The notes under the pieces are model-generated. The model made no database searches. It was not told the DNA's origin and saw nothing but the letters and a program-made list of their open reading frames with translations. This document shows, piece after piece, positions 1 through 64,000 of a stretch of DNA of 64,000 nt. Made by a program: the position numbers and the translations under genes. Origin of the DNA: Alphaproteobacteria bacterium. Its GTDB lineage: Bacteria; Pseudomonadota; Alphaproteobacteria; Micropepsales; Micropepsaceae. The DNA lies in NCBI GenBank assembly GCA_017307355.1, contig JAFKFG010000022.1:1-64000 (forward strand), written 5' to 3'. Every line of letters begins with the position of its first letter. The stretch's first letter is position 1.

Positions 1-6
1 TGCCGA

Positions 7-1581
7 CTAGTCGGCAGCAACTGGCGCGCCGCCGCCGGATTTTGCTTTGCGGCAGAGCCACACCATGCCGATCAGGATGAAGCAGGACCAGCCGGACACC
101 CAGAAAATGTCGTCGGCGCCCAAAAGATAGGCCTGGCCCGTCATCACGCGGACCACCGAAGCCTTGGCGCCCAGATCGGGAACACCCAGTCGATGCAGCT
201 GCGCCAAGGTCTGGGTCAGCACGGGATTGAAGCTGGTGGTGATGTCCGCCATGCGGGCCTGATGAAAGGCTTCGCGCCGGTCCCAGATGGTGGTGACCAC
301 GGACGCGGCGAACCCGCCGGCCGTGATGCGGGTGAAGTTCGACAGGCCCGAGGCCAGGGGAATGCGGGCCGGCGGCACGCCGTCCAGAAGGATGGTGATC
401 ATCGCCAGGAAGAAAGTCGCCATGGCAATGCCCTGCACCAGGAGCGGCAGCATGAAGGCAAAGAAGCTGGCATCCGCCGTGAGGCTCGCCCGCATCAGAT
501 AGGAAATCCCGAAAGCGACGAAGGCCACGCTGGCGATCAGGCGCGCATCGACGCGCGAAATCATCCGCGCCATGAACGGCGTGAGAAGGACTGCGATCAC
601 GCCCGTGGGCGCGGCCACCAGCCCCGCCCAGGTGGCGGTGTAGCCGATTTGAGTCTGCAGCCATAACGGCATCAGCAGATTATTGGCGAAGAACACGGCA
701 TATCCCAGGCAGAACGCCACGGTACCCAGCGCGAAGTTCCGGTTCTTGAACAGCGACAGGTCCACGATGGGATGGGTCTCGGTCAATTCCCAGATCAGGA
801 AGGCGACGAAGAAGACCACGGTGATGATGGCCTCGACCACGATGGTGGTGGAGGAAAACCAATCCGCGTCCTTGCCGCTGTCCAGCATGATCTGCAGCGC
901 GCCCACCCAGACGATCAGAAGCCCCAGCCCCACCGTGTCGATCGGCAGCTTGCGGGTGGGCGTCTCGCGGCTCGCCAATCCGCGCCAGGAAAGGAACGCC
1001 ACCGCGATGCCGACCGGCACGTTGATGAGGAATATCCAGCCCCAATGGTAATTGTCGGAAATATAGCCGCCCAGGATCGGGCCGCAGATCGGCGCCACCA
1101 GGGTGGTGATGGACCAGATGCCCAGCGCCGTCGCCCGCTTATGGGCCGGGAAGATCGAAATCAGAAGCGCCTGCGAGCCGGGAATCATCGGTCCCGACGT
1201 GCCGCCCTGGAGAATCCGGAAAAAGATCAGCGACGACAAATCCCAGGCGATGCCGCACAGGAGGGAGGCGACAGTGAATGCGATCACCGAGAAGACGAAA
1301 GTGCGCACCACGCCATAGCGGCCCATCAGCCAGCCGGTGAGCGGCACGCCGATGCCGTTGGCCACCGCGAAACTGGTAATGACCCAGGTGCCCTGGTTGG
1401 TGCTGACGCCCAGATTGCCCGCGATGGTGGGCAAGGAGACGTTGGCGATGGTCGAATCCAACACCTGCATGAAAGTGCCCAGCGCCAGTGCCAGCGCCGT
1501 AATCGCCAGCGATGCGCCCTGCATGGGCGGCGGTTCGGTGTGGGCGACCGCGCCGCCCGGTGCGGCGGCTGGATTGCTCAT
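7..1581 (-). CDS. emrB: DHA2-family MFS drug efflux permease (EmrB-like)
   Basis: This 524-residue inner-membrane protein is a 14-helix drug:H+ antiporter of the EmrB/QacA family, the pump of a three-part efflux system. The first helix carries the family signature LDSTIANVSLP (about residues 41-51), and the antiporter motif C region reads APICGPILGGYISDNYHWGW, followed by the usual INVPVG. The ATG overlaps the emrA stop as ATGA, so it is translationally coupled to the adaptor. It is the last gene of marR-nodT-emrA-emrB. The stop lies inside the 16-base palindrome at 1-16. The family is certain; the substrate cannot be read from sequence. Confidence 0.95.
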   Translation of the reverse strand: MSNPAAAPGGAVAHTEPPPMQGASLAITALALALGTFMQVLDSTIANVSLPTIAGNLGVSTNQGTWVITSFAVANGIGVPLTGWLMGRYGVVRTFVFSVIAFTVASLLCGIAWDLSSLIFFRILQGGTSGPMIPGSQALLISIFPAHKRATALGIWSITTLVAPICGPILGGYISDNYHWGWIFLINVPVGIAVAFLSWRGLASRETPTRKLPIDTVGLGLLIVWVGALQIMLDSGKDADWFSSTTIVVEAIITVVFFVAFLIWELTETHPIVDLSLFKNRNFALGTVAFCLGYAVFFANNLLMPLWLQTQIGYTATWAGLVAAPTGVIAVLLTPFMARMISRVDARLIASVAFVAFGISYLMRASLTADASFFAFMLPLLVQGIAMATFFLAMITILLDGVPPARIPLASGLSNFTRITAGGFAASVVTTIWDRREAFHQARMADITTSFNPVLTQTLAQLHRLGVPDLGAKASVVRVMTGQAYLLGADDIFWVSGWSCFILIGMVWLCRKAKSGGGAPVAAD

Positions 1582-2756
1582 TTGTGGACCGTGGCCTGGG
1601 TAGTGCCGTTCGTGGCGCCATTCTCGGCCAGGATGCGGGCGATGATCCCATCCGCCTTGGCATTGGCGTCATCGCCGAGATCCGCCGTGGTCGATCCCGC
1701 TCCCACCCGCGACGTCACTTGCGGACCGGAAGTATCCTTGATCGAAACGCTGACACTGACCGACAACCCGATGCGCAAGGGATGGGCCGCCACATCCTCC
1801 GGATCGAGCGCGATGCGAACAGGCACACGCTGCACGATCTTGATCCAGTTGCCGCTGGCATTCTGGGGCGGGAGCAGCGCAAAGGCGCTGCCCGATCCCG
1901 CGCCCAAGCCTTCGACCTTGCCGCGATAGGTGACCTTGCCGCCATAAATGTCGGCATTGACGGTGACCGGCTGGCCGATGCGCATATGCTGCAGCTGGCC
2001 TTCCTTGAAATTGGCGTCGACCCAGACATTGCTGAGCGAAACCACCGCCAGGAGCGGCGTGCCGGCCGCGACCTGCTGGCCCACCTGCACGGTGCGCTGG
2101 GCGATCACGCCATCGACGGGCGCGACGATGCGCATATGGCTTTGGGCGATCGCGGCCGAGCGCAGGCTGGCTTCCGCGGCGAGAACATCAGGATTGTTGG
2201 CGATATCGGTCCCGGCGATCTGGGAGAGGCTCTGCTGGTGCCCGCCCTGGGCCGAGGCGACCGCCGCTTCCGCGGCGCGGACATTGTCGCGGGCATGCGC
2301 CAATTCCTCGGCCGAAACCGCGCCATCCTTGGCCGCCTGCTGGCGGCGCTGATAGTCGGTGCGCGCCAGTGAGAGCGCCACTTCCGCCTGCGCCACTTGG
2401 GCGCCGGAGCTTTGCGCGCGGGAGAATTCGCCTTTCACGGTGCGGATGGCGCGCGCCAGATTGGCCTCGGCCGAAGCCAGATTCACATTCACCACCGACG
2501 GGTCCATTTCCATCAAGAGCTGGCCGCGCCGCACCGACTGGGTGTTGTCGACATGCAGGGCCATTACCGTCGCATTTTCGCGGCTGGTAACGGCCACGAT
2601 ATTGCCGCTCACATAGGCGTCGTCCGTGGTTTCATAAAAACGGGCGTCGAAGAACCAATAGGCGCCATAGGCCAAAGCGGCGATCACGATAATCGCGCCG
2701 AAGATGAGAAAACCGCGCCGGCGGCGGGAAGCGTTGTTGTTGCTGGCATCGCTCAT
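1578..2756 (-). CDS. emrA: HlyD/EmrA-type periplasmic adaptor of the efflux pump
   Basis: A membrane-fusion protein of 392 residues that links the inner-membrane EmrB pump to the outer-membrane channel. A single N-terminal anchor (about residues 15-36) is followed by the EmrA hallmark TTDDAYVSG (43-51), a split biotinyl-lipoyl domain, an Ala/Gln-rich coiled-coil hairpin and beta-barrel repeats. I chose the ATG at 2756: it lies 4 bases after the nodT stop with AAGGA 8 bases upstream, whereas the upstream in-frame start would overlap nodT by 41 bases. The order adaptor-then-pump with ATGA coupling is typical of emrAB. Confidence 0.94.
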   Translation of the reverse strand: MSDASNNNASRRRRGFLIFGAIIVIAALAYGAYWFFDARFYETTDDAYVSGNIVAVTSRENATVMALHVDNTQSVRRGQLLMEMDPSVVNVNLASAEANLARAIRTVKGEFSRAQSSGAQVAQAEVALSLARTDYQRRQQAAKDGAVSAEELAHARDNVRAAEAAVASAQGGHQQSLSQIAGTDIANNPDVLAAEASLRSAAIAQSHMRIVAPVDGVIAQRTVQVGQQVAAGTPLLAVVSLSNVWVDANFKEGQLQHMRIGQPVTVNADIYGGKVTYRGKVEGLGAGSGSAFALLPPQNASGNWIKIVQRVPVRIALDPEDVAAHPLRIGLSVSVSVSIKDTSGPQVTSRVGAGSTTADLGDDANAKADGIIARILAENGATNGTTQATVHK

Positions 2757-2760
2757 GGCG

Positions 2761-4224
2761 TCAGTCCTTGGCAATATTGGTCTGGGATTGGGGAGCCGCA
2801 TCAGCGCTCGTTATGTTTTGGTCCATGCTCGGCGCGGCCGGATTGAAGCCGCCGCCCACCGAAAGCAGCAGGGTGACGCGCTGGATGGTGGCATTGGCGA
2901 TCAGGCTGGCCATCTGCTGGCGCGAGGTCAGCAACGTGGCCTCGGCGTTGAGCATGGGGATCTGGTCCGACAGCCCGCTCTTGTAACGGCTCTCCGCCAG
3001 CGCCAGGGCGCGGGTGGCGCTGTCGAGCGCATCCTGTTGATCGGCGCGCTGGCTTTCCAGGCTTTGCACCTCGGTCATGGCGTCGGCGGTCTGGCGCACC
3101 GCAGCCAGAACGGTGCCGTTATAGTCGGCGATGGCGGCATCGAGCTCGGCGGTGGCGCCGGCATAGCGGGCGCGGATTTTGCCGGCGTCGAAAATCGGCA
3201 GATGGATCGCGGGGCCCGCGCCATAGGTGAAGGAATCCCCCGTCAGAAGATTGGACAGCCCGATCGCCTGGAAACCCACCAGCGCGGTGAGATTGATGTT
3301 GGGATAGAAATCCGCATGCGCCGCTTCGCGTCCCTTGGCGGCGGCCTCGATCCGGGCCTGGGCTGCCAGGACGTCGGGCCGGCGCGCCAGAAGATCGGCC
3401 GGCAGAACCGTGGGCAGCGGCAGAGCGGTATCGAGATGGGGCGCGGGCCGCGTGATCGCCGCATAGGCGGCGGCGCCCTGCCCGGTCAGCGCCGCGACGG
3501 CATGCACATTCAGGTCGCGTGCCGCGGCGGTGCGTTTCACATCGACCCTTGCCAGCGCCAACAATGCCTTGGCCTGCTCGACCGCGCTGGCGCTTTCCAG
3601 CCCGGCGTTGAACCGGCCTTCGGTCAGCCTGAGAATATCCTCGCGCTCCGACACGGTCTGCAGCGCGATGTCATTCTCCTGATAGGCCAGAAGGAGATTG
3701 ATGTAGCTCTGCGCCAAGGCGCCCGACAGGGCCAGCCGCGCGGCGGAGGCATCGAGCGAGGCCGCCTGGGCGCTGTCCTTGGCGCGGGCGATGATCGCCG
3801 CCTGCTTGCCCCAGAAATCCAGATTCCAGCTCAGATTGGTGATCACCTGGCCGTACCATTGATAGGAACCGCCGAAAGGTGGCGGGATGATATAGTCCTT
3901 GCTGAACAGCAGCCGCTGTTCCTGGCCGTCCAATGCCACTTGCGGCCGGTCGTCGGCGCGGGCGCCCGACAATTGCGCCTGAGCGGCGCGGATGCGTGCC
4001 AGTGCGCCTTGCAGAGTGGGATTATTCGACAGAACCAGTTCGGCCAGACGATCGACCTGGGGATCGTTGAAGGCTTTCCACCATTGATCGTCGAAGCGCG
4101 GTCCCGCCTCGCCGGACAAGCCCAGGCTTTGCGGCGCGATCTGGCTGGCCTGCGGGGTGGTCGGCGGCGCCGAAACGCAGGCCGACAGCAGCAGCGCGGA
4201 TAAAAGAGCAGCGGTTATTTTCAT
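2761..4224 (-). CDS. NodT-family outer-membrane efflux lipoprotein
   Basis: An outer-membrane factor of the TolC/NodT superfamily, 487 residues, forming the exit duct for the EmrAB pump. The N-terminus is a lipoprotein signal with lipobox LLSAC, giving a lipidated Cys16. Two OEP repeats follow, with characteristic stretches such as WWKAFNDPQVDRLAELVLSN and RRPDVLAAQARIEAA. The frame stays open further upstream across marR, but the real start is the ATG at 4224, which overlaps the marR stop as ATGA and gives the lipoprotein signal directly. It is co-transcribed with marR, emrA and emrB. Confidence 0.93.
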   Translation of the reverse strand: MKITAALLSALLLSACVSAPPTTPQASQIAPQSLGLSGEAGPRFDDQWWKAFNDPQVDRLAELVLSNNPTLQGALARIRAAQAQLSGARADDRPQVALDGQEQRLLFSKDYIIPPPFGGSYQWYGQVITNLSWNLDFWGKQAAIIARAKDSAQAASLDASAARLALSGALAQSYINLLLAYQENDIALQTVSEREDILRLTEGRFNAGLESASAVEQAKALLALARVDVKRTAAARDLNVHAVAALTGQGAAAYAAITRPAPHLDTALPLPTVLPADLLARRPDVLAAQARIEAAAKGREAAHADFYPNINLTALVGFQAIGLSNLLTGDSFTYGAGPAIHLPIFDAGKIRARYAGATAELDAAIADYNGTVLAAVRQTADAMTEVQSLESQRADQQDALDSATRALALAESRYKSGLSDQIPMLNAEATLLTSRQQMASLIANATIQRVTLLLSVGGGFNPAAPSMDQNITSADAAPQSQTNIAKD

Positions 4225-4769
4225 GAATGATGTCCCCGCCGATGACGGTGTTCGAGACTGTCCGTCCGCCCGTTCGGCTTGTCTTGCCGTTTGCGGCCAC
4301 GCGCATTCAGCGTATCGCGCTTGTTTTCGGCCGCCTGGGTCAGCCGGCTCAACAATTTGATCAACTGCTTGATTTCCAGATGGCTGAAATCGCCCAGCAA
4401 TTCGTTCCAATGCGCCACCACCCGCGGCAGCAACAATTCCACCAGCGCCAGCCCTTGCGGCGTCATGCTGAGCGAAACCACCCGCCGGTCGGTTTCGCTG
4501 CGCGCGCGGGCGATCAGATCGCGCTGCTCCAATTCGTCGAGAATACGGGTGAGAGAGCCGGCATCGTGACAGATGTCCCGCGCAAGCTCCGCCGACGTGG
4601 AATGCCCCCATTCGCGCAAGGCCATCAACACCGTCCATTGCGAGAATGTCAGGGACTGGTCGGCGAACAATTCCTCCAACTGCGGCAACATCAGATTGGA
4701 GGTCCGGCGGACCAGATAGCCGACCGAGTTCCGCATATTGTAATGGCTGGCGCGATAGAAAGGCCGCAT
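4221..4769 (-). CDS. MarR-family transcriptional regulator of the efflux operon
   Basis: A winged-helix repressor of 182 residues. The MarR core reads SLTFSQWTVLMALREWG, then the recognition helix DAGSLTRILDELEQRDLI and the wing RSETDRRVVSLSMTPQG. The C-terminus carries an unusual, strongly basic tail of about 35 residues rich in Arg, Lys and His. The start at 4769 has GGGGAA 7 bases upstream; the ATG at 4784 is an alternative without a clear ribosome site. As first gene of the efflux operon behind tandem inverted repeats it very likely represses itself and the pump; the inducing ligand is unknown. Confidence 0.92.
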   Translation of the reverse strand: MRPFYRASHYNMRNSVGYLVRRTSNLMLPQLEELFADQSLTFSQWTVLMALREWGHSTSAELARDICHDAGSLTRILDELEQRDLIARARSETDRRVVSLSMTPQGLALVELLLPRVVAHWNELLGDFSHLEIKQLIKLLSRLTQAAENKRDTLNARGRKRQDKPNGRTDSLEHRHRRGHHS

Positions 4770-4794
4770 GCCCTTGTTCCCCATGGGGACAATA

Positions 4795-4852
4795 ATTGCG
4801 CAGGCAATCATTGCTTGGGCAAGCATATAGAAGGCGGTCGGCGCCCGGACAA
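4795..4852 (-). promoter_or_regulatory. marR-efflux promoter with two tandem operator-like repeats
   Basis: Reading the minus strand, a -35 element TTGTCC (4847-4852) and a -10 element TATATG (4824-4829) are separated by 17 bases. Directly from the -10 into the transcribed region lie two copies of ATTGC-N4-GCAA, at 4810-4823 and 4795-4808, starting exactly 15 bases apart. The first copy of the pair seen from the gene (4795-4808) is a perfect ATTGC/GCAAT inverted repeat; the other also contains TGCTTG-GG-CAAGCA. Position and symmetry fit MarR dimer operators that block transcription initiation. The assignment to this MarR is inference. Confidence 0.6.
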
Positions 4853-4902
4853 CCCCGTTCCACCGCCTTGCCAGCCTTGCAAAAATAGCGGACCTAAGAG
4901 CG

Positions 4903-5157
4903 ATGCCGTCCTTCGTCTATGTCCTGATCGCTCGCAGCAAATCCGGCCTGACAAGGACCTATGTCGGCTGGACTCTGGATCTGGAACGGCGCCTGGCCGA
5001 GCATAACGGCCTGGGCAAGCGGGGCGCCAAATCCACCCGCGGCCAATGCTGGACGCTGATTTATGCGGAAAAGCATCGCACCCGACGCAAAGCCATGGCC
5101 CGGGAATATGCCTTGAAGCATGACAAGGCCTTCCGGGCGGCGCTCCGGTCGCCTTGA
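4903..5157 (+). CDS. GIY-YIG domain protein (UPF0213 type)
   Basis: A single-domain GIY-YIG protein of 84 residues. The diagnostic blocks are FVYVLIARS (GIY position), TYVGWTLDLERRLAEHN (YIG plus the catalytic Arg and following His/Asn), and the conserved YAEKHRTRRKAMAREYALK. It has the length of the stand-alone YhbQ/UPF0213 family. GIY-YIG domains of this class are thought to act on nucleic acids, but the cellular role of the stand-alone form is poorly defined. It is divergent from the marR operon and followed 37 bases later by the metallo-beta-lactamase/rhodanese gene. Confidence 0.9.
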   Translation: MPSFVYVLIARSKSGLTRTYVGWTLDLERRLAEHNGLGKRGAKSTRGQCWTLIYAEKHRTRRKAMAREYALKHDKAFRAALRSP

Positions 5158-5194
5158 CCGTTTTTTTCTGGCACAATCGGTTAAGGGTGCGCGC

Positions 5195-6226
5195 ATGATT
5201 TTCGAGCAGATCGCAACCGGCGGATGCCAGTCCTATCTGATGGGCTGCGGCGAAACCCATACCGCCGTCCTGATCGATCCCAATCTCAAGCAGATGGATC
5301 ATTATCTGGGCCTGGCGGCGCGCGACGGGTTGCGCATCCGCTATGTACTCGACACCCATACCCATGCCGATCATTTCTCCGCCGCCCGCGAACTGGGCCG
5401 GGTCTTGAACGCCAAGGTGGTGACCCACCGCCTGTCGCCCGCGCCTTATGCCGATTTTCGGCTCTGCGACGGGGAGATCCTGCGCGTGGGCGAGATGCGG
5501 CTGACGGCGCTCCATACGCCCGGGCATACCCGCGATTCCATGTGCGTGGTGGCGGAAGACCGGGTCTTTACCGGCGACACGCTTCTGATCGGCGGCACCG
5601 GCCGCACCGATCTTCCCACCGGCGACCCCGAAGCGCTGCATGACAGCCTGTTCAACCGCGTGTTGAAGCTGGATCCCAAGTTGAAGGTTTATCCCGCCCA
5701 CGACTACAAGGGCCGCAGCCATTCCACCATCGGGGCGGAGATCGCGGACAATCCCCGGCTGCAGAAGCGGGATCGTGGCGATTTCGTCGCCATGATGCGC
5801 ACTCTTAACCTGGAAGCGCCCACGCACCTGACTGAAGCCCTGCGCACCAATATGAGCGGCGGCAAGACGGTGGCGCAGATGCTGTCCGACGCCGCCGCCA
5901 ATGTCGCCTTCGTTTCCATGACCGAACTTGCGGAGCGGGTGGCCCGCAACGATCTGGAACTGGTGCTGCTGGATGTGCGGGAGAAAGACGCGTTCGCCGC
6001 CGGGCATATTCCGGGCGCCCGCCACCTGCCCCGTGGCCAGCTGGAGCTGCGCGTGAATACGGAGCTGCCCGACCCTACCCGGCGCATCCTGGTGTGCTGC
6101 GAGTTCGGCCACATTTCCACCCTGGCCGCCGCCACCTTGCGGGAGCTGGGCTATATCCAGGCCGCCGCGCTGGACGGCGGGATGAAAGCCTGGCGGGAAA
6201 AGGGATTGCCGCTGGCCACAGGTTGA
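5195..6226 (+). CDS. Metallo-beta-lactamase fold hydrolase fused to rhodanese (persulfide dioxygenase-like)
   Basis: A 343-residue fusion. The N-terminal part (about 1-235) is an ETHE1-type metallo-beta-lactamase domain with H55-T-H57-A-D59-H60, TPGHT, FTGDTLLIGGTGRTDLP and YPAHDYKG; ETHE1-type enzymes oxidise glutathione persulfide to sulfite. The C-terminal part (about 245-343) is a rhodanese domain with VLLDVREKDAF, GHIPGARHLP and an active-site loop CEFGHIS, which keeps the sulfur-accepting Cys. The start at 5195 is preceded by TAAGGG and begins at the conserved IFEQ. The fusion suggests sulfur transfer and persulfide oxidation in one chain; the substrate is inferred. Confidence 0.88.
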   Translation: MIFEQIATGGCQSYLMGCGETHTAVLIDPNLKQMDHYLGLAARDGLRIRYVLDTHTHADHFSAARELGRVLNAKVVTHRLSPAPYADFRLCDGEILRVGEMRLTALHTPGHTRDSMCVVAEDRVFTGDTLLIGGTGRTDLPTGDPEALHDSLFNRVLKLDPKLKVYPAHDYKGRSHSTIGAEIADNPRLQKRDRGDFVAMMRTLNLEAPTHLTEALRTNMSGGKTVAQMLSDAAANVAFVSMTELAERVARNDLELVLLDVREKDAFAAGHIPGARHLPRGQLELRVNTELPDPTRRILVCCEFGHISTLAAATLRELGYIQAAALDGGMKAWREKGLPLATG

Positions 6227-6290
6227 TCACGGTTATCAGCCATTAACCTTGCCCCCCTATCCTCCCCGGGCATTTTCCGGGCGGACTTTC

Positions 6291-7883
6291 ATGTGCGGCA
6301 TAGCGGTTGCGGTCAATTGGGAAGGCGCGGAGGACGCCGTCCAGCGCCTGATCGCGGGCATCCTCCACCGGGGCGATGTCACCGACCCGCTGATCACACC
6401 ACGCCATAACGTCGCGATGTGCACCCGCCGCCTGCGCATCGTGGACACGCGCCAGGGCGTGCAGCCACAGTCCTCGTTCGACGGGCGGCTACTCGTCTCG
6501 TTCAACGGCGAAATCTACAACCATGCCGAACTGCGCCGGGAGATGGAGCAGCTGGGCGTTCCCTTCCGCACCGAAAGCGATACCGAGGTTTTGGCCAATG
6601 CCTTGCAGGTCTGGGGCGCACAGGCGCTCAAGCGCCTCATCGGCATGTATGCTTTCGTCGCGATCGATACAGCGACGGGCGAATTTCTCGCCGCCCGCGA
6701 TCCATTCGGGGTCAAGCCACTCTATCTGATCCAGTCCGGCACCGCATTTTTATTCTGCTCCGAGATCAAGCCGCTGCTGGACACGGTTGCCGAAGGCGAA
6801 GTGATGCTGCTGCCGCCCGGCTATCTTTTGACCCGCAATTTCTGCCGCCAATTCTATCAGCTGCCGCAGCCCGCCCATTTGGGCATGGGATCGCCGGAGC
6901 AGCTGGACGCGATCCTGGCCGAAGCGGTGCGCAGCCGCATTCCGCCCGACATGAAGGCGGCCGCGCTGTTCAGTGGCGGCATCGACAGCACTTTGATGAT
7001 GCATTATGCGCGCCGCCATCAGCCCGACATGCCCGGCTACATCATCGCCAGCCGTGATGCGCCCGATATCCGCTATGCCCGCCACTATGCGGACATGACC
7101 GGCATGGAGATGCGGGAAATTCCGTTCGAGGCGCAGAGCGCCGAAACCTTGCCATTGCTCGAGACCGTGGTGGGCGTGGCCGAAGCCTTCGAGCCGGCAA
7201 TCGTGCGCCCTGCCCTGTACGGCTATCTGATTTCTCGCCGCATCCACCAGGACGGCTATCGCGTGGCCCTATGCGGCGAAGGCGCCGACGAGCTTTTCGC
7301 CGGCTATGGACCGCTGGAGCATGTCTTCGCGCAGAGCAACGCCTTGGGCCGCAATGTGCAGGAACAATGCCTCTCCATGATGCACCGGGCCAACCTGCAG
7401 CGGGTGGATCGCTGCTCGATGCGGTTCGAACTGGAAATCCGCGAACCGTTCCTGGACCTGGCGCTGGTGGAGTACGCCTGCGGCCTGGACGCGGGCGCGC
7501 TTCTAAAGACCGTTGACGGCCTGCCGCGCGGCAAGCAGCCCCTTCGCGCGATCTATGATCTCTATCCCGATAGCCTTCCCGCCTTGATCCGGGACCGCCG
7601 CAAGATCCAGTTCGATGAAGGGGCCGGCATCGCCTCGGAAGCCGACGCCTGGTCCGCCCTGTTCGAGGACGCGGTCAGCGATGCGGCGCTTGAGGACGGC
7701 AAGAAAGAGTTTTCCGCCTTCGAGATCGCCAGCAAGGAAGAGCTGTTCTATCTGCGCGCGCTATCGCGCAGTATGGACGTGAACCGCGTGTCGCACTTGA
7801 AGAGCCGCACCCGGCTGTATGTGCCCGAGAATACCGAGGCCATGCCGGAAGTGATGAAAAAGCTCAGGCCCGCCGGCGCGTAG
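6291..7883 (+). CDS. Asparagine synthase (glutamine-hydrolysing)-like protein
   Basis: A two-domain glutamine amidotransferase of 530 residues. The start is fixed at 6291 because processing exposes the nucleophile in MCGIAVAV. The glutaminase domain keeps RLRIVD, FNGEIYNH and TESDTEV; the synthetase domain has the PP-loop SGGIDS at 228-233 and CGEGADELFAGY. These are AsnB features: Asp + Gln + ATP giving Asn. Two oddities: the usual HRGPDD block near residue 27 reads HRGDVTDP, and the protein is slightly shorter than E. coli AsnB. The gene stands alone, so a specialised amidotransferase role cannot be excluded. Confidence 0.85.
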   Translation: MCGIAVAVNWEGAEDAVQRLIAGILHRGDVTDPLITPRHNVAMCTRRLRIVDTRQGVQPQSSFDGRLLVSFNGEIYNHAELRREMEQLGVPFRTESDTEVLANALQVWGAQALKRLIGMYAFVAIDTATGEFLAARDPFGVKPLYLIQSGTAFLFCSEIKPLLDTVAEGEVMLLPPGYLLTRNFCRQFYQLPQPAHLGMGSPEQLDAILAEAVRSRIPPDMKAAALFSGGIDSTLMMHYARRHQPDMPGYIIASRDAPDIRYARHYADMTGMEMREIPFEAQSAETLPLLETVVGVAEAFEPAIVRPALYGYLISRRIHQDGYRVALCGEGADELFAGYGPLEHVFAQSNALGRNVQEQCLSMMHRANLQRVDRCSMRFELEIREPFLDLALVEYACGLDAGALLKTVDGLPRGKQPLRAIYDLYPDSLPALIRDRRKIQFDEGAGIASEADAWSALFEDAVSDAALEDGKKEFSAFEIASKEELFYLRALSRSMDVNRVSHLKSRTRLYVPENTEAMPEVMKKLRPAGA

Positions 7884-7901
7884 CTTCGCGATTCCATTCT
7901 A

Positions 7902-7990
7902 CCGCCATGGGCGGGCTTGACCCGCCCATCCACGGCGAAGCATGTCCATTTGGTCCTGGATGGCCGGCTCGGAGGCCGGCCATGGTGAGA
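7902..7990. repeat. Pair of intergenic palindromic repeat units
   Basis: The gap between asnB and nrdB holds two GC-rich palindromes. The first, 7907-7929, is ATGGGCGGG-cttga-CCCGCCCAT with perfect 9-base arms. The second, about 7961-7984, has ATGGCCGGC/GCCGGCCAT arms around a short TCGGAG loop. Neither is followed by a T-run, so they are not standard terminators. The first resembles the dispersed CCGGGCTTG-type palindromic elements common between alphaproteobacterial genes; that comparison is from memory. Confidence 0.5.
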
Positions 7991-8024
7991 TCATTTTCTA
8001 CGGCGACAGTTGGAGGCTGACCGA

Positions 8025-9113
8025 CTACTCCGCCGCCTGCCGGTTGCGGGTGTCGAACGCTTCCCAAACGCCGCCATCGCCGTCCCAGGAACCGGCGGTC
8101 GCGCCCTTGGAATATTCGGTGGAGCGCTGCTCGAAGAAGTTGGCGTGCTCGACCCCGTTGAGGATCTCCACCAGCCAGGGCAGCGGATGCGCCTTGACCT
8201 GTTTGTAGCCGCTCTCGGTTTCCTCGAAATTGCCGAAGGCGGGCGACAAGCGCAGCTGGGTCAGGCGCCAGTCGGCGATATAGCGGACATAGGCTTTGAT
8301 GTCGGCGGGCGTCATGCCCTTGATGTCGCCCAGGCTGAAGGCCAGATCGACGAAGCGCTCTTCCAGGCCCACCATGGTTTTCGCCACATCCATGATGTCG
8401 TCGCGCACCGATTTGGTGACCGCGCCGGTTTCCTCGTTCCAGGCGTGATAGAGCTTGGTGATGCCTTCGCAATGCAGGCTTTCGTCGCGCACCGACCAGG
8501 ACACGATCTGGCCCATCCCGTTCATCTTGTTGTGACGGGGGAAATTCAGCAGCATGGCAAAGCTGGCGAACAGCGCCATGCCTTCGGTGAAAGCGCCGAA
8601 CATGGCCAGGGTGCGCGCCACGTCGCTCACCGTGCTCACGCCGAATGTGTGCATGTAATCGGCCTTGGCCCGCATCGCGTCATAATCGCGGAAAGCCTCG
8701 AACTCGGTCTTGGGCATGCCCAAAGTCTTCAGCAGCAAGGCATAGGCGTCGATATGCACCGTCTCCATGTTGGTGAAGGCGGCCATCATCATCTGCACTT
8801 CCAGGGGCTGGAAGATGGGGATGTAGCGCTTGAGGTAATTGTCACCCACTTCCACATCGCTCTGGGTGAAGAAGCGGAAAATCTGGGTCAGGAGCCCTTT
8901 CTCGGCATCGGTGAGATGGCCGGACTGCCAGTCCTTGATGTCGGCGCCCAGCGGCACTTCCTCGCCCATCCAATGGGTCTGCTGCTGGCGCTTCCAGCAT
9001 TCATAGGCCCAGGGGTAACGCTCCACGTCATAGGTGCCGCTGGAGGTGAGAAGACCCACCTTCCCCGTTCCGATTAAAGAACGAGGGTCAATCTTGCCGA
9101 GATCTACTGACAT
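8025..9113 (-). CDS. nrdB: Class I ribonucleoside-diphosphate reductase, beta subunit
   Basis: The 362-residue small subunit that holds the di-metal site and radical needed for dNTP synthesis. Metal ligands are visible in TQSDVEVG, NMETVH, AFTEGM and RDESLHCEG. A tyrosine four residues after the ETVH histidine (HIDAY) sits at the radical position, so this is a Tyr-radical enzyme. The chosen ATG at 9113 has GAAGAG 8 bases upstream and overlaps the end of nrdA by 10 bases; an in-frame GTG lies 9 bases upstream. It is translated after nrdA from the same promoter. Confidence 0.97.
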   Translation of the reverse strand: MSVDLGKIDPRSLIGTGKVGLLTSSGTYDVERYPWAYECWKRQQQTHWMGEEVPLGADIKDWQSGHLTDAEKGLLTQIFRFFTQSDVEVGDNYLKRYIPIFQPLEVQMMMAAFTNMETVHIDAYALLLKTLGMPKTEFEAFRDYDAMRAKADYMHTFGVSTVSDVARTLAMFGAFTEGMALFASFAMLLNFPRHNKMNGMGQIVSWSVRDESLHCEGITKLYHAWNEETGAVTKSVRDDIMDVAKTMVGLEERFVDLAFSLGDIKGMTPADIKAYVRYIADWRLTQLRLSPAFGNFEETESGYKQVKAHPLPWLVEILNGVEHANFFEQRSTEYSKGATAGSWDGDGGVWEAFDTRNRQAAE

Positions 9114-11083
9114 GCCAGGCACTCTTCATAGTCAGTGCGGGTTTCCGCCACGGTCTTGGTGCCCTTTTTCTCCAACTGGCCGGCGAAGCCCGCGCGGCTG
9201 ATGGATTTGGAGCGGCAGTAATAGAGGCTCTTGATCCCTCGCTCCCATGCCGTCCAGTGCAGCATGTGCAGGTCCCATTTGTTGATGTCGGCGGGCAGGA
9301 ACAGGTTGAGCGACTGGCTCTGGCAGATGAAGGGCGTGCGATCCGCCGCCAGTTCGATGATCCAGCGCTGGTCGATTTCGAAGGCGGTGCGGAACACGGA
9401 TTTCTCGTCTTCCGTCAATTCCTCGAGATGGGCCACCGAGCCTTCATGCTCGACGATGGATTGCCAGACGGCAGGGGTGTCGATGCCCTTCGACGCCAGC
9501 AATTCCTGCAGGTAAGGATTGCGGACCGAGAAGGCGCCCGACAGAGTCTTGTGAGTGTAAACATTGGCCGGGATGGGCTCGACGCAGGCCGAAGTGCCGC
9601 CGCAGATGATGCTGATCGAGGCGGTGGGCGCGATCGCGATCTTGTGGCTGAAACGAGCCTTCATGCCCCGCTCGGCGGCATCCGGGCAGGCGCCCCGCTC
9701 TTCCGCCAATATATAAGACGCCGCATCAGCTTCCCGTCGTATCTTCTTGAAGATACGCAGATTCCACGACTTGGCCATCGCGCTTTCCATGGGGATGCCC
9801 TTGGACTGCAGGAAGGAATGGAAGCCCATCACCCCCAGGCCCACCGACCGCTCGCGCAGGGCGGAATATTTGGCCCGCTCCATGCCGTTCGGCGCGGTCT
9901 CGATGAAGCTGGTGAGAACATTGTCCAGCATGCGCAGCACGTCTTCGACAAAGCCCTCGGCCTCGGCCCATTGGTCCCAGGTTTCAATGTTCAGCGAAGA
10001 CAGGCAGCACACCGCCGTGCGGTCGGTGCCGGTGTGATCGATCCCCGTCGGCAGGGTGATCTCGCTGCAGAGATTGGAGGTGTTAACCTTAAGACCCAGC
10101 TCGCGCTGATGCTTGGGCAAGGCGCGGTTCACCGCATCGATGTTGAGGATGTAGGGCTCGCCGGTCTGAAGGCGCGTCTCCATGATGCGCTGCCAGAGCT
10201 GGCGGGCATTGATCTCGCGCAGCACTTCCCCGGTCTTGGGGCTCTTGAGGCCGAACATCTTGTTGTCACGCACGGCATGCATGAACTCGTCGGTGATGTT
10301 GATGCCGTGATGCAGATTGAGGCCCTTGCGATTGAAGTCGCCGGACGCCTTGCGGATCTCCAGGAACTCCTCGATCTCCGGATGGGTGATGTCGAGATAG
10401 ACCGCCGCCGAGCCGCGGCGGAGCGAGCCCTGCGAAATCGCAAGCGTCAGGCCGTCCATCACATGGATGAAGGGGATGATGCCGCTGGTCTGGCCGGTCT
10501 TCACTTTTTCACCGATGGAGCGGACCTTGCCCCAATAGGTGCCGATGCCGCCGCCATTGGAGGCCAGGGCCACATTCTCGTTCCAGACGCCGACAATGCC
10601 GTCCAGCGAATCCGAGACGTCATTGAGGAAACAGGAAATCGGCAACCCGCGCTTGGTGCCGCCATTCGACAGGATCGGGGTGGCCGGCATGAACCAGAGC
10701 TGGCTCATCGCATCGTAAAGGCGCTGGGCATGGGCCACGTCGTCGGCATAGGCGCAGGAAACCCGCGCGAACATGTCCTGGAAGCTTTCGCCCGGCATCA
10801 GATAACGGTCGGTCAGAGTGGCCTTGCCGAACGCCGTCAGAAGAATGTCACGGGAGTGATCGAGAGTCAGATCGGCCGGAATCGGTCGACCGAACAACGG
10901 GCCCGGCATCGGCGGCTGGGCCGTCGGCTTGGCGGTGTCCTGCACGATCTTCCGCTGGCGCACCGGCGGGGCGGCTTTGGCGCCCCCAGCGCGCTTCACC
11001 AGCTGCGGGCGGTACGGCGTTTCGACCAGCTGACCCTGCTCGTCGAAATCGCCAAAGAAATCCAGTTTGCCGACAGCCGACAT
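9104..11083 (-). CDS. nrdA: Class I ribonucleoside-diphosphate reductase, alpha subunit
   Basis: The 659-residue catalytic subunit that reduces ribonucleoside diphosphates in the cytosol. Landmarks are LPISCFLNDVSDS (substrate-site Cys), NTSNLCSEITLPT (thiyl Cys), the radical-transfer pair in SLYYCRSKS, and the C-terminal redox tail EECLACQ. The N-terminus has no ATP-cone motif (no VIKRDG-like segment): the first about 65 residues are low-complexity and lead straight into the ten-stranded barrel domain, so dATP feedback through a cone is not expected. The ATG at 11083 has GGGGG upstream; an earlier TTG at 11095 is less likely. Confidence 0.97.
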   Translation of the reverse strand: MSAVGKLDFFGDFDEQGQLVETPYRPQLVKRAGGAKAAPPVRQRKIVQDTAKPTAQPPMPGPLFGRPIPADLTLDHSRDILLTAFGKATLTDRYLMPGESFQDMFARVSCAYADDVAHAQRLYDAMSQLWFMPATPILSNGGTKRGLPISCFLNDVSDSLDGIVGVWNENVALASNGGGIGTYWGKVRSIGEKVKTGQTSGIIPFIHVMDGLTLAISQGSLRRGSAAVYLDITHPEIEEFLEIRKASGDFNRKGLNLHHGINITDEFMHAVRDNKMFGLKSPKTGEVLREINARQLWQRIMETRLQTGEPYILNIDAVNRALPKHQRELGLKVNTSNLCSEITLPTGIDHTGTDRTAVCCLSSLNIETWDQWAEAEGFVEDVLRMLDNVLTSFIETAPNGMERAKYSALRERSVGLGVMGFHSFLQSKGIPMESAMAKSWNLRIFKKIRREADAASYILAEERGACPDAAERGMKARFSHKIAIAPTASISIICGGTSACVEPIPANVYTHKTLSGAFSVRNPYLQELLASKGIDTPAVWQSIVEHEGSVAHLEELTEDEKSVFRTAFEIDQRWIIELAADRTPFICQSQSLNLFLPADINKWDLHMLHWTAWERGIKSLYYCRSKSISRAGFAGQLEKKGTKTVAETRTDYEECLACQ

Positions 11084-11209
11084 ATACGCCCCCAATAAAA
11101 GACACGGATAAGGGCCTTGCGGCCGCCATCCGTCAAAAATTTCGAGTTTCCGATAGGGGAAACTCCGGCGTTGGCCGGGTCAACAATGACCCACCAGATG
11201 CCTCCGTTA

Positions 11210-11278
11210 CCCCTAGAAGTATGACAAATCGGACAACCCTGCCGCCATATCTAGTGCCCCAAACCCGGGTTGCGTCAA
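11210..11278 (-). promoter_or_regulatory. nrdAB promoter region with two NrdR-like boxes
   Basis: Box 2 (11242-11257) matches the NrdR consensus acaCwAtATaTwGtgt at about 10 of 16 positions (core CCATATCTAGTG). Box 1 (11210-11225) is weaker (core CCTAGAAGTA). They start 32 bases apart, close to three helical turns, the usual spacing for paired NrdR boxes. On the minus strand a TTGACG (11273-11278) lies 19 bases before TAGATA (11248-11253), inside box 2. This fits repression of nrdAB by NrdR-ATP/dATP. The rest of 11096-11318 shows no gene. Confidence 0.5.
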
Positions 11279-11318
11279 GACGTTTTGGCCTGTGGATAAG
11301 CCCGCAAGCAAAAAATTT

Positions 11319-12077
11319 TCATGGCAACAGAAAATCAACCTTCACAGTCGCGCCCGAACCGCGAACATCAGACTCAACACCGAAAACATCCCGGATCAGG
11401 GCCGATGTCAGGGCGCCCTCGCCCGCCATCCGTCCCTGTTTCAGGGCCAGGATCCGACCGGCATAGCGCGCCGCCAAGGTGAGGTCGTGAAGCGACGCTA
11501 TGACGGTCCGGCCCTGCGCCGCCCAAGCCGCCAGACGCGCCATCGCGGCGAAGGCATGCACGGGATCCAATCCCGTCACCGGTTCATCCACAATCACAAT
11601 GTCCGGGCGGGACACCAAGGCGCGGGCCAGCATGGCGCGGGAAAATTCGCCACCCGACAAGGTGGTCACCGGCTGATCCTTGCGGTCCATCAGATCGTGA
11701 TCGGCCAGGGCCTGCGCGATCGCCCCATCGAACGCCGGCGGCAGCGGCCCCAGAGCCGGAAGATGCGCGGTCAAACCCAAGGCCACCAGCCGCTCGGTCG
11801 ACAGGGGCCATTCGCAAACGGGATTTTGCGGCAGATAGGCTCTCTTCCGTGCCAGATCCCGGCGCGGAATCCGGTTCAGCGGAATGCCGTCCAGGCTGAC
11901 CTCGCCCTTGGCGGGAACGATCAGCCCGGCCAGTGCCGACAACAAGGTGGATTTGCCCGCGCCATTGGGTCCGATCACGGCGACGAAATCGCCTGGACCG
12001 GCCGTCAACGACACGTCTTCCAGAATGGCGCGGCCGCCCCGTGAGACGCCGATCCGGTCCACCACCAGCACGCTCAT
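11319..12077 (-). CDS. ABC transporter ATPase, cobalamin/iron-chelate type (BtuD/FecE-like)
   Basis: A 252-residue nucleotide-binding subunit. Walker A is GPNGAGKST, the Q-loop lies in YLPQNP, the signature is LSGGE, Walker B is IVIVDEP, and the switch His is in SLHDLT. It follows the permease with an ATGA overlap and is the last gene of the operon behind the cobalamin riboswitch, so vitamin B12 import is the best assignment. By domain alone it could equally be a siderophore or heme ATPase. Confidence 0.92.
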   Translation of the reverse strand: MSVLVVDRIGVSRGGRAILEDVSLTAGPGDFVAVIGPNGAGKSTLLSALAGLIVPAKGEVSLDGIPLNRIPRRDLARKRAYLPQNPVCEWPLSTERLVALGLTAHLPALGPLPPAFDGAIAQALADHDLMDRKDQPVTTLSGGEFSRAMLARALVSRPDIVIVDEPVTGLDPVHAFAAMARLAAWAAQGRTVIASLHDLTLAARYAGRILALKQGRMAGEGALTSALIRDVFGVESDVRGSGATVKVDFLLP

Positions 12078-13042
12078 GGCGAAACTCGTTTTAGGCGCAC
12101 GACCAGCCAGAAGAAGAACGGCGTGCCGACCAGGCTGGTGAAGACGCCAAGCTTGAGCTCGGGGCCCAGATGAATTTCCCGGGCCGCGATATCGGCGATC
12201 AAGAGCAACAGAGCGCCGCCCAAAGTTGCGGGTAACAGAATCTTACTGGGCTGGTGGCCGACAAAGGGGCGCGCCAGATGCGGCGCCACCAGACCGATGA
12301 AGCCGATCGCGCCCGTCACCGAGGTCGCCGCCCCCACCGCCAGCGCGGTGCCCGCAATCGCCGCGATCCGAAGGCGCGTCAGATCGATGCCCAGGCTCTG
12401 CGCCTGTGCTTCGCCCAGGCTGAGCGCGTCCAGCGCCCGGCCGGTGGTGGCCAGCATCGCGCCGCCGATCACGATGAAAGGAAGGATCAGCCAGACCTGC
12501 GCCCAGCTCTTGTCCGCCAGGGAGCCCAGCAGCCAGTTCATGATCTCATAGGCGGCATACGGATTGGGCGCGAAATTCAACGCCAGGGCGATGCCCGCCG
12601 CGGTCAGGCTGGAGACCGCCGCACCCGCCAGCACCAGGGTGATGGTGCCGCCGCCCTGCCCCAAGCCGAATGTGAGTGCGCAGGCCGCCAATGCACCGGC
12701 CATGCCCAGGAGCGGCCCCGCCGCGCCGGAAATCGCCGTGATGCTGAAATAGATCGCCATCACCGCGCCCAGCGCGGCGCCGGTCGAAACTCCCAGCAGC
12801 CCCGGCTCGGCCAGAGGATTACGAGTAAGACCCTGCAGCACCGCGCCGGAAAGCCCCAGCGCCCCGCCCACCAGCAGCGCCAACACACTGCGCGGCAGGC
12901 GGATATCCGTGACGATCAGGGAGGCAAGCGCATCGTGACCGGAGAATATCTCCCCCGGCGACAGCCAGACCCGCCCCGCCAACAGCGACAGCAGGAACAC
13001 AATCGCGATCAGAACGCTCAATCCGACGGACAGGCCTTTCAT
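12074..13042 (-). CDS. ABC transporter permease, FecCD/BtuC family
   Basis: A polytopic inner-membrane permease of 322 residues with the FecCD/BtuC ten-helix pattern. Recognisable blocks are RLPRSVLALLVGGALGLSGA, GLTRNPLAEPGLLGVSTGAA, GFIGLVAPHLARPFVGH and the C-terminal VGTPFFFWLVVR. The start at 13042 was chosen because the ATG overlaps the binding-protein stop as ATGA and begins at MKGLSVGL just before the first helix; the frame extends 28 codons upstream without support. Its partners are the binding protein upstream and the ATPase downstream. Confidence 0.92.
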   Translation of the reverse strand: MKGLSVGLSVLIAIVFLLSLLAGRVWLSPGEIFSGHDALASLIVTDIRLPRSVLALLVGGALGLSGAVLQGLTRNPLAEPGLLGVSTGAALGAVMAIYFSITAISGAAGPLLGMAGALAACALTFGLGQGGGTITLVLAGAAVSSLTAAGIALALNFAPNPYAAYEIMNWLLGSLADKSWAQVWLILPFIVIGGAMLATTGRALDALSLGEAQAQSLGIDLTRLRIAAIAGTALAVGAATSVTGAIGFIGLVAPHLARPFVGHQPSKILLPATLGGALLLLIADIAAREIHLGPELKLGVFTSLVGTPFFFWLVVRLKRVSP

Positions 13043-13884
13043 GGCACCCCGCCCGGCCGGGCCATCGCCGCGTTCAGCTGTTTGCGCAACGCGGCCGCCG
13101 CAAGCGCGCTGCGCGGCACGCCGCAATTGAACAGGGCGGACGGATAGATGATCCGCCGGTCGCGGAACAGTTTCAGCAGCACGGGATGGGCGTCCTGATC
13201 GATGCGCAGGCTGGGCGTGTCGATATAATCGTCGCCATAAGCCAGGACATCGGGCCGCGCCGCGATCAAGCCTTCGACGTCATAATATCCGTCATTGGCG
13301 GCGATATTGACCCCGCCTGCCGCTTCCAGCACGGCATTGAACAAAGTCAGGCGGCCCGGCACGAAGCCGCCGCCACCCCAGCCCATCACGCGGATGATGC
13401 GCTTGGGCCTGGTCGCCGCCAGATCGCGCAGGGCCTGGTCCATCCGTGCGATCAACGCGTCCGCGCGGGGGCGCTCGCCCACCGCGTCTCCCACCAGCCG
13501 GGTGACGGCCCGGATCTGTTCGAAATTTTCCGCCGGGGGCACTTCCACCACCCGGGCGCCGCTTTGCGACAAAAGCCGCCGCATTTGCGGACTGGTGAAA
13601 CTGTCGGTGAGGATGAGATCCGGCCGGGTGACCAGAACTTCCTCGGCGCTGTTGTGATTGACCGCGATGTGGGCCGCCTCGGGCCACAGCTTCAGCGCCG
13701 CGCTTTCCTGGGAGAGGAATGTCACCGAGGCGATGCGGGACGGCGGTACCAACTCCATCAAGAGTTCGTCGGTGCAGATTTTCAGGGACATGATGCGCCC
13801 CGGCTTGACGACGGCGTGCGGCGCGGCGATGCCCTGCTCCACCGAGAGGAGCAAAAGAAACGCCGCGCCCAATCCCCGCATCAT
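13039..13884 (-). CDS. Periplasmic cobalamin-binding protein (BtuF-like)
   Basis: A 281-residue class III solute-binding protein. The N-terminus is a Sec signal (hydrophobic LGAAFLLLLSVEQGIAA, cleavage near AAPHA). The BtuF/FhuD fold is seen in RIMSLKICTDELLMELV, RPDLILTDSF and the long linking helix around IRAVTRLVGDAVG. It lies directly after the TonB receptor stop and overlaps the permease start. Position behind the B12 riboswitch supports cobalamin or a corrinoid as ligand. Confidence 0.88.
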   Translation of the reverse strand: MMRGLGAAFLLLLSVEQGIAAPHAVVKPGRIMSLKICTDELLMELVPPSRIASVTFLSQESAALKLWPEAAHIAVNHNSAEEVLVTRPDLILTDSFTSPQMRRLLSQSGARVVEVPPAENFEQIRAVTRLVGDAVGERPRADALIARMDQALRDLAATRPKRIIRVMGWGGGGFVPGRLTLFNAVLEAAGGVNIAANDGYYDVEGLIAARPDVLAYGDDYIDTPSLRIDQDAHPVLLKLFRDRRIIYPSALFNCGVPRSALAAAALRKQLNAAMARPGGVP

Positions 13885-15792
13885 TCAGAAGTTCGCCTTG
13901 ATGCCCGCATAGAAAGCCCGCTCCGGCTGTAAGAACCCCACGGGGTTCTGGTAGCGCTTGTCGAACAGGTTGCTGACGCGCCCCGTCAAGGCGAAATTAT
14001 CAGTCAGGGCATAAGAAGCCGCAATATCCGCAGTCAGATAAGGATGTGCGTCGAGCTGGGAAATGGAGAAATCGCGGCTGCCATCGATCCAGCTGCCGAC
14101 ATAGAGCAGGCTGGCATCGAAGCTGAGATCCTCCGTCGCCTGCCAGCGCGCATTGGTGCTGATTTTGGTCTTGGGCCGGCGCACCAATTCCTGATGGCGG
14201 ATCAGGTCCTGGGCCTCGGTATAGGTATAATCGGCACGCAGCTTGAGCGTGTCGAAAGGCTGCCAGGCCAGATAGGTCTCGAAGCCCTGGGTGCGGGCAC
14301 GGCCGACATTGATGTTGGTGGCGAAGGTGACCGGATCGGTGGCGATCAGGTTGCGGATGTCGTTGTGAAACCAGGTGACGCCGCCGGTGACGCCGAACAG
14401 CGTCTGGTCCAGGCCGATGTCATAGCCTTGGCTGGTCTCCGGCTTGAGATTGGGATTGGCGAAAAAGAAGAAGGCCGGAAAATCCTCGAACAACTGCACC
14501 AAGGACGGGGCCTTGAAGCCGGTGCCATAGCTGGCGTGCAGCCTTGTATCCGTCCCCGTGATCGCCAGCACTGGCGCGACATGCCAGGTGGTGCGATCGC
14601 CGAAGCGGCTGTTGCTGTCGTGCCGGACGCTGATGCTGTTGTGCAAATCCACCCCATCGATCAGACCCGGAAAACTGGATTGCAGTTCGCCATAGCCGGC
14701 ATTGGTGGTGATGCCCGCACTCAGCGGCACATGCACGGCATCCCGGGTGGTTTCCGCGCCCAGCACAAGTGTCTGGCCCTCGGCGAGGGCGATCTGGCCC
14801 TGCCAATCCAGCTTGATGCGGTCGCCGGATGACGGGATCGGCCCATTGTCGGGATCCATATCGCTGGTGACGGTGCTGGAATAGCCGAAACCGATGGTCT
14901 GGTCGATCGAGCCCAGCACCAGATGCGCCGTGGCGCGGGCATTATAGCTCAGCGTGTCGATACGGGTTTGCAACGGCGACGGAAAGGACGCGAAGGTCAC
15001 CGGATCGAAGGCATCCCCGGTCACTTTCGACAGGCTGTTGCTGTAGCGCCCCACGAAACCCAGGTTGAACCCATCCGCCAGGTCGTAGCCCAGCTTGGTG
15101 GAGGCGGTGACATTGTCGAAGAAGTCGTCATTGCGCTTCTGGCCGGGCGGCAGCAGGTCCAGCGGCGTGACCGGCGTGGCGCCGGCATGCAGATGCGCCA
15201 GGCTGGCGCGATAATGAAACGCGTCCTCGGAGCCGCTCACCGTCGCGCTCTGGTTGAACGTGCCGAAGCTGCCGCCTTCGGCCGTGGCCGATACGGTGAG
15301 CGGGCCGTTCCCCGACTTGGTGATCACATTGATCACGCCGCCGATGGCATCCGAGCCGTAAAGGCCGGATTGGGGGCCGCGCAACACTTCCACCCGGGCG
15401 ATGTCGGTGCTGTTGAACTTGCCGAAATCATACGCGCCATTGGGCTTGGACGGATCGCTGTCTTCGATCCCGTCGACCAGGACCTTGGTGTGGTTGGAAT
15501 TGCTGCCGCGCATGAAGATCGATGCCTGACCGCCCTCCCCGCCTGCCTGCACCAGATTGAGACCCGGCACATCGCGCAGCACATCCGGCAGCGAGCGTTG
15601 CTGGCGGGATTCGATGTCCGCGGCATCGATCACGGTGATCGAACTTGCCACCTGATCGAGGGGCGTGGCGATGCGGGTGGCGGTCACCACCACATTTTCC
15701 TGCGGCACCAAAAAGCCGGCCTGGCTTTGCGCCGAAGCGGGAAGAATGAGCCCCGCCAGCGCGGCGCTCGAAAGAAAAACGGATTTCAACAT
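13885..15792 (-). CDS. btuB: TonB-dependent vitamin B12 receptor (BtuB-like)
   Basis: A 635-residue outer-membrane receptor that imports cobalamin with TonB energy. It has a signal peptide ending near ASAQ, a TonB-box-like ENVVVTATR, a plug domain (SLPDVLRDVPGLNLVQAG, SIFMRGSNSNHTKVLVDGI, VEVLRGPQSGLYGSDAIGGV) and a 22-strand barrel ending with the terminal Phe in GIKANF. The ATG at 15792 has GGAGACG upstream. It is the first gene after the cobalamin riboswitch, which makes the substrate assignment firm. Confidence 0.94.
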   Translation of the reverse strand: MLKSVFLSSAALAGLILPASAQSQAGFLVPQENVVVTATRIATPLDQVASSITVIDAADIESRQQRSLPDVLRDVPGLNLVQAGGEGGQASIFMRGSNSNHTKVLVDGIEDSDPSKPNGAYDFGKFNSTDIARVEVLRGPQSGLYGSDAIGGVINVITKSGNGPLTVSATAEGGSFGTFNQSATVSGSEDAFHYRASLAHLHAGATPVTPLDLLPPGQKRNDDFFDNVTASTKLGYDLADGFNLGFVGRYSNSLSKVTGDAFDPVTFASFPSPLQTRIDTLSYNARATAHLVLGSIDQTIGFGYSSTVTSDMDPDNGPIPSSGDRIKLDWQGQIALAEGQTLVLGAETTRDAVHVPLSAGITTNAGYGELQSSFPGLIDGVDLHNSISVRHDSNSRFGDRTTWHVAPVLAITGTDTRLHASYGTGFKAPSLVQLFEDFPAFFFFANPNLKPETSQGYDIGLDQTLFGVTGGVTWFHNDIRNLIATDPVTFATNINVGRARTQGFETYLAWQPFDTLKLRADYTYTEAQDLIRHQELVRRPKTKISTNARWQATEDLSFDASLLYVGSWIDGSRDFSISQLDAHPYLTADIAASYALTDNFALTGRVSNLFDKRYQNPVGFLQPERAFYAGIKANF

Positions 15793-15939
15793 GACGTCTC
15801 CTGAACGGGTTCAAGAGCCGGCACGGCAGATTCATGTCCTGCGATATTCACGAACGCCCCGCGACGACTCCATTCTCGTCGCCGCAACGGTTCACCCCGT
15901 AATCTTCGGCGCACCCCGGCCGAAAACTGGACGACCATG

Positions 15940-16083
15940 CGAGGCAGGTTTCCTGGCTCCCGGGTTGTCGCTTTCATCCGCCTTCCCGACCCATCCAGGG
16001 TCAGTGGCTATTGGATGCGTGCTCGCCGGCTACAGTTGCGGGGGCAGCCACGGCATCACACCGCGTTCCCTACACCTTGCATG
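15940..16083 (-). ncRNA. Cobalamin riboswitch controlling the B12 uptake operon
   Basis: On the minus strand the leader of btuB shows all core cobalamin-riboswitch blocks in order: GGTGTAGGGAACGCGGTG, then GCCCCCGCAACTGTA, then GCCACTG followed by GGGAAGG, and finally the B12 box AGCCAGGAAACCTGCC (about 15943-15959). These are the conserved P3-P6 core and the kissing loop region. About 145 bases remain to the btuB start, enough for an expression platform that hides the ribosome site when B12 is bound. The rest of the 448-base gap 15793-16240 holds no convincing gene. Confidence 0.95.
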
Positions 16084-16240
16084 TGGGGCGGTTTTTGCGC
16101 CATCGGATGGACAAATGCAACGCTCAACTGTCATGCAAATGTGGCAATACCACACAGCGCATCCAGGAATTTGGCCGCTACCGGCGGCTTGGCCTTTGCG
16201 CTAGGGTTTTGACGAATTCCTAACGATAAGAGGACCTTCC

Positions 16241-16897
16241 ATGCCGCTGCAGATCAACGACACCGCGCCGAATTTCGATGCCGAAACCACCGAAGGCAAA
16301 ATCAATTTCTACGACTGGGCCGGCAAGGACTGGGTGGTGCTGTTCTCGCATCCGAAGGACTTCACCCCGGTCTGCACCACCGAACTGGGCCGCGTCGCGC
16401 AGCTGAAGCCGGAATTCGACAAGCGCGGCGTCAAGGTGATCGGCCTTTCCGTCGATCCGGTCGACAATCACGCCAAATGGGCTGCCGACATCGCCGAAAC
16501 GCAAGGGCTGGCGCCCAACTACCCCATGATCGGCGATACCGACCTGAAGGTCTCCAAGCTCTATGGCATGCTGCCTGCCGACACGTCCGGCACCTCGGAA
16601 GGCCGCACGCCCGCCAACAATGCCACGGTGCGCAACGTCTTCATCATCAGCCCCGACAAGCGCATCCAGCTTCTGATCGTCTATCCGATGACCACCGGGC
16701 GCAATTTCGACGAGATCATCCGGGTGATCGATTCCATGCAGCTCACCGCCAAGCATAAGGTGGCCACGCCGGTGGACTGGAAACAGGGCGGCGACGTGAT
16801 CATCACCGGGGCGGTCAGCGACGAGGAAGCCAAGACCCTCTTCCCCGGCTACAAGACCCACAAGCCTTATCTGCGCACCACCAAACAGCCGCAGTAA
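16241..16897 (+). CDS. 1-Cys peroxiredoxin (Prx6 type)
   Basis: A cytosolic peroxidase of 218 residues that reduces hydrogen peroxide and alkyl peroxides. The active-site motif is HPKDFTPVCTTELG with the peroxidatic Cys45. The long C-terminal domain (IYPM-like IVYPMTTGRNFDEIIRVID, then TPVDWKQGGDVII) is that of the Prx6/1-Cys subfamily, and no resolving Cys is visible. AGAGGA lies upstream of the ATG. A 13-base stem terminator follows the stop. Confidence 0.96.
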   Translation: MPLQINDTAPNFDAETTEGKINFYDWAGKDWVVLFSHPKDFTPVCTTELGRVAQLKPEFDKRGVKVIGLSVDPVDNHAKWAADIAETQGLAPNYPMIGDTDLKVSKLYGMLPADTSGTSEGRTPANNATVRNVFIISPDKRIQLLIVYPMTTGRNFDEIIRVIDSMQLTAKHKVATPVDWKQGGDVIITGAVSDEEAKTLFPGYKTHKPYLRTTKQPQ

Positions 16898-16917
16898 CAG
16901 GCCGCTCATCCCATCGA

Positions 16918-16952
16918 AACGCCAGGCGCCTGTAATGGCGCTTGGCGTTTTC
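16918..16952. terminator. Bidirectional intrinsic terminator between peroxiredoxin and the 49-residue gene
   Basis: The sequence forms a stem AACGCCAGGCGCC / GGCGCTTGGCGTT with one wobble position and a six-base TGTAAT loop, followed by TTTTC on the plus strand and TTTC on the minus strand. It lies between the two convergent stops at 16897 and 16957, so it can end both transcripts. Confidence 0.85.
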
Positions 16953-16956
16953 GCAT

Positions 16957-17106
16957 TCAGTGACGCTTGAAATACTGAATTTCGCGCTCGTGCGTCTCAG
17001 CCGCCTTGCGGGTCTTGAAGGTGCCGAGGTTGCGGCGTTTTCCGGTTTTGGGATTTTTCTTGCGCGAATAGAGCCGGTATTCGCCCGAGGCCAGTTTGCG
17101 GATCAT
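16957..17106 (-). CDS. Small basic conserved protein, unknown function
   Basis: A 49-residue, Lys/Arg-rich protein beginning MIRKLASGEYRLYSRKK and ending YFKRH. The pattern YRLYSRKK-Pro-Thr-Gly-Lys-RRNLGTFKTRKAAETHERE resembles the three-stranded, AP2-like arm-binding domain at the N-terminus of tyrosine recombinases, but no catalytic domain follows. I recall very similar short proteins annotated as hypothetical in other bacteria. The ATG at 17106 begins 8 bases after the stop of the GFA gene, so the two are probably co-transcribed. Confidence 0.75.
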   Translation of the reverse strand: MIRKLASGEYRLYSRKKNPKTGKRRNLGTFKTRKAAETHEREIQYFKRH

Positions 17107-17114
17107 GCGTCCTC

Positions 17115-17609
17115 CTACTCGATCCAAAGACCGCGCTTGCGATGCCATTCTTCGATGGAGAGTTTCGGATATTCCCGGAAACGGGCATCACCGCGCCCGA
17201 AATCCGGCTTCACCCAGGATGCCTTGAAGCGCAGCATCAGATGCACCTTGGACGGCGGCACCGGCAGTTTGGTGTCGATGGCCGAAGCGAACGGATGCAC
17301 CAACTCCGGCCATTGCGGATCGTACAGCCACAAGGCGGCCGCACATTTGGAACAGAAATGACGCTGGCCGCTGCTCTTCTCGCAATGACCGCCCTCGCCT
17401 TCGATTTCCGCATGAAAGATGCGGATCGCCTTCCTGCCCTGCACCTTCAAAGTCTTGTAGTCGCCCATCAGATTGATGGCGAAGCCACCGCCGCCCGCGG
17501 TCTTGCGGCAGATCGAGCAATAGCAGAGCTGATACGGGTAAGGCGTGTGGCTCATCACGCTGAAATGCACGGCGCCGCACCGGCAGGAGCCTTCGAGTTT
17601 CATCGCCAT
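17115..17609 (-). CDS. GFA-family (glutathione-dependent formaldehyde-activating-like) zinc protein
   Basis: A 164-residue protein with the GFA/CENP-V zinc fold. The Cys ligands are arranged as CRCGAV near the N-terminus, CYCSICRKTAG in the middle and CSKCAAALW later. The founding member was linked to S-hydroxymethylglutathione formation, but most family members have no proven activity, so the name should not be read as function. The ATG at 17609 has GAGGATG upstream. It is divergent from cutA. Confidence 0.88.
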   Translation of the reverse strand: MAMKLEGSCRCGAVHFSVMSHTPYPYQLCYCSICRKTAGGGGFAINLMGDYKTLKVQGRKAIRIFHAEIEGEGGHCEKSSGQRHFCSKCAAALWLYDPQWPELVHPFASAIDTKLPVPPSKVHLMLRFKASWVKPDFGRGDARFREYPKLSIEEWHRKRGLWIE

Positions 17610-17685
17610 GGAAACATCCTCGCTTCTTCAACGCGCCAGCCACGGGAAGGCTGCGGGCCGCGCCGATCCGTGTCAGGATAGCGTC

Positions 17686-18021
17686 ATGGCCGACGCGTCC
17701 GACACCGGTTTTGTGACCACCACCCTGGCCAGCCGCGACGACGCCCGCCGCATCGCCGATGCGCTGCTGGCGGAACGGCTGGCGGCCTGCGTCCAGTTTC
17801 TGGAAATCGAAAGCCATTATGTCTGGAAAGGCGAGCGGATGGCCGAACCGGAAATCATGCTCCTGGCCAAGACCCGGGCCGAGTTGTTCGACCGGGTCAT
17901 CGCTCGCATCAAGGCGCTGCATCCCTATGAGACCCCGGAAATCGTGGCCCAGAAATTCCACACCGGATTTGCGCCTTATCTGGCCTGGATCGCCGAAAAT
18001 ACCCGCCAAAGCCGGACTTGA
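17686..18021 (+). CDS. cutA: CutA1 divalent-cation tolerance protein
   Basis: A 111-residue trimeric CutA1 protein. The family pattern is plain: FVTTTLASRDDARRIADALL, ERLAACVQF, SHYVWKGERMAEPEIMLLAKT, then HPYETPEIV and the C-terminal YLAWIAENT. The open frame starts further upstream, but the ATG at 17686, with AGGA 8 bases before it, gives the correct family length. CutA has been tied to copper tolerance and protein stability; its molecular role is not settled. Confidence 0.94.
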   Translation: MADASDTGFVTTTLASRDDARRIADALLAERLAACVQFLEIESHYVWKGERMAEPEIMLLAKTRAELFDRVIARIKALHPYETPEIVAQKFHTGFAPYLAWIAENTRQSRT

Positions 18022-18137
18022 ATCCCCGGCAATTCTCCTTGGGAGGGCTTCGCGCCAAAGCCGAAATAGGTGCTATATAGCCGCCGCAACCAGCGGACGG
18101 CGGGATTACGCCGGAAACTCAGCAGTTTACGGCCAGC

Positions 18138-18707
18138 ATGCTTCTCCTGATCGATAATTATGACAGCTTCACCTACAATCTCTTTCATCATCTGGGCGAA
18201 CTGGGCGCCGATGTCCGGGTGGAGCGCAATGATGCCCTATCGGCCGATCAGGCCCTGGCACAGAAGCCGCAAGGCATCGTGCTGTCGCCCGGCCCCTGCA
18301 CCCCCAACGAAGCCGGGATCTGTCTGGAGCTGATCGAAAAAGCGGACGGCCGGGTGCCGATCCTGGGCGTCTGTCTGGGCCATCAGGCGATCGGCCAGGC
18401 CTATGGCGGCCGGATCGTGCGCGCCCCCGAGCCCATGCACGGCAAATTGTCCAAGGTGCGCCATACCGGCAAATCGGTGTTCCGGGGCCTGAACAATGAC
18501 TTCAACGCGGTGCGTTATCATTCCCTCACCATCGCGCCGGACAGCGTGCCGGGCGATCTTGAGGTCACCGCCACCAGCGATGACGGCGTCATCCAAGGCG
18601 TGATGCACAAATCCCACCCGGTCCATGGCGTGCAATTTCATCCCGAGAGCATCGCGTCGGAGAATGGCCACGCTTTGCTCGCCAATTTCCTCGCCCTGAC
18701 GCGATGA
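18138..18707 (+). CDS. trpG: Anthranilate synthase component II (glutamine amidotransferase)
   Basis: A class I glutamine amidotransferase of 189 residues that supplies ammonia for anthranilate (or p-aminobenzoate) synthesis. It has IDNYDSFTYNL, LSPGPCTPNEAG, the nucleophile Cys79 in GVCLGHQAIGQ, and the catalytic His/Glu in VQFHPESIAS. It leads a chain joined by ATGA overlaps to trpD. trpE is not in this window. As in many bacteria the subunit may be shared with folate synthesis. Confidence 0.95.
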   Translation: MLLLIDNYDSFTYNLFHHLGELGADVRVERNDALSADQALAQKPQGIVLSPGPCTPNEAGICLELIEKADGRVPILGVCLGHQAIGQAYGGRIVRAPEPMHGKLSKVRHTGKSVFRGLNNDFNAVRYHSLTIAPDSVPGDLEVTATSDDGVIQGVMHKSHPVHGVQFHPESIASENGHALLANFLALTR

Positions 18708-19714
18708 GCGGGACGTTCGACCTCAAGCGTCTGGCAGAGCATCCCCTGACCGCCGACGAGGCTGCGCATATTTTCGGCGAGATCCTCAGCGGACGCGCCG
18801 AAGACAAGGATATCGAAGCCTTCCTGATCGCGCTTTCCGCGCGCAAGCCCGCGATATCGGAATTCGTGGGCGCGGTGACGGCGATGCGCGCCCAGATGAA
18901 AGGCATCGCCGCCCCGCCTTTGGCGATCGATCTGTGCGGCACCGGCGGCGACGGGCTGGGAACGCTCAATATCTCCACCGCCGTGTCCTTTGTGGTCGCA
19001 TCCGCCGGCGTGCCGGTCGCCAAGCACGGCAACCGCTCCATGTCGTCCAAGAGCGGGGCGGCGGACATTCTCGAAGCCCTGGGCGTGAAGATCGATCTGG
19101 ACCCGGCCAACGCGGAACGGGTTCTCCGCCAGACCGGTATCGTCTTTCTGTTCGCCCAGACCCATCATCCCGCCATGCGCCATGTGGCGGCGGCGCGCCG
19201 CGCCATCGGCAAGCGCACCATCTTCAATCTTCTGGGCCCCTTGGCCAATCCGGCGCTGGTCAAGCGCCAATTGGTCGGCGTCTTCGCGGAAGAATGGCTG
19301 ACACCCTATGCGAAAGCCTTGCAGGCCTTGGGCTGCGAGCGGGCGATGGTGGTACATGGCCGCGACGGCCTGGACGAACTCACCACCACCGACATCACCT
19401 ATGTCGCGACCCTGGCCGACGGGGTCATCACCCGTTCCACAATCGCACCCGAGGATGCCGGGCTGAAGCGCGCCAGCCTCGCCGATCTCAGAGGCGGCGT
19501 GGCGGCGGAAAATGCCAAGGCGCTTCAAGCGCTTTTTGCCGGCGAAGGCGGCGCCTACCGCGATATCGTGCTCTTGAACGCGGCGGCGGCCCTGATGGTG
19601 GCCGGGCGGGCATCGGATATAATGGCCGGCATGGAACTGGCGCGTCACGCCCTGGACAAAGGCGCGGCGCGCGCCAAACTTGAGCAACTGATCGCCGTAT
19701 CGAACGCCCCATGA
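18704..19714 (+). CDS. trpD: Anthranilate phosphoribosyltransferase
   Basis: Transfers phosphoribosyl from PRPP to anthranilate, second step of tryptophan synthesis. The 336 residues match the family length. Motifs: [17 protein letters not shown] (PRPP and metal binding), [21 protein letters not shown] (anthranilate site), and [17 protein letters not shown]. Both ends overlap neighbours by ATGA, so translation is coupled to trpG and trpC. Confidence 0.97.
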
Positions 19715-20511
19715 GCATTCTCGACAAGATTTCCGCGTACAAAAAAGAAGAAGTCGCCGCCGCCAAGGAACGGGTGACGCCCGCCGAGGTGGAAGCGCGC
19801 GCCAAATCCGCCGCCCCGGTGCGCGGGTTTCGCGCCGCGCTGGAGGCCAAAAAAGCGTCCGGCGAGTTCGGCCTGATCGCGGAGGTCAAGAAAGCCAGCC
19901 CTTCGAAGGGCTTGATCCGGGCCGATTTCGATCCGCCCGCGATCGCGGAAGCCTATGAAGCGGGCGGCGCGGCCTGCCTGTCCGTTCTCACCGACACGCC
20001 TTCCTTCCAGGGCGCGCCGGGATTTCTCACTGCCGCCCGCGACGCCACCCGCCTGCCCGTGCTGCGCAAGGACTTCATGCTGGATGCGTACCAGGTCGCC
20101 GAGGCGCGTAGCTGGGGCGCCGACGCCATCCTGATCATCCTGGCCATGGTCGATGACGGCACCGCCCGCGTCCTGATGGAGGAAGCCGCCCGCTTCGGCA
20201 TGGACGCGCTGGTGGAAGTGCATGACGAAGCGGAGATGGAGCGGGCCGCCAAGCTGGAAGCCCGGCTGATCGGCATCAACAACCGCAATCTCAAGACCTT
20301 CGTCACCGACCTCAATGTGACGCAGAAGCTGGCGCATCATGCGCCCAAATCCGCGCATCTGGTGGCGGAGAGCGGATTGTCCGCGCTCGCCGACCTGAAG
20401 CGCCTGGCCCAGGCGCATGTCACCTCGGTGCTGATCGGCGAAAGCCTGATGCGGCAAAAGGATGTGGAAGCGGCGACGCGCCTTTTGCTGGGCGACGGTT
20501 TTCGGCAATGA
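19711..20511 (+). CDS. trpC: Indole-3-glycerol phosphate synthase
   Basis: A 266-residue TIM-barrel enzyme that closes the indole ring in tryptophan synthesis. Motifs: [16 protein letters not shown] with the catalytic Lys, [25 protein letters not shown] and the phosphate-binding [12 protein letters not shown]. It is not fused to TrpF. It overlaps trpD at its start and moaC at its end by 4 bases. Confidence 0.97.
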
Positions 20512-21296
20512 GCAAGCTTTCGCACCTCGACGCCAAGGGCGCGGCCCATATGGTGGACGTGTCGGCAAAACCGGTGAGCGCGCGCGAGGCGACGGCGGAA
20601 GCAAGCGTTCTTCTTTCCGCCGAGGCATTCGCCGCGGTGATGGATGGGACCGCCCCCAAGGGCGATGTGCTGGCCGCCGCCCGCATCGCCGGGATCATGG
20701 CCGCGAAAAAAGTGCCGGAATTGATTCCGCTGTGCCATCCCCTGGCCATCGCCAAGGCAGCGCTGGAATTCGAGCCTGATCCGTCGCGCCACGCCATCCG
20801 CATCATCGCCACCGTGGCGACCAGCGGGCAGACCGGCGTGGAAATGGAAGCCCTGACCGCCGCGTCGGTGGGCGCTTTGACGCTCTACGACATGATCAAG
20901 GCGGTCGACAAAGGCGCGGTGATCGAACAGGTGCGCTTGCTGGCCAAATCCGGCGGCAAGAGCGGCGACTATAAAGCGTCTCCCCTAAAAACCGCCGCGC
21001 CTTCCGCGGATCGCGCGCGCGCCTCCAAAGCCCGCGCGAAGCCCGCGCCGCTGATGGGCGAAGTGGCGGCACCCCGTCCGCGTAACCACGGCGCCGCTGC
21101 GGAGCAGCGGCGTGAAGCCTTTCGCGCGTTCATGACCTCTCGCCGCCTCAGGCCCACGCTCTGGGCCAAGCAGGCGGGCGTTCCCAGCGGCGAAATTCTT
21201 GGCTTTCTCACCGGCCGCTCGCGGGGCTTTTCGGAAGGCGTGGCGGAAAAGCTGGCGCGCGCGGCGCGCGTGCAAGTCGGCGACATGTTCTCATGA
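20508..21296 (+). CDS. moaC: MoaC (cyclic pyranopterin monophosphate synthase) with C-terminal HTH domain
   Basis: Residues 1 to about 157 are a complete MoaC, the enzyme that forms cyclic pyranopterin monophosphate for molybdenum cofactor: [31 protein letters not shown] and KAVDKG are intact. MoaC normally stops there at about 160 residues. This protein continues with an Ala/Lys/Pro linker (about 158-196) and a roughly 60-residue helical domain; [20 protein letters not shown] to the end (214-262) has the spacing of an XRE-type helix-turn-helix. The frame is open without interruption and ends in an ATGA overlap with moeA, so the extension is real. A regulatory role is inference. Confidence 0.92.
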
Positions 21297-22354
21297 TCGC
21301 GGTCGAAGAGGCCGTGGCGCGCATCGTGGCGGCGCTGAAGCCTTTGGAAAGCGAGCAGGTTTCATTGGGATCGGCAGCGGGACGGGTTCTGGCCGCCGAT
21401 GCCCATGCCAAGGCGGATCAGCCCCCTTTCGCCGTCTCGATGATGGACGGCTACGCGGTGCGCAGCACCGAGGCCGATGCGGTGCTTGCCCAGGAAGACG
21501 CCCGGCGTGACGGCGATCAGGTCGAGTTCACGGAAATCGCGCGGGCGGGAAAATTCATTCGCCCCCGCGGGCTCGATTTCCAGGCTAATTCTCTTCTGGT
21601 TCCGCAAGACAGACGCCTGACGCCGCGCGACCTTGTCTTGCTGGCAGCGGGCGATCTGGAGCACGTGCCGGTGCGCCGCCGCCCCGTGATCGCTTTCGCC
21701 GCCACCGGCGACGAACTCTCTCGCCCCGGCGAGCCCCGCCGGCCCGGCGGGATTGTGGCATCCTCCGTGTACGGACTGGATGCCATGATCACGCAATGGG
21801 GCGGCCTCCCCAAGGACCTGGGCATCCTTCCCGACAAGCCGGAAGCGATTGCCACGCTGGCGGCAGTGGAATGCGATCTTCTGCTCACCTTGGGCGGCGC
21901 CTCGGTGGGCGAGCACGATCTGGTGCAGGCGGCCCTCGGCCCCAAGGGGCTGGCGCTGGATTTCTGGAAAATCGCCATGCGGCCGGGCAAGCCGCTGATC
22001 TTCGGCCATCTGGGCGCCACGCCCTTTCTGGGCCTGCCGGGCAATCCGGTTTCCAGCATGGTCTGCGCCTTGCTGTTCCTGCGCCCGGCCATCTCCGCCA
22101 TGCTGGGTCTTCCCCCGCAGACACCGCTCAAGCAGGCCCGCCTCGCCGGTTCTTTGCCCGGCAATGACGGACGGCAGGATTATCTGCGCGCGACCTGCGA
22201 ATGGCGGGACGGCGATCTTTGGGCGCGGCCCTTCGCGGCGCAGGATTCCTCCATGCAGAAACTTTTTGCGCAGGCCGATGCGCTGATTATCCGCAAGCCT
22301 CACGCGCCGCCGCTGGAAGATGGAGCGGCGGTAGAGATCGTGCCTCTCGACTGA
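21293..22354 (+). CDS. moeA: Molybdopterin molybdenumtransferase MoeA, with shortened domain II
   Basis: Inserts molybdenum into molybdopterin. At 353 residues it is shorter than the usual roughly 400. Present are [12 protein letters not shown] (45-57), [20 protein letters not shown], the MPT-binding [11 protein letters not shown] and [10 protein letters not shown]. However, residues 57-61 jump from MDGYAVR straight to ADAVLAQED; the segment that normally lies between (ending in TGAPVPEG-type sequence) is absent, about 40 residues. The reading frame is intact on both sides. It may be a divergent variant, a deletion, or an assembly fault. Confidence 0.9.
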
Positions 22355-22358
22355 TATG

Positions 22359-22385
22359 AAAATGGCGGCCAGGGGCCGCCATTTT
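22359..22385. terminator. Bidirectional terminator after moeA
   Basis: A perfect 12-base inverted repeat, AAAATGGCGGCC-agg-GGCCGCCATTTT, sits between the convergent stops of moeA (22354) and the small secreted protein (22387). A T-run closes it in each direction, so it can terminate both the trp-moa operon and the opposing gene. Confidence 0.9.
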
Positions 22386-22386
22386 C

Positions 22387-22668
22387 TTACCGAGGCTCTG
22401 AGAAACTGAGCCAGATGCCGTTGCGCCAATAGCCACGGCCTTCATGGTCGTGCCAGCGATAGCGGCGGTGATCCCGGTCGCGCCAGCGCCAATTGTCGTC
22501 ATGCACGACCACGCCGAAACGGGGACGATAATTGTAGCGCTCGCTGGTGTGCCAGCAATCGCCCGCGCGATTGCACACAATATACGCAGAAGCCGTGGTG
22601 GCTGTGCCCGCAAGAGCCGCAACGCCGATGATGGCTGCCGCCGCACCCTGCAACATCAGTTTTTTCAT
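22387..22668 (-). CDS. Small secreted protein rich in Trp, His and Arg
   Basis: A 93-residue protein starting MKKLMLQGAAAAIIGVAALA with a clear signal peptide cleaved after TASA. The mature part begins YIVCNRAGDCWHT, holding two Cys that could pair in the periplasm, followed by a WRWRDRDHRRYRWHDHEGRG region full of aromatic and basic residues. GGAGA lies before the ATG at 22668; the longer open frame upstream lacks support. I recall similar YIVCN...GDCWH proteins as hypotheticals in alphaproteobacteria. Function unknown. Confidence 0.8.
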   Translation of the reverse strand: MKKLMLQGAAAAIIGVAALAGTATTASAYIVCNRAGDCWHTSERYNYRPRFGVVVHDDNWRWRDRDHRRYRWHDHEGRGYWRNGIWLSFSEPR

Positions 22669-22782
22669 GATCTTCTCTCCGGTTCTGAGGGCGTTTCTGC
22701 CGCCTCCGGGAGAGAAAACACCCGACCCCGGGCGCATGTTCCGCGGCCATTTTGTGGCAATCACTGGCCGCTGTACTGGCCG

Positions 22783-22811
22783 TTGACGGGATTTGGGAAC
22801 TAAAGTAGAAC
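22783..22811 (+). promoter_or_regulatory. lexA promoter with LexA (SOS) box
   Basis: The alphaproteobacterial SOS operator appears as GAAC-TAAAGTA-GAAC at 22797-22811 (reverse complement GTTC-N7-GTTC). A -35 TTGACG (22783-22788) and a -10 TAGAAC (22806-22811) are 17 bases apart, so the box covers the -10. LexA therefore represses its own gene. The same 15 bases recur at 49542-49556. Confidence 0.88.
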
Positions 22812-22901
22812 GATTCTCGATGTTTCGGCTTTGTTCGCAGTGATTTGCGCGCAAATCCTGGGGAAATCTTGCCGGCCTTGTCCGGTTGAAAGGGGATCGC
22901 G

Positions 22902-23639
22902 ATGCTGACCCGCAAGCAATATGAGCTTCTGCTCTTCATCCATGAGCGTATCCGCGAAACCGGCATCCCGCCCTCTTTCGACGAGATGAAGGAGGCGCTC
23001 GATCTCAAATCCAAATCCGGCATTCACCGCCTGATCACGGCGTTGGAGGAACGCGGATTCCTGCGCCGTATGGAAAAGCGTGCCCGGGCTTTGGAAGTGA
23101 TGCGGCTTCCCGACAACATGGCGGAAACCGCCCGCCCCGCCACCACCCGCAGCCAGGCACAGCGCATCATGCCGTCGGTGCGTCACGGGCGCACCGAAAC
23201 CCGCGCACCGGATCCGCGCAACAGCGCGCCGCGCCGCGCCATGGGCGACAGCGAACATGCCGTCAATGTTCCTCTGGTGGGCCGCATTGCCGCCGGCACG
23301 CCGATCGAAGCCTTGCAGAATCGCATTGCCGACGTGCCGGTTCCCGGCGGCATGATCGGACGCGGCGATCATTACGCCTTGGAAGTGACCGGCGATTCCA
23401 TGATCAATGCCGGCATTCTGGATGGCGACACGGTGATCATCCAGGAAGCCGACAGCGCCAATACCGGTGAAATCGTGGTGGCGCTGGTGGATGACAATGA
23501 AGCGACCTTGAAGCGCCTGCGCCGGCGCGGCGATTCCATCGCGCTGGAAGCGGCCAATCCCGCCTATGAAACGCGCCTTTATGGCGCCGACCGGGTCAAG
23601 GTACAGGGCAAGCTGGTGGGACTGATCCGCCGCTACTGA
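22902..23639 (+). CDS. lexA: LexA SOS repressor
   Basis: A 245-residue repressor and self-cleaving protease. The N-terminal winged helix is [20 protein letters not shown] ... [20 protein letters not shown]. The cleavage site is Ala131-Gly132 in GRIAAGTP, and the catalytic pair is Ser166 in GDSM and Lys204 in TLKRL. The linker of about 50 residues is long, as in alphaproteobacteria. The promoter carries its own operator. The last 7 bases overlap the convergent end of comEC. Confidence 0.97.
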
Positions 23640-25687
23640 ATAGGTTGCGCCATCACCCAGGGCCGCATGCCGCGCTGCTGGTTCACGCTGGCCGCGCGCA
23701 AGGGTGAAAACGCGATCGCATAGCCGCCGCCATCCGCGATTTGCTGCGCGCCCAACGCCAGGCGCGGCTTTGGGCAAGACGTCAGAGGTGCCGCGCTCAC
23801 CACGATATCAGCCTGGTCGCAATCCGTGTCCAGGGCTTCGGGGCGCGACGACAGAGCGATCAAAAGCCCATCTTGCTTTGCCACGCATCCCAAACCGTCG
23901 CAGCTGAGAGACATGCCGCCGACCGCATCCTTCCAATCGCGGCCGTCGCCGTCGCGCAGCAGCCAGCGCGTGGCGGCAAACCGGTCCTTGGGCGAATGCG
24001 GAAAATGAAGCAGCCCATCGGGACCCCGCAATGCCATGGTTCGCGCGTCGGATGCGATCAGCATGTCGGGGCGCGGCGCCATCAGCGCCAGGACGATGCC
24101 CGCCGCCACCGGCACAAATCCCCACCAGCGCCAGTTGAGCCGCCACAGCAGGATCCACAATCCGCCCAAGGTGATCGACACCAGCGCGACAAGCGGAAAG
24201 GCCGGCGTCACCGTCACCGCGCCGGGCAGGCCGGAAACGAAACGCCCCAGCCGCAGCATCCCGTCGATGCTCCAGCCCATCAGTTGCAGCGGCGCATGTT
24301 CCAGCCCGAACGGCATCGCCGCCACGCTGAGCGCGGCGGACGGCATCGTCACCAGCCCCATCAAGGGCATCGCCAGCAGATTGCCCAGCACCGCGTAATG
24401 CGTGGCGCGGCCGAAATAAAACATCGCGAACGGCAAGGTGGCGAGGCTCGCCACCAGGCTGGTCATGGCGATGCCGCGAATGTGACGATAGAGCCAGCCC
24501 CGGGGAACCAGGCGGACGCGGCGCTGCTCCCATTCGGCCACCGCGACCAGGCTGGCGACCGCGGCGAAGGACATCTGAAATCCCGGCTCGGTGATCGACA
24601 CCGGGCGGAGGAGAAGCAGGATCACTGCCGCCAATCCTAGGGAGCGCATCGACAACGCCGGCCGGTCCAACAGGATCGCCAGGAGCATCATCGCCAGCAT
24701 CACGAAAGCGCGCGTCGCCGATGCGGATGCGCCGCTGATCACGATGTAAAATCCGGCCGCCAGGATGGAAACGGCGGCCGCCCATTTCTTGATGGGATAG
24801 TTCAGTGCCAGGGCCGGTATCGCCGCCAGCACGGCGCGCACCAGCCAGAACAGTCCGGCCCCCACCAACGCCATGTGCAGTCCCGCGATGGCCAGGACAT
24901 GCGCCAGCCCCGCATCGCGCAACGCCGCTTCATCCTCCGGGTCGATGCCGCCGCGCTCGCCGGTGATGATGGCGGTGGCGATGGCACCTTCGCTCTTGGG
25001 CAATTGCGCCCGGATCCGCTGGGTCATGCGGGCGCGCAGATCTTCCACCCATGTGGTCAACCGGCCCCATGGCCCCGGCGGATGTGCCAGGGGCGTGGGC
25101 TGGGCCGCGCCAAAGGAAAAGCCGGTGGCGCCGATCCCGGCAAAAAAAGCCGCGCGGCCGAAATCATTGTCGCCGGGCGTGGCGGGACCGGGCGGCGGCA
25201 TCAGCTGTGCCGTGAGGCCCACGCCCTGCCCCACCCGAAGCTGCTCCCCGCCTTTCTGGATCAGGATCCTGGCCCGGGCGGGCGGATCGGGAAGCCGGCC
25301 GGAACGGACCTGATCCAGGATCACGCGCAGGCCCTTGCTGCCCCAATCCAGCCCCGCCACCCGTCCCGTCAGATGGGTGATCATGGGCTTGGCGAGCACC
25401 GGCGCGGCCACCCGCATTTCCTGCAGCTTGGCGACGGCAAATCCCAAGCTCAGCGCCGCCGCGATGCCCAGGCCGGCGCGCATCCAAATGCCATGGTCGC
25501 GCAAACCCGCTGCGGCAAGGGCCGCGAACAAGGCCAGGGCCGCCCACCCAGCCCATGGGGGCGGCTCGACCGGCGCCGCGAAATAGAGCGCCATGCCCGC
25601 GCCCAGCGCCACCGGCAGCCACAGCGGCCAGCGATGGCGTTCTTCCAGGGCCGACCGGCGCAGCCCGTCCGAAAGGGCGGCAGGCAT
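23633..25687 (-). CDS. comEC: ComEC/Rec2-family DNA-uptake membrane protein
   Basis: A polytopic inner-membrane channel protein (684 residues from the ATG at 25687; a GTG at 25741 is an alternative that would leave only 29 bases to gltX). The DUF4131 region precedes the Competence domain, seen in [46 protein letters not shown] and [10 protein letters not shown]. Classical ComEC ends with a metallo-beta-lactamase domain; here the last about 150 residues keep only a degenerate remnant without an HxHxDH motif. Transport of single-stranded DNA is the family role. It converges on and overlaps lexA by 7 bases. Confidence 0.88.
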
Positions 25688-25770
25688 CGGCCAGGACCGG
25701 CTGGGGGATCGCCGCAACTGGAAAAGCAGGCCTGTTCTCACCGGGGACCGTTTGCTAAACGGTCGCCACC

Positions 25771-27183
25771 ATGACGCAAAACTCCAAGCCTGTCCTGCGC
25801 TTCGCGCCCTCTCCCACGGGCATGCTCCATATCGGCGGCGCCCGGACCGCTCTCTTCAACTGGCTCTATGCCCGCCACACCGGCGGCACCTTCCTTCTGC
25901 GGATCGAGGATACCGACCGCGAGCGCTCCACCCCCGAAGCCGTGGCCGCGATCCTGAACGGGATGGAATGGATGGGACTGAACTGGGATGGCGAGGCGAT
26001 CTATCAGTTCGCCCGCGCCGCCCGGCACCGCGAAGTCGCCGAGCAATTGCTGGCACAAGGCAAAGCCTATCGCTGCTTCGCCACCCCGGAAGAATTGACT
26101 GAGATGCGCGAAGCCCAGCGCGCCGCCGGCAAACCGATCCGCTATGACGGCCGCTGGCGCGACCGCGATCCGTCCGAAGCGCCCCCCGGCGCGCCCTCGG
26201 TGGTGCGGCTGAAGGCGCGGACCGACGGCGAAACCATTGTGCACGACCTGGTCTTGGGCGATGTGCGTTTCGCCAACGACCAGCTGGACGACATGGTGCT
26301 GCTCCGCTCCGACGGCACGCCCACCTATATGCTGGCGGTGGTGGTGGACGATGCCGATATGGGCGTGACACATGTGATCCGGGGCACCGATCATCTCAAC
26401 AATGCCGCCCGCCAGCTTCAGATCATCGAAGCGATGGGTTGGACGGTCCCGGTTTACGGCCATTTGCCGCTGATCAACGGTCCCGACGGGCAGAAACTGT
26501 CCAAGCGCCATGGCGCGCTGGCGGTCGAAGCCTATCGCGATATGGGCTATCTGCCCGAAACCATGCGCAACTATCTTTTGCGCCTGGGCTGGAGCCATGG
26601 CGACGAGGAAATCATCCCCACCGCCAAGGCGATCGAATGGTTCGATTTCTCCGCCGTGGGCAAAAGCCCGGCGCGGATGGATTATAAGAAGCTGGACAAC
26701 CTCAACGGCCATTACATCCGCGAAACGGACGATGCCGCGCTGGTCGCCGAAGTGACGGCTTTCGCCGCGCGGCAAACCCCTCCCCGCATCCTGTCGGAAA
26801 AAGCGCGGGAGAGGTTGCTGGCGGCGATGCCCGCGCTCAAGGAGCGGGCCAAGACCCTGGTCCAGCTCGATCAGGGTGCGGAATTTCTGTACACGGACGG
26901 CCCCCGCGACCTGGATGCCGGCGCCGCCAAGATTCTCACCCCCGAGGCCCGCGCCGTGATGGCCCGTGCCCTGCCGGCTCTGGAAGCCACCGACTGGAGC
27001 GGTCCGGCCCTGGAAGCCGCCACAAGGGCATTTGCAGACGCCAGCGGCCTGAAGCTGGGGGACGTGGCCCAGCCTTTGCGGGCCGCAGTCACGGGAAAAA
27101 CCACTTCGCCGCCTTTGTTCGAGATGTTGGCGCTGTTAGGCCGGGAAGAATCCCTTATCCGATTAAGGGCTTATGGGAGTTGA
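25771..27183 (+). CDS. gltX: Glutamyl-tRNA synthetase
   Basis: Charges tRNA-Glu (and possibly tRNA-Gln, if a GatCAB route exists). The 470 residues include the class I HIGH motif in [18 protein letters not shown], the signature [24 protein letters not shown], and the KMSKS-type loop QKLSKRHGA. The C-terminal anticodon-binding cage is complete. It is divergent from comEC across a gap of 83 bases or less. Confidence 0.97.
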
Positions 27184-27214
27184 AGAAAATTCAACGCCTG
27201 TGGCAGTAAATGAA

Positions 27215-27244
27215 GTGACGTAGCAGGAAAAGCGCGCTTATATT
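27215..27244 (+). promoter_or_regulatory. Likely sigma-70-type promoter of gltA
   Basis: A GTGACG (27215-27220) and a TATATT (27239-27244) are separated by 18 bases and lie 40 bases before the gltA start. This is the best promoter match in the gap 27184-27283. No terminator for gltX is visible there, so read-through is possible. Confidence 0.45.
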
Positions 27245-27283
27245 GCAGCGCAAGATAAACTGGGAAGTTGGGGAGTTCGTTCG

Positions 27284-28594
27284 ATGCGTGAGAGCAAGAT
27301 CAAGACGGTCGGCAAGGCCAGCCTGAATTACGAAGGCAAGGATTACGAGCTGCCGGTCCTGGCAGGCACCCAGGGCCCCAATGCGGTGGACATCCGCAAG
27401 CTCTACGACCAGGCGAACATCTTCACCTACGATCCGGGTTTCACCTCCACCGCCTCGACCGAATCGAACATCACCTTCATCGATGGCGACAAGGGCGTGC
27501 TGCAGTATCGCGGCTACCCGATCGCCGATCTGGCGGAGCATTCCAGCTTCCTGGAAAGCTGCTATCTGCTGCTCAACGGCGAATTGCCGACCAAGAGCCA
27601 GATGGAGAAGTTCGAATACACCATCAGCCATCACACCATGGTGCATGAGCAGCTGGCCACATTCTTCCGCGGCTTCCGCCGCGACGCCCATCCGATGGCG
27701 GTGATGTGCGGCGTGGTCGGCGCCCTGTCGGCTTTCTATCACGACTCCACCGACATTACCGATCCGCGCCAGCGCGAGATCGCCAGCTACCGGCTGATCG
27801 CCAAAATGCCGACCATCGCCGCGATGGCGTACAAATACCATGTCGGTCAGCCCTTCGTGTATCCGCGCAACGATCTGGGCTATACCGAGAACTTCCTGCG
27901 CATGTGCTTCTCGGTCCCGGCCGAGGACTACAAGGTCAACAAGGTACTGGCCAAGGCGCTGGACACGATCTTCATCCTGCACGCCGATCACGAGCAGAAC
28001 GCGTCGACCTCCACGGTGCGCCTCGCCGGCTCGTCGGGCGCCAATCCTTTCGCCTGCATCGCGGCGGGCATCGCCTGCCTCTGGGGCCCCGCCCATGGCG
28101 GCGCCAACGAAGCGGCGCTGAAGATGCTGGAAGAGATCGGCACCGTTGACCGCATTCCCGAATATGTGAAGCGCGCCAAGGACAAGAATGACAGCTTCCG
28201 CCTGATGGGCTTCGGTCATCGCGTCTATAAGAATTACGATCCGCGCGCCAAGGCGATGCAGATCCAGGCGCATGCCGTGCTGGACGAGCTGGGTCTGCAT
28301 GACGATCCGCTGCTGAAGGTTGCGGTCGAGCTGGAGAAGATCGCCCTGCACGATGAATATTTCATCGAGAAGAAGCTCTATCCCAATATCGACTTCTATT
28401 CCGGCATCACCCTGAAGGCGCTGGGCTTCCCCACCTCCATGTTCACGGTGCTGTTCGCGCTGGCCCGTACCGTGGGCTGGATCGCCCAGTGGAAGGAAAT
28501 GCTGGAGGACCCGCACCAGAAGATCGGCCGTCCGCGTCAGGTCTATACCGGCCCGACCGAACGCAAATACGAGCCAATTTCGGCGCGGAAATAA
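27284..28594 (+). CDS. gltA: Citrate synthase (type II)
   Basis: Condenses acetyl-CoA with oxaloacetate at the entry of the TCA cycle. The 436 residues fit the hexameric, NADH-sensitive bacterial type. Catalytic residues are in [22 protein letters not shown] and [15 protein letters not shown], with the Asp in PNIDFYSGI. The stop is one base from the convergent lpxB stop, which leaves no room for a terminator between them. Confidence 0.98.
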
Positions 28595-28595
28595 T

Positions 28596-29771
28596 TCAGG
28601 CGTCGATAAAGTTTAGCAGAACACGGGCGGCGCGCTGGGAGGGGGCTTCTTCATCCTCTCCCAGCCGCCGCCCGAATTCATTCATGGCATCGATCTGCGC
28701 GTTGCGCGCGCCCTTATCCGCAAACAGGTGCGCAACCTCGCCGGCCAACGCTTCGGGCGTGGCGTCATATTGCTTGAATTCCGGGACCGCCCGGCGCCCC
28801 AGAAGAATATTGATCAGGGTCATGTAGGGCACCGTCATCAAGCGGTTGGCCAAGGCAAAAGTCAGCCCGCCCACCCGGTACGCCACCACCATGGGGGTGC
28901 GTGACAAGGCAAGCTCCGCCGTTACCGTTCCCGACGCGGCCAATGCCACATCGGCGGCATCGAAGGCGGCGTATTTGTCGGCTTCATTTTCCAGGATATG
29001 CAGCGGCGTCGGCCAGCCCGATGCGGCTTCGCGCACCTTGGCGGCGACATGCGGCACGGTCGGCAGCACCGTCACCAGGCCCGGGATCTTCGCCGCCAAC
29101 AGCCGCACCGCGTCGCGGAAGACGGGGAAAATGAAGCGGATCTCGCTCGAGCGGCTGCCGGGCAGAAGCGCCAGAAGCGGCGCGTCCGCGCCGATGCCCA
29201 GACGCGCCCGCAAGGCATCGCCGCCGGTCATGCGGACACGCCGTTCCACCACCGGATGGCCGACGAAAGCGGCCCGCAATCCGTATTTCTCGAAGAACGG
29301 CACCTCGAAAGGGAACAGCGCCAATATCAGGTCGAAATAGCGGGCCATCGCCTTGGCGCGATAGGCGCGGCTGGCCCAGACCTGCGGTGCCACATAATTG
29401 ACCGTCTTGATCGAGGGATCGCGCTTTTTCACCGCCTTGGCGATGCGGTGGGTGAAGTCGGGACTGTCGATCACCACCAACGCATCGGGATGGACGGCGA
29501 TTGCATAATCCGCGGCCTGGCGCACCCGCGCCAATATCCTGGGAATGGCGGGCACCACTTCGCGCAGGCCCATCACGGCCGTGGCGTCGAGCGGAAACAG
29601 GCTTTCCAGCCCTTCGCGCGCCATGGCCGGGCCGCCCACGCCCACGATCTTCACCCGGTCGCCGGCCAGGCGCCGGATGCCCGCCATCAATTGCGCGCCC
29701 AGAAGATCGCCCGACGTTTCCCCGCACACCAGCATCAGGGTTTTCGGACGTTGCGCGGGCATGCCGCTCAC
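28596..29771 (-). CDS. lpxB: Lipid-A-disaccharide synthase
   Basis: A GT19 glycosyltransferase that joins UDP-diacylglucosamine and lipid X to form the lipid A disaccharide at the inner membrane. Motifs: MLVCGETSGDLLGAQLM, GVGGPAM, NYVAPQVWASR, LALLPGSRSSEI and ALAASGTVTAELAL. I take the GTG at 29771, whose GTGA overlaps the lpxI stop; an ATG at 29762 would also work. It is the last gene of the lpx run. Confidence 0.96.
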   Translation of the reverse strand: MSGMPAQRPKTLMLVCGETSGDLLGAQLMAGIRRLAGDRVKIVGVGGPAMAREGLESLFPLDATAVMGLREVVPAIPRILARVRQAADYAIAVHPDALVVIDSPDFTHRIAKAVKKRDPSIKTVNYVAPQVWASRAYRAKAMARYFDLILALFPFEVPFFEKYGLRAAFVGHPVVERRVRMTGGDALRARLGIGADAPLLALLPGSRSSEIRFIFPVFRDAVRLLAAKIPGLVTVLPTVPHVAAKVREAASGWPTPLHILENEADKYAAFDAADVALAASGTVTAELALSRTPMVVAYRVGGLTFALANRLMTVPYMTLINILLGRRAVPEFKQYDATPEALAGEVAHLFADKGARNAQIDAMNEFGRRLGEDEEAPSQRAARVLLNFIDA

Positions 29772-30595
29772 GGCGTGACGCCCATGACGAACAGGCCGAG
29801 CCGGTCCGCTTCCGCCGCCACCGCCTCTTTGCCCACGATCAGCGATTTTCCGCTTTCCAGGGCGATGCCCGCCAGCCCAACATCGGCAGCGCGGCGCACC
29901 GTTTCCACGCCCACCACCGGCATGTCGGTCTTGGCGTCCTGGGTGGGCTTCAGCGCCTTGACCAGAACGCCGCGCTTCTTTTGCGGCGTGCCGCGCAGAT
30001 TGTCGCGCAACTGGCCGATCCGCGCGATCATGGCGTCGGTCCCTTCGGCCGCTTCGACCGCCAAGGCAAGCCCTTCGCAGACCGCCGCCGCCTGCCCCAC
30101 GTCAAGCGCGCCCAGCGCGCGAACGATGGCAAAGGCGCGGGCGATATCGGATTTGTGATCGTCATTGGGCAGCACCCGTCCCAGCGGTCCTTCGCCTGCC
30201 ACCAGGCCGGGGGCCGCTTCGGCCACGCCCACGGCGCGAAAGCCCGCATCCTCGAACAGGCCGACCAGCATGCGCAGCAGGGCATCGTCCCCCTGGCGGG
30301 CCGCCGCGATTACGCGCGGCAGGACCATCACGCCCTTGGCGTCGAGCTTGAGTTCGGAGAATTTCGGACGTTCTACTTTTCCCGCCAGGAGGACATCCTT
30401 GGCCCCGGCACCGGCAAGCGATTTCAGCGCCCGCCCCGGCTCGCCCAGGGATACCCAGTCATGGGAAAATTCCTCCGCCCATTCGCCGCACATGCCGCGC
30501 AGCGCGACGATGAACACCGCCCGGCCATCGGCACGGGCACTGTGCGCCACCGCGCGCGGCAGATCGCCACCTCCGGCGATGATGCCGAGACTCAT
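29768..30595 (-). CDS. lpxI: UDP-2,3-diacylglucosamine pyrophosphatase LpxI
   Basis: Hydrolyses UDP-2,3-diacylglucosamine to lipid X and UMP, replacing LpxH in alphaproteobacteria. The 275-residue protein begins MSLGIIAGGGDLPRAVA and has the LpxI (DUF1009) blocks GKVERPKFSELKLD, DDALLRMLV, GRVLPNDDHKSDIARAF and DMPVVGVETVRRAADVGL. The start at 30595 overlaps the lpxA stop by ATGA; the frame upstream is only the shadow of lpxA. It lies between lpxA and lpxB, its normal place. Confidence 0.96.
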   Translation of the reverse strand: MSLGIIAGGGDLPRAVAHSARADGRAVFIVALRGMCGEWAEEFSHDWVSLGEPGRALKSLAGAGAKDVLLAGKVERPKFSELKLDAKGVMVLPRVIAAARQGDDALLRMLVGLFEDAGFRAVGVAEAAPGLVAGEGPLGRVLPNDDHKSDIARAFAIVRALGALDVGQAAAVCEGLALAVEAAEGTDAMIARIGQLRDNLRGTPQKKRGVLVKALKPTQDAKTDMPVVGVETVRRAADVGLAGIALESGKSLIVGKEAVAAEADRLGLFVMGVTP

Positions 30596-31392
30596 TCGAT
30601 TTCGCCGCGGCGGCGCGCCGTGCACAGCTTCTGCTTGGCCGGCGCCAGAATGAACTGAACCACCTCGTCGACTTCCGCGATGCCCGGCCACTCCGCCTTC
30701 GCCGCCATGGCGCGGCTTTTGATGTCACCGCCCTGCCCGTAGAAAATCGCGCGGAAAGCGGCGCGCAGGGCATTGATGGTTTCGCGGGAGAGCCCGCGCC
30801 GTTTGAGGCCGATCAGATTGAGGCCCGCCAACTCCGCGTGATCGCCGAACGCCATGGCGTAAGGAATGACGTCGCGATTGATGCCGGTGATGCCGCCCAC
30901 CATCGCGCCCTTGCCCACCCGGCAGAATTGCTGAACCGCCGACAGGCCGCCGAAGATCACGCCGTCGCCGATCTGGGAATGACCGCCCAGCGCCACCGAA
31001 TTGGCGAAGGTGACATCGTTGCCCACCACGCAGTCATGGCCCACATGGCTGCCCGCCATAAAGTATCCCCGGGCGCCGATAAGGGTCACGCCCTTGTCCT
31101 TGCGGCTGCCGCAATTCATCGTCACCAGCTCGCGCAGCACGCAATCGGCGCCGATTTCGAGCCGTCCTTCGGAAAAATCATTGCCGCGGATCTGGCCTTC
31201 GCCGCCCAGGACGGCGCCGGAATGCACCACCGTGCGTGCGCCGATCCGGGTCACGCCTTTCACCACCGCATGAGACAGGAGCCGCACGCCCTCTTCCAGG
31301 ACCGCGCGCGGACCGACATGGCAAAAAGGGCCGATCTCGACGCCCGCGCCGAGCTGGGCGCCGTCTTCAATCAGGGTTGTTGGATGGATCAT
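30592..31392 (-). CDS. lpxA: UDP-N-acetylglucosamine O-acyltransferase
   Basis: First enzyme of lipid A synthesis: transfers a hydroxyacyl chain from acyl carrier protein to UDP-GlcNAc. The 266 residues start with [15 protein letters not shown] and form left-handed beta-helix hexapeptide repeats, with the catalytic His in MAGSHVGHDCVVGN and the RRGLSRETINALR C-terminal helix. The ATG at 31392 fits the family N-terminus and overlaps the fabZ end by 26 bases, more than the 4-base overlaps elsewhere in this operon. Confidence 0.97.
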   Translation of the reverse strand: MIHPTTLIEDGAQLGAGVEIGPFCHVGPRAVLEEGVRLLSHAVVKGVTRIGARTVVHSGAVLGGEGQIRGNDFSEGRLEIGADCVLRELVTMNCGSRKDKGVTLIGARGYFMAGSHVGHDCVVGNDVTFANSVALGGHSQIGDGVIFGGLSAVQQFCRVGKGAMVGGITGINRDVIPYAMAFGDHAELAGLNLIGLKRRGLSRETINALRAAFRAIFYGQGGDIKSRAMAAKAEWPGIAEVDEVVQFILAPAKQKLCTARRRGEIE

Positions 31393-31849
31393 CGCTGGCT
31401 TCCGCGCCATCGTGAATCATGGCGGTGAATTCGGCCTCGGCGCACAGCGTCTCGCCGACATAGGCCTGGCCTTCGAAGCGCCACACGGGGCCCCGCCGGC
31501 GCAGCGCCTTGACCGGCATGCGCATCATGTCCCCGGGATGGACCGGCTTGCGGAAGCGCGCCTTATCGATGGCCATGAAATAAACGATGCGCTTTTCCCG
31601 CTCGAAGCCCAGACTATGGACCACCACTGCGCCTGCGGTCTGCGCCATCGCCTCTACGATCAGGACGCCCGGCATCACGGCATAGTCGGGAAAATGACCC
31701 AGAAAATACGGCTCGTTGATGCCGATCGCCTTCCAGCCGGTGGCGCTTTGCATTTTCACGATATCGGTCAGCCGCTCCACCAGCAGCATGGGGGGACGAT
31801 GCGGCAGCAGCTTTTTGATCTGCGCGACATCCAGTGTGGACTCAGTCAT
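31367..31849 (-). CDS. fabZ: 3-hydroxyacyl-ACP dehydratase FabZ
   Basis: Removes water from hydroxyacyl-ACP in fatty-acid elongation. With the start at 31849 (AGGA close upstream) it has 160 residues; an ATG two codons earlier is possible. The hot-dog fold shows [14 protein letters not shown] and the catalytic His52 and Glu66 in [20 protein letters not shown]. It competes with LpxA for the same hydroxyacyl-ACP pool and its 3' end is overlapped by lpxA. Confidence 0.97.
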
Positions 31850-32885
31850 TGTCATCCTGCTTGCGGCGCCGGAGAAGCTGGCTGACCGCGTGAATCTCTC
31901 TCAGCCACTCTCTTACAGGCTTTGCCGGAACGCCGCCATAATCCTGGCCGCCTTCGATTTTCTGCCCGGAAACCATGGCGCTGCGCGCCGCCAGCCTTGC
32001 ACCGGGCCCGATGCGGACATGGTCGGCGATTCCCACCTGACCGCCCAGCACGGCGAAATCCGCCACCACGGAACTGCCCGCGATGCCGGTCTGGGAAACC
32101 AGGACGACATGACGGCCAATCTGCACATTGTGACCGATCTGGACCAGGTTATCGATCTTGGTGCCTTCGCCGATCACCGTATCGCCCAAGGCGCCCCGGT
32201 CGATGGTGGTGGCGGCGCCGATCTCGACACCGTCCTGGATGATGACCCGGCCCAGTTGGGGGATTTTCACATGGCCCCCCGATGAAGAGGCAAAGCCGAA
32301 ACCCGGCTGGCCGATCGCGGCGCCCGGCAAAATCGTCACCCGGTCGCCGATATAGGCATGACTGATGGAAACATTGCTGCCGATCTCGCAGCCATGACCG
32401 ATGGCCACGCCCGGGCCGATCACGGCATTGGCGCCGATCCGTACCCGGTCGCCGATCTCCGCACCCGGCCCGATCACGGCGCCCGGCCCCAGAACCACAT
32501 CCCGGCCCAGCCGCGCTTGCGGCGAAACGGGCTGTTCCTGAACCCAGACCTGCTGCAGGGCGTCCGGATAGAACATCGCGGCCACCGCGGCGAAGGCATG
32601 CGCCACCGATGGGGCGGGAAGCAGAAGCATGCCGTCCGGCGCCTGGCAGTGAAGGTCCTTTTGCGGCACCAGGCAAAAACCGGCACCGCTGCGGGCAAAG
32701 GCTTCGGCCATTTCCCGGCCGCCCGAAAAGAAAGTCAGATGGGACCTGCCCGCGCCTTCCAGCCCGGCAAGATCGGCGATCAGCGCCGTGCCGTCCGCAT
32801 CGGCCGGCACGGCAATCTTCGCCGCTGCGCAGATCTCGGCGAGGCGGAAGGGGCCTCGATTGTCGTAAAAACGAGGATCTGCCAT
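31842..32885 (-). CDS. lpxD: UDP-3-O-acylglucosamine N-acyltransferase
   Basis: Third step of lipid A synthesis, adding the N-linked hydroxyacyl chain. The N-terminal uridine-binding domain (about 1-105) is followed by hexapeptide repeats ([29 protein letters not shown]) and the catalytic region [15 protein letters not shown]. 347 residues is the expected length. It overlaps fabZ by up to 8 bases and follows skp after 25 bases. Confidence 0.97.
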
Positions 32886-32910
32886 GGGCGTCGGCGCGGG
32901 GCGCGCTCCG

Positions 32911-33519
32911 TTATTTCTTGGCTGGTGCCTTGGCGGGCGCCGGGGCCGCCGACGGCGGCGCGGCCTGCGATACTTTCAGGCTGGGCAATTTCTGGTTCAG
33001 CTGATCGATGGCGGGCTGGGTGATGTCGAAAGCCTGCACCGCCTGGGGCGACGCATAGACCAGGGCGTTCTTGTCCAGGATCATGTTGGCGCCGCGCTGC
33101 TGCATCAGATTCTGCAGGATCGGCTCCAGCGCCTTGGCGATGGTCTGCTGCGCGACCATGAAGCCGCCCTGGATCGCCTGCTCCTTGCGCTGTGCGGCGG
33201 CCTGCATGCCAGCCTGCTTGGCTTCGAAGGCCTTGACCTTTTGCGCCTTGGCGTCCGCCGCCAGGATGGCGATCTGCTGTTGAAGCTGTGTCGCTTCGGC
33301 CTGCAGCGCTTTCTGCTGGCCCGCGATTTCACCCTTGGCCTGATTGCCCATGGCTTCGATCTGGCGGGCGACGTCCTGGCCCACCTTCGAAAAGCGCAGG
33401 ATCGCCTGCCGGTCGATCAACAGAATCTTCTGCTGCACCGGGGGCGGTGGCGGGTTGGCGGCGAGCGCCGGCACGGAGGCCGCGATCACGAGCGTGGTGG
33501 CGAGAAGGATCTTTTTCAT
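32911..33519 (-). CDS. Skp/OmpH-type periplasmic chaperone
   Basis: A 202-residue periplasmic protein. [20 protein letters not shown] is a cleaved signal. The mature chain has the OmpH pattern: a beta-strand [10 protein letters not shown], a long Gln/Ala-rich coiled coil (the tentacles; residues about 45-125), and a closing strand [13 protein letters not shown] Pro/Ala/Lys tail ends it. Skp trimers shield unfolded outer-membrane proteins on their way to BamA, which is encoded 4 bases upstream. Confidence 0.88.
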
Positions 33520-33523
33520 GGTC

Positions 33524-35950
33524 TTAGAACCCTGTTCCAGCGGAGAAGTGAATGATCTGCGGTCGGTCATAGCTGGCCTTCACGATGGGAACGCCCAGAT
33601 CGATCTGGAGCGGTCCGAACGGCGAACGCCAGCCGAAGCTGAGGCCCGCCGAAGCACGGAACGCGAAATTGTCCTTGACGCAGGACTGGGCGATCGTGCC
33701 GCCCACATTAACACCGCCGCAGGTCCGGATAACATTGTCCACCCGGCCCAAAGTACCGAAATCGGAGAAGGCCGCGATCGAGACGCCATAGCTTTCGGGC
33801 AGAAGCGACGGCAAACGGGCCGACAAGGTGCCGATGGCATAGACATTGCCGCCGATCGCGCCGGTATTGAGCGGCGCATCCAGGTCGCGCGGACCGATGC
33901 CGGCGATGGCAAAGCCGCGGAAACTGTCGCCGCCCTTGAAGAAGCGCTGATTGATCGGCACAGGGGTGCCGTCATAGCTCTGGATGATGCCGGCATCCAG
34001 CGACAGGGAGTTGATGATGGCACCGTCGAAGGCAGGCCTGTAACCGGCAAATTGCGCGGTGGTCTTGACGAAGCGCAGGTTGCCGCCGAAGCCGGCAAAA
34101 TCCTGGTTGAGCGAGAAGGTCATGCCGGTGGTGGGCCGCCGGTAATCGTCCAGGCTGTTATAGCCATAGGTAAATCCGAAGATCGAACCATAAGTGTCGC
34201 CGGCCGCCAGCTGGATTTCCAGCGGCGCGTTGCCGAACGGCGTGACCCGGGTGATCTGATAGGTGTAGCGCAGACCCACCGAGGAATATTCCGAGATCGG
34301 AAAGCCCATGCGGAGCGTCACGCCCGATGTGTCGCTGGAATAGGTCGCCTGGCGGTAGTCGACCTGCTGCTTATAGATATCGAAGCCCGCCGCCAGCGGC
34401 CGGTCCAGGAACCATGGCTCGGTGAAGCTGAACTGATAGAGCTTCTGGATCTGCGATACCGAGACCGACGTCTTCAGGAATTGCGCACGGCCGAACAAAT
34501 TCTGCTCGGTATAGCTGAATTCACCGGTCAGCTGGCTGGCCGAGGAATAGCCCAGACCCAGCTGCAATTGCCCGGTCGATTGTTCGGTGACGGCCACGGT
34601 GATGTCGGTGCGATCCGGCGCGCTGCCGGGCGTGTTCTTGACGTCGACTTCCTTGAAGAAGCCCAGCGAGCGGATGCGGGTGCGCGAGCGGTCCACCAGC
34701 ACGCGATTGAAGGCATCGCCTTCCACCAGGCGGAATTCGCGGCGGATCACCTTGTCCAGGGTACGCACATTGCCGCTGATATTGATCTTGCCGATATAGA
34801 CACGCGGGCCCTGGGCGATATCGAACAAAAGATCGATGGTCTTGTTGTCGCGATTGCGGGCGATGCGCGGATGCACCTCGGCGAAAGCATAGCCCTTGGT
34901 GCCGGCCGCATTGGTCAAGGAATCGATGGCCTTCTGCACCGTTTCGGCATTGTAGACATCGCCGCTGGTGATCGGGACCATCGGGCGCAAGGAGCTGGGC
35001 GTCAGTTCCTTGATCTGGGAATTGATCGTGACCTTGCCGAATTTGTAGCGGGGCCCTTCGTTCACCGTGAAGGTGACGTAGAAATTCTTGCGGTTCTGGG
35101 CCAGCTGCGCGACCGCGCTGACCACGGTGAAATCGGCATACCCATGATTGACGTAAAAGCGCCGGAGCTGTTCGCGGTCGAAGGCCAGCCGGTCGGGATC
35201 GTAATTGTCGTTGCTGGCAAGGATCTTGTACCAGGCGCTTTCTTCGGTGGCGATCTGTCCCTTCAAGGTCGCATCGTCATAGATCTTGTTGCCGATGAAA
35301 TTGATGCGGGCGATGCCGGTGGTGGGACCCTCGGTGATGGAGAAGATCAGGTCGATGCGGTTCTGCGGGCGCTGAATGATCTGCGGATCGACCCGGGCGG
35401 CGAATTTTCCGTTGCGGCGGTAAAGCTCGATGATGCGCTGGACGTCGGCCTGGACGCGGGCGCGGGTGAAGGTGCCGCGGGGCTTGATCTGGACTTCCTT
35501 GGTCAGATCCTTGGTCGAAACCTTGTCGTTACCTTCGAACACCACCTGATTGATGATGGGATTCTCGACCACCCGGATGGTCAGAGTGCCGTTGGCGAAG
35601 TTGATCTTCACGTCGGAGAACAGGCCGGTGCCGAACAGCGATTTCAGCGCCTGGTCCGCCAGCGCGGGGTCATAATTCTCGCCTTCGCGGATATTCACAT
35701 AGGTCAGGACCGTGCCGGGCTCCACGCGCTGCGTCCCGGCGACGGCGATGTGCTGGATCACGCGGGCGGGTTGGGCCGGGGCTGCAGGCGCTGGCGGCCG
35801 GTCGGCGGCCGGCTTTTCGGCATTCAGGACCGCGGCGCGGTCCTCCGCGCCAGGACGCAACTGAGCCGCCGCCGGACCCGCGAACAGGGCCAGGCACAGG
35901 GTCGCGGACGTCGCGCGCAGAACCGCTTTATGAGTGGCGATAGTCCGCAT
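33524..35950 (-). CDS. bamA: BamA, outer-membrane protein assembly factor
   Basis: Core of the machine that inserts beta-barrel proteins. The 808-residue precursor has a signal peptide (ending GPAAAQ), a Pro/Ala stretch, five POTRA domains (about 65-420; for example RVIQHIAVAGTQRVEPGTV, INQVVFEGNDKVSTKDL, VYIGKINISGNVRTLDKV) and a 16-strand barrel with the lid-lock motif SFRGFAIAGIGPRDL and terminal Phe. The ATG at 35950 is preferred over a GTG at 35965. Confidence 0.97.
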   Translation of the reverse strand: MRTIATHKAVLRATSATLCLALFAGPAAAQLRPGAEDRAAVLNAEKPAADRPPAPAAPAQPARVIQHIAVAGTQRVEPGTVLTYVNIREGENYDPALADQALKSLFGTGLFSDVKINFANGTLTIRVVENPIINQVVFEGNDKVSTKDLTKEVQIKPRGTFTRARVQADVQRIIELYRRNGKFAARVDPQIIQRPQNRIDLIFSITEGPTTGIARINFIGNKIYDDATLKGQIATEESAWYKILASNDNYDPDRLAFDREQLRRFYVNHGYADFTVVSAVAQLAQNRKNFYVTFTVNEGPRYKFGKVTINSQIKELTPSSLRPMVPITSGDVYNAETVQKAIDSLTNAAGTKGYAFAEVHPRIARNRDNKTIDLLFDIAQGPRVYIGKINISGNVRTLDKVIRREFRLVEGDAFNRVLVDRSRTRIRSLGFFKEVDVKNTPGSAPDRTDITVAVTEQSTGQLQLGLGYSSASQLTGEFSYTEQNLFGRAQFLKTSVSVSQIQKLYQFSFTEPWFLDRPLAAGFDIYKQQVDYRQATYSSDTSGVTLRMGFPISEYSSVGLRYTYQITRVTPFGNAPLEIQLAAGDTYGSIFGFTYGYNSLDDYRRPTTGMTFSLNQDFAGFGGNLRFVKTTAQFAGYRPAFDGAIINSLSLDAGIIQSYDGTPVPINQRFFKGGDSFRGFAIAGIGPRDLDAPLNTGAIGGNVYAIGTLSARLPSLLPESYGVSIAAFSDFGTLGRVDNVIRTCGGVNVGGTIAQSCVKDNFAFRASAGLSFGWRSPFGPLQIDLGVPIVKASYDRPQIIHFSAGTGF

Positions 35951-36010
35951 TCCGCCGTCCGGCACCCGTCTTGGAGGCGCGCATCACCGGTAACGGCAGC
36001 GGCCGAAGTT

Positions 36011-37147
36011 TCAGAAAAGATTCAGGCGAGCGAGGTCATTCCATGTGGTCAGGAGCACAAGCCCCAGGACCAAAACCAGCCCAAGCCGAAATCCGACGTC
36101 CTGGGCCCGCTCACCCAGCGGCCGTCCCAAAACTGCTTCGCATGCATAGTACAGAAGATGCCCGCCGTCGAGCAAAGGAATCGGAAAAAGGTTGGCGAGC
36201 CCAATGCTTACGGAAAGTACAGCCACCAGCTGAAGAAGTGCCATAAAGCCGAATACCGCCACCTGGCGGGTCATTTTGGCGATTCCCAGGGGCCCCCGGA
36301 ACTGGTCGGCGCTGGCATAACCGCGCACCATCTGGGCAATGCCCTGCACGGTGGTGCGCATGATCGTCCAGGTCTGGACATTCGCCGCCACGAAGGCCGA
36401 CGGCAGGCTGTAATATTCGGTCGTAATCGGCGCCTTCGGCGAAGGCCGGACACCGATCACATAGGTGGTTCCCATATCGCCCAGAACGTCGCGGATGCGG
36501 GCTTCCCGCGGCATCACACGGATGGTGAGGGATTCGCTGCCCCGCTTCACGTCGACGGCAAGCGTGCGCCCCCCGCTGACCGCGATGATCTGGGGCATCT
36601 GCTCGAAATCGGTGATGCGGGTCCCGTCGATGGCGGTGACGCGGTCGCCCGTCTTGATCCCGGCCGCTTCGGCGGCGCTGCCCTTCACCACATCGCCGAC
36701 GATGGGCGCCAGAACGGTATGACCGGTGGCAAAGATCAGGCCGGTGAAAAGCACGATCGCAAGAATGAAATTCGCCGCCGGCCCGGCCGCGGCAACCGCG
36801 GCGCGCTGCCAGAGCGGCTTGAACGCGAGGGTCTGCTCGCGCTCGGCGGGGCTCATGCGGGCGGCCGCCGCATGATCGGGCGCGCTGGCCGCATTGGCAT
36901 CGCCGGAAAATTTCACATAGCCGCCCACAGGGATCCAGCTGATCTTCCAGCGCGTGCCGCGCTTGTCGTTCCAGCCGAAGATTTCCTTTCCGAAGCCGAC
37001 GGAAAACACGTCGACCTTCACGCCGCAGGCGCGTGCCACCAGGAAATGGCCCAACTCGTGAAAGAACACCACGACGGTGATCACGAACAGAAAGGCCGGC
37101 AATCCCAGGGGCGTCCAGGCGACGAGATTCCTTATGGCGTCAAACAT
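36011..37147 (-). CDS. rseP: RseP-type site-2 intramembrane metalloprotease
   Basis: A 378-residue inner-membrane protease that cuts anti-sigma factors or signal-peptide remnants within the membrane. The zinc site is H30-E31-L-G-H34 in the first helix, completed by NLFPIPLLDGG near residue 335. A single PDZ domain (about 140-215) sits between; E. coli RseP has two, whereas one is usual in alphaproteobacteria. It is 9 bases upstream of dxr on the minus strand's reading order, i.e. it follows dxr. Confidence 0.95.
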   Translation of the reverse strand: MFDAIRNLVAWTPLGLPAFLFVITVVVFFHELGHFLVARACGVKVDVFSVGFGKEIFGWNDKRGTRWKISWIPVGGYVKFSGDANAASAPDHAAAARMSPAEREQTLAFKPLWQRAAVAAAGPAANFILAIVLFTGLIFATGHTVLAPIVGDVVKGSAAEAAGIKTGDRVTAIDGTRITDFEQMPQIIAVSGGRTLAVDVKRGSESLTIRVMPREARIRDVLGDMGTTYVIGVRPSPKAPITTEYYSLPSAFVAANVQTWTIMRTTVQGIAQMVRGYASADQFRGPLGIAKMTRQVAVFGFMALLQLVAVLSVSIGLANLFPIPLLDGGHLLYYACEAVLGRPLGERAQDVGFRLGLVLVLGLVLLTTWNDLARLNLF

Positions 37148-37156
37148 GGCGTCCTC

Positions 37157-38401
37157 TCAGGTCCCCACCCGTTGACAAATTTCTTCGGCCAGCACCCGCG
37201 CCCGCGCATCGGTTCCCAGCACGGTGCCCAGATCGCCTGCCCGGCCATTGCTGACCTGCCCGGCATCGGCGTTCAAAGTCTCGCCCACCACTTTGGAAAT
37301 ATCCAGGAAGCCGATGCGGCGATCCAGGAAAGCCTGCACCGCGATTTCATTGGCGGCATTGAGTACGGTCGGCGCAAGGCCGCCCGACCGCATGGATTCG
37401 ATCGCCAGATTCAAGGCCGGAAACCGGTCATGGGCCGGTGCCTGGAAGACCAGCTGGCCCAGCCGGGCCAGATCCAGCCTGCGCGACGGCGATGCGATGC
37501 GGCGCGGCCAAGCCAGGGCATGGGCGATAGGCGTGCGCATATCCGGCGCGGACAGATGCGCCATGGTGGTGCCGTCGTCATAGCTCACCAGGCAGTGAAC
37601 GATGGACTGGGGATGCACCAGCACATTCAGCTTTTCGGGCGGCAGCGCGAACAGGAAATGGGCTTCGATCAGCTCCAGCCCCTTGTTCATCAAGGTGGCG
37701 CTGTCCAGCGAGATCTTGCGGCCCATCGCCCAGTTGGGATGCGCGACGGCCTCTTCCACCGTGGCGGCGGCCATTTTCTCCAGCGGCCATTCGCGGAACG
37801 GCCCGCCCGAAGCGGTGATCGTCACCGTTTCCACTTCGCTGGCGTCGCCCGAGCCCAGGACCTGGAAAATCGCGTTATGCTCGGAATCGACCGGGATCAC
37901 CGAAGCGCCCGACCGTTCCAAGGCGTCGCGGAACACCGCGCCCGCCGCGACCACGCATTCCTTGTTCGCCAGCGCCACGATGACGCCGCGTTCGATGGCG
38001 GCAAGCGCCGGCTCGATCGCGGCCGCGCCCATGATCGCGACCATCACGAAATCCGACGCCATCGCAGCCGCCGCGATCACCGCGTCGCGACCGGCTTGGG
38101 CTTCGATTCCAGTTCCGGCCAATCCGGCTTTCAGGTCTTCGTACAGCGACGCATCGCCAATGACGGCGCGCAGCGGCTTCAAGGCCCGGGCCTGTTCGAT
38201 CAGAAGTTTGACATTGCCCTGGGCGGTCAGGGCGGCCAGGGGGAAAGCCTCGGCGCCATAGACTTTGCGGGCGTGAGAGATCACGTCCAGCGTGTTGACG
38301 CCGATGGAGCCGGTCGAACCCAGCACCGTGACCTTGCGCCGGATCACGTCCGGAAGCGACGGAACCGTATCGAAAATTCCATGAGCGGCGATGGGTGTCA
38401 T
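37157..38401 (-). CDS. dxr: 1-deoxy-D-xylulose 5-phosphate reductoisomerase
   Basis: Makes methylerythritol phosphate with NADPH, the committed step of bacterial isoprenoid synthesis. The 414 residues show the NADPH site VTVLGSTGSIGVNTLDVI, ALANKECVVAAG, the metal-binding DSEHNAIFQ and the catalytic loop in TASGGPFREWP. The start at 38401 gives an ATGA overlap with cdsA; the longer open frame is the cdsA shadow. It feeds UppS in the same operon. Confidence 0.97.
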   Translation of the reverse strand: MTPIAAHGIFDTVPSLPDVIRRKVTVLGSTGSIGVNTLDVISHARKVYGAEAFPLAALTAQGNVKLLIEQARALKPLRAVIGDASLYEDLKAGLAGTGIEAQAGRDAVIAAAAMASDFVMVAIMGAAAIEPALAAIERGVIVALANKECVVAAGAVFRDALERSGASVIPVDSEHNAIFQVLGSGDASEVETVTITASGGPFREWPLEKMAAATVEEAVAHPNWAMGRKISLDSATLMNKGLELIEAHFLFALPPEKLNVLVHPQSIVHCLVSYDDGTTMAHLSAPDMRTPIAHALAWPRRIASPSRRLDLARLGQLVFQAPAHDRFPALNLAIESMRSGGLAPTVLNAANEIAVQAFLDRRIGFLDISKVVGETLNADAGQVSNGRAGDLGTVLGTDARARVLAEEICQRVGT

Positions 38402-39276
38402 GACGCGATACCGAAAAGAAGATTGAAATGCGCCAGGAAGACCAGAAGCGCCAGGGCGACGCTGGCGAAAATGGTGGAATCCATGCGGTCCAGCACGCCG
38501 CCATGGCCGGGGATCAGGCTGCCCGAATTCTTGATGCCGAACCGCCGCTTGACGAAACTCTCGAACAAATCGCCGATATGGGCGACCGCGCTGAAAATCA
38601 AGCCGAACATCGCGGCGATCCAAAGCGTTCCGCCCAGGAGCCAGACATAGCAGCCGAACACCAGCGCGGCGGTGACGCTGCCGCCGATGGTCCCGGCCCA
38701 GGTCTTGGAGGGCGACAGCACCGGCGCCATGCGCGGTCCCCCGATCAGATTGCCGAAAATCAGCGCCCCGGTATCCGTCGCCCAGACGATTAGGAACAGT
38801 CCCACGATCACCAGGGCGCCGCGGTTCGGGAACGCCTGCAAGCTCACCAGCGCCAATGCCGGCAGGCCCAAATAGACCACGCCCAGCGCCTGCCAGACGG
38901 GATTTTGTCCTCTGGCGCGGGCAACGATGGCGGAAATGACCGCACCGGCAGCCACGATCAGCAAAGCCGGCCAACCGCTGCGCAGCGCCAGGAGCGCCAC
39001 CACGGCGAGCGCGGCGGTGACCGACGTCAGCGCGGTCTCGATGCGGAAGGCATGACCCAAAGACACCATGCGGTGCCACTCATAAGCCGCCAGAATGGTG
39101 ATCAAGATCACCATGCCGGCGAAAAACTCCGGTCGCGAAAACAGCACCAGGATCGCGATCCCCGCCAGCACGATCCCGAACAGCGGACGGGTGATCCAGT
39201 CCATGTTCCAGCGGATGGCGCGATAGCCCGGCGCATGTCCGCCGGCGGAGGGAGATTGGGGGCGCGGGCCGCTCAC
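38398..39276 (-). CDS. cdsA: Phosphatidate cytidylyltransferase
   Basis: Makes CDP-diacylglycerol for phospholipid synthesis. It is a polytopic inner-membrane protein of 292 residues, with the signature LSPSKTWAGTIGG and the C-terminal family signature IPGHGGVLDRMDS. I chose the GTG at 39276 because it overlaps the uppS stop as GTGA, the coupling used along this operon; the first ATG, at 39204, would remove 24 residues but still leave all helices. Confidence 0.94.
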   Translation of the reverse strand: MSGPRPQSPSAGGHAPGYRAIRWNMDWITRPLFGIVLAGIAILVLFSRPEFFAGMVILITILAAYEWHRMVSLGHAFRIETALTSVTAALAVVALLALRSGWPALLIVAAGAVISAIVARARGQNPVWQALGVVYLGLPALALVSLQAFPNRGALVIVGLFLIVWATDTGALIFGNLIGGPRMAPVLSPSKTWAGTIGGSVTAALVFGCYVWLLGGTLWIAAMFGLIFSAVAHIGDLFESFVKRRFGIKNSGSLIPGHGGVLDRMDSTIFASVALALLVFLAHFNLLFGIAS

Positions 39277-40004
39277 GCCACGGCCTCCGAATTGAGGGCG
39301 CCGAAGCGGCGGTCGCGGCCGGCAAAACTCTGAAGCGCCTTGAGCAGCTCGGCGCGGCCGAAATCGGGCCACAGCGTGTCCACGAACAGGAGCTCGGCAT
39401 AGGCCGATTGCCAGAGCATGAAATTGGAGAGACGACGCTCGCCCGAGGTGCGGATCACCAGGTCCGGCTCCGGCAACGCGCTGGTGAACAGCCGGGAGGC
39501 GAACAAATCCGTGGTGATGGTTTCCGGGTCGAGCCGGCCTTCGGCGGCGGCGCGCGCCAGTTCCCGGGCGGTGGCGGCGATCTCTTCCTGCGCGCCATAG
39601 TCGAAGGCGAAGGTGAGATTGAGGCCCGTATTCTGGGCGGTGCGGCTTTCGGAATCCAGAATCATCTGGTGGATGTCGCTGGCCACGCGGCCGCGATGGC
39701 CGATGATCCGCATACGGACATTCCGCTCGACCAGCTCGTCCATGTCGCTGCGGAAATAGGTGCGGAACAGGCCCATCAGAGCGCCCACTTCCGCCTTGGG
39801 GCGCTTCCAATTCTCGCTGGAAAAGGCAAACAAGGTGAGATTGCCCAGCCCCATGTCGCAAGCAGCGCGAACCGTCTCGCGCACCGCATTCATGCCCGCG
39901 AAATGCCCGGCCTCGCGCGGCAAATGCCGCTTCCGCGCCCAGCGTCCATTGCCGTCCATGATGATGGCGACATGGCGGGGCAGAATCTGCGGAAGATCGG
40001 CCAT
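39273..40004 (-). CDS. uppS: Undecaprenyl diphosphate synthase
   Basis: A cis-prenyltransferase of 243 residues that makes the C55 carrier for peptidoglycan and O-antigen. Motifs: HVAIIMDGNGRWARKR with the catalytic Asp, LTLFAFSSENWKRP, and the isopentenyl-diphosphate-binding IRTSGERRLSNFMLWQSAYA. The ATG at 40004 is 8 bases after frr. Isoprenoid precursors come from the MEP pathway, whose dxr lies two genes downstream. Confidence 0.97.
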   Translation of the reverse strand: MADLPQILPRHVAIIMDGNGRWARKRHLPREAGHFAGMNAVRETVRAACDMGLGNLTLFAFSSENWKRPKAEVGALMGLFRTYFRSDMDELVERNVRMRIIGHRGRVASDIHQMILDSESRTAQNTGLNLTFAFDYGAQEEIAATARELARAAAEGRLDPETITTDLFASRLFTSALPEPDLVIRTSGERRLSNFMLWQSAYAELLFVDTLWPDFGRAELLKALQSFAGRDRRFGALNSEAVA

Positions 40005-40012
40005 GCCGGTGC

Positions 40013-40573
40013 TCAAACCTGCATGATTTCCTGCTCCTTGGAATGGAGCGTGTTGTCGATGTCCTTGATATGCGCGTCGGTGAGCTTCTGCAGCTCCTCG
40101 CCCCTGGTATGGTGCTCGTCCTGGCCGATCTTGTGATCCTTTTCCAGCTTCTTGAGCAGATCCATGCCGTCGCGGCGGACATTGCGCACCGCGACCCTGG
40201 CGGCTTCGGCATATTTGGCGGCGAGCTTGGACAATTCCTTGCGCCGCTCCTGATTGAGCTCGGGCAAGGGAATGCGCAGCAGCTGGCCGTCCATCTGCGG
40301 ATTGAGCCCCAGGCCCGCATCGCGGATCGCCTTGTCCACCGCCTTGGCCAGGCCCTTGTCCCACACCTGCACCGTGATCATGCGCGCTTCGGGCGTGGAA
40401 ATGGTGCCGACTTGGGCAATGGGCACGACATTGCCATAGGCTTCGACCGTCACCGGATCCAGAAGTGCGGGGCTCGCCCGGCCGGTGCGCAGACCGCTGA
40501 ATTCGCTCTTCAAGGTCGCCACCGCGCCGCTCATGCGCCGGCTCATCTCGTCTTTGTTGTATGCGTCCGCCAT
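40013..40573 (-). CDS. frr: Ribosome recycling factor
   Basis: Splits the post-termination ribosome together with EF-G. The 186 residues have the two-domain RRF pattern: [21 protein letters not shown], the beta domain [21 protein letters not shown], and the C-terminal helix [20 protein letters not shown]. It lies 55 bases after pyrH, in the conserved tsf-pyrH-frr order. Confidence 0.98.
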
Positions 40574-40628
40574 TGTCTCTCGCCTCGCCCCTGGTGCCGG
40601 AATCCTAACTCAAACCCCGGCGGGAACT

Positions 40629-41351
40629 TCACTTTTCTTCGATGATGGTCGCCCGGCCGTCGCCCCGAAGGACCTTGGCAAGCGCCCCTTTGTCCTGCAG
40701 CGAGAAGACCAGGATCGGAATGCCATTTTCCCGGGAGAGGGAAATGGCCGATGCATCCATTACTGCAAGATCTCGCGCTAACACCTCGTGATAACTCAAA
40801 GATTCGTACCTGGTGGCGTCAGGATACTTTTTGGGGTCAGCACTGTAAACACCATCAACCTGGGTGGCCTTCAGCATCGCATCACAGGCCATTTCCGCGG
40901 CCCGGAGCGCCGCCGCCGTGTCGGTGGTGAAGAACGGGTTCCCGGTTCCGGCGGCGAAGATCACCACCCGTCCCTTCTCCATGTGCCGAATCGCGCGGCG
41001 CCGGATATAGGGCTCGCAGACCGTGCTCATGGGGATGGCCGACTGAACCCGGCTGGGCAGGCCGTTGCGTTCCAACGTCGCCTGCATCGCCAGCGCGTTC
41101 ATCACGGTCGCCAGCATGCCCATGTAATCCGCCGTGGCCCGGTCGATGCCTTTGGCCGCGCCGGCGAGGCCGCGGAAGATGTTGCCGCCGCCGATCACCA
41201 TGCAGATCTGAGTGCCGGCTTCGACGGCTTCCTTCACATCGGCCGCGATGCGCTCGACCGTGCCGGTATCGATGCCGAAACCGCCCTCGCCCATCAATGC
41301 CTCGCCCGAGACCTTAAGCAGAACGCGGGCGTATTTGGGCGTTATGGGCAT
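40629..41351 (-). CDS. pyrH: UMP kinase
   Basis: Phosphorylates UMP to UDP, a key regulated step of pyrimidine nucleotide supply. The 240-residue amino-acid-kinase fold starts at [20 protein letters not shown], with GGGNIFRG, the UMP site in [18 protein letters not shown] and [17 protein letters not shown] is 8 bases before the ATG at 41351. A hairpin upstream separates it from tsf. Confidence 0.97.
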
Positions 41352-41379
41352 CAGATCATTCCTCCGGTGCATCGGTCAG

Positions 41380-41424
41380 GAAAAATCTGGTCCCCAACAC
41401 GCTGTTCCGGGGGCCAGGATTTTC
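41380..41424 (-). terminator. Terminator-like hairpin between tsf and pyrH
   Basis: On the minus strand after the tsf stop, AAAATCCTGGCCCCC pairs with GGGGACCAGATTTT across a 13-base loop (one bulge), and the descending arm runs into a T-run (GATTTTTCC). It could attenuate transcription from rpsB-tsf into pyrH-frr. A shorter GGCCG/CGGCC hairpin stands just before it. Confidence 0.6.
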
Positions 41425-41445
41425 CGCAGGCCGTGCGGCCAAAAA

Positions 41446-42369
41446 TCAGCGCGTACCTGCCATCTGGGCGACTTCGTCGGCGAAATCGCTTTCCACTTTC
41501 TCGATGCCCTCGCCCACCTGGAAGCGGACAAAGCCTTCGATCGCGACCGGCGCGCCCAGGTCCTTGGAAGCCTTTTCGACCACCTTGCTCACCTGGGTTT
41601 CGCCGTCGATCACGAAGGTCTGGGACAGAAGAACGGTCTCTTCGTAGAATTTGCGCATGCGCCCCTCCATCATCTTCTCGATGACGGCGTCGGGCTTGCC
41701 GGACTGCTTGGCCAGTTCCCACTGCACATTGCGCTCGCGCTCGACCACATCCTTGGAAAGATGTTCCGGCGTCAACGCCAGGGGATTGGCGGCGGCGATA
41801 TGCATGGCGATCTGCTTGGCCAGGGCCGAAAGCTTGCCCTCGTCCGCAGTGGATTTCAGCGCCACCAGGACGCCGATCTTGCCCAACTCGGGCGACGCGG
41901 CATTGTGGACGTAAGCGGCGACCACGCCGGGATTGACGCTCAGCGCCACGGTGCGGCGCACGCTCATATTTTCGCCGATCTTGGCCACCAGCTCGGTCAG
42001 GGTCTGCTGGACATTGCTGGCGCCATGCTTGGCCGCCAGCAGCTTTTCCAGATCGCCGCCTTCGGTCAGCGCCAGATCGGCCGCGGATTTCACGAAGCTT
42101 TTGAACTCTTCATTGCGGGCGACGAAATCGGTTTCCGCATTGACTTCGACCAGCGCGCCGGCGCCTTTGCCCACGGCAACGCCCACCAGACCTTCGGCGG
42201 CGGCGCGGCCGGCCTTTTTGGCGGCCTTGGAGATGCCCTTCTTGCGCAGCCAGTCGATGGCCGCTTCCATGTCGCCGCCCGTTTCGTTGAGCGCGGTCTT
42301 GCAGTCCATCATGCCTGCGCCGGTCTTGTCGCGCAGATCCTTCACCATGCTGGCGGTGATATTTGCCAT
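41446..42369 (-). CDS. tsf: Elongation factor Ts
   Basis: Nucleotide-exchange factor for EF-Tu, 307 residues. The N-terminal UBA-like domain [20 protein letters not shown] is followed by the EF-Tu-contacting TDFVARN and the repeat dimerisation domain VALSVNPG...AAYVH. The ATG at 42369 has GGAGG upstream. It follows rpsB with a 69-base gap, as in nearly all bacteria. Confidence 0.98.
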
Positions 42370-42438
42370 AGCGGCCTCCGTAACGGCGGTGCCGGGCGGC
42401 AAGAGCCCACCGGCACCGCGACAGTCAAAACGAGAAAA

Positions 42439-43218
42439 TCAGGCGGTCGCTTCCGAGGAAGCGGCGACATGGCTGGACGTGTCTTCGATCTCTTCCGCAG
42501 CCCCAATATCGACGCCGGCTTCGACCTGGCTCTGGCCCAGGCCGTCGATGATGGCGCGCGCGGCCAAGTCGCAATAGAGCGCGATGGCGCGGGCGGCGTC
42601 GTCATTGCCCGGGATCGGATAGGCGATGCCATCCGGATCGGAGTTGGAGTCCAGGATCGCGGTCACCGGAATGCCCAGCTTGCGGGCTTCGGCGATGGCG
42701 ATGGATTCCTTGTTGGTGTCGATCACGAACAGCATGTTGGGCAGGCCGCCCATTTCCTTGATGCCGCCCAGCGAACGCTCCAGCTTGTCCTGCTCGCGCA
42801 GGAGGCCCAGCAATTCCTTCTTGGTGAGGCCGGACTGATCGGCCGTGGTCAGCGTCTCTTCGATCGAGCGCAGGCGGCGGATCGAGTGGCTGATGGTCTG
42901 CCAGTTGGTGAGCGTGCCGCCCAGCCAGCGATGGTTCACGTAATATTGCGCGCAGCGCTTGGCGGCGGCAGCGATGGGCTCAGAAGCCTGGCGCTTGGTG
43001 CCGACGAACAGGATACGGCCGCCCGAGGCCGCGACTTCGCGCAAGGCGACCAGCGCCTGATGCAGCAGGGGCACGGTCTGGGTCAGGTCCAGAATGTGGA
43101 TGTCGTTGCGGGCGCCATAGATGTAGGACGCCATCTTCGGATTCCAGCGCTGCTGGCGGTGGCCGAAATGAGCGCCGGACTCGAGCAGTCCACGCATGGA
43201 AAATTCAGGCAAAGCCAT
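42439..43218 (-). CDS. rpsB: 30S ribosomal protein S2
   Basis: A 259-residue small-subunit protein. Signatures: [32 protein letters not shown], and the C-terminal [27 protein letters not shown]. The ATG at 43218 has GGAGAA close upstream; the longer frame runs through the leader. It begins the long operon, behind a promoter about 115 bases upstream. Confidence 0.98.
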
Positions 43219-43362
43219 GGGTCGTTCTCCTTTACCGGTTGGCCAGATGCGCGGGTTATTCCCTTGAAGGAACACCGGACGGGGAGACCGGAACACCCGG
43301 CCTGGACCCACCCGCACATGCGAGATGGCGGGGCTTATAGGGGGTCCGCTGTCCTCGGGCAA
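43219..43362 (-). promoter_or_regulatory. rpsB promoter and about 110-base leader
   Basis: On the minus strand TTGCCC (43357-43362) and TATAAG (43334-43339) are 17 bases apart, a good sigma-70-type promoter. The leader to the rpsB start is about 110 bases and includes two copies of GGTGTTCC (complements of 43269-43276 and 43290-43297) within GC-rich pairing sequence. Ribosomal S2 leaders are often bound by S2 itself; that role here is only a guess. Confidence 0.6.
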
Positions 43363-43440
43363 GCCATCAGCCGGGCCGTTGCCCTTTCAAGGCCGAAAAC
43401 ACGCGAAAAGGCGCCAAAACCGCTCCGTTCCAATGCCAAT

Positions 43441-44661
43441 TCAGGCCGGAACATAGGCAGGGGCGGCCGGTTCGTGACTGGCCCCCCTCTTGAGGAACCA
43501 CCCCATCAACGCCAGCAGCAACAGGGGTGTCAGCAGCCCGATCGGATTATGCCGAGGCGGGCAATAGATCGGGATCGCATAAGCGGCGAGCGGGACCATA
43601 TAATCGGCAAGCGTCGCATCGCGCGGCACCTGCGTGACTGCGATCAGCGCGGCCAGCGCCAGCGCGACCATGTCGTAGGACGATAAATGTGGCGACGCCA
43701 GGAGCGTGGCGCACAGCAGCACGCCCAGGCGAACCGCCAGACTTTGCTTTTGACGAAACACCCGCCACACCAACGCCAAGGCGATCAACGCGGCAATCCC
43801 CAGCCCTGCCGTCGCCGCCCAATCGGGCGCGCCGACCAATGACAGGCAGGTGGAAACGGTACTGTCCCACATATGGCCCCAGCTGTTCCCGTTGATGCCG
43901 GTGCCTTGCTGAGGGTGAAGGAACGTATCGGCCCATGTCAGCCATAGCTCCGGTCCAAACAAAGCCAAGCTCAGGAGAATGAGAAAAATTACCGTCGCGA
44001 CCATCGCCGCCAAAGGCCGCCAGCTTTTCATCGCGATCAGAGCAACAATCGCCAGCGGCATGAATTGCGGCTTGAGGATCAGCAATCCGAGAAAAATTCC
44101 GGCCGTCACCGGTGCGCTCTCGAGCAGCACAAAGCCGCCTGCTAGCAAAGCAGCCGTCAGAAACCCGTTCTGGCCCGCGGCCATGTTCAGTGCCGCAGCT
44201 GGACTGAAGAGAATGCCCATGACGAAGAAAAGCCGGCCGGCGCGATCATGCGCCAGCTTTCCCAGAACCCATGCCAAAGCCGCAAATGCCAGGCTCTCGA
44301 AAGCCAACATGGATAAGGGCATGGGCAAGAGCGCGAACGGCGTCACCAGCAAAAGCATTACGGGCGGATAGGGAAAGACGGGATAGGGCAATCGTTGCGA
44401 CAACCAGCCGGCATAATCGTGATTGACCATCGCGGTGATCCAGGCCTGGTCGTAAATGTGCGTGCCCTGATGCGCCAGGACGGCGCGCGCGGCCCCCTCC
44501 CAGATCACCCAATCGGCGCCCATGGCGTTGAAGCCAAGGCCGATGGCGCCGTCATGACCCATCAAGGTCGCCATCAGCATCGCCCACGCATAGAGCCCGG
44601 CCAGGATGGCCACCGCCAAGACCGGTGCGGCCTGTCGCAATCGGGTAGTCTCTAATTGCAT
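43441..44661 (-). CDS. GT87-family (DUF2029) polyprenol-sugar glycosyltransferase, membrane protein
   Basis: A 406-residue protein with about ten hydrophobic helices. The N-terminal periplasmic-loop pattern (GADWVIWEGAARAVL, HIYD) and the FPYPPVMLLL motif, then AAGQNGFLTAALLAGG and GLLILKPQF, mark the GT87/DUF2029 family, whose members transfer sugars from polyprenyl phosphates. No acceptor can be predicted. It is a single gene, divergent from the aminotransferase by 61 bases. Confidence 0.8.
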   Translation of the reverse strand: MQLETTRLRQAAPVLAVAILAGLYAWAMLMATLMGHDGAIGLGFNAMGADWVIWEGAARAVLAHQGTHIYDQAWITAMVNHDYAGWLSQRLPYPVFPYPPVMLLLVTPFALLPMPLSMLAFESLAFAALAWVLGKLAHDRAGRLFFVMGILFSPAAALNMAAGQNGFLTAALLAGGFVLLESAPVTAGIFLGLLILKPQFMPLAIVALIAMKSWRPLAAMVATVIFLILLSLALFGPELWLTWADTFLHPQQGTGINGNSWGHMWDSTVSTCLSLVGAPDWAATAGLGIAALIALALVWRVFRQKQSLAVRLGVLLCATLLASPHLSSYDMVALALAALIAVTQVPRDATLADYMVPLAAYAIPIYCPPRHNPIGLLTPLLLLALMGWFLKRGASHEPAAPAYVPA

Positions 44662-44722
44662 AAGGGGATTGTCGGCCGAAAAGGTTTCGGCAACCTTTCA
44701 CGTGTCTGTGCTAGACAAAAGC

Positions 44723-45901
44723 ATGAAAAGCCCGATCCGCCCTCTTCTGCGTCAGCTTCACCCCAATGGCCTGGTCGAGGTCGTCCATCTGGGCCTGCAC
44801 CGGCCCGGACTGATCCCGCTCTGGTTCGGCGAGACCGACCTCACCACCCCGGAATTCATTCGCAAGGCCGCCATCGCGGCCCTGAACGAGGGCAAGACAT
44901 TCTATACCTGGGCGCGGGGCATTCCCGAGTTCAGGCAGGCCATCGCCGCCTTCCATCAGCGGACTTTGGGCGTCGCCATCGATATGGAGCGGGTGACCGT
45001 GCCGGGCGCGGCGATGCTGGCGATCGTCACGGCGCTGCAATGCGTGGTCGAGACCGGCGACAATGTGGTGATCGTGGCGCCGGTCTGGCCCAACATCTAT
45101 CAGGCGGCGCAGGTTGCCGGCGCCGACGTGCGCCTGGTGCGGCTGGACGAGGATTGGAACAGCGGCCGCTGGCATCTCGACCTCGACAAGCTGTTCGCGC
45201 GGTGCGACGCGCGGACCAAGGCGATCTTCATCTCCTCGCCCAGCAATCCCACCGGCTGGACGGCCAGCCGTGCCGAACAGGAAGCGATCCTGGAATTTGC
45301 GCGCCGGCGCGGCATCGCGATCATCAGCGACGAAGTCTATGGCACGCTGATCTATGACGGCAGCACCCATGCCCCGTCCTTCCTCCAGATCGCGGACGAG
45401 AATGATCCCGTCTTCGTGATCAATTCCTTTTCCAAGCCCTGGGCGATGACGGGCTGGCGCATCGGCTGGCTCACCCATCCGCGCGATCTCAGCGATACGA
45501 TGCGCATTCTTTCTCCCGTCGCCAACACCGGCACCACCACTTTCAACCAGTATGGCGCTTTGGCCGCCCTGGGCCCGGAAGGCGATGTGTTCCGCGAAAG
45601 CTTGCGCGCGCGGTGCGAGGCGAACCGGGCGGTGGTGCAGGATTTCATTGCCCGCCAGAACCGGGTGCGCTGGATGGCGCCGCAAGGCGCTTTCTATGGC
45701 TATCTGCAATTCGACGGGATGACCGACAGCCTGGCACTGGCAAAGGATCTGGTGGTCCGCGCCAATGTCGGCACCGCCCCGGGCTCGGCTTTCAGCCTGG
45801 GCGATCCGCGCGACGATGCCTATCTGCGCATCTGTTTCGCCCGCGACGCGCAAGGGCTTGCCGAAGGGCTGAAGCGGATCGAAAGCGTCCTGACGGCCTA
45901 G
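44723..45901 (+). CDS. Pyridoxal-phosphate aminotransferase, class I/II
   Basis: A 392-residue fold-type I aminotransferase. The pattern PLWFGETDLTTPEFIRKAA, YTWARGIPEFRQAIA, SSPSNPTGW and the PLP lysine in INSFSKPWAMTGWRIGW place it with aspartate/aromatic aminotransferases of the AspC-like group. The first ATG with sense for the family is 44723. Its substrate is unresolved. The stop shares the four bases CTAG with the dnaE stop on the other strand. Confidence 0.87.
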   Translation: MKSPIRPLLRQLHPNGLVEVVHLGLHRPGLIPLWFGETDLTTPEFIRKAAIAALNEGKTFYTWARGIPEFRQAIAAFHQRTLGVAIDMERVTVPGAAMLAIVTALQCVVETGDNVVIVAPVWPNIYQAAQVAGADVRLVRLDEDWNSGRWHLDLDKLFARCDARTKAIFISSPSNPTGWTASRAEQEAILEFARRRGIAIISDEVYGTLIYDGSTHAPSFLQIADENDPVFVINSFSKPWAMTGWRIGWLTHPRDLSDTMRILSPVANTGTTTFNQYGALAALGPEGDVFRESLRARCEANRAVVQDFIARQNRVRWMAPQGAFYGYLQFDGMTDSLALAKDLVVRANVGTAPGSAFSLGDPRDDAYLRICFARDAQGLAEGLKRIESVLTA

Positions 45902-48900
45902 ACGGCCTCGACGGACAGCACGCCGGGAATGGCCGCGATATTGCTGCGCAGGACCGCGGTCACCGCGTGCCGCTTGGAAAGCGCGATCTCCACTTCCTCG
46001 CCTTCGCCGCCCGGTACCACGAAACTGACCAACCCCTTGCCGGGCTGGGTCAGCTGCGCGGCGATGGCAGAAAGTGATGCCGCGGAATCCAGTCGCACCA
46101 CCATCCCCTCGCCCGCGCTGGCCGCCGCCTGATCCAGATCGGTGATGGAAGCGGCGCGCAATTTCAGCTCGTCGCCATCCCAATCCGCGCTGGCCGAGAT
46201 CACCAGGCTTTTGCCCGCTTCCAGCAAAGGCCGGCTGGCCGCCAGCACTTCGGGGAACAACATGATCTCGAACATGCCGGTGGCATCGGAGAAAGCGACA
46301 AAGGCATACATCTGGTCGTTGCGGCCGCGCCGCTCGGACTTCTTGATCATGGTCCCGGCCAACTTGGCCTTGAAGCCCGCGCGCCGGTCTTCGATCAAAC
46401 TGGCGTAAGTCGTCACGCCCAACCGTTTCAGCGCCGAGCCATAGGCATCCAAAGGATGCCCGGACAGATAAAAGCCCATGGCGCCGAATTCCTCGCCCAG
46501 CTTTTCATGCGCGGGCCAGTCGGGAATATTGGTCAGGCGCAATTCTTCCGCCGCAGAATCGCCGCCGCCGAACAGGGACACCTGGCCGCTTTCCCGTTCG
46601 CGCGCCGCCGCATGGGCGCCGCCCAGGATGCGGTCGGAATTCTCCACCAGCTGGCGGCGGTTCTTGTTCAGTCCGTCAAAGGCTCCAGCCCGCACCAGAT
46701 TTTCAAAGGCCCGCTTGTTGACCAGCTTGGGATCCACCCGCCGGGCAAAATCGGAGATGGATTTGAATGGTCCGTTCGCGGTGCGGATTTCCACCACATG
46801 ATCCATCGCCTGGCGGCCCACGCCTTTGACGGCGGCCAGGGCATAGAACACCATCCGCGCTTCGGCATCGCAGCTGAACACCGCTTCGGATCGGTTAATG
46901 TCGGGCGGCGCGATCTTCACGCCCAGCCGCTGCGCTTCCTGGCGGAAGACATTCAGCCGGTCGGTGTTGCCGATATCCAGGGTCATCGAAGCGGCAAGGA
47001 ATTCGACCGGATAATTCGCCTTCAGATAGGCGGTCTGATAGGCGACCTGGGCATAGGCGGCAGCATGGCCTTTGTTGAAGCCATAGCCGGCGAATTTCTC
47101 CGCCTGTTCGAAAATCTGCTCGGCAACGGATTCGGCGATGCCCCGCTCGCTTGCGCCTTTGAGGAATTTCTCCCGGTGCACGATCATTTCGGCGGGGATC
47201 TTCTTGCCCATGGCGCGGCGCAAGAGATCGGCTTCGCCCAAGGTATAACCGGCCAGTTCGCGGGCGATGCGCATCACATCGTCCTGATAGGTCATCACGC
47301 CATAGGATTCGCGCAGGATGGGTTCCAGCAGCGGGTGCAGATATTCCACCGCCTCCTTGCCGTTCTTGCAGGCGATGTATTTGGGGATGGAGTCCATCGG
47401 CCCCGGACGATAGAGCGCCACCAGCGCCACCAGATCGTTGATATGGTCCGGCTTCATCTTGCGCATCAGGTCGCGCATGCCCGCGCCTTCGAGCTGGAAG
47501 ACGCCGATACTGTCGCCCCGCGCCAGCATTTCGAAGGTGCCCGGATCGTCGAAATCGATGGTCTGGGTGTTGAGCGCGATGCCCCGGTTCTTCAAAAGCT
47601 CTTCCGCCTTGGCGATGACGGTGAGCGTCTTGAGACCGAGAAAGTCGAACTTCACCAGCCCGGCCTTTTCCGCGTCCTCATAGTCGAATTGCGTCACCGG
47701 CATTTCGGAACGCGGATCGCGATAGAGCGGCAGGATTTCGTCCAGCGGCCTATCGCCGATCACCACGCCGGCCGGATGGGTGGAGGCGTGGCGGTACAGG
47801 CCTTCGATGCGGCCGGTGATTTCGAACAGGCGCTGGGCGATGGGTTCGGATTCGGCGATCGCCTGAAGCCGGGGTTCGCTGTCTATCGCATCCTTCAGCG
47901 ACATGGGCTTGCCCGGCGGATTGGGGATCAGCTTGGCGATGCGGTCCACCAGTCCCAGCGGCATCTGCAGCACCCGGCCCGCGTCGCGCACCGCCGCACG
48001 GGCCTGCAGCGATCCCAGCGCGATGATATGGGCGACGCGGTCGGTGCCATATTTGTTGCGCACATAGCGCACCACTTCGTCACGCCGCTCCTGGCAGAAA
48101 TCGATGTCGAAGTCCGGCATCGAGATACGTTCGGGATTGAGGAAGCGCTCAAAGAAAAGGCCAAAGCGCAACGGATCCAGGTTGGTGATGTCCAGCGCCC
48201 AGGCCACCAGCGAGGAGGCGCCCGAACCGCGCACGCCCACCGGAATGCCTTGCGCCTTGGTCCAGCGCATGAAGTCCGAAACGATCAGGAAGTAGCCGGG
48301 AAATCCCATGCGATTGATGATGGAAAGCTCATAGGCCAGCCGTTCGTGATAGACCTGTGGTTCAGCCCGCAAGGTGTTGACGGCCATGCGCCGCGCCAAG
48401 CCCTCTTCCGCTTGCGCCTTCAATTCGTCTTCAGGGCTGCGTCCGGATTCCGGCACGAACACCGGCAGGATGGGCTTGCGCTTGACCGGGCGATAGGCGC
48501 AGCGGCGCGCGATCTCGATAGTGTTGTCCAAGGCTTCGGGCAGGTCCGCGAACTGCGCCGCCATTTCGGCGGGCGTCTTGAAGCGATGCTCGCGGGTCAG
48601 CCGGCGCCGATCGTCCTGGGAGACGAAACTTCCATCCGCGATGCACAGAAGCGCGTCATGCGCTTCGTACATCGCCGAGGCGCCGAAATGCACATCGTTG
48701 GTGGCGACCAGCGGCAACTGCTTGGCATAGGCCAGATCGATCAGGCCCGGCTCGGTGGCCCGCTCCTCCGGCAGGTTATGGCGCTGCAACTCCACATAAA
48801 GGCGCCCGTCGAAAATCTCGGCCAGGCGGTCCAGAAGCGCCGCTGCGGCATCGCCCTGTCCTTCCAGCAGCAGGACATTGACCGGCCCGCCCGGTCCCCC

Positions 48901-49329
48901 CGTCAGGGCGATCAGGCCTTCGGCATGCGCGGCCAGCGCCGGCAGCTTCACATGCGGCCAGTCGCCCGGTTCGGCTTCCAGATAGGCGGCACTGAGAAGC
49001 TTGGTGAGGTTGCGATAGCCGACATCGCTCTGAACCAGCAGGGGCAGGTTCGGCGGTTTCTTGCGACTGCCCTGCTGGGTCACCGGCGAGGGCGTCAGCT
49101 CCACCGACAGCAGCGCGCCGACAATGGGCTGAACCCCCGCCTTGGCCACCGTGTCGGCGATCTCATAAACGCCGAAGAGATTGTTGCTGTCGGTGACGGC
49201 GACGGCCGGCATGCCGCTTTCGGTCGCCAGCATGGCCAGCTCTTTCGGCCGCATCGCCCCTTCCAGAAGCGAATAGGCGCTTTTCACCCGCAGATGGACG
49301 AAGGAAGCCATTTTGCGTGGAGGAGCCAT
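45898..49329 (-). CDS. dnaE: DNA polymerase III alpha subunit
   Basis: The replicative polymerase, 1143 residues. Order: PHP domain (about 1-280, FVHLRVKSAYSLLEGA), polymerase core with catalytic Asp pair in MPDFDIDFCQERRDEV and a third in FDFLGLKTLTVI, tandem HhH region (RVDPKLVNKRAFENLVRAGA), OB fold (GTMIKKSERRGRNDQMYAFV) and C-terminal tau-binding part. ATG at 49329 or 49311 are both possible, neither with a strong ribosome site. Upstream, 83 bases away, is the LexA-controlled small gene. Confidence 0.97.
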   Translation of the reverse strand: MAPPRKMASFVHLRVKSAYSLLEGAMRPKELAMLATESGMPAVAVTDSNNLFGVYEIADTVAKAGVQPIVGALLSVELTPSPVTQQGSRKKPPNLPLLVQSDVGYRNLTKLLSAAYLEAEPGDWPHVKLPALAAHAEGLIALTGGPGGPVNVLLLEGQGDAAAALLDRLAEIFDGRLYVELQRHNLPEERATEPGLIDLAYAKQLPLVATNDVHFGASAMYEAHDALLCIADGSFVSQDDRRRLTREHRFKTPAEMAAQFADLPEALDNTIEIARRCAYRPVKRKPILPVFVPESGRSPEDELKAQAEEGLARRMAVNTLRAEPQVYHERLAYELSIINRMGFPGYFLIVSDFMRWTKAQGIPVGVRGSGASSLVAWALDITNLDPLRFGLFFERFLNPERISMPDFDIDFCQERRDEVVRYVRNKYGTDRVAHIIALGSLQARAAVRDAGRVLQMPLGLVDRIAKLIPNPPGKPMSLKDAIDSEPRLQAIAESEPIAQRLFEITGRIEGLYRHASTHPAGVVIGDRPLDEILPLYRDPRSEMPVTQFDYEDAEKAGLVKFDFLGLKTLTVIAKAEELLKNRGIALNTQTIDFDDPGTFEMLARGDSIGVFQLEGAGMRDLMRKMKPDHINDLVALVALYRPGPMDSIPKYIACKNGKEAVEYLHPLLEPILRESYGVMTYQDDVMRIARELAGYTLGEADLLRRAMGKKIPAEMIVHREKFLKGASERGIAESVAEQIFEQAEKFAGYGFNKGHAAAYAQVAYQTAYLKANYPVEFLAASMTLDIGNTDRLNVFRQEAQRLGVKIAPPDINRSEAVFSCDAEARMVFYALAAVKGVGRQAMDHVVEIRTANGPFKSISDFARRVDPKLVNKRAFENLVRAGAFDGLNKNRRQLVENSDRILGGAHAAARERESGQVSLFGGGDSAAEELRLTNIPDWPAHEKLGEEFGAMGFYLSGHPLDAYGSALKRLGVTTYASLIEDRRAGFKAKLAGTMIKKSERRGRNDQMYAFVAFSDATGMFEIMLFPEVLAASRPLLEAGKSLVISASADWDGDELKLRAASITDLDQAAASAGEGMVVRLDSAASLSAIAAQLTQPGKGLVSFVVPGGEGEEVEIALSKRHAVTAVLRSNIAAIPGVLSVEAV

Positions 49330-49412
49330 AGCGCGCGTGGGTACCCGAAGAATCCGCCCGACTATCGCCCGTCAGGCCCCCTCTGTGGGGACCGTCGGCG
49401 GGGTATCCACAG

Positions 49413-49514
49413 TCAGAAGATCGCCATCACCGCCTGGGCGCTGCCGGCCAGCACAAAGGACGACACCATGAAAACGACCAGACCCGCGCCCGCCGCCGCA
49501 TCCTTGATCCACAT
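49413..49514 (-). CDS. 33-residue membrane peptide under LexA control (SidA-like candidate)
   Basis: A short gene missed by size cut-offs. It encodes 33 residues: MWIKDAAAG, then a hydrophobic run GLVVFMVSSFVLAG (about 11-24) and a small-residue tail ending MAIF, i.e. one membrane helix with a short charged N-terminus. A strong AGGAGGG lies 8 bases before the ATG, and a LexA box identical to that of lexA lies 28 bases upstream of the ATG. SOS-induced single-helix peptides that block division are known (Caulobacter SidA, 29 residues). Homology to SidA is not shown here; function is inferred from size, topology and operator. Confidence 0.75.
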   Translation of the reverse strand: MWIKDAAAGAGLVVFMVSSFVLAGSAQAVMAIF

Positions 49515-49541
49515 GACGCCGTCCCTCCTGTTTGGAGGTTT

Positions 49542-49571
49542 GTTCTACTTTAGTTCTCATCAGAACACAAG
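49542..49571 (-). promoter_or_regulatory. LexA (SOS) box and promoter of the 33-residue peptide gene
   Basis: GTTC-TACTTTA-GTTC at 49542-49556 is the reverse complement of the 15-base box at lexA (22797-22811), identical in every base including the seven spacer positions. On the minus strand it again contains the -10 TAGAAC, with TTGTGT 17 bases before it as a weak -35. A further GTTC-tgatga-GAAC palindrome lies just upstream. Confidence 0.85.
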
Positions 49572-49596
49572 AACAAAACGGGATCAAAAAAGCGGG

Positions 49597-50298
49597 CTAT
49601 CCGGCTGGCTGCATCACACCGGCCCCATCGACCAGCACGCCCTGCTGCAGGACCAGGGAACGGTCCATCCGGGCGGCCAGCTGGAAATTGTGCGTGGCGA
49701 TCAAGGCGGCCAGTCCTTCGGCGCGGGTGATCGCCAGCAGAGCCTCGAACACCCCTCCGGAGGTGCGGGGATCCAGATTGCCTGTGGGCTCGTCAGCCAG
49801 AAGGATGCGGGGCTTGTTGGCCAGGGCCCGGGCGATGGCGACGCGCTGCTGTTCGCCGCCCGACAATTGCGCCGGCCGGTGCGTCAACCGCTCGCCCAAT
49901 CCCAGCGCGGTCAGCAACCGCCTGGCTTCGACCGCCGCTTCGCCGCGGCTTTTGCCGGCGATCATCTGCGGCAGCACCACATTTTCCAGCGCATCGAATT
50001 CCGGCAGAAGGTGATGCGCCTGATAGACGAAACCGATCATGTCGCGGCGGATGCGGGTACGCTCCTGCTCGGGCAGCCGGGAAGCCGCCACGCCGCCGAT
50101 ATAGATCTCGCCTCCCGAAGGCGCTTCCAGAAGACCCGCCATATGGAGCAGCGAGGATTTCCCCACCCCGGATTGGCCCACCAGGGCCACGATCTCGCCC
50201 GCCTGAAGCGACATGTTGAGGTCGCGAAAGACCTCCAACTGACCCTCGCCTTCCTTGTAACGGCGCGAGACATTTTCCAGCCGCAGCATCTCAGCCAT
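49597..50298 (-). CDS. lolD: Lipoprotein-releasing ABC ATPase LolD
   Basis: ATPase of the LolCDE complex that extracts lipoproteins from the inner membrane. 233 residues with Walker [11 protein letters not shown]-loop [19 protein letters not shown] (the LolD-specific His-rich stretch), signature [15 protein letters not shown] and Walker [13 protein letters not shown]. It overlaps lolC by 8 bases; an ATG at 50289 is an alternative. A T-rich stretch follows the stop. Confidence 0.96.
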
Positions 50299-51559
50299 AG
50301 CGCAGGGCCTCGACCGGATCGAGTTTGGCGGCGCGCCAGGACGGATAAAGTGTCGCCAGCAAGGTCAGGGTCAGCGCCATCACCACCACGGCGGTGACTT
50401 CGCCCGCATCCAGCTCGGCCGGCATCTTGGAGAGGAAATAGATGGTGGGATCGAACAGAGTGGTGCCGGTCAGCCGCGACAGGCCCTGGCGGATGCTTTC
50501 GATATTGGCGCAGAAAACCACGCCGATGATGAAGCCCAACAGCGTGCCGACCACGCCGATGCTGGCGCCCGCGATCAGGAAAACCCGCATCACCGCGCCC
50601 CGGCTGGCGCCCATGGTGCGCAGCACGGCGATGTCGCCCGATTTGTCCTTCACCAGCATGATCAGGCCCGACACGATGTTCAGTGCCGCCACCAGGATGA
50701 TCAAGGTCAGGATCAGAAACATCACATTGCGTTCCACCTGCAGCGCTTCGAAGAAACTGGAATTGGTTTCCTGCCAGGGCACCAGGCGATTGTCGCGGCC
50801 CGTGACCTGCTGCAGTGCCGGCAGCATCGCCAGATCATTGTCGGGATCGGTGACCATCACTTCGATGCTGCTGACCCCGCCTTCGGAATTGAAGAAAAGC
50901 TGCGCTTCGCCAAGCGGCATGAAAATGAAGCTGGTGTCGTATTGCGTCATGCCCACCTTGAAGGTGCCCGAGACTTTGTAGGTCTTGATGCGCGGCGTGG
51001 TGCCGAACGGGGTGACGTTGCCCTTGGGCGCGATCAGCGTGATGGAGCCGCCCACGCGAATGCCCATCTTGCGGGCCAGGCCCGCGCCGATGATCACCTC
51101 GTCGCCGCTGTCGAAGCCGGCCAGCGCATCCTGCGACAGGGTCGAGGACACCAGGGTGAGACTTTTGAGATCGGCCGGATGAAGGCCGCGCACCAGGACG
51201 CCGGAATTGACCCCGTTCTGGCTGGCCATCACCTGGCCATCCACCACCGGCGCCGCCCTTGTCACGCCGGGCACGGCCCGCAACTTTTGGGTCAGGGCGT
51301 CGAAATCGCGCAGCGGGCCGCCATCGGCCAGCACCGTGACATGGCCGTTCAGGCCCAGAATGCTTTTGAGCAGCTCATGCCGGAAGCCGTTCATCACCGA
51401 CATCACGATGATTAGGGTGGCCACCCCCAGCGCGATCCCGATCAGGGAGAAACCTGATATGACGGAGATGAAGCTTTCTTGACGCTTGGCCCTGAGATAA
51501 CGCAGCGCCAGCATCCATTCGAAGGGCGCGAAAGCCCCGACTTTTCTTGATTCGGCCAT
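50291..51559 (-). CDS. lolC: Lipoprotein-releasing system permease LolC/LolE family
   Basis: A 422-residue membrane subunit with the MacB/FtsX topology: one N-terminal helix, a large periplasmic domain (about 65-270) and three C-terminal helices. Signatures: [31 protein letters not shown] and [20 protein letters not shown], ending PVEALRYG. Only one permease gene is present beside lolD, so a homodimer (LolF-like arrangement) is likely, as in other alphaproteobacteria. Confidence 0.94.
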
Positions 51560-51633
51560 GGAAGCGGAGGTTACGGGGGCCGGACCGCGGCGTCTACTTG
51601 CTAATAATTCAGCGCCGCCCTAAGCGGTCTGCC

Positions 51634-52854
51634 GTGACTCTGGCCTTTGCCCTGACACCAGCGCGGCGCTTCGAACTGATTTTTCTGTTCGGGGTGCTGA
51701 CGGTATTTTCCCCGCTCGCCATCGACATGTACCTGCCGGCGCTGCCCACCATCGCCGCCGATTTTCATGTCTCGATTTCGGCCATCGAGCATTCGTTGGC
51801 GTCCTATTTTCTGGGCGTGGCGATCGGCCAGGCGGTCGTGGGGCCTGTCTCGGACCGGTTCGGCCGCCGTTGGCCGTTGATGGTCGGATTGGGCCTCTAC
51901 GCCTTGGGGTCCGCGGTTTGCGCTCTGGCGCCCGGACCGCTCAGCCTGGACACGGCCCGCTTCGTCCAGGCCATGGGCGGATGCGCCGGGTCGGTCCTGG
52001 CGCGCGCTTGCGTGCGGGACATTTTTCCGCCCGGCGAAGCTGCGCGCATCTTTGCGCAGATGCTGCTGGTGCTGTCGGTATCGCCTTTGTTCGCGCCCCT
52101 GTTCGGCGGCTGGCTTTTGCTGATCGGCAGTTGGCGGGACCTGTTCTGGATTCAAGGTGGGCTGGCGGCCTTGACCGTGGCCGCGCTCTATTTCCGCTTG
52201 CCGGAGAGCCATCCCGGCTCGGATCGCGCCATTCACCCCATCGCGGTGATGCGGGATTACATGACCATCGGGCGGGACCGGCGTTTTCTGGGATATGTGA
52301 TGGCGGCAACGCTCTCCAGCGCCGGACTGTTCGTGTATCTCACGGGCTGGGCGCATGTGGTGATCGATATCTTCCACATTCCCCCGCAATATTTCGGTTT
52401 CACCTTCCTGGCCAACGGCATCGGCCTGATCGTGGTGTCCCAAGTCACGGCGCGCCTGCTGCACCACCGTCCCGCTCCGCATCTTCTGCAATGGGCATTG
52501 GCCGCGCAGGCCTTTTTCGCCGCGATGGCGCTTCTGTTCGCCTGGTCCGGCTGGGGTGGAATTTATGGCCTGATGCCCTGGCTGTTTCTTTATTGCTCGC
52601 TGGTCGGGGCGGTCAGTCCCACGGCCTCGGGGCTGGCCCTGATGGGCTTCGGCACCAGCGCGGGCATGGCGTCCGCCCTGATGGGCATCATCGTGTCCGG
52701 CGGCGGTTCCATCGCATCGCTGGCCATGGGCGCGGCAACCCCGGCCACGCCGGTGCCCATGGCGGCGCTGATGTGCCTTTGCGGCGTTGCCGCCATGGCT
52801 GCCAATCATTTCTGGTCGGCGCCGGTGCTGGAACCGGCTGCCCCAAACCGCTAA
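51634..52854 (+). CDS. MFS transporter, Bcr/CflA drug-resistance family
   Basis: A 12-helix efflux protein of 406 residues. Helix 1 carries PLAIDMYLPALPTIAADF, the Bcr/CflA signature, and the loop 2-3 motif is GPVSDRFGRRWPLMVGL. I chose the GTG at 51634; the open frame upstream would start with TTG inside the lolC promoter region. It is divergent from lolC and 31 bases upstream of proS, so both may share a transcript. Substrate unknown. Confidence 0.88.
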   Translation: MTLAFALTPARRFELIFLFGVLTVFSPLAIDMYLPALPTIAADFHVSISAIEHSLASYFLGVAIGQAVVGPVSDRFGRRWPLMVGLGLYALGSAVCALAPGPLSLDTARFVQAMGGCAGSVLARACVRDIFPPGEAARIFAQMLLVLSVSPLFAPLFGGWLLLIGSWRDLFWIQGGLAALTVAALYFRLPESHPGSDRAIHPIAVMRDYMTIGRDRRFLGYVMAATLSSAGLFVYLTGWAHVVIDIFHIPPQYFGFTFLANGIGLIVVSQVTARLLHHRPAPHLLQWALAAQAFFAAMALLFAWSGWGGIYGLMPWLFLYCSLVGAVSPTASGLALMGFGTSAGMASALMGIIVSGGGSIASLAMGAATPATPVPMAALMCLCGVAAMAANHFWSAPVLEPAAPNR

Positions 52855-52885
52855 GAGAAACCGTCAAATCGATTTCGGACCGATC

Positions 52886-54412
52886 ATGCAGCGCGCCTTG
52901 AATGTCACCCGCGAACGTTTCGCCGACTGGTACCAGGCGGTGGTGCGCGACGCCGATATGGCCGAATCCAGCCCCGTGCGCGGCGCCATGGTGATCAAGC
53001 CCTGGGGCTATGGCGTGTGGGAACTGATCCAGCAGGAACTGGACCGCCGCATCAAGGCGACCGGCCATGAGAATTGCTATTTCCCGCTTTTCATTCCCCT
53101 CTCCTTCATCGCCAAGGAAGCCGATCATGTGGACGGCTTCGCCAAGGAAATGGCGGTCGTCACCCATCACCGCCTGAAGCAGATCGACGGCAAACTGGTG
53201 CCCGATCCCGAAGCCAAGCTGGAAGAGCCGCTGGTGGTGCGCCCCACATCCGAGACCATCATCGGCGACGCCTTCTCGCGCTGGATCAGAAGTCACCGCG
53301 ACCTTCCGATGCTGATCAATCAATGGGCCAATGTGGTGCGTTGGGAAATGCGGCCGCGCCTGTTCCTGCGCACCACCGAATTCCTCTGGCAGGAGGGCCA
53401 TACCGCCCACGCCACCGAAGCCGAAGCGGTGGAAGAAACGCGGCGGATGCTGGAAGTCTATCGCGCCTTCGCCGAGGACGTGCTGGCGATGCCGGTGATC
53501 GCGGGCGAGAAGCCGGAGAATGAGCGTTTCCCCGGCGCGGTGAACACCTATTCCATCGAAGCGATGATGCAGGACGGCAAGGCATTGCAGGCCGGGACCT
53601 CGCACTTCCTGGGCACGCATTTCGCCGAAGCGCAGAACATCAAATTCCAGGACGATGCCGGCGCGCTCAGCTTCTGCAATACCACCAGCTGGGGCGTTTC
53701 CACCCGCCTGATCGGCGGGGTGATCATGACTCATGGCGACGATGACGGATTGCGCCTGCCGCCCGCCATCGCGCCCCGCCAGATCGTGGTGGTGCCGATG
53801 CTGCGCGACAAGCCGGAAGACGCCGAAGTGCTCGCCTATTGCGAAAATCTGGTGAAGGCCTTGTCGGGCATGACCGCGTTCGGCCAACCGGTGCGCGCCT
53901 TGCTGGACACCAAGAAGATCAAGTCGGCGGAGAAGCGCTGGAACTGGGTGCGGCGCGGCGCGCCCCTGATCGTGGAGATCGGGCCCCGCGATGCCGCGGC
54001 CGGGAACGTCACGTACATGCGCCGCGACGACCTGCGCGACGGCGACAAGGTGAAATCCATCGCCAAGCCCCGTGTCGATTTCGTGGAAGGCGCGGTGCAA
54101 CTCCTGGCGGAAATCCAGGCGGGTCTTTATGCCGACGCCAAGGCGCGGCTGGACGGCAACATCAAATCGGGCATCACCAGCTTCGACGCCATGGCCGCCT
54201 ATTTCGGCGAGGACGACGACAGCTTCAAAGGCTGGGTCCGCGTGGCCTGGTCGCGGCCCACGGGCGCGGCGCTGGACGCGGTGGAGCAGAAGCTCAAGGC
54301 GCTCAAGCTCACCATCCGCAACGCGCCGGAAGGCCAGCCCGAAACCTTCGGGACCTGCATCTTCACCGGCGCGCCGGGCGTGGAAGAAATCCTGATCGGC
54401 CGGGCTTACTGA
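52886..54412 (+). CDS. proS: Prolyl-tRNA synthetase, archaeal/eukaryal-type architecture
   Basis: Charges tRNA-Pro. The 508-residue protein starts directly with a class II catalytic core (FADWYQAVVRDADMAESSPV, RGAMVIKPWGYGVWELIQ) and has VRPTSETIIGDAFSRWI, FLWQEGHTAH, the anticodon domain RQIVVVPMLRDKPEDAE and a C-terminal extension that ends with Tyr (EEILIGRAY). This is the ProS type 3 layout of archaea, eukaryotes and some bacteria; it lacks the bacterial insertion editing domain. Alphaproteobacteria usually carry a shorter bacterial type (about 440 residues). Confidence 0.93.
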   Translation: MQRALNVTRERFADWYQAVVRDADMAESSPVRGAMVIKPWGYGVWELIQQELDRRIKATGHENCYFPLFIPLSFIAKEADHVDGFAKEMAVVTHHRLKQIDGKLVPDPEAKLEEPLVVRPTSETIIGDAFSRWIRSHRDLPMLINQWANVVRWEMRPRLFLRTTEFLWQEGHTAHATEAEAVEETRRMLEVYRAFAEDVLAMPVIAGEKPENERFPGAVNTYSIEAMMQDGKALQAGTSHFLGTHFAEAQNIKFQDDAGALSFCNTTSWGVSTRLIGGVIMTHGDDDGLRLPPAIAPRQIVVVPMLRDKPEDAEVLAYCENLVKALSGMTAFGQPVRALLDTKKIKSAEKRWNWVRRGAPLIVEIGPRDAAAGNVTYMRRDDLRDGDKVKSIAKPRVDFVEGAVQLLAEIQAGLYADAKARLDGNIKSGITSFDAMAAYFGEDDDSFKGWVRVAWSRPTGAALDAVEQKLKALKLTIRNAPEGQPETFGTCIFTGAPGVEEILIGRAY

Positions 54413-54418
54413 GCGGGC

Positions 54419-54745
54419 TCAGCGGCGCGCGGGAAGACACCCGGGCGGCGGATTGAGGATCGGATCCAGCGTGCGCCCGTCGATGGCGACGACCGGAGCC
54501 TCCCCCGGCCGGCCATGACGTCCTTGCTTTGCCAGGGGGACCAGAACCCCGTCCGGAACCGGATTTCTGCGCCCGGCCAGGTCTGCCGGGGGCACCGGAT
54601 TGCCGTTCACATCGACCCCGGGCACGTAATCCGGGCTTGCCGGACGCGGATCGCAGGGGCCGGGGGCACCGTCATGCAGCAGCGGTTCGGGCGTGCCACG
54701 GCTCATGATCCCGGCATGCGCCGCGACGGGCGTCACCAGGATCAT
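54419..54745 (-). CDS. Small probably exported protein, unknown function
   Basis: From the ATG at 54745 this gives 108 residues: a short hydrophobic N-terminus (MILVTPVAAHAG), then a Pro/Gly/Asp-rich chain with CDPRPASPDYVPGVDVNGNP, VPPADLAGRRNPVPDGVLVP and a C-terminal DGRTLDPILNPPPGC, so two Cys. The signal looks too short; a non-ATG start a few codons upstream (in a frame reading IVHALAW) would give a normal signal peptide. I recall similar alphaproteobacterial hypotheticals. It converges on proS, 6 bases apart. Confidence 0.6.
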   Translation of the reverse strand: MILVTPVAAHAGIMSRGTPEPLLHDGAPGPCDPRPASPDYVPGVDVNGNPVPPADLAGRRNPVPDGVLVPLAKQGRHGRPGEAPVVAIDGRTLDPILNPPPGCLPARR

Positions 54746-54823
54746 CCAGGCCAGGGCATGGACAATTTTGTAATTTTGTTGCGCTTGTTGCACCGCGAAA
54801 TCTCTAGAAATTTCGTGACAGAA

Positions 54824-54916
54824 ATGGCGAACCACAGTATCTACGACGGCATTAAAGAACTCGCTAAAGCGGGTCGTCGCGAAGAGCGGCCAAGTTCGGG
54901 GAAGAATTCGCCTTGA
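54824..54916 (+). CDS. Possible 30-residue small protein
   Basis: ATG at 54824 opens 30 codons (start MANHSIYDGIKELAKAGRR, basic, amphipathic) closing with TGA at 54916, just 8 bases before a strong plus-strand terminator. No clear ribosome site is visible (GTGACAGAA upstream). The terminator orientation argues that something is transcribed here on the plus strand, either this peptide or a small RNA. Low confidence as a protein. Confidence 0.35.
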   Translation: MANHSIYDGIKELAKAGRREERPSSGKNSP

Positions 54917-54924
54917 GGGCGGCA

Positions 54925-54951
54925 AAGGCCGGAGCAAGCTCCGGCCTTTTT
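54925..54951 (+). terminator. Strong intrinsic terminator
   Basis: A perfect 11-base stem AAGGCCGGAGC / GCTCCGGCCTT with an AA loop, followed by TTTTTG on the plus strand. The minus-strand T-run is weaker (CCTTTGCC), so the main direction is plus, although it could also end the long nuo-to-DUF1467 operon whose last stop is at 54956. Confidence 0.85.
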
Positions 54952-54955
54952 GCTT

Positions 54956-55186
54956 TTAGAGCTCGAGCCAGCCGAAGCCGATCGCGAAATAGAAAATCAC
55001 CCACAACACCGCCGCCACGCCCGTCGCCCAGATAGCCTTGCGCTTGAAATGCGGATTGAGCGGCGCGCCCGTTTCTGGGTCCACCTCGCCCAGGCCGATC
55101 GGCAACATGCAGAACAGCGCCAGGAACCACAGCACCGCATAGGCACTGAACAGCACCACATAATGCAGAAATCCGGGAATGGTCAT
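54956..55186 (-). CDS. DUF1467 family small membrane protein
   Basis: A 76-residue protein with two transmembrane helices: LHYVVLFSAYAVLWFLALFCMLPIGL and IWATGVAAVLWVIFYFAI. The connecting loop GEVDPETGAPLNPHFKRKA is the DUF1467 signature. Its ATG overlaps the epimerase stop by ATGA. The family is found mainly in alphaproteobacteria at this same position; function unknown. Confidence 0.88.
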   Translation of the reverse strand: MTIPGFLHYVVLFSAYAVLWFLALFCMLPIGLGEVDPETGAPLNPHFKRKAIWATGVAAVLWVIFYFAIGFGWLEL

Positions 55187-55587
55187 GCCTGCTCCAACTC
55201 GATCAAGGTGCCCACGAAATCCTTGGGGTGCAGGAACAGCACCGGCTTGCCATGGGCGCCGATCTTGGGCTCCGCGCCGCTCGCCAGCCGCGCGCCTTGC
55301 GCCAAGAGACGGTCGCGCGCGGCGAGAATATCGTCCACCTCGAAGCACAGATGATGCACCCCGCCCGCCGGATTGCGGACCAGGAAATTGGCGATGGGGG
55401 AATTGTCGCCCAGCGGCGTCAGCAATTCGATCTTGGCTCCGGGCAGTTCGACGAACACCGTGATCACGCCATGATCGGGTTGCGGCACCGGAGCGGAGAC
55501 CTTCGCGCCCAGCGTGTCGCGATAGACCGCGACGGCCTTTTCCAGGTCGCTGGTGGCGATGGCAACGTGATTGAGGCGCCCTATCAT
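55183..55587 (-). CDS. mce: Methylmalonyl-CoA epimerase (VOC fold)
   Basis: A 134-residue glyoxalase/VOC protein that interconverts (R)- and (S)-methylmalonyl-CoA in propionate metabolism. Metal ligands: His in LNHVAIATSDLEKAV, Glu in KIELLTPLGDNSPI, His in GGVHHLCFEVDD and Glu in GTLIELEQ. The product needs methylmalonyl-CoA mutase, a B12 enzyme, which gives a metabolic link to the B12 uptake operon at 11319-15792. Coupled at both ends by ATGA. Confidence 0.93.
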   Translation of the reverse strand: MIGRLNHVAIATSDLEKAVAVYRDTLGAKVSAPVPQPDHGVITVFVELPGAKIELLTPLGDNSPIANFLVRNPAGGVHHLCFEVDDILAARDRLLAQGARLASGAEPKIGAHGKPVLFLHPKDFVGTLIELEQA

Positions 55588-57227
55588 AGCTCGATCACCG
55601 TAACACGGGTGACCGGCTTTTTCCCCCAGGCATCCTGAGCGGCACGGCGGGCGGCGCGGCGCACCGTTTCGCGCAATTCCTCGGCGTCGCTCTTTTTGGG
55701 ATTGTGCCGCCGCACGGTTTCATCGACCGCTTCGCGAACGGCGTCTTCCACCCTTTCCGGCATGCCTTCCGTGAGGAGGCCTGCTTCCGCCGCGACCCGT
55801 CCTTTGCCATCCAGCACCAGGGTAACGGCGATCAGGCCGGCAAACCCCATCGCGCGCCGGGCCTTGGCCAGTCCCTCGCCCTCGGCGACCAAGATGCGGC
55901 CATCCATGTGCATGCGGCCGGACGGCACTTCGTCGATCAGTTCCGCATGTCCGGGCGCCAGCCGGTAGAGCTGGCCATTGGCGGGCACCAGCGCCTCGGG
56001 CACCTGCAATGATTTGGCCAGCCGCGCATGCTCGGCCATGTGCCGAAGCTCGCCATGAACCGGGACGGCGATCTTGGGCCGGGTCCAGCGATACATCTGC
56101 GCCAATTCTTCCCGCGCGGGATGGCCGGAGACGTGCACGAAATGATCTTCCGCCGTCAGCACTTCCACGCCCAGTGCCGCGAGCTTGTTGTGCAATTCGA
56201 AGATCGGCAAATCGTTGCCCGGAATGATGCGGGACGAGAAGATCACCGTATCGCCCTTGCCCAGCTGCACGTCGCGATGATTGCCGTCGGCGATCCGGCC
56301 CAACGCGGCGCGCGGCTCGCCCTGGCTGCCGGTGACCAGATAGAGCACTTTGCGCGCGGGAAGGTCAGCGGCTTCGGCCGCATCCAGCATGGGCGCGAGA
56401 TCCGCCAGATAGCCGCTCTCTTTTGCCGCGGCCACGATCTTGTGCATCGAGCGGCCGACCAGCGCCACTTTGCGTCCATTGGCGGCGGCGGCGCGCGCGA
56501 CGCTGTCCAGGCGCGCGACATTCGAGGCGAAAGCCGTCACCGCCACGCGGCCTTTCAATCCGCCGATCAATGCCGTGAGGCCGTCGCGCACGTCCGCTTC
56601 GGAGCCGGAATGGCCAGGTACCAGCGCATTGGTGGAGTCGCAGACCAGCGCCAGTACGCCTTCATCGCCAAGCTTCTCGATGGCCGCCGTGTCCGTCACC
56701 TCGCCCAGCAGCGGATCGGGATCGATCTTCCAGTCCCCGGTATGCGCGATCACGCCCAAGGGCGTGCGGATCGCCAGAAGATTGGGCTCGAGAATGGAAT
56801 GGGTGATGGAAATGAAATCGATCGCGAACGGTCCCAATGTCAGCGAACCGCCCACCGGCACGTCGCGCACGGGGGCGGTAACCCCGGCCTCCGCCAGCTT
56901 GCCTTCGATCAGCCGCGCGGTGAACGGGGTGGCGTAGATGGGGCATTTCAGCATCGGCCACAAAGGCGCGATGGCGCCGATATGATCCTCATGGGCATGG
57001 GTGGCGACAATGCCCAGCACATTCTCCCGCTGCTCGGCCAGAAAGCAGATGTCAGGCAGAATGATGTCCACGCCCGGCACATGGCTTTCATTGCCGAAGG
57101 TGATGCCGCAATCCACCACGAGCCATTGGCGGCGGCTCGGCGGCCCGAAGCCGTACGCGTTGAAATTCATGCCGATCTCGCCCGACCCGCCCAGCGGCAG
57201 GAAGACGAGCTCTTCGCGCTTGCCCAT
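55584..57227 (-). CDS. rnj: Ribonuclease J
   Basis: A metallo-beta-lactamase/beta-CASP ribonuclease of 547 residues for rRNA and mRNA processing. Zinc ligands lie in ATHAHEDHIGAI, HSILEPN and HTGDWKID; the beta-CASP part has CDSTNALVPG, TAFASNVARL, YLVTGSQGEPRAAL and HVSGHPAREEL. The ATG shares one base with the coaX stop (TGATG). Present instead of, or beside, RNase E as in other alphaproteobacteria. Confidence 0.95.
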   Translation of the reverse strand: MGKREELVFLPLGGSGEIGMNFNAYGFGPPSRRQWLVVDCGITFGNESHVPGVDIILPDICFLAEQRENVLGIVATHAHEDHIGAIAPLWPMLKCPIYATPFTARLIEGKLAEAGVTAPVRDVPVGGSLTLGPFAIDFISITHSILEPNLLAIRTPLGVIAHTGDWKIDPDPLLGEVTDTAAIEKLGDEGVLALVCDSTNALVPGHSGSEADVRDGLTALIGGLKGRVAVTAFASNVARLDSVARAAAANGRKVALVGRSMHKIVAAAKESGYLADLAPMLDAAEAADLPARKVLYLVTGSQGEPRAALGRIADGNHRDVQLGKGDTVIFSSRIIPGNDLPIFELHNKLAALGVEVLTAEDHFVHVSGHPAREELAQMYRWTRPKIAVPVHGELRHMAEHARLAKSLQVPEALVPANGQLYRLAPGHAELIDEVPSGRMHMDGRILVAEGEGLAKARRAMGFAGLIAVTLVLDGKGRVAAEAGLLTEGMPERVEDAVREAVDETVRRHNPKKSDAEELRETVRRAARRAAQDAWGKKPVTRVTVIEL

Positions 57228-58003
57228 CAGGCCCGCTTCGCGTTGCGGGCGTGAATGAGCATCAGGCCGCGAATGGTGAGATCCGGATCGACATGTTCGA
57301 TGGCGGGAATGTCGGGGCGGAAGAGATGCGAAAGCCCACCCGTGGCCACCACGGTCATGGGCTTGCCATACTCGGCCTTGATGCGGGCGATCAGTCCGTC
57401 GATCAGGCCGACATAGCCCCAATAGACGCCGGACTGCATCGCCGCCACCGTGTTGCGCCCGATCACGTCGGGCGCCCGGCGGATGGCCACGCGCGGCAGA
57501 AGCGCGGCTGCCTGGTGCAAGGCTTCGATGGAGAGATTGGCGCCCGGCGCGATCAAACTTCCGTCGAAATCGCCATTCTCCGCCACGATATCAAAATTGG
57601 TGGCGGTGCCGAAATCCACCACGATCACCGCGCCCTTATAGCGTTCATGCGCCGCCACCGTGTTGCACAGACGGTCGGCGCCCACCGATTGCGGCGCGTC
57701 GGTATTGATCTTCATGCCCAGATCGACGGCGGGATCGCCCACGATCAGAGGCTCGCATTTCAGATAGGTCCGGCAAAGGGCCCGAAGATCGAACAGCACC
57801 GCCGGCACCACCGTGGCGATGATCGCGTCACTGAGATCGACGAAGGAAAGGCCTTCCAGACTCAAAAGCTGGTTCAGCCAGACCGCATATTCGTCGGAGG
57901 TGCGCTGGGAATTGGTCACCGCCCGCCATTGGGCGCGCTGCTTGTCGCCGTCATAGACGGCGAAGACGATGTTGGTGTTGCCGGCATCTATCGCGAGCAG
58001 CAT
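57227..58003 (-). CDS. coaX: Type III pantothenate kinase
   Basis: First step of coenzyme A synthesis, 258 residues, ASKHA fold. Motifs: LLAIDAGNTNIVFAVYDG, GADRLCNTVAA, VVDFGTATNFDI and GLIARIKAEYG. Type III enzymes are not inhibited by CoA. It follows birA by 3 bases, and the two cofactor genes are conserved beside nuoN in this class. Confidence 0.96.
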   Translation of the reverse strand: MLLAIDAGNTNIVFAVYDGDKQRAQWRAVTNSQRTSDEYAVWLNQLLSLEGLSFVDLSDAIIATVVPAVLFDLRALCRTYLKCEPLIVGDPAVDLGMKINTDAPQSVGADRLCNTVAAHERYKGAVIVVDFGTATNFDIVAENGDFDGSLIAPGANLSIEALHQAAALLPRVAIRRAPDVIGRNTVAAMQSGVYWGYVGLIDGLIARIKAEYGKPMTVVATGGLSHLFRPDIPAIEHVDPDLTIRGLMLIHARNAKRA

Positions 58004-58006
58004 CGG

Positions 58007-58741
58007 TCACCTGAAAAAAATGTCGGCGGCGGGCAATACACTGGCGCGCCCGAAGCCTTCGTTGAGCAAAAGCGCCCCATTTTCGTCAATGCCTTCAAAC
58101 GTGCCGGACCGTTCTTCGGTCGCCAGCCGCGCCCGGATGCGCGTGCCCAGGCCCATCGCGCGGGCCAGCCACGCCTCCCGGATCGCCTCGAAGCCCTGGG
58201 TCCGCCAGACCTCATACCATTTGGCGAATTCCGCCGCGAGCGCGGCCAGCGCTTCGTCCGCGCTGGGCACGGTCTTGCGCAAGGCGGCCAGCGAGGTGGC
58301 CGGGAATTCGGTGCCTTCCGGATGATGCGCCAGGTTCATGCCGATGCCGATGGCAAGCGCCGGCGCCGGTCCGTTCGCGGTTTCCAGCAGGATGCCCGCC
58401 AGCTTCTTGCCGTCCGCCAGCACGTCGTTGGGCCATTTCAGCGCCACGCGCGCTTCGGGAGCAAAGCCGGCCGCGGCATCGGCCGCGGCAACGGCGATGA
58501 CGAAAGACAATTGAGCCCATTCGCCCTGAGGCCGCGATGGACGCAGCAGCAGGGTCGCGGCCAGGTTGCCGCCCGCCATCTCCCAGGGCCGCCCGCGCCG
58601 CCCGCGTCCGGCGGTCTGGCGCAGCGCCGTCAGCCATAGAGGTCCGACTTCGCCGGCCGCAGCGAGCCGGCGCGCCTCTTCGTTGGTGGAATCGATTTCG
58701 TCGTACCGCTTGAGGCCATAGCCCTGCGGCCAGTCGGTCAA
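58007..58741 (-). CDS. birA: Biotin-[acetyl-CoA-carboxylase] ligase, monofunctional
   Basis: Attaches biotin to carboxylase carrier proteins. The 244 residues hold only the catalytic and C-terminal SH3-like domains (biotinyl-AMP loop TAGRGRRGRPWE, KWPNDVLADGKKLAGILLE); there is no N-terminal winged helix, so it cannot act as a biotin repressor. The start is a TTG at 58741 overlapping the nuoN stop (TTGA); no nearby ATG exists, and the next Met would cut the active site. Confidence 0.93.
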   Translation of the reverse strand: MTDWPQGYGLKRYDEIDSTNEEARRLAAAGEVGPLWLTALRQTAGRGRRGRPWEMAGGNLAATLLLRPSRPQGEWAQLSFVIAVAAADAAAGFAPEARVALKWPNDVLADGKKLAGILLETANGPAPALAIGIGMNLAHHPEGTEFPATSLAALRKTVPSADEALAALAAEFAKWYEVWRTQGFEAIREAWLARAMGLGTRIRARLATEERSGTFEGIDENGALLLNEGFGRASVLPAADIFFR

Positions 58742-60177
58742 GGCAGCAACGCTTTCGCGGCGACATCGGCGGCGGTGATCACCGGCGATGCCGCGAAGAT
58801 GAAGAGCAGCGCCACCGCGCCCGAGACGATCAGGATCGCGCGCGAGCCCATCGCCATGTCCCCGTCCAGGGCGGGCGCCGGCTCGTCGAAATACATGATC
58901 TTCACCAGGCGCAGATAATAAACCAGGCCTATGGCGCTGGCGAGCACGCCTAGGATCGCGGGCCAGATCAGCCCGGCCTGGATCGCCGCCAGGAAGACAT
59001 AGAATTTGGCGAAGAAACCGGCCAATGGCGGCAGGCCTGCAAGGCTGAGGAACAGCATGGAGAAGACCAGCCCCAGCTTGGGATTGGTGCGCGCCAGACC
59101 GGCGAGATCGGAAATGGCCTCGACCGGCTTTCCGCCGCGCCGCATCGCCTGGATGCAGGCGAAGACGCCCAGATTGGTGAAGACGTAGATCGCCAGATAG
59201 ATCAGGACACCGCGCACGCCCAAGGCGGTGCCCGCCGCCAGGCCCAGAAGCGCATAGCCCATGTGACCGATGGAGCTATAGGCCATCAGGCGCTTGATGT
59301 TCTTCTGGCCCAGCGCCGCGACCGCGCCCAGCGCCATCGACAGGACGGAGATGACGATGATCACCTGCCGCCACTGCTCCAGGGCATGGGGGAACGGGAT
59401 CAGAATGGCGCGCAGGAACAGACCCATCGCCGCGACCTTGGCGGCGGTGGCGAAATAGGCGGTGATCGGCGTGGGCGCGCCTTCATACACGTCCGGCGTC
59501 CACATATGGAACGGCACGGCCGAAACCTTGAAGGCCAGGCCCGAGATCAGGAACACCAGGCCGAAGATCAAACCGATGCCGGCGCCCGATTGGGCGACCA
59601 CATGGGCGACGGCGGAGAATTCCACCGACCCCGTGAAGCCGTAGATCATCGAGATGCCGTACAGCATCATGCCGGACGACAGGGCGCCCAGGACGAAATA
59701 TTTGAGCCCCGCTTCGGTGGAGCGCAGATGGTCGCGGTTGAACGACGCCAGCACGTAGAGCGCCAGGGATTGCAGCTCCAGGCCCATATAAAGGGCGATG
59801 AAGCTTCCGGCCGAAACCATCAGCAGCATGCCCAGGGTGGCCAGCACCATCAGCACCGGCAGCTCGAAACGCGACATGGCGGCGGGCGCGAAGAATTCGT
59901 CAGCCAGCAGAATGCAAAGGGCTGCCCCCACCAAAATCAGGACCTTGGTGAAACGGGCAAAATCGTCGGCGACAAAAGCACCATGAAATGCCGTGGCATG
60001 ACTGGGCACCGCCCAGATCGCTTCGGCACCCGCCATCACGAACAAAGCGATCGCGCCGAAGGAAATCGCGGGCGCGGTCTTTTCCCCGCCAATCGCGCCG
60101 ATCAGCAGCAATGCCATCGCGCCCAGAGCCAGAACCAGCTCGGGCAAAAGGACCATGAGGTCGGCCTGAAGAGTCAC
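58738..60177 (-). CDS. nuoN: NADH-quinone oxidoreductase subunit N
   Basis: Antiporter-like proton-pumping subunit of complex I, 479 residues, 14 helices. Family features include the Lys in [36 protein letters not shown] and [21 protein letters not shown]. The GTG start overlaps the nuoM stop (GTGA). Confidence 0.97.
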
Positions 60178-61718
60178 TGTCCCGTCCCCTTTTCCGCCGC
60201 CGCCAGCTTGTCGCCGGCAGCCTGCGCGAGCGCGCCGTGATTTGCATGATCCAATGCCAGCGACGCCTTGCTGTCGGTGATCAGCTTGGCCACCGACGGC
60301 GTAGTGACGTCGAACACCGGCTTCGGATAGAAGCCCAGCGCGATGGTGATCACCACCAGCGGCGCCAGGATGGCGACTTCACGCGCCGTCAGGTCTTGGA
60401 TGGTCTGCAAGGTCGGCTTGACCAGGGCGCCGAAGATAATGCGACGGTAGAGGAAAAGCGCATAAGCCGCTGAAAGGATTACACCTGTGGCCGCGAAGAT
60501 CGCGATCCAGCTGTTGTGGATGTAGGCGCCCAGCATGGTGAGGAATTCACCGATGAACCCCGAGGTGCCCGGCAGACCGACATTGGCCAAGGTGAAGACC
60601 ATGAAGCAGGCGGCATAGAGCGGCATGCGATTGACCAGGCCGCCATAGGCCGCGATCTCACGAGTATGCATCCGGTCATAGACCACGCCCACACAAAGGA
60701 AGAGCGCGCCCGACACCACGCCATGGCTGAGCATCTGGAAGATGCCGCCCTCCACGCCTTGATGGGTCAGGGTGAAGATGCCCATGGTGACAAAGCCCAT
60801 ATGGGCGACGGAGGAATAAGCGATCAGCTTCTTCATGTCCTCCTGCGCCAGGGCCACCAGCGAGGTGTAGATGATCGCCACCACCGACATGGTGAAGACC
60901 AGCGGCGCGAACATCTCCGAAGCGGACGGGAACATGGGCAGCGAGAAGCGCAGGAAGCCGTAGCCGCCCATCTTCAACAGGATGCCGGCCAGGATGACGG
61001 AACCGGCGGTGGGCGCTTCCACATGCGCGTCGGGAAGCCAGGTATGGACCGGCCACATCGGCATCTTGACCGCGAAGCTGGCGAAGAAGGCCAGCCATAG
61101 CCAAGTCTGCATCTGCGGCGGGAAATGCGGATTGGCGAGCAGCGCCGCAATGTCGGTGGTGCCGGTGTACCAATACATGCTCATGATCGCGAGCAGCATC
61201 AGCACCGAGCCGACAAAGGTATAGAGGAAGAATTTGAAGCTGGCATAGACGCGCCGCTTGCCGCCCCAGATCCCGATGATCAGGAACATCGGGATCAGGC
61301 CGCCCTCGAACAGCACATAGAAGAGCACCAGATCCAGCGCGCAGAACACGCCGATCATCATGGTTTCCAGCACCAGGAAGGCGATCATGTATTCGGCGAC
61401 CCGGGTCTGGACGGATTCCCAGCTGGCGGCGATGCAGAACGGCATCAGGCCCGCGGTGAGAACCACGAACAGCATCGAAATGCCGTCCACGCCCATGTGA
61501 TAGGAGATGCCGCCACCCAGCCAGTCCATCTTCTCGACCAGCTGGAAGCCCGGGTTATGCGGATCGAACGCCGCCCACACCATCAGCGACAGGGCGAATG
61601 TGACGATGGTGGTGCCGAGCGCGATCCAGCGGGCCGCATCGGGCCGCGGCATCGCCAAAATCAGCGCCGCGCCGACCAGCGGCACGAAAGTGACCAGACT
61701 GAGAAGCGGAAGGCTCAC
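60174..61718 (-). CDS. nuoM: NADH-quinone oxidoreductase subunit M
   Basis: Second antiporter-like subunit of complex I, 514 residues. Conserved features: [58 protein letters not shown] and the Glu-bearing [12 protein letters not shown] helix. The GTG start overlaps the nuoL stop (GTGA). Confidence 0.97.
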
Positions 61719-63700
61719 AGGGCACCTCCCAACGCCATGAACCAGGTCGCAAGCGCGACCACGCCCAAGAGCATCGCCAGGGCATAATGATAGATGTAAC
61801 CGGATTGCAGCCGCACCGCGCCCCGCGCCGCATCCAGCACCCGCGCCGAAACGCCGTCCGGACCAAGCCCGTCGATCACCATGCCGTCACCCTTCTTCCA
61901 CAGGAAACGGCCGATCCAGAAGGCCGGGCGTACGAACAGGAAATCGTACAGCTCGTCGAAATACCATTTGTTGTACAGGAAGACGTAGAGCATGCCGCGC
62001 TTGGCCGCGAGCTTCCGCGGCAGGTCGGGATGCAGGATGTAATAATAATAAGCGATCAGGAAGCCGATGATGGTGACGACCAGCGGTCCCATCTCCACCC
62101 ACACCGGCAGATGCCCCTCTTCGCCATTGCCCACGAACAGGGAGGCGCGCCAGAATTCGTGCGCCCCTTCGCCGATGAAGAAATGGGTGAAGGCCATGCC
62201 CGCGAACACCGCGCCCAGTGCCAGCACCGCCAGCGGCACCAGCATCACCAGCGGCGATTCATGGACCTCTTCCAGCTTGGGCGCATGATGTTCGTCGTGA
62301 CCATGCGCGTGGTGATCGCCATGCTGATGATCCAGCCCCCGATAGCGGCCATGGAAGGTCATCAGGAATTGGCGCCAGGAATAGAAGCTGGTCATGCCCG
62401 CCGACACCAGCAAGAGCGTGAAGGCATAAGAACCGATACCGGTATGAGCAGCGAAGGTGGAATTGATGATCGCGTCCTTGGAATAGAAACCCGCCAGGCC
62501 GATGCCCAGATAAGGAAGCCCCACCCCGGTCAGCGCCAGATTGCCGATCAGCATCATCGCCCAGGTGAAGGGGATCGCCTTCCAGAGGCCACCCATTTTC
62601 CGCATGTCCTGCTCGTGATGCATCGAATGGATCACGGCACCGGCGCTGAGGAACAGCAGCGCCTTGAAGAAGGCATGGGTGAAAAGATGGAACATGGCGG
62701 CGTCATAGGCGGCGACGCCCGCCGCCGCGAACATGTAGCCCAGCTGCGAGCAGGTCGAATAGGCGATCACCCGCTTGATGTCGTTCTGGAACAGGCCCAC
62801 CGAAGCGGCAAAGAAAGCCGTGGTGGCGCCGATGATCGTGACGAATTCGGCGGCATGGGGCGCCAGCTGGAACAAAGGCGAGCAGCGGCAGACCAGGAAC
62901 ACGCCCGCCGTCACCATGGTGGCGGCATGGATCAAGGCGGAAACGGGGGTCGGACCTTCCATCGCGTCCGGCAACCAGGTGTGCAGGCCCAGCTGGGCCG
63001 ACTTGCCCATCGCGCCCACGAACAGAAGCAGGCAAAGGGTGGTGAGAATATCGACGCTGTGACCGGCGAAGATGAACTGCTTGCCGGCCATCGCCGGGGC
63101 GGCCTGGAACACCGCGTCGAAGTCCAGAGTCTTGAAGACGAAATAGATGCCGAAGATGCCCAGGGCGAAACCGAAATCGCCCACCCGGTTGACCACAAAG
63201 GCCTTGATCGCTGCGGCGTTGGCGGATGGCTTGGTGTACCAGAAGCCGATCAGCAGATAGGAGGCCAGGCCCACCCCTTCCCAGCCGAAGAACAGCTGGA
63301 GGAAGTTGTTGGCCGTCACCAGCATCAGCATGGCGAAGGTGAAGAGCGACAGATACGAGAAGAACCGCGCCCGGTGCGGGTCTTCATGCATGTAGCCGAT
63401 GGAATAAAGGTGAACCAGCGACGACACGCCAGTCACCACCACCAGCATCACCGCCGTGATGGTGTCGATCCGCACCGTCCAATCGATCGCGAAATCGCCC
63501 GAATGAATCCAGGGCAGGATCTGGATGATGTACTTATGGCCTTCCAGCGCCACATCGTTGAACGCCACCACCGACAGCGCCGCCGAAACGAACAAGAGGC
63601 CCGTGGTCACCAGCTCGCTGGCACGCGCGCCGATCACGCGGCCGAACAGGCCCGCGATGGCCGAGCCCAGGATGGGAAGGAATACGATGGCCGCGTACAT
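61715..63700 (-). CDS. nuoL: NADH-quinone oxidoreductase subunit L
   Basis: Distal antiporter-like subunit of complex I, 661 residues, with the long C-terminal lateral helix. Core motifs: [55 protein letters not shown] and SQLGYMF. Between helices at about residues 455-475 there is a loop with around nine His ([12 protein letters not shown]). The ATG is 2 bases after the nuoK stop. Confidence 0.97.
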
Positions 63701-63702
63701 GC

Positions 63703-64000
63703 CTAACCCTTCATCACATTGACGTCCTCAACCGCGATCGTGCCGCGGTTGCGGAAATAGACCACCAGGATGGCCAGACCGATGGCCGCTTCGGCGGCCG
63801 CGACGGTGAGGACGAACAGGGCAAAGACCTGTCCCACCAGATCGCCCAGATAGGAGGAGAAGGCGACGAAGTTGAGATTGACCGCGAGCAGGATCAGCTC
63901 GACCGACATCAGGATGATGATGATGTTCTTGCGGTTGAGGAAAATGCCCACCACGCCGATGGTGAAGAGGATCGCGGCGACCGCCAGATAGCTGGAAAGA
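63703..64000 (-). CDS. nuoK: NADH-quinone oxidoreductase subunit K (5' end outside window)
   Basis: Small complex I subunit with three helices; Glu in [18 protein letters not shown] and a second in [17 protein letters not shown] are the conserved proton-path residues. The reading frame continues without a break to the window edge ([20 protein letters not shown]), so the real start lies a few codons beyond 64000 and the internal Val-Gly Met-like start at 63954 is not used. It precedes nuoL, as usual. Confidence 0.96.

Follow-up and report, generated by a model that had tools for sequence, protein, structure and literature searches.

A candidate divergent SidA-type cell-division inhibitor encoded between lolD and dnaE in an alphaproteobacterial genome

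Sequence analysis of the window (the whole 64,000-nucleotide stretch of Micropepsaceae DNA considered here) revealed, between lolD and dnaE, a small gene for a 33-residue single-helix membrane peptide, which probably (probability about 0.73) encodes a divergent SidA-type cell-division inhibitor, repressed by LexA, induced by DNA damage and holding FtsW/FtsI/FtsN inactive. According to the proposed mechanism, LexA bound to a box over the -10 region would keep the gene off; upon DNA damage, activation of RecA would lead to self-cleavage of LexA and the peptide would be made. Its single helix would then insert in the inner membrane, with the short W-x-K-D N-terminal end predicted to be cytoplasmic, and would keep FtsW/FtsI/FtsN, the synthase of the septal cell wall, inactive, so that division would wait for repair to be completed.

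These observations bear on how most bacteria halt division upon DNA damage, since the range of SulA is limited and sequence searches rarely pick up membrane inhibitors of small size. With a constant location to look at, between lolD and dnaE and behind a LexA box, candidates could be listed across Alphaproteobacteria, and the resulting set of natural variants could be used to map what a helix of about 30 residues needs for FtsW/FtsI/FtsN shutdown.

The peptide gene and its conservation

The gene lies on the minus strand at 49413..49514; its translation, MWIKDAAAGAGLVVFMVSSFVLAGSAQAVMAIF, comprises 33 residues and a stop, from an ATG to a TGA, and a Shine-Dalgarno sequence, AGGAGGG (49523..49529, minus strand), is found 8 nt ahead of the ATG. 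Both the frame and the Shine-Dalgarno had been proposed in a first-pass annotation and were confirmed, the frame at 49514-49413; the single hydrophobic helix that it described is borne out by a top 19-residue Kyte-Doolittle mean of 2.0, starting from residue 6, and by the AlphaFold2 model, a single helix covering residues 2-32 with a pLDDT of 96. This model says little except "helix", and the membrane location of the peptide is predicted; the hydrophobic helix begins immediately after the W-I-K-D sequence. Searched with the window peptide, Pfam and NCBIfam returned no matching model; very probably, gene-finding models miss here a divergent SidA. A hairpin that covers the Shine-Dalgarno of the window gene shows no conservation (mean z -0.3).

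Lack of conservation in relatives had been named in the first-pass annotation among the outcomes that would speak against the candidate; the peptide proved instead to be conserved in the genus. A single-sequence search detected it in 35 of 37 genus genomes at E < 0.001 and a profile search found it encoded in 62 of 69; of the seven genomes lacking the peptide, five were checked, and in all five the start of dnaE was also without a match, so that in these cases the locus is absent from the assembly. All the 30 genus loci that were read present an ATG start and a purine-rich Shine-Dalgarno. In the genus alignment W2 and D5 are invariant, while K4, A6, A8, G9, L12, F15, L22 and A26 are nearly so, and the median pairwise dN/dS is about 0.36 for the genus pairs with a usable synonymous distance, a noisy estimate on 28 codons. 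The peptide frame is a real gene, as shown by its presence in these 62 genomes, the invariant W2 and D5, the dN/dS value and the occurrence of box and ATG at 30 of 30 loci.

Two other open frames were observed. A second, longer peptide of 46-50 residues, which ends in the same WLKD... helix and has no exact LexA box, is encoded in two genomes of the genus (L234:821-971 and L235:668-806, oriented to the dnaE strand), where the SidA-like gene follows about 1.3-1.4 kb downstream; this second peptide is possibly a paralogue outside SOS control. Moreover, dnaE, the peptide gene and lolD are overlapped on the opposite strand by a 1313-codon open frame of the window (46456-50397, plus strand); this frame is probably a by-product of high GC content and no gene.

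The LexA box and the promoter region

A LexA box, GAACTAAAGTAGAAC, is located at 49542..49556 (minus strand) and begins 42 nt upstream of the peptide ATG. Its 15 bases had been described in the first-pass annotation as identical, spacer included, to the box at lexA, and this was confirmed: an exact copy is present at 22797..22811 (plus strand), upstream of a gene (22902..23639, plus strand) whose product contains the Pfam LexA_DNA_bind and Peptidase_S24 domains. This copy, about 90 nt before lexA, is the single other exact occurrence of the 15-mer in the 3.49-Mb genome; for recA, a box is found about 200 nt upstream of the matched domain. The generic GTTC-N7-GTTC pattern gives 59 matches in the genome versus 58 for a reversed control pattern, which corresponds to chance level; thus, the motif alone is no proof and independent support for the box is required. 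The box rises above chance because the 15-mer is identical to the lexA box and because it is conserved at the genus loci, where 30 of the 30 inspected carry a GAAC-N7-GAAC box no more than 110 nt ahead of the ATG. The chance frequency of the generic pattern would favour the view that a fortuitous ORF stands beside a fortuitous box, a reading of negligible probability, which the retention of the peptide in 62 of 69 genomes and of box and start codon at every locus inspected has already refuted.

A putative promoter overlaps the box: the proposed -10, TAGAAC (49542..49547, minus strand), coincides in part with the downstream LexA half-site, and the proposed -35 is TTGTGT (49565..49570, minus strand). 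The pattern TTGNNN-17 nt-TAGAAC recurs in the closest relatives, while more distant genus members have TTGACA and a weaker -10; this conserved pattern would place the LexA box over or within the promoter. The assignment is tentative, since a strict sigma-70 consensus scan at the locus does not detect the proposed promoter. LexA control of the peptide gene is likewise predicted, from the presence of the box.

Other features of these upstream regions can be described. The block TTTTGTTCTTG (49568-49578, minus strand), which shortly precedes the LexA box, is kept in nearly all genus loci; it holds an extra GTTC half-site and extends into the proposed -35. Two or three tandem LexA-type boxes precede the peptide gene in several relatives (L027, L034, L037 and L038). 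At lexA, the box at 22797-22811 may also serve a gene of opposite orientation (22387-22671, minus strand; ATG around 22671), whose small product, MKKLMLQGAAAAIIGVAALAGTATTASAYIVC..., looks secreted; SOS control could extend to this gene.

The position of the box raises the question of whether it serves dnaE, as an SOS-induced replicase, the ORF being the translated leader of dnaE. The peptide gene is indeed on the same strand, 83 nt before dnaE, and no convincing terminator separates them; this explanation is nevertheless very improbable, considering that conservation acts at the amino-acid level, with the invariant W and D, that the ORF has its own ribosome-binding site and that a profile link connects it to SidA, a protein-level effector. 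Furthermore, three loci (L029, L032 and L033) keep peptide and box though the conserved start of dnaE lies more than 500 nt further downstream. A SidA-type peptide with its own LexA-controlled gene is the preferred reading.

The lolD-dnaE slot and the relationship with SidA

In the window, the order on the minus strand is lolC, lolD, peptide gene, dnaE. The upstream neighbour, lolD (49597..50298, minus strand), codes for an ABC transporter ATPase (Pfam ABC_tran, 2e-32) and is preceded by a lolC-type permease gene (50291..51559, minus strand; MacB_PCD and FtsX domains); downstream, dnaE, for the DNA polymerase III alpha subunit, occupies 45898..49329 (minus strand), leaving the 83-nt gap to the peptide gene.

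SidA of Caulobacter is a 29-residue inner-membrane protein, controlled by LexA, which binds FtsW and blocks a late division step (PMC4211646). The first-pass annotation suggested that its gene might also sit near dnaE, and this is correct. In Caulobacter vibrioides DSM 9893 (L266) the genes follow in the order lolC, lolD, a nucleoside hydrolase gene on the reverse strand (Pfam IU_nuc_hydro, 1e-78), a 29-residue ORF and dnaE; the ORF lies behind a LexA box, directly upstream of dnaE, and is recognized by NCBIfam as "cell division inhibitor SidA" with 72 bits (cut-off 35). This order agrees with the published identities of the locus, i.e. CCNA_02004 for sidA (PMC10769358), CCNA_02005 for an inosine-uridine nucleoside hydrolase (PMC3667746) and CC1926 for dnaE (PMC1839093), so that the 29-residue ORF is sidA and adjoins dnaE. 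Caulobacteraceae genomes had first been located with a Caulobacter DnaE query; the L266 record and the NCBIfam match are independent of the exactness of that query. A text search of the literature for the SidA sequence returned unrelated matches.

The gap was compared across Alphaproteobacteria, as the first-pass annotation had suggested. The regions upstream of dnaE were surveyed in a sample of the class (137 loci), using strict criteria, i.e. an exact box, an RBS-like sequence and a correctly placed membrane ORF of 24-50 residues: 18 of 137 loci contained them, whereas the opposite strand and the reversed sequence of these loci yielded none (0/137 each). This prevalence depends on the thresholds for exact box and hydropathy. 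About a dozen alphaproteobacterial families are represented once cases failing one threshold are included. Within the window's own family, divergent versions of the peptide with the box present are found in four genera (g277, g278, g279 and g281); in another genus, g26, no LexA box or small membrane ORF was found in the lolD-dnaE gap (L343, L344, L346, L347 and L353), which reads as a natural loss of the peptide.

Not every candidate from other families could be retained. In three families (f111, f55 and f50) the slot contains a small membrane ORF together with a LexA box, yet homology is without sequence support, and a class-wide search with the genus profile gave mostly noise outside the window's family, with the exception of family f116, whose matches turned out to sit upstream of dnaE.

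Comparison of the 33 residues with SidA gave a divided answer. Direct profile comparison between the window genus and Caulobacteraceae SidA is not significant, and the NCBIfam model for SidA (NF033228, cut-off 35 bits) matches 20 of 20 Caulobacteraceae members tested but neither the window peptide nor any of 30 genus members, at E<=10; among 373 sampled genomes of the class it exceeds the cut-off in a single one, a member of the Caulobacteraceae. Both, however, match an alignment of same-slot peptides from other families: profile-profile E-values are 1.5e-8 over 33 columns for the window genus and 6e-7 over 23 columns for Caulobacteraceae SidA, in the same register, while controls with reversed intermediates are not significant (probabilities of 0.3 and 2.4 percent). 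A leave-out test was also run against 895 hydrophobic decoys. Here a profile built from the other families only gave a median of 10.1 bits for the window genus and 13.1 for SidA, the best decoy reaching 7.7; when Caulobacteraceae were added to the training set, the window genus median dropped to 2.7 bits, within the decoy range. We interpret these scores as those of a single ancient family in which the Caulobacter branch has diverged; synteny and the LexA box carry much of the weight of the homology argument.

Since NF033228 gives no match and direct similarity is not significant, the window peptide is termed a divergent SidA-type peptide and not a model-defined SidA; it is a probable ortholog of SidA. 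Thus, the analogy with SidA proposed in the first-pass annotation, that of a functional counterpart, is supported and, through the shared slot and the profile link, may be raised to probable orthology. A broader proposal, which we consider somewhat favoured, is that SidA did not arise in Caulobacter but represents there an ancient checkpoint peptide of Alphaproteobacteria, retained in the lolD-dnaE slot, whose ancestral N-terminus read W-x-K/E/Q-D/E; with about 30 codons and a sequence too variable for family models, this peptide would have been overlooked.

Proposed function and comparison with known systems

Three FtsW residues known from Caulobacter suppressors were compared in the window genome: A246 is kept, while A31 is changed to G and F145 to L. 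In Caulobacter, the change of A31 to K is a strong suppressor of SidA overproduction. Since A31 and F145 are changed, the contact may differ or another divisome target may be used; with one of three residues kept, the comparison allows no clear inference. The peptide could accordingly be a SidA ortholog that has drifted to another target, such as FtsN, FtsI or another inner-membrane protein, and acts as a checkpoint peptide without binding FtsW. Beside the two FtsW changes, this is consistent with the strong sequence differences among families past the N-terminal motif and with the precedent of DidA, the second Caulobacter inhibitor, which acts through FtsN (PMC4211646). We regard such a drift as unlikely: nothing positive points to another target, and for SidA-type inhibitors in several phyla FtsW binding has been either demonstrated or predicted (PMC13396833). 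A SidA-type action on FtsW/FtsI/FtsN remains the main proposal.

TisB and DinQ of Escherichia coli are likewise small membrane peptides induced in the SOS response. Both have the membrane as their own target and are under antisense-RNA control. DinQ (PMC3567139) provides an E. coli precedent for a peptide that would depolarise or permeabilise the membrane, in persistence or as a toxin, with no divisome binding. The window peptide resembles this type in being small and hydrophobic, with a single helix and a LexA box that predicts LexA control; its hydrophobicity is uniform, with a low moment (0.10) and a net charge of 0, unlike an amphipathic pore-former. An Rfam search of 49250-49750 detected no member of a known regulatory RNA family, though an undescribed RNA may be encoded there; locus and profile link are common to the peptide and SidA. 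A membrane-depolarising role is thus quite improbable, and both this and the dnaE-leader explanation are less likely than the SidA-type reading.

A division inhibitor of the SidA type finds several functional parallels. YneA of Bacillus subtilis, SosA of Staphylococcus aureus and ChiZ of Mycobacterium tuberculosis are also DNA-damage-induced, late-acting small membrane division inhibitors. They exceed the window peptide in size, have LysM or extended extracellular parts and are not known to be related to it in sequence or locus. For all three, action on FtsW has been shown or predicted (PMC13396833). DidA is, as proposed for the window peptide, a small membrane division inhibitor and is DNA-damage-induced; its control depends on DriD, not on LexA, and it binds FtsN (PMC4211646).

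The same-slot peptides of other families, exemplified by MADWIKDTAALLVLGAVMWSGFALTAAAQAVH from family f116, share with the window peptide position, LexA box, size and a W-[IVF]-[KEQ]-[DE]-h-h-[AG] start; the C-terminal half of the helix varies, and in some families the N-terminus is extended. Of the 14 that were tested, none is covered by an NCBIfam model. Finally, SidA itself differs from the window peptide in length (29 versus 33 residues), in the N-terminus (R-x-A-R-E versus W-x-K-D) and in the C-terminal part, which is unrelated at the sequence level; in Caulobacter a nucleoside hydrolase gene is inserted between lolD and sidA, whereas in the window lolD adjoins the peptide gene. The two have in common the slot between lolC-lolD and dnaE, the upstream LexA box, a size of about 30 residues and one hydrophobic helix, preceded in both by a few N-terminal residues that include charged ones (R-E in SidA, K-D in the window peptide).
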